DNA of 7,938 nucleotides from an uncultured Butyricicoccus sp. (GTDB taxonomy: Bacteria > Bacillota > Clostridia > Oscillospirales > Butyricicoccaceae), in the NCBI GenBank assembly GCA_900544475.1, contig UQVU01000084.1:1-7938 (forward strand), read 5' to 3'. Within the stretch, counting starts at the first letter, position 1, and the number at the start of each line of letters is the position of its first letter. Below, one piece after another: positions 1 to 7,938 of the stretch. The translations under genes and the position numbers were made by a program. The notes beneath the pieces were generated by a model. It worked only from the letters and a program-made list of their open reading frames with translations. It had not been told where the DNA came from and did not search any database.

Positions 1-863
1 CGGTACGCCTCGCCGAAGGTGTCCGTCAGGTAGGCCGCGACCTTTTCGCGCACGGACGCCATGCCCGGCGCGGGCGCGTAGGCGTGCAGCTGCGTGGGCG
101 GCACGGTGTGCAGCAGCCGCTCGACCGCCTCCTGCACGCAGTCCGGACGAAAGTACAGCAGCAGACCGTGGTCTGTCCCGACCGCGCGGTAGGGCAGCAG
201 GCCACAGCGGCACGCGGTTTCGGGCGGCAGGGAAGTGAGCTGCTGCGCGGCGTCGCCGTCGAGCGGGTCGTTCAGCAGAAGCGCCGCCTCGCCCCGGCAA
301 AGGATAAGTACCGGCTTTCCCGAAACCGGCTCGGTCAGCGTGTGGCCGCTGTCCCGGAGGACGCGCACGCGCCGCTCCCGCCCGCCGAACTGCACGGTGA
401 GTGGAAGGATTTCCTGCCGCACGCAGCCGTGCGCCGCATCGCCGCGAAGCAGCACGCCGCTGACCGCGTAGCCGACCGCCGCCGCGAGCAGCAGCAGACC
501 GAGCGGGACGGTGAAGTAGTAGCCGGCCCCGTACAGCAGCCGCCTGCCGGACGCCGCGCCGAGCGCATACGCCAGACCGGCGAAAGCCGCCGCCGTCACG
601 AAATACAGTCCGCCGAGCCGCAGCAGCGTCCGCTCACCGCCGAACGCCGCAAGGCAGAGCGCCGCGCCCATGGCTGCCCGGACGGGCAGGACGCCGAGCG
701 CGGGAAACAGCGCCGCGAGAACCGCATATGTGCCGCCGAGCAGGCAGGCGAGGACGAACCGTCCGCGATGCACCGCCGCCCCGGCGAGCCGCGCCGCCGC
801 GAGCAGGGTCACGCCGTCCATCAGGGCGTTCGCGCCGAACAGCACATCGAGATATATGACCAT
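1..863 (-). CDS. spoIIGA: SpoIIGA, sigma-E processing aspartic protease (3' end outside window)
   Basis: Membrane-bound aspartic protease that removes the pro-sequence of sigma-E in the mother cell after asymmetric division. Translating the minus strand from 863 gives 287 codons with no stop before the window edge; B. subtilis SpoIIGA has about 309 residues, so only a short C-terminal piece is missing. The N-terminus MVIYLDVLFGANALMDG is typical of the family. Hydrophobic stretches at about residues 2-27, 37-56, 62-76, 83-105 and 117-140 match the expected five-helix membrane domain. The soluble domain carries the catalytic motif D171-S-G-H174, then EPVSGKPV (178-185) and the late block LLPYRAVG...YFRPD (222-241). 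The family usually reads D-T/S-G-N, so His174 is a deviation. The ATG at 863-861 has a purine-rich RBS (AGGGAGGG) just upstream. Known synteny puts sigE and sigG downstream, to the left of the window. The identification rests on motifs read by eye and is strong. Confidence 0.92.
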   Translation of the reverse strand, partial: MVIYLDVLFGANALMDGVTLLAAARLAGAAVHRGRFVLACLLGGTYAVLAALFPALGVLPVRAAMGAALCLAAFGGERTLLRLGGLYFVTAAAFAGLAYALGAASGRRLLYGAGYYFTVPLGLLLLAAAVGYAVSGVLLRGDAAHGCVRQEILPLTVQFGGRERRVRVLRDSGHTLTEPVSGKPVLILCRGEAALLLNDPLDGDAAQQLTSLPPETACRCGLLPYRAVGTDHGLLLYFRPDCVQEAVERLLHTVPPTQLHAYAPAPGMASVREKVAAYLTDTFGEAY

Positions 864-892
864 CGTCCGTCCCTCCCTTGACCGGTACGCCT

Positions 893-927
893 ATCTTACC
901 ACGCCGGACAGGGGAGGGATTGCCGAA
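893..927 (-). promoter_or_regulatory. Candidate Spo0A-activated promoter of spoIIGA
   Basis: Reading leftward, TAAGAT (898-893) is a passable -10 hexamer about 30 bp before the spoIIGA ATG, and no sigma-A -35 hexamer is visible. Where a -35 should overlap lies TTCGGCA (927-921), the reverse complement of TGCCGAA, which fits the 0A-box core TGNCGAA. The gap between the two elements is 22 bp. In B. subtilis the spoIIG promoter is known to have an over-long spacer and a 0A box overlapping the -35, so the geometry is suggestive. A seven-base degenerate match can arise by chance. Confidence 0.4.
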
Positions 928-947
928 AGCGGGCAGGGAGAAAAGCG

Positions 948-996
948 AAAAAATGCCCGAAGCCGCTTCACTCCGGGGAAGAATGAAACGGCTTCG
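948..996 (-). terminator. Rho-independent terminator, leftward
   Basis: The arms at 959-973 and 981-995 (GAAGCCGCTTCACTC on the plus strand) pair over 15 bp around a 7-nt loop. In the leftward transcript two of the pairs are G-U, and C958/G996 adds one more pair. The leftward RNA then runs GGGCA followed by six T (953-948). No T-tract follows on the plus strand, so it acts leftward. It lies about 85 bp before spoIIGA and would insulate that promoter from upstream transcription. Confidence 0.8.
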
Positions 997-1104
997 AACA
1001 AAGAGTAGTATGTAAGTAAGATGTGGGCAGGAAAAAAGAGGTAAGAGGAAGGTATCAGGATATAAGTTCGTCGGAATAGCTGTTCTGCCGATGAAGCCGC
1101 TGCC

Positions 1105-1299
1105 GCGCGAATGCGCGCATGAAATGCAATCTGCGGAGCAGATTGATAAAAACCGGGGGCGTGTACCTCGGTTTTTATGCTTATAGAGAGATAAAAGTTT
1201 CTGCATAGGAACTTTTATCCGTCCGTGTTCTGCGCGTAGGGCGGGGTGACCTCACCCCGCCGCAAACACAGATTGTCGGCAAAACGAAGTTTTGCGACA
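1105..1299. repeat. Cluster of six tandem inverted repeats in a gene-free interval
   Basis: The interval 864-1448 has no credible gene, and its centre is packed with small palindromes: GCGCG/CGCGC (1105-1118); CAATCTGC-GGA-GCAGATTG (1127-1145); ATAAAAACCG/CGGTTTTTAT (1146-1178); GATAAAAGTT/AACTTTTATC (1190-1219); GGCGGGGTGA-CC-TCACCCCGCC (1240-1261); and TGTCG(g)CAAAAC-GAA-GTTTTGCGACA (1274-1299). Most are perfect over 8-10 bp. The third has an A-rich left arm and T-rich right arm and could terminate in either direction. The arms differ from one another, so this is not a direct-repeat or CRISPR array. A structured non-coding RNA or a nest of dispersed palindromic intergenic elements would fit; I cannot tell which from one copy. 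Confidence 0.75.
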
Positions 1300-1308
1300 G
1301 CTTAGCTC

Positions 1309-1361
1309 AAAAAAACAGCAAGAAAGCGAACGCCCACATCGGGTTCAGCTTCCTTGCTGTT
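1309..1361 (-). terminator. Rho-independent terminator of the M42 peptidase operon
   Basis: In the leftward RNA, AACAGCAAGGAAGC(T)GAAC (1361-1343) pairs with GTTCGCTTTCTTGCTGTT (1331-1314), with one G-U pair and one bulged base. The stem leads directly into a run of seven T (1315-1309). It lies about 90 nt beyond the stop codon of the last peptidase gene, the expected place for the operon's end. Confidence 0.85.
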
Positions 1362-1448
1362 ACGCTTATTTTACCGCAGAACGGCGCTTGCTGTCATCGT
1401 TCAAACTGCACAAAAGAAGTGTGCCGAATTCAGAAGGTTTGCACAGAA

Positions 1449-2450
1449 TCAGAGCTGTGCGAACTGCGCGAGCAGCTGAGTGGCCTGCTCCACGTCGGAC
1501 ACCGCGCACATCTCGCTCGGGGAGTGAATGTAGCGGGTCGGGATAGAAACCGCGCCTGCCGCAACGCCCGCTCGTGCCTTCTGGAGCACCGAGGTGTCCG
1601 TGCCGCCGCACAGGAGGATTTCGCGCTGGGTCTGAATGCCAAGCTGTGCGGCCGCCTTTTCGAGGTCGGCGCAGACAGCGGGCGAGCAGATGACCGAGTG
1701 GTCCATGACCTTGACGGTGGGGCCCTTACCGAGCGACACCGCCATCGGGGTCTTCATCTCGGGCAGGTCGCCGGTGTCGGTGACGTCCACCGCGATGGCA
1801 ACATCCGGCTCGACCGCGAACGCCGCCGCGCCTGCGCCGCGCAGACCGACCTCCTCCTGCGAGGTGAAAACGAAGTAGAGGTCGTTTTCTGTCTCGGTCT
1901 CCGCGAGCTGCTCCATCGCGAGCAGGAGCGTAACGCAGCCGATGCGGTTATCGAGGTACGGGCCGCAGAGCACGCCGTTCTGCTCGAATCGCGGCGCTTC
2001 GAATACCGCGAAATCGCCGATTTGCACGAGCTTTTTCGCCTCCTCGGCGTTCTTCGCGCCGATGTCGATGAACATATGCGCAAGCGTCATGTCCTTCATC
2101 GGGGTCTTTTCCTCGTAGGAAATGACGCCGCGCGTGCCGTTTGCGAACTTGACCGTGATGTTCACGAGGTCGGCGTAGTACAGACCGCCGATCTGCGAAA
2201 AGCGGATAAAGCCGTTCTCGTCAATATAGGTCGCGACCACACCGATCGAGTCCATATGCGCGGCGAACAGCACCTTTCTGCCGTCCTTCGCGCCCTTTTT
2301 GCGGCAGATGAGGTTGCCGAGGGCGTCGGTCGTTACGTCGTCGATATACGCGCCCGCGATGCCGGCGATGGTCTCGCGTACCGCGTCCTCGCGGCCGGAC
2401 GGGCCGAAGGCGCCGCCTACTTCATTCCATAAATCAAAAACCTTGCTCAT
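1449..2450 (-). CDS. M42 family metallo-aminopeptidase (third gene of operon)
   Basis: A 333-residue cytosolic di-metal aminopeptidase of the M42 family (TET, glutamyl aminopeptidase/endoglucanase-like), expected to cut N-terminal residues from short peptides. Visible family elements are FGPSGREDAVR (15-25), AAHMDSIG with H65 and D67, LDNRIGC with D167 as bridging ligand, the catalytic pair E199-E200 in SQEEVGLRGA, D222 in VDVTDTGD, and H309 in RYIHSPSE. All metal ligands and the catalytic base are therefore present. The start is ATG 2450-2448, preceded by GGAGGGG. An upstream extension to 2648 in the same frame is only shadow of the neighbouring gene. The ATG overlaps the TGA of the preceding paralogue by 4 bp, suggesting translational coupling. 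Substrate preference (acidic, neutral or basic N-terminus) cannot be read from the sequence. Confidence 0.93.
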   Translation of the reverse strand: MSKVFDLWNEVGGAFGPSGREDAVRETIAGIAGAYIDDVTTDALGNLICRKKGAKDGRKVLFAAHMDSIGVVATYIDENGFIRFSQIGGLYYADLVNITVKFANGTRGVISYEEKTPMKDMTLAHMFIDIGAKNAEEAKKLVQIGDFAVFEAPRFEQNGVLCGPYLDNRIGCVTLLLAMEQLAETETENDLYFVFTSQEEVGLRGAGAAAFAVEPDVAIAVDVTDTGDLPEMKTPMAVSLGKGPTVKVMDHSVICSPAVCADLEKAAAQLGIQTQREILLCGGTDTSVLQKARAGVAAGAVSIPTRYIHSPSEMCAVSDVEQATQLLAQFAQL

Positions 2451-3469
2451 TCGTCGTCCCCTCCAAGTTCTTCGAGAAATGCGCGAGCCGCCGCAAGGAC
2501 CGCTTCGCAGTCGGCTGCCGCCGCCACCGAGGACGGCGAGTGGATATAGCGTACCGGAGCCGCTGCGGCGCACACGCGCACACCGGCACGGCACTTGTGA
2601 ATGCGGCCGGCGTCCGTGCCGCCCGCCACGCGGGTCTTGGTCTGCCACGGAATGCCGCGCTTGATGCAGGCGTCGCGCAGCAGCTCGAACAGCTCCGCGT
2701 CATAGATGGTCGCGCCGTCCATGAACGGCAGCACAACGCCGCCGCGCACACGGCAGACCGCGTCTGCGCCCTTGACCTCGGCGAGGTCGGCCGCTGTCGT
2801 GCCCTCAAGCACCATGGCAAAGCCGGGGTCGAGCGCGAATGCCATGCTCGCCGCGCCGCGCAGACCGACTTCCTCCTGCACGGTGAAGCAGAACCAGGTG
2901 TCGATGGGAGGCTCGTCCTCAAGGAGCTTGAGCAGTGCCGCGCAGCCCACGCGGTCGTCAATCGCCTTGGCCTTAATGAGTCCGTCACCGAACTCGGTGG
3001 CCGCGGAGTCGAACACGCCGTAGTCGCCGAGCGACACCAGCTTTTCGGCCGCCGCCTTGGAGGTCGCGCCGATGTCGATATAGAGGTCCTTGGTTTTCGG
3101 CATGGTGCGGCGCTCGGCGGCAGTCGTGAGATGCACCGCCTTGATGCCGATAACGCCCTGAGTTTTGCCGAAGCGGACCGGACGGCCGATGACCACGCGC
3201 GGGTCTACGCCGCCGACAAAGCCGAATTTCAGGTAGCCGTCGTCGGTGATTTTCTTGATGATGACGCCGACCTCATCCATGTGTGCGCAGAGCACGACCG
3301 GACGCTCGAGCGCCTTTGCGCCCTTTCGGAACACCATGACGTTGCCGATGGCGTCCGTGCGGATTTCGTCCGCAAAGGGTTTTGCCTTTTTGAGTACGAA
3401 CTCGCGCACGGCGTCCTCGCAGCCGGACGGACCCGGCAGGGCGCAAAGCTCCTTCATCAGTTCAATCAT
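2447..3469 (-). CDS. M42 family metallo-aminopeptidase (second gene of operon)
   Basis: A 340-residue M42 aminopeptidase, paralogous to both neighbours. The order of motifs is LPGPSGCEDAVREF (11-24), CAHMDEVG (H63, D65), FVGGVDPRVVIG (84-94), IDDRVGC (D171), VQEEVGLRGA (E199-E200), LEGTTAAD (E222), GGTDAGRIH (283-291) and VRYIHSP (H310). At the position where the other two genes have Asp in VDVT, this one has Glu in LEGTT. Glu can still bind a metal, and I believe this variant also occurs in other clostridial M42 proteins, so activity is likely kept. The start is ATG 3469-3467 with GGAGG seven bases upstream, inside the end of the preceding gene. The two genes overlap by 4 bp (ATGA). No signal peptide or membrane segment is seen, so it is cytosolic. 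Confidence 0.93.
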   Translation of the reverse strand: MIELMKELCALPGPSGCEDAVREFVLKKAKPFADEIRTDAIGNVMVFRKGAKALERPVVLCAHMDEVGVIIKKITDDGYLKFGFVGGVDPRVVIGRPVRFGKTQGVIGIKAVHLTTAAERRTMPKTKDLYIDIGATSKAAAEKLVSLGDYGVFDSAATEFGDGLIKAKAIDDRVGCAALLKLLEDEPPIDTWFCFTVQEEVGLRGAASMAFALDPGFAMVLEGTTAADLAEVKGADAVCRVRGGVVLPFMDGATIYDAELFELLRDACIKRGIPWQTKTRVAGGTDAGRIHKCRAGVRVCAAAAPVRYIHSPSSVAAAADCEAVLAAARAFLEELGGDDE

Positions 3470-4500
3470 GCGCTCACCTCCCCGTCAAATTCACGCAGAA
3501 ACGCCGCCATGAGGTCCGCGACCGCCTCCACATCGGAGAGCGAAATGACCTCAACCGGCGTGTGCATATACTTCTGCGGAATGGAGAGCAGGGCGCACGC
3601 GATGCCGCGTCCGACGATCTGCATCGTCCATGCGTTCGTGCCGGTGTCGCCCTCCATGATTTCGAGAGTGTAGTCGATGTCGTTCGCCTTGGCGGTGCGG
3701 ATGATGGCCTTTGTCAGGCCGCGGTGCAGGTTGGGACCCATGCCGACCGCCGCGCCGCTGCCGAGGTCGAACACGCCGTCAGACGGGCCGTCCGGCGTTC
3801 TGCCGTGGGTGACGTCCACAGCAATGGCGTATTCCGGCTGCACGGCGAACGCGCCGGTCTGTGCGCCGAGACCGGTAACTTCCTCCTGTGCGCTGACGAG
3901 CACGGCGATGTTGCAGCGCAGCTTTTTCGCTTTTTTGAGCTGCTTCATCGCGAGCAGAATGGCGGCGATGCCGGCGCGGTCGTCAAGGCATTTGCTGCAC
4001 AGCTGACCGCCCGCAAGGGTGATGGGCGTCTGGCCGAAGAGGACGGGCGTACCGACCTTGATGCGGCTTTTCGCGTCTAAGAGACCGGTATCGATTGCCA
4101 TTTCGCTGATGGGAACGGCTTTATTCTGCTCGCCTGCCTTCAGAAGGTGCGGCGGCAGACAGGACACCACGCCGTAAAGCGGCTCGTCCGCGAGAAGCGT
4201 GACCTCGCTGCCGAGCAGCATACGGGGGTCAACGCCGCCGACCGGCGCGAAGCGCACGAAGCCGCCGTCCAGCACCTCGGTCACGAGAAAGCCGATCTGG
4301 TCGAGATGGGCGTCCAGCAGCACGGTCTTTGCGTTTTTGCGTCCGCAGGACTTGAAGCCGAGCATATTTCCGTTTCTGTCCACTTCGACCGTGTCGCAGT
4401 AGGGACGGAACAGCTCGGCCACGGCTGCGGCCGCCTGCGCCTCAAATCCGCTGACCGCAGGGAGCGCGGTGAGCTGGCGCAGCATTTGTTCTAACTGCAA
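3466..4500 (-). CDS. M42 family metallo-aminopeptidase (first gene of operon)
   Basis: A 344-residue M42 aminopeptidase and the most diverged of the three. Ligands and catalytic residues are present: DAHLDQIG (H65, D67), CLDDRAG (D173), SAQEEV (E206-E207), VDVTHG (D229) and KYMHTPVE (H313). After the EE pair it reads VTGLGAQTGAF instead of the VGLRGA seen in the two downstream paralogues, and the VDVT block is followed by a longer loop (HGRTPDGPSDGVFD). These changes suggest a different substrate pocket. The start is TTG 4500-4498: a full AGGAGG lies seven bases upstream, whereas the nearest in-frame ATG, five codons later, would be 22 bases away. The gene is first behind a good sigma-A promoter and overlaps the next gene by 4 bp. 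Confidence 0.92.
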   Translation of the reverse strand: MQLEQMLRQLTALPAVSGFEAQAAAAVAELFRPYCDTVEVDRNGNMLGFKSCGRKNAKTVLLDAHLDQIGFLVTEVLDGGFVRFAPVGGVDPRMLLGSEVTLLADEPLYGVVSCLPPHLLKAGEQNKAVPISEMAIDTGLLDAKSRIKVGTPVLFGQTPITLAGGQLCSKCLDDRAGIAAILLAMKQLKKAKKLRCNIAVLVSAQEEVTGLGAQTGAFAVQPEYAIAVDVTHGRTPDGPSDGVFDLGSGAAVGMGPNLHRGLTKAIIRTAKANDIDYTLEIMEGDTGTNAWTMQIVGRGIACALLSIPQKYMHTPVEVISLSDVEAVADLMAAFLREFDGEVSA

Positions 4501-4507
4501 GGAAATT

Positions 4508-4513
4508 CCTCCT
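4508..4513 (-). promoter_or_regulatory. RBS that fixes the TTG start of the first peptidase gene
   Basis: AGGAGG on the minus strand, within AAAGGAGGAA, lies seven bases before the TTG at 4500. The spacing is ideal for TTG and far too long for the ATG at codon 6. Confidence 0.8.
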
Positions 4514-4538
4514 TTGGTTGCTGTGTTGTACGGTTTAT

Positions 4539-4567
4539 ATTATATACGTCTGCGGTAGATTTCACAA
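4539..4567 (-). promoter_or_regulatory. Sigma-A promoter of the M42 peptidase operon
   Basis: Reading leftward, TTGTGA (4567-4562), a 17-bp spacer and a perfect TATAAT (4544-4539). Transcription would start at about 4532, giving a leader of about 30 nt with no room for a riboswitch or T-box. It is divergent from, and does not overlap, the acetyltransferase promoter. Confidence 0.8.
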
Positions 4568-4613
4568 GACCCGGCGCAAAATTCAGGCGGCAATTCCATT
4601 TTCGCGCAGGATA

Positions 4614-4622
4614 TGTTATACT
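4614..4622 (+). promoter_or_regulatory. Extended -10 promoter of the acetyltransferase gene
   Basis: TGTTATACT fits the extended -10 pattern TGnTATAAT with one mismatch, about 32 bp before the ATG. No good -35 hexamer is found 16-18 bp upstream, which is common for extended -10 promoters. Confidence 0.5.
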
Positions 4623-4653
4623 GTAAGCAGGCAAAAATAAAGGGGGCGCTGCA

Positions 4654-5145
4654 ATGCAGCTCGAAATACGGAAGTATGAAACGAGGGACGCCATGCAGGC
4701 GGCGGCGGTCTGGAACGAGGTCGTGCGCGGCGGCGAGGCGTTTCCGCAGATGAATGAGCTGACCGAGCGGGACGCGGACGAGTTCTTTTCGTCCCAGTCG
4801 TTCACCGGACTGGCGGTTGACCGGGACACGGGCGAGATCGTCGGCCTGTATATCCTGCATCCGAACAACGTCGGCCGCTGCGGCCATATCTGCAACACAA
4901 GCTACGCGGTGAAAAGCGGCCTGCGCGGCCGGCATATCGGCGAAAAACTCGTGCGCCACAGCATGGAGCAGGGAAAGACGCTCGGCTACCGCATTCTTCA
5001 GTTCAACGCGGTCGTCGCGACGAACGCGAACGCGCTGCACCTTTATAAAAAGCTCGGCTTTACCCGGCTCGGCGTCATTCCCGGCGGCTTTCTCATGCCG
5101 GACGGAACATATGAAGATATAATTCCGCACTATCATATTCTGTAA
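4654..5145 (+). CDS. GNAT family N-acetyltransferase
   Basis: A 163-residue single-domain GNAT protein, expected to transfer an acetyl group from acetyl-CoA to an amine; the substrate is unknown. An N-terminal beta strand-helix segment (LEIRKYETRDAMQAAAVWNEV, 3-23) is followed by beta strands GLAVDRDTGEIVGLYILHP (52-70). The acetyl-CoA pyrophosphate loop is RGRHIG (91-96), where His94 occupies a position often Gly. The late motif is TNANALHLYKKLGF (123-136). The C-terminus (IPGGF...YEDIIPHYHIL) resembles GNATs that share a YEDI ending. The length is normal for the family. ATG 4654 is preceded by AAGGGGG. It is divergent from the peptidase operon, with no functional tie visible. I see no clear terminator before the sigG fragment. 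Confidence 0.88.
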   Translation: MQLEIRKYETRDAMQAAAVWNEVVRGGEAFPQMNELTERDADEFFSSQSFTGLAVDRDTGEIVGLYILHPNNVGRCGHICNTSYAVKSGLRGRHIGEKLVRHSMEQGKTLGYRILQFNAVVATNANALHLYKKLGFTRLGVIPGGFLMPDGTYEDIIPHYHIL

Positions 5146-5189
5146 GGGAAAACGGTCGAAAACGCGCCGCCCTCGAAAAAATAAACCCG

Positions 5190-5219
5190 GTATATTCCGC
5201 GGGGCGCGGGGGGAAAATC
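5190..5219 (+). promoter_or_regulatory. Candidate SigF-type (forespore) promoter of the sigG fragment
   Basis: GTATA (5190-5194), a 15-bp spacer and GGGGAAAATC (5210-5219) match the SigF pattern GYATA / GGNNANAHTW except for the last base. In B. subtilis, sigG is known to be transcribed from its own SigF-dependent promoter, so this is where one would be expected. The pattern is degenerate and the surroundings are G-rich, so chance is possible. A GCCGC-TTTTT-GCGGC hairpin lies between this site and the RBS. Confidence 0.45.
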
Positions 5220-5274
5220 TTGATAGAACGGTCGGGCCGCTTTTTGCGGCTTCCGCGCGACAGGAGGTTTTTTC

Positions 5275-5703
5275 ATGCAGGCAAAGGTCGAGATATGCGG
5301 CGTAAACACCGCCGAACTGCCCGTTTATTCGGCGTCCCAGACGGAGGCGATGCTGCGGCGGTCGGCGTCGGGCGACAGAGGCGCACGGGAGGAGCTTATC
5401 CGGGGCAACCTGCGGCTCGTGCTGAGCGTGGTGCAGCGCTTCCGCGACAGGGGAGAGTCGCCCGACGACCTGTTTCAGGTCGGCTGCATCGGGCTGATGA
5501 AATCCATCGACCACTTCAACACCGAGCTTGGCGTGCGTTTTTCCACCTATGCCGTGCCGATGAACGTTATTTGGGGAAATCCTCCGAAAAATACAATATG
5601 GACTGCCAGACCAGAGAAAAAAGGAGAAAATATATGCTATTCTGCAACATTGACCTGCTGGACGAAAACTTTAAGACACAGAAAAATCAGTATGTCGGCG
5701 TAA
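5275..5703 (+). pseudogene. sigG: Truncated sporulation sigma factor SigG (first 96 codons)
   Basis: Residues 1-96 match the start of forespore sigma-G almost block for block: KVEICGV (4-10), NLRLVLSVVQRF (45-56), RGESPDDLFQVGCIGLMKSI (59-78) and FSTYAVPM (89-96). Intact SigG is about 260 residues. Homology ends after Met96 (codon 5560-5562), where the family continues IIGEIRRYLRD. The frame then runs 46 unrelated residues, overlaps the next gene's start and stops at 5703. What remains is sigma region 2.1-2.2 and the start of 2.3, the core-RNAP-binding part. Region 2.4 and domains 3-4, needed for promoter recognition, are gone. There are no stops or frameshifts before the break, the RBS is excellent (AGGAGG, 7-nt spacing) and a SigF-like promoter remains, so the truncation looks recent. 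An intact sigG would be expected elsewhere, normally next to spoIIGA-sigE. An assembly chimera is the main alternative. Confidence 0.85.
5571..5597 (+). promoter_or_regulatory. Weak candidate promoter of the deaminase-phosphorylase operon
   Basis: TACAAT (5592-5597) is a good -10, but the only upstream candidate, TTGGGG (5571-5576), is poor and 15 bp away. It lies wholly downstream of the sigG breakpoint at 5562, so the operon would keep its own promoter after the rearrangement. Confidence 0.25.
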
Positions 5704-6920
5704 AGGACGGCCGCATCGCCTACATAGGCGCGGAAGAGCCGCAGGAGGACTTCGGCGAGCGCTATGACGGCCGTCACCGCCTGCTGCTGCCCGGCTTCTA
5801 CAACGTCCACAGCCACGCGCCGATGACGCTGCTGCGCGGCTACGCGGAGAACCTGCCGCTCCAGCGCTGGCTCGGCGAAAAGGTGTTCCCGTTCGAGGAC
5901 CTGCTCGATGAGGAGGCGGCGTACTACGGCACGCTGCTGGCGATTTCCGAAATGCTCGCGAGCGGCACGGTTTCCTTCTCGGATATGTACTTTTTCCTCG
6001 ACGGCATGACCAAGGCGATTTTCGAGAGCGGCATCAAGTGCAACCTGAGCCGCGGTCTTACCGTGTTCGACGACAGCGACTACACCGACCTGCCGGCCTA
6101 CCGCGACAACCTGCGTCTGCGCGGCGAGTGGAACGGCGCGAACGGCGGCCGTCTGCTCGGTGACCTGTGCATTCACGGCGAGTATACCTCCAACCCGAAA
6201 ATCGTCGAGGCGGTCGCGCAGCACGCCCGCGACACCGGCGCACGCATCCATATCCATCTGTCCGAAACCCAGACCGAGCACGAGGAGTGCAAGGGCCGCC
6301 ACGGCCTGACCCCGGCGGCGTACATGGAGAAGCACGGCATCTTCGACTCGCCGACGACGGCGGCGCACTGCGTCTGGCTTGAGGACGGCGACTTCGACAT
6401 TCTGAAAAAGCACGGCGTTACGGTTGCCTGCTGCCCGGCGAGCAACCTCAAGCTCGCCTCCGGCTACGCGAACGTTCCGAAGCTGCTCGAAAGCGGCATC
6501 AACCTCGCCCTCGGCACGGACGGCGCGGCTTCCAACAACAACCTGAACATCATGCAGGATATGTACCTGTTCGGCGTGGTCTACAAGGGCTTTTTCCGCG
6601 ACTCCACGCTCATCACCCCGGCCGAGGTGCTCCATGCCGCGACACGCGCCGGTGCGCTCAGCCAGGGCCGCGAGGACAGCGGCAGACTTGCTGTCGGCAT
6701 GCGTGCCGACCTGTGCGCCATCAACACGGACACGCCCCAGTTCACCCCGATGACCGACGCGGCGTGCAACGTGGTCTATGCCGCGCAGGGTGCGGACGTC
6801 TGCCTGACCATGGTGGACGGCGAGGTGCTCTACCGCGACGGCGTGTTCACCACCATCGACATCGAAAAGGTAAAGGCTGAGGTGCAGCGCCGCACGGACA
6901 GCATCCTCAGCAGACTGTAA
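5634..6920 (+). CDS. mtaD: 5'-methylthioadenosine/S-adenosylhomocysteine deaminase (amidohydrolase superfamily)
   Basis: A 428-residue zinc deaminase of the amidohydrolase superfamily, expected to convert MTA, SAH or adenosine to the inosine analogue plus ammonia in the cytosol. Zinc and catalytic residues of the MtaD/TM0936 type are visible: H59 and H61 in NVHSHAPM, H208 and catalytic E211 in HIHLSET, H245 in AAHCVWL, and D296 in LGTDGAASNN. The flanking small beta domain is present (QYVGVKDGRIAYIG near the N-terminus; RADLCAI and VDGEVLYRDG near the C-terminus). ATG 5634 follows AAGGAG by seven bases. The frame is open upstream to 5220, but that stretch is out-of-frame sigG sequence and not part of this protein. 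The stop lies 13 bp before the phosphorylase gene, indicating one operon. The superfamily and subgroup are firm; which of MTA, SAH or adenosine is preferred is not resolved. Confidence 0.88.
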   Translation: MLFCNIDLLDENFKTQKNQYVGVKDGRIAYIGAEEPQEDFGERYDGRHRLLLPGFYNVHSHAPMTLLRGYAENLPLQRWLGEKVFPFEDLLDEEAAYYGTLLAISEMLASGTVSFSDMYFFLDGMTKAIFESGIKCNLSRGLTVFDDSDYTDLPAYRDNLRLRGEWNGANGGRLLGDLCIHGEYTSNPKIVEAVAQHARDTGARIHIHLSETQTEHEECKGRHGLTPAAYMEKHGIFDSPTTAAHCVWLEDGDFDILKKHGVTVACCPASNLKLASGYANVPKLLESGINLALGTDGAASNNNLNIMQDMYLFGVVYKGFFRDSTLITPAEVLHAATRAGALSQGREDSGRLAVGMRADLCAINTDTPQFTPMTDAACNVVYAAQGADVCLTMVDGEVLYRDGVFTTIDIEKVKAEVQRRTDSILSRL

Positions 6921-6933
6921 GGAGGGACAAACC

Positions 6934-7752
6934 ATGCTGACACATGATGAAGTAAAGCAGTCGGCGGATTTCTTGCGCGAAAAGCTGCCGTTCACGCCCG
7001 AAATCGGCATCGTTCTCGGCTCGGGCCTCGGCCCGCTCGCGGAGGAGATCGAGCAGCCGGTCTGCATTCCTTACGGCGACATTCCGTTCTTCAAGGTTTC
7101 GACCGCGCCCGACCACGCCGGCCGTCTGGTCTGCGGTACGCTCTCGGGCCGCCGCGTTGTCTGTATGCAGGGCCGCCTGCACGGCTACGAGGGCTACGCG
7201 CCGGACGAGATCGCCTATCCGGTATATGTGCTGAAGGAGCTTGGCGTGCAGGCGCTCATCGTCACGAACGCCTCGGGCGGCATCAATACCGGCTTCGAGG
7301 TGGGCGACTTCATGCTCATCGACGACCACATCAACCTGACGGGCAAGAGTCCGCTCACCGGCGCGAACGACGCGGCCCTCGGCACGCGCTTCCCGGATAT
7401 GTCGTTCGCCTATGCACCGGCGCTGCGCGAAAAGGCGCTCGCGGCGGCAGAGAAGAGCGGCACGGCGCTGCGGCGCGGCGTTTACATCGGCGTGAACGGC
7501 CCGCAGTTCGAAACCCCGGCGGAGATCCGCGCGTTCCGCACGCTCGGCGCGGATGCGGTCGGTATGTCCACTGTGTTCGAGGTCATCGCGGCGTCGCACT
7601 GCGGTCTGCCCGTCCTCGGTATCGCCATGATAACGAACATGGCAGCGGGCGTGCTCAACAAGCCGCTCTCGGGCGCGGAGGTCAACGAAATCGCGGAGAA
7701 GCGCGGCGGCGTGTTCCGCGGCTACGTGAAAACGCTGGTTTCGATGCTGTAA
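6934..7752 (+). CDS. punA: Purine nucleoside phosphorylase, trimeric (class II) type
   Basis: A 272-residue cytosolic phosphorylase that cleaves (deoxy)inosine or guanosine with phosphate to give the base and (deoxy)ribose-1-phosphate. Family elements in order are the phosphate loop GSGLG (29-33), DHAGR with H61, QGRLHGYEGY (79-88), TNASGGIN (111-118), NGPQFETPAE with purine-binding E192, VGMSTVFE (209-216) and ITNMAAG with N234. Glu and Asn at these last two sites are known determinants of 6-oxopurine recognition, which fits a product of the deaminase upstream. The usual MSTVPE reads MSTVFE here. The length is normal. The ATG at 6934 is served by AAGGAGGG, which overlaps the deaminase stop codon. 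It belongs to the same transcript and is followed by a hairpin terminator. Acting as a methylthioinosine phosphorylase is possible but not shown. Confidence 0.92.
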   Translation: MLTHDEVKQSADFLREKLPFTPEIGIVLGSGLGPLAEEIEQPVCIPYGDIPFFKVSTAPDHAGRLVCGTLSGRRVVCMQGRLHGYEGYAPDEIAYPVYVLKELGVQALIVTNASGGINTGFEVGDFMLIDDHINLTGKSPLTGANDAALGTRFPDMSFAYAPALREKALAAAEKSGTALRRGVYIGVNGPQFETPAEIRAFRTLGADAVGMSTVFEVIAASHCGLPVLGIAMITNMAAGVLNKPLSGAEVNEIAEKRGGVFRGYVKTLVSML

Positions 7753-7763
7753 GAGAGAAAAAC

Positions 7764-7815
7764 GGGGCGGCGCAGGCGCTTTCTGTGCCGCCTCGAAAAA
7801 TCTTAAAGATTTTTT
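7764..7815 (+). terminator. Terminator after the phosphorylase gene
   Basis: A 12-bp GC-rich stem (7764-7775 with 7783-7794, two G-U pairs) with a GCGCTTT loop starts 11 bp after the stop codon. Close behind is a second palindrome, AAAAATCTT-A-AAGATTTTT (7796-7814), that ends in a T-run. The first stem lacks an immediate T-tract on this strand, but leftward it is followed by GTTTTTC, so the structure may work in both directions. Confidence 0.6.
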
Positions 7816-7824
7816 GAAAAACTG

Positions 7825-7853
7825 TTGACAACGGTCGAATGCCGCGGTATAAT
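7825..7853 (+). promoter_or_regulatory. Consensus sigma-A promoter of tRNA-Pro
   Basis: TTGACA (7825-7830), exactly 17 bp, then TATAAT (7848-7853): a perfect consensus sigma-A promoter. The expected start is near 7860, about 26 bp before the mature tRNA 5' end. Such strength is usual for stable RNA genes. Confidence 0.9.
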
Positions 7854-7885
7854 ATAAAAGCTGTCACGGAGAATGGACGGCAAAT

Positions 7886-7938
7886 CGAGGTGTGGCTCAG
7901 CTTGGTAGAGCGCTTCGTTCGGGACGAAGAGGCCGCAG
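7886..7938 (+). tRNA. tRNA-Pro(CGG), 3' part outside window
   Basis: The 5' acceptor strand CGAGGTG is followed by TG, then the D-arm GCTC / AGCTTGGTA / GAGC, G26, and the anticodon arm CTTCG-TTCGGGA-CGAAG. The seven-base loop has CGG at positions 34-36, flanked by T33 and G37, reading the proline codon CCG. The window ends in the variable loop/T-stem, so acceptor pairing and the CCA end cannot be checked. Confidence 0.93.

What the first reader, a model, noticed from the sequence alone, without database searches (positions are those of the whole stretch)
5275..5640. sigG cut cleanly after codon 96 and joined to the leader of a nucleoside salvage operon
The first 96 residues match sigma-G with no internal damage, and homology stops between one codon and the next (Met96 at 5560-5562). 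The next recognisable signals belong to the deaminase gene: a -10-like hexamer at 5592 and an RBS at about 5620. This is a rearrangement breakpoint inside an essential sporulation gene or, more likely, a partial duplicate of it. The undamaged reading frame suggests it is recent or still under selection.
Basis: partly seen in the sequence, partly recalled or inferred. Interest (0 to 1): 0.75.

Follow-up and report, generated by a model that had tools for sequence, protein, structure and literature searches.

The report
Spore sigma gene in two pieces
The spore-formation gene sigG stops after codon 96 here and in 21 of 25 genomes of related bacteria, while 22 of the 25 carry the rest of the gene at another place, directly beside a recombinase gene whose enzyme likely joins the two halves when a spore forms.

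Summary
The window is from an Agathobaculum relative. The 96-codon sigG piece upstream of the deaminase is a conserved locus: 21 of 25 clade genomes carry it. 22 of 25 carry sigG from codon ~95 on at another place, always 22-25 nt after a ~458-aa large serine recombinase gene. 20 carry both pieces; two carry a joined gene and no such recombinase. The non-sigG DNA beside the two pieces, put together, forms a dyad of the kind these enzymes bind: 12.2 of 19 complementary positions, 4-7 at shifted centres. Both pieces and the recombinase are under purifying selection (dN/dS 0.08, 0.04, 0.12). The 5' piece has a sigma-F-type promoter motif in 22 of 22 loci. Spore genes persist. Best explanation, inferred: site-specific recombination rebuilds sigG during sporulation, as with sigK/skin, but for a forespore gene and between two loci with no element between. 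No recombined junction was found in these assemblies; metagenome proteins hint at one in a close relative.

The parts
5190..5218 (+). sigma-F-type promoter motif GTATA-N15-GGGGAAAAT
   Evidence: 0 mismatches to GYATA-N15-GGNNANANT in 22 of 22 5' loci including the window; shuffled sequences average 2.7. The consensus is recalled.
5262..5267 (+). Shine-Dalgarno AGGAGG of the sigG 5' piece
   Evidence: sequence; SD-like motif in 20 of 20 5' pieces examined
5275..5562 (+). sigG 5' piece, codons 1-96
   Evidence: TIGR02850/NF006071; present in 21 of 25 clade genomes
5538..5583 (+). predicted recombinase attachment site (sigG-side arm, core, non-sigG arm)
   Evidence: the non-sigG arm, joined with the DNA left of the 3' pieces of relatives, forms a dyad (20 relatives tested; the window's own partner is not held); T/A-run spacing (PMC3783163)
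5555..5563 (+). 9-bp core TGCCGATGA shared by 5' and 3' pieces
   Evidence: 19 of 20 5' pieces (G011 has one change) and 21 of 22 3' pieces (G025 has one change); the joined genes of G001 and G012 each differ at one base
5563..5703 (+). non-sigG read-through after codon 96
   Evidence: open frames from the sigG start are 99-171 aa long in 20 loci
5634..6920 (+). downstream amidohydrolase/deaminase gene (neighbour)
6934..7752 (+). purine-nucleoside phosphorylase (neighbour)
   Evidence: TIGR01700 and NF006054 above cut-off
4654..5145 (+). GNAT acetyltransferase (upstream neighbour)
   Evidence: PF00583
3..863 (-). spoIIGA, cut by the window edge (sporulation neighbour)
   Evidence: PF03419

Best explanation
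In the Agathobaculum clade sigG is split at codon 96 between two chromosomal loci, and a large serine recombinase encoded directly beside the 3' piece is predicted to join the halves by site-specific recombination during sporulation. SHOWN: the two loci, the recombinase gene, the shared 9-bp core, the dyad formed by the two non-sigG arms, the selection on the pieces and the recombinase, and the promoter motif. Only the 5' half is in this window; that its own genome holds the 3' half is inferred from relatives. INFERRED: sigma-F transcribes the 5' piece in the forespore; a directionality factor lets the recombinase act on attL (this locus) and attR (the 3' locus) to make a complete sigG. A candidate factor is the ~62-aa ORF just before the recombinase. 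In the one single-contig genome where the halves are inverted (G017) the product would be a 757-kb inversion across the point opposite dnaA. The recombinase's default attP x attB reaction could split the gene again after germination.
For: (1) 25 clade genomes: 20 hold both pieces apart, G010 only the 5' piece, G020 and G021 only the 3' piece, G001 and G012 a gene joined at codon 96. (2) The recombinase (78% identity or more to the G014 copy) is in 22 of 25, exactly those with a separated 3' piece, and not found in the two joined genomes or G010. It has PF00239, PF07508 and PF13408; LRVST, KLDRLSRS, GRAMIGILSAFAQLERENI and CGHCG are present in 22 of 22, and it ends 22-25 nt before the 3' piece in 22 of 22. 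(3) att dyad: mean 12.2 of 19 over 20 genomes, 4.05-7.15 at 16 shifted centres; arm shuffles mean 5.0, maximum 7.0 (18 genomes). Three of the 19 positions pair an arm base with a core base. G013 carries a matching change on both arms. (4) Outer T/A runs begin at position 16 from the centre in the sigG-side arms and at 20 in the other arms, near the 5-bp shift described for serine integrases (PMC3783163, passages). (5) dN/dS 0.078 (5' piece, 20 sequences), 0.043 (3' piece, 22), 0.120 (recombinase, 22); deaminase reference 0.090 (12); means over pairs with pS below 0.65 (179 of 190, 129 of 231, 147 of 231, 51 of 66 pairs). (6) The promoter motif is perfect in 22 of 22. (7) SASP in 24 of 25 and SpoVAC/SpoVAEB in 24 of 25. 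(8) No SD-like motif before the 3' piece, 0 of 22. (9) For a close relative of the window the protein collection holds split halves (P0155, P0243) and joined sigG with nearly the same halves (P0005, P0006, P0014).
Against: No assembly shows both states: the joined junction was found in 4 of 28 genomes, none of them split at codon 96, and the reciprocal attP-like junction in 0 of 28 (exact pattern that would miss G013 and G025 variants). In G014 the halves lie in direct, not inverted, orientation 112 kb apart, so joining would put sigG on an excised circle; I did not verify that assembly. The joined metagenome proteins could be assembly chimeras, which are evident in the same lists (for example P0032, P0089, P0099). 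Arms paired within a genome fit no better than arms swapped between genomes (12.2 against 12.21). No sigma-F-type promoter could be shown before the recombinase operon. The directionality-factor idea rests on position and conservation only: no family match, weaker selection (dN/dS 0.30 over 14 sequences), low-confidence model. G001 and G012 are not the simple recombination product: their joined gene lies at the 3' locus and the 5' locus is empty.
Confidence: 0.74

Rival explanations
1. The same recombinase joins and splits sigG at random in growing cells, as a phase-variation switch that makes only some of the population spore-competent, not as a developmental step.
For: Joined and split forms of one close relative of the window coexist in metagenome proteins; two clade genomes are joined (G001, G012); no sigma-F-type promoter could be shown before the recombinase.
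Against: Serine integrases are directional and need an extra factor for attL x attR (PMC3783163, PMC5025042, passages); neither alternative junction was found by pattern in the 21 clade genomes with a separated 5' piece.
Confidence: 0.12
2. The two pieces are translated separately and the polypeptides assemble into a two-part sigma factor.
For: Both pieces are under strong purifying selection; a two-subunit sigma factor (SigO-RsoA of B. subtilis) is recalled.
Against: The cut is inside region 2; 0 of 22 3' pieces have an SD-like motif against 20 of 20 5' pieces; the open frames of the 5' piece end at varying lengths, 99-171 aa; it does not explain the recombinase, the dyad, or the absence of the recombinase in the two joined genomes.
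Confidence: 0.07
3. It is the scar of an old phage-type integration followed by rearrangement, in bacteria that have given up sporulation; the pieces are fossils.
For: G055, outside the clade, is split at the same place with a distant recombinase (49% identity). I saw no spore report for the genus, but only paper listings were viewed.
Against: dN/dS 0.04-0.12 for pieces and recombinase, intact frames, a perfect promoter motif in 22 of 22, SASP and SpoVA genes in 24 of 25 each.
Confidence: 0.05
4. One reading: recent partial duplicate of sigG or assembly join.
For: Seen alone, a truncated gene joined to another gene's leader.
Against: Same junction in 21 of 25 genomes from many assemblies and no second full sigG found in any of those 21.
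Confidence: 0.01

Closest known systems
skin element in sigK (B. subtilis, C. difficile), SpoIVCA / CD1231 + CD1234
   Same: A sporulation sigma gene is split; [quoted passage not shown] a small protein acts as directionality factor (PMC5025042, passages).
   Different: sigK is a mother-cell gene, so excision happens in a terminal cell; sigG acts in the forespore, whose DNA is inherited (established knowledge). Here no excisable element was found between the halves: they sit at separate loci among host genes.
gin in gerE (B. cereus), SPbeta in spsM, vfbin in spoVFB, yin in yabG, an element in spoVR
   Same: Excision of an element rebuilds a split sporulation gene; gin also uses a 9-bp shared core (PMC5595907, PMC10747680, PMC5025042, passages).
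   Different: Each is an inserted element removed by excision. sigG is not named among the interrupted genes in the passages read.
Prophage in comK (Listeria)
   Same: Regulated gene rebuilding in a cell that is not terminal (PMC5025042, discussion passage).
   Different: A prophage in a competence gene; not sporulation and not two separate loci.
Serine integrase att sites (A118/LI integrase)
   Same: Pseudo-palindromic attP, and outer motifs nearer the centre in attB (PMC3783163, passages).
   Different: Shift here about 4 bp, 5 bp described; no phage seen at the clade's two loci.

Membership tests
Sporulation gene-intervening (skin-like) element | Host gene split at a short core shared by both halves | tested here: met
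   TGCCGATGA in 19 of 20 5' pieces (G011 one change) and 21 of 22 3' pieces (G025 one change)
Sporulation gene-intervening (skin-like) element | Large serine recombinase gene beside one half | tested here: met
   22 of 22 separated 3' pieces; the window's own 3' locus is not held
Sporulation gene-intervening (skin-like) element | Inverted-repeat attachment sites at the split | tested here: met
Sporulation gene-intervening (skin-like) element | Excisable element lying between the two halves | tested here: not met
   G017: inverted halves 757 kb apart; G014: 3' piece before 5' piece, 112 kb apart; in the other 18 of 20 the halves are on different contigs. The 5' piece is followed by the deaminase gene, and a phosphate acetyltransferase gene lies upstream of the recombinase where seen
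Sporulation gene-intervening (skin-like) element | Directionality factor | tested here: inconclusive
   ~62-aa conserved ORF just before the recombinase; no family; model mean pLDDT 60
Sporulation gene-intervening (skin-like) element | Recombination during sporulation | not testable with these tools
   needs cultures
Large serine recombinase | Resolvase, Recombinase and zinc-ribbon domains with the catalytic motif | tested here: met
   PF00239, PF07508, PF13408 in the G014 copy; LRVST in 22 of 22; TP901-1 and A118 integrases among solved relatives
Sigma-G (TIGR02850) | Full-length match above cut-off | tested here: not met
   window ORF matches positions 2-95 of 254 only
Two-polypeptide sigma factor (SigO-RsoA type, recalled) | Each half has its own translation start | tested here: not met
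   SD-like motif 20 of 20 for 5', 0 of 22 for 3' pieces

The most novel reading that the evidence does not exclude
A reversible chromosome rearrangement in the germ-line cell: in each forespore a domesticated serine recombinase fuses two distant chromosomal loci (in G017 by a 757-kb inversion spanning the point opposite the origin region) to assemble the master forespore sigma gene, and the same enzyme splits it again after germination. The chromosome itself, not a phage, is the intervening element, and a genus-wide developmental step depends on it.
Probability: 0.38. Interest if true: 0.95.

Novelty: new variant of a known kind. Interest (0 to 1): 0.84.

Why it matters
The rebuilt sporulation genes named in the passages read (sigK, spsM, spoVFB, gerE, yabG, spoVR) are interrupted by removable elements, and one paper argues that sitting in genes of terminal cells keeps such elements inherited at little cost to the host (PMC5025042; it also notes comK in a non-terminal cell). 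sigG works in the forespore, whose chromosome becomes the next generation. A split sigG kept across a genus, with a domesticated recombinase and no element found between the halves, would go against that logic and would call for a reversible rearrangement in a cell whose DNA is inherited. It is directly testable by junction PCR.

Tried and rejected
Rejected: assembly join or recent duplicate; Rfam element or tRNA at the breakpoint (none found in the window); repeats within the window that would explain the piece (none). A sigma-F-type promoter before the recombinase operon was tested and not supported (13 genomes: mean 2.0 mismatches, shuffles 2.58, lowest shuffle mean 2.15). The ACAAGTATTATTT block there also occurs in G012, which lacks the recombinase, so it probably belongs to the divergent phosphate acetyltransferase gene. 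Same-genome covariation of the arms was tested and not found. The model of the ~62-aa ORF was too poor to use, so no fold search was run. Unsolved: how G001 and G012 came to have a joined gene at the 3' locus with the 5' locus empty, and which locus is the ancestral home of sigG. Paper searches for a split or interrupted sigG found no report: (listings; passages read in four papers). Genus spore reports: (listings only).

Limits: no whole genome is held for the window. The genus name is the record's own for L001-L014 only; G015-G019 and G022-G025 are placed by the family search and the tree, G020 and G021 by the family search and the recombinase alone. In one search only 19 candidates were scored in genomes with more (G001: 19 of 38; G012: 8 of 8). 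Long match lists were cut. The order survey used an exact pattern and missed variants such as G013 and G025.

Full report
What is there. ORF 5275-5703 begins with a clean sigma-G N-terminus and loses all similarity after Met96 (5560-5562). Its neighbours are a GNAT gene upstream, a deaminase and a purine-nucleoside phosphorylase downstream, and spoIIGA plus three M42 peptidase genes further left on the other strand. A scan of genome contigs with the deaminase found 25 loci, 14 of them Agathobaculum, at 76-84% identity. Twelve of those 14 carry the same 96-codon piece at the same place.

The other half. A sigma-G profile search of the 14 genomes, then of 87 genomes of the family, showed why the piece is conserved. 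Of 25 clade genomes (G001-G025), 20 have sigG 1-96 and sigG ~95-254 in separate places; one has only the 5' piece, two only the 3' piece, and two (G001, G012) have a gene continuous across codon 96. In the 21 with a separated 5' piece no other complete sigG was found. Of the 62 other family genomes, 53 are uninterrupted at codon 96 (one of them, G047, is split later), one (G055) is split there, and eight gave nothing that I could read as sigG. The joined-codon pattern is found in 4 of 28 genomes tested: G001, G012 and two outside the clade, G026 and G047.

The recombinase. Every separated 3' piece (22 of 22) starts 22-25 nt after the stop of a ~458-aa large serine recombinase. The recombinase occurs at 78% identity or more in exactly those 22 genomes and was not found in the two joined genomes or in G010. 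A ~62-aa ORF lies just before it in the 14 of 22 loci with enough upstream sequence; 13 copies are 64-73% identical to that of G014, and in G002 it overlaps the recombinase start by ATGA. In C. [quoted passage not shown]

The attachment sites. The two pieces share TGCCGATGA (19 of 20 5' pieces, 21 of 22 3' pieces). DNA left of that core at the 3' locus and right of it at the 5' locus lies outside the recombinase and sigG reading frames and at separate places in the genome, yet put together it is a dyad: 12.2 of 19 positions on average in 20 genomes, 4.05-7.15 at 16 other centres, 5.0 for shuffled arms (18 genomes). Three of the 19 positions use a core base on one side. Outer T/A runs begin nearer the centre in the sigG-derived arms (position 16) than in the others (position 20) (four 5' loci and three 3' loci printed), which resembles the attB/attP difference of serine integrases (PMC3783163, passages). 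The window's own arms fit this layout.

Function is kept. Mean dN/dS over pairs with pS below 0.65 is 0.078 for the 5' piece, 0.043 for the 3' piece and 0.120 for the recombinase, against 0.090 for the deaminase. The 5' piece has a perfect sigma-F-type promoter motif in 22 of 22 loci and an SD-like motif in 20 of 20; the 3' piece has none in 22 of 22. Open frames of the 5' piece end at 99-171 aa. Small acid-soluble spore protein genes and SpoVA genes, sigma-G targets by established knowledge, are present in 24 of 25 genomes each. This fits a gene meant to be rejoined at the DNA level rather than two proteins or two fossils.

History. On a deaminase+phosphorylase tree (29 leaves) the joined genomes are nested among split ones: G001 is the sister of the window (support 100) and G012 lies in a clade of six (support 98). 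The branch G016/G017/G025 separates first (support 94) and is split, so the split most simply dates from the clade ancestor. The ancestral home of sigG is unresolved: G052 keeps an intact sigG beside the genes that follow the 3' piece, and G051 has them about 5 kb away, but in G044-G047 and G050 an uninterrupted codon 96 lies beside the deaminase, in divergent orientation. G055 carries a split at the same place with a distant recombinase (49% identity) and other genes after the 5' piece, which suggests that integrating elements aim at this codon.

How joining would work. Only G014 and G017 have both halves on one contig. In G017 they are inverted, at 1.747 and 2.504 Mb of a 4.006-Mb contig with dnaA at 3.918 Mb, so joining would be a 757-kb inversion across the point opposite dnaA. 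In G014 they are in direct orientation 112 kb apart, so joining would excise a circle that carries sigG. The second case sits badly with a simple inversion model. sigE, which precedes the 5' piece in most relatives, was not found near it in G014, so a later inversion may have flipped the 5' piece there. This is inference.

Is the joined state real? It was not found in the split assemblies. In the protein collection a close relative of the window (P0155, 91% identical over the 96 residues) has split halves (P0155, P0243) and joined proteins with nearly those halves: P0005 on two contigs, P0006 on one, P0014 on an 18.3-kb contig; one residue different in the first 96 and 97.9-98.6% identical over 140 residues beyond. 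For the window's own 96 residues only split forms appear among the best 120 (by the sequences fetched and the listed lengths). Chimeras of sigG from different groups are evident in the same lists, so this is a hint, not proof.

Known and new. Rebuilding of split sporulation genes by excision is known for sigK, spsM, spoVFB, gerE, yabG and spoVR (PMC10747680, PMC5595907, PMC5025042, passages). In the searches named under Tried and rejected I found no report for sigG. Two features depart from the known kind: no excisable element was found between the halves (tested here), and the gene is a forespore sigma factor (established knowledge). I therefore do not file it as a skin-like element, but as something that likely works like one.

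Noticed in passing
G003, G007, G013, G016, G024, G047 (loci L066, L067, L065, L171, L173, L175; tails L147, L153, L141, L133, L150, L155); also G001 and G055: A second break in sigG near codon 243 (after EIHISQ) in eight of the 28 genomes compared. In seven of the eight (not G001) the frame before the sigG tail is a long ORF that ends like a serine recombinase (read in full only in G024; no family search). Arms resemble CGTCCTTTCGTTT / AAACGAAAGGACG. In G024 the interval is about 9.2 kb, in G003 about 22.9 kb. The close pair G016/G017 differs by it.
   Followed up: partly
G047 (L175, L191): The sigG tail after the second break lies about 10 kb away on the opposite strand, so the second element there appears inverted and not simply inserted.
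   Followed up: no
window 1-4500: spoIIGA and three M42 peptidase genes are on the minus strand here but on the plus strand, in line with GNAT and the deaminase, in L001, L004, L005 and L007 (also in L011 and L013, where no GNAT was found): a local inversion just upstream of the sigG piece. In L012 only sigE-spoIIGA is flipped.
   Followed up: no
window 1449-4500: Three tandem, diverged M42 aminopeptidase paralogues, found together in seven of the 14 Agathobaculum loci.
   Followed up: no
P0032, P0081, P0089, P0099, P0125, P0159, P0207, P0210: Metagenome proteins that join a sigG N-terminus of one group to the rest or the tail of another: probably assembly chimeras through conserved sigG DNA, though P0210 is listed on eight contigs.
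   Followed up: partly
G055 contigs C66 and C205 (L174, L166): Split at about codon 96 outside the clade, with a recombinase 49% identical and other genes after the 5' piece: possibly an element still in place.
   Followed up: partly
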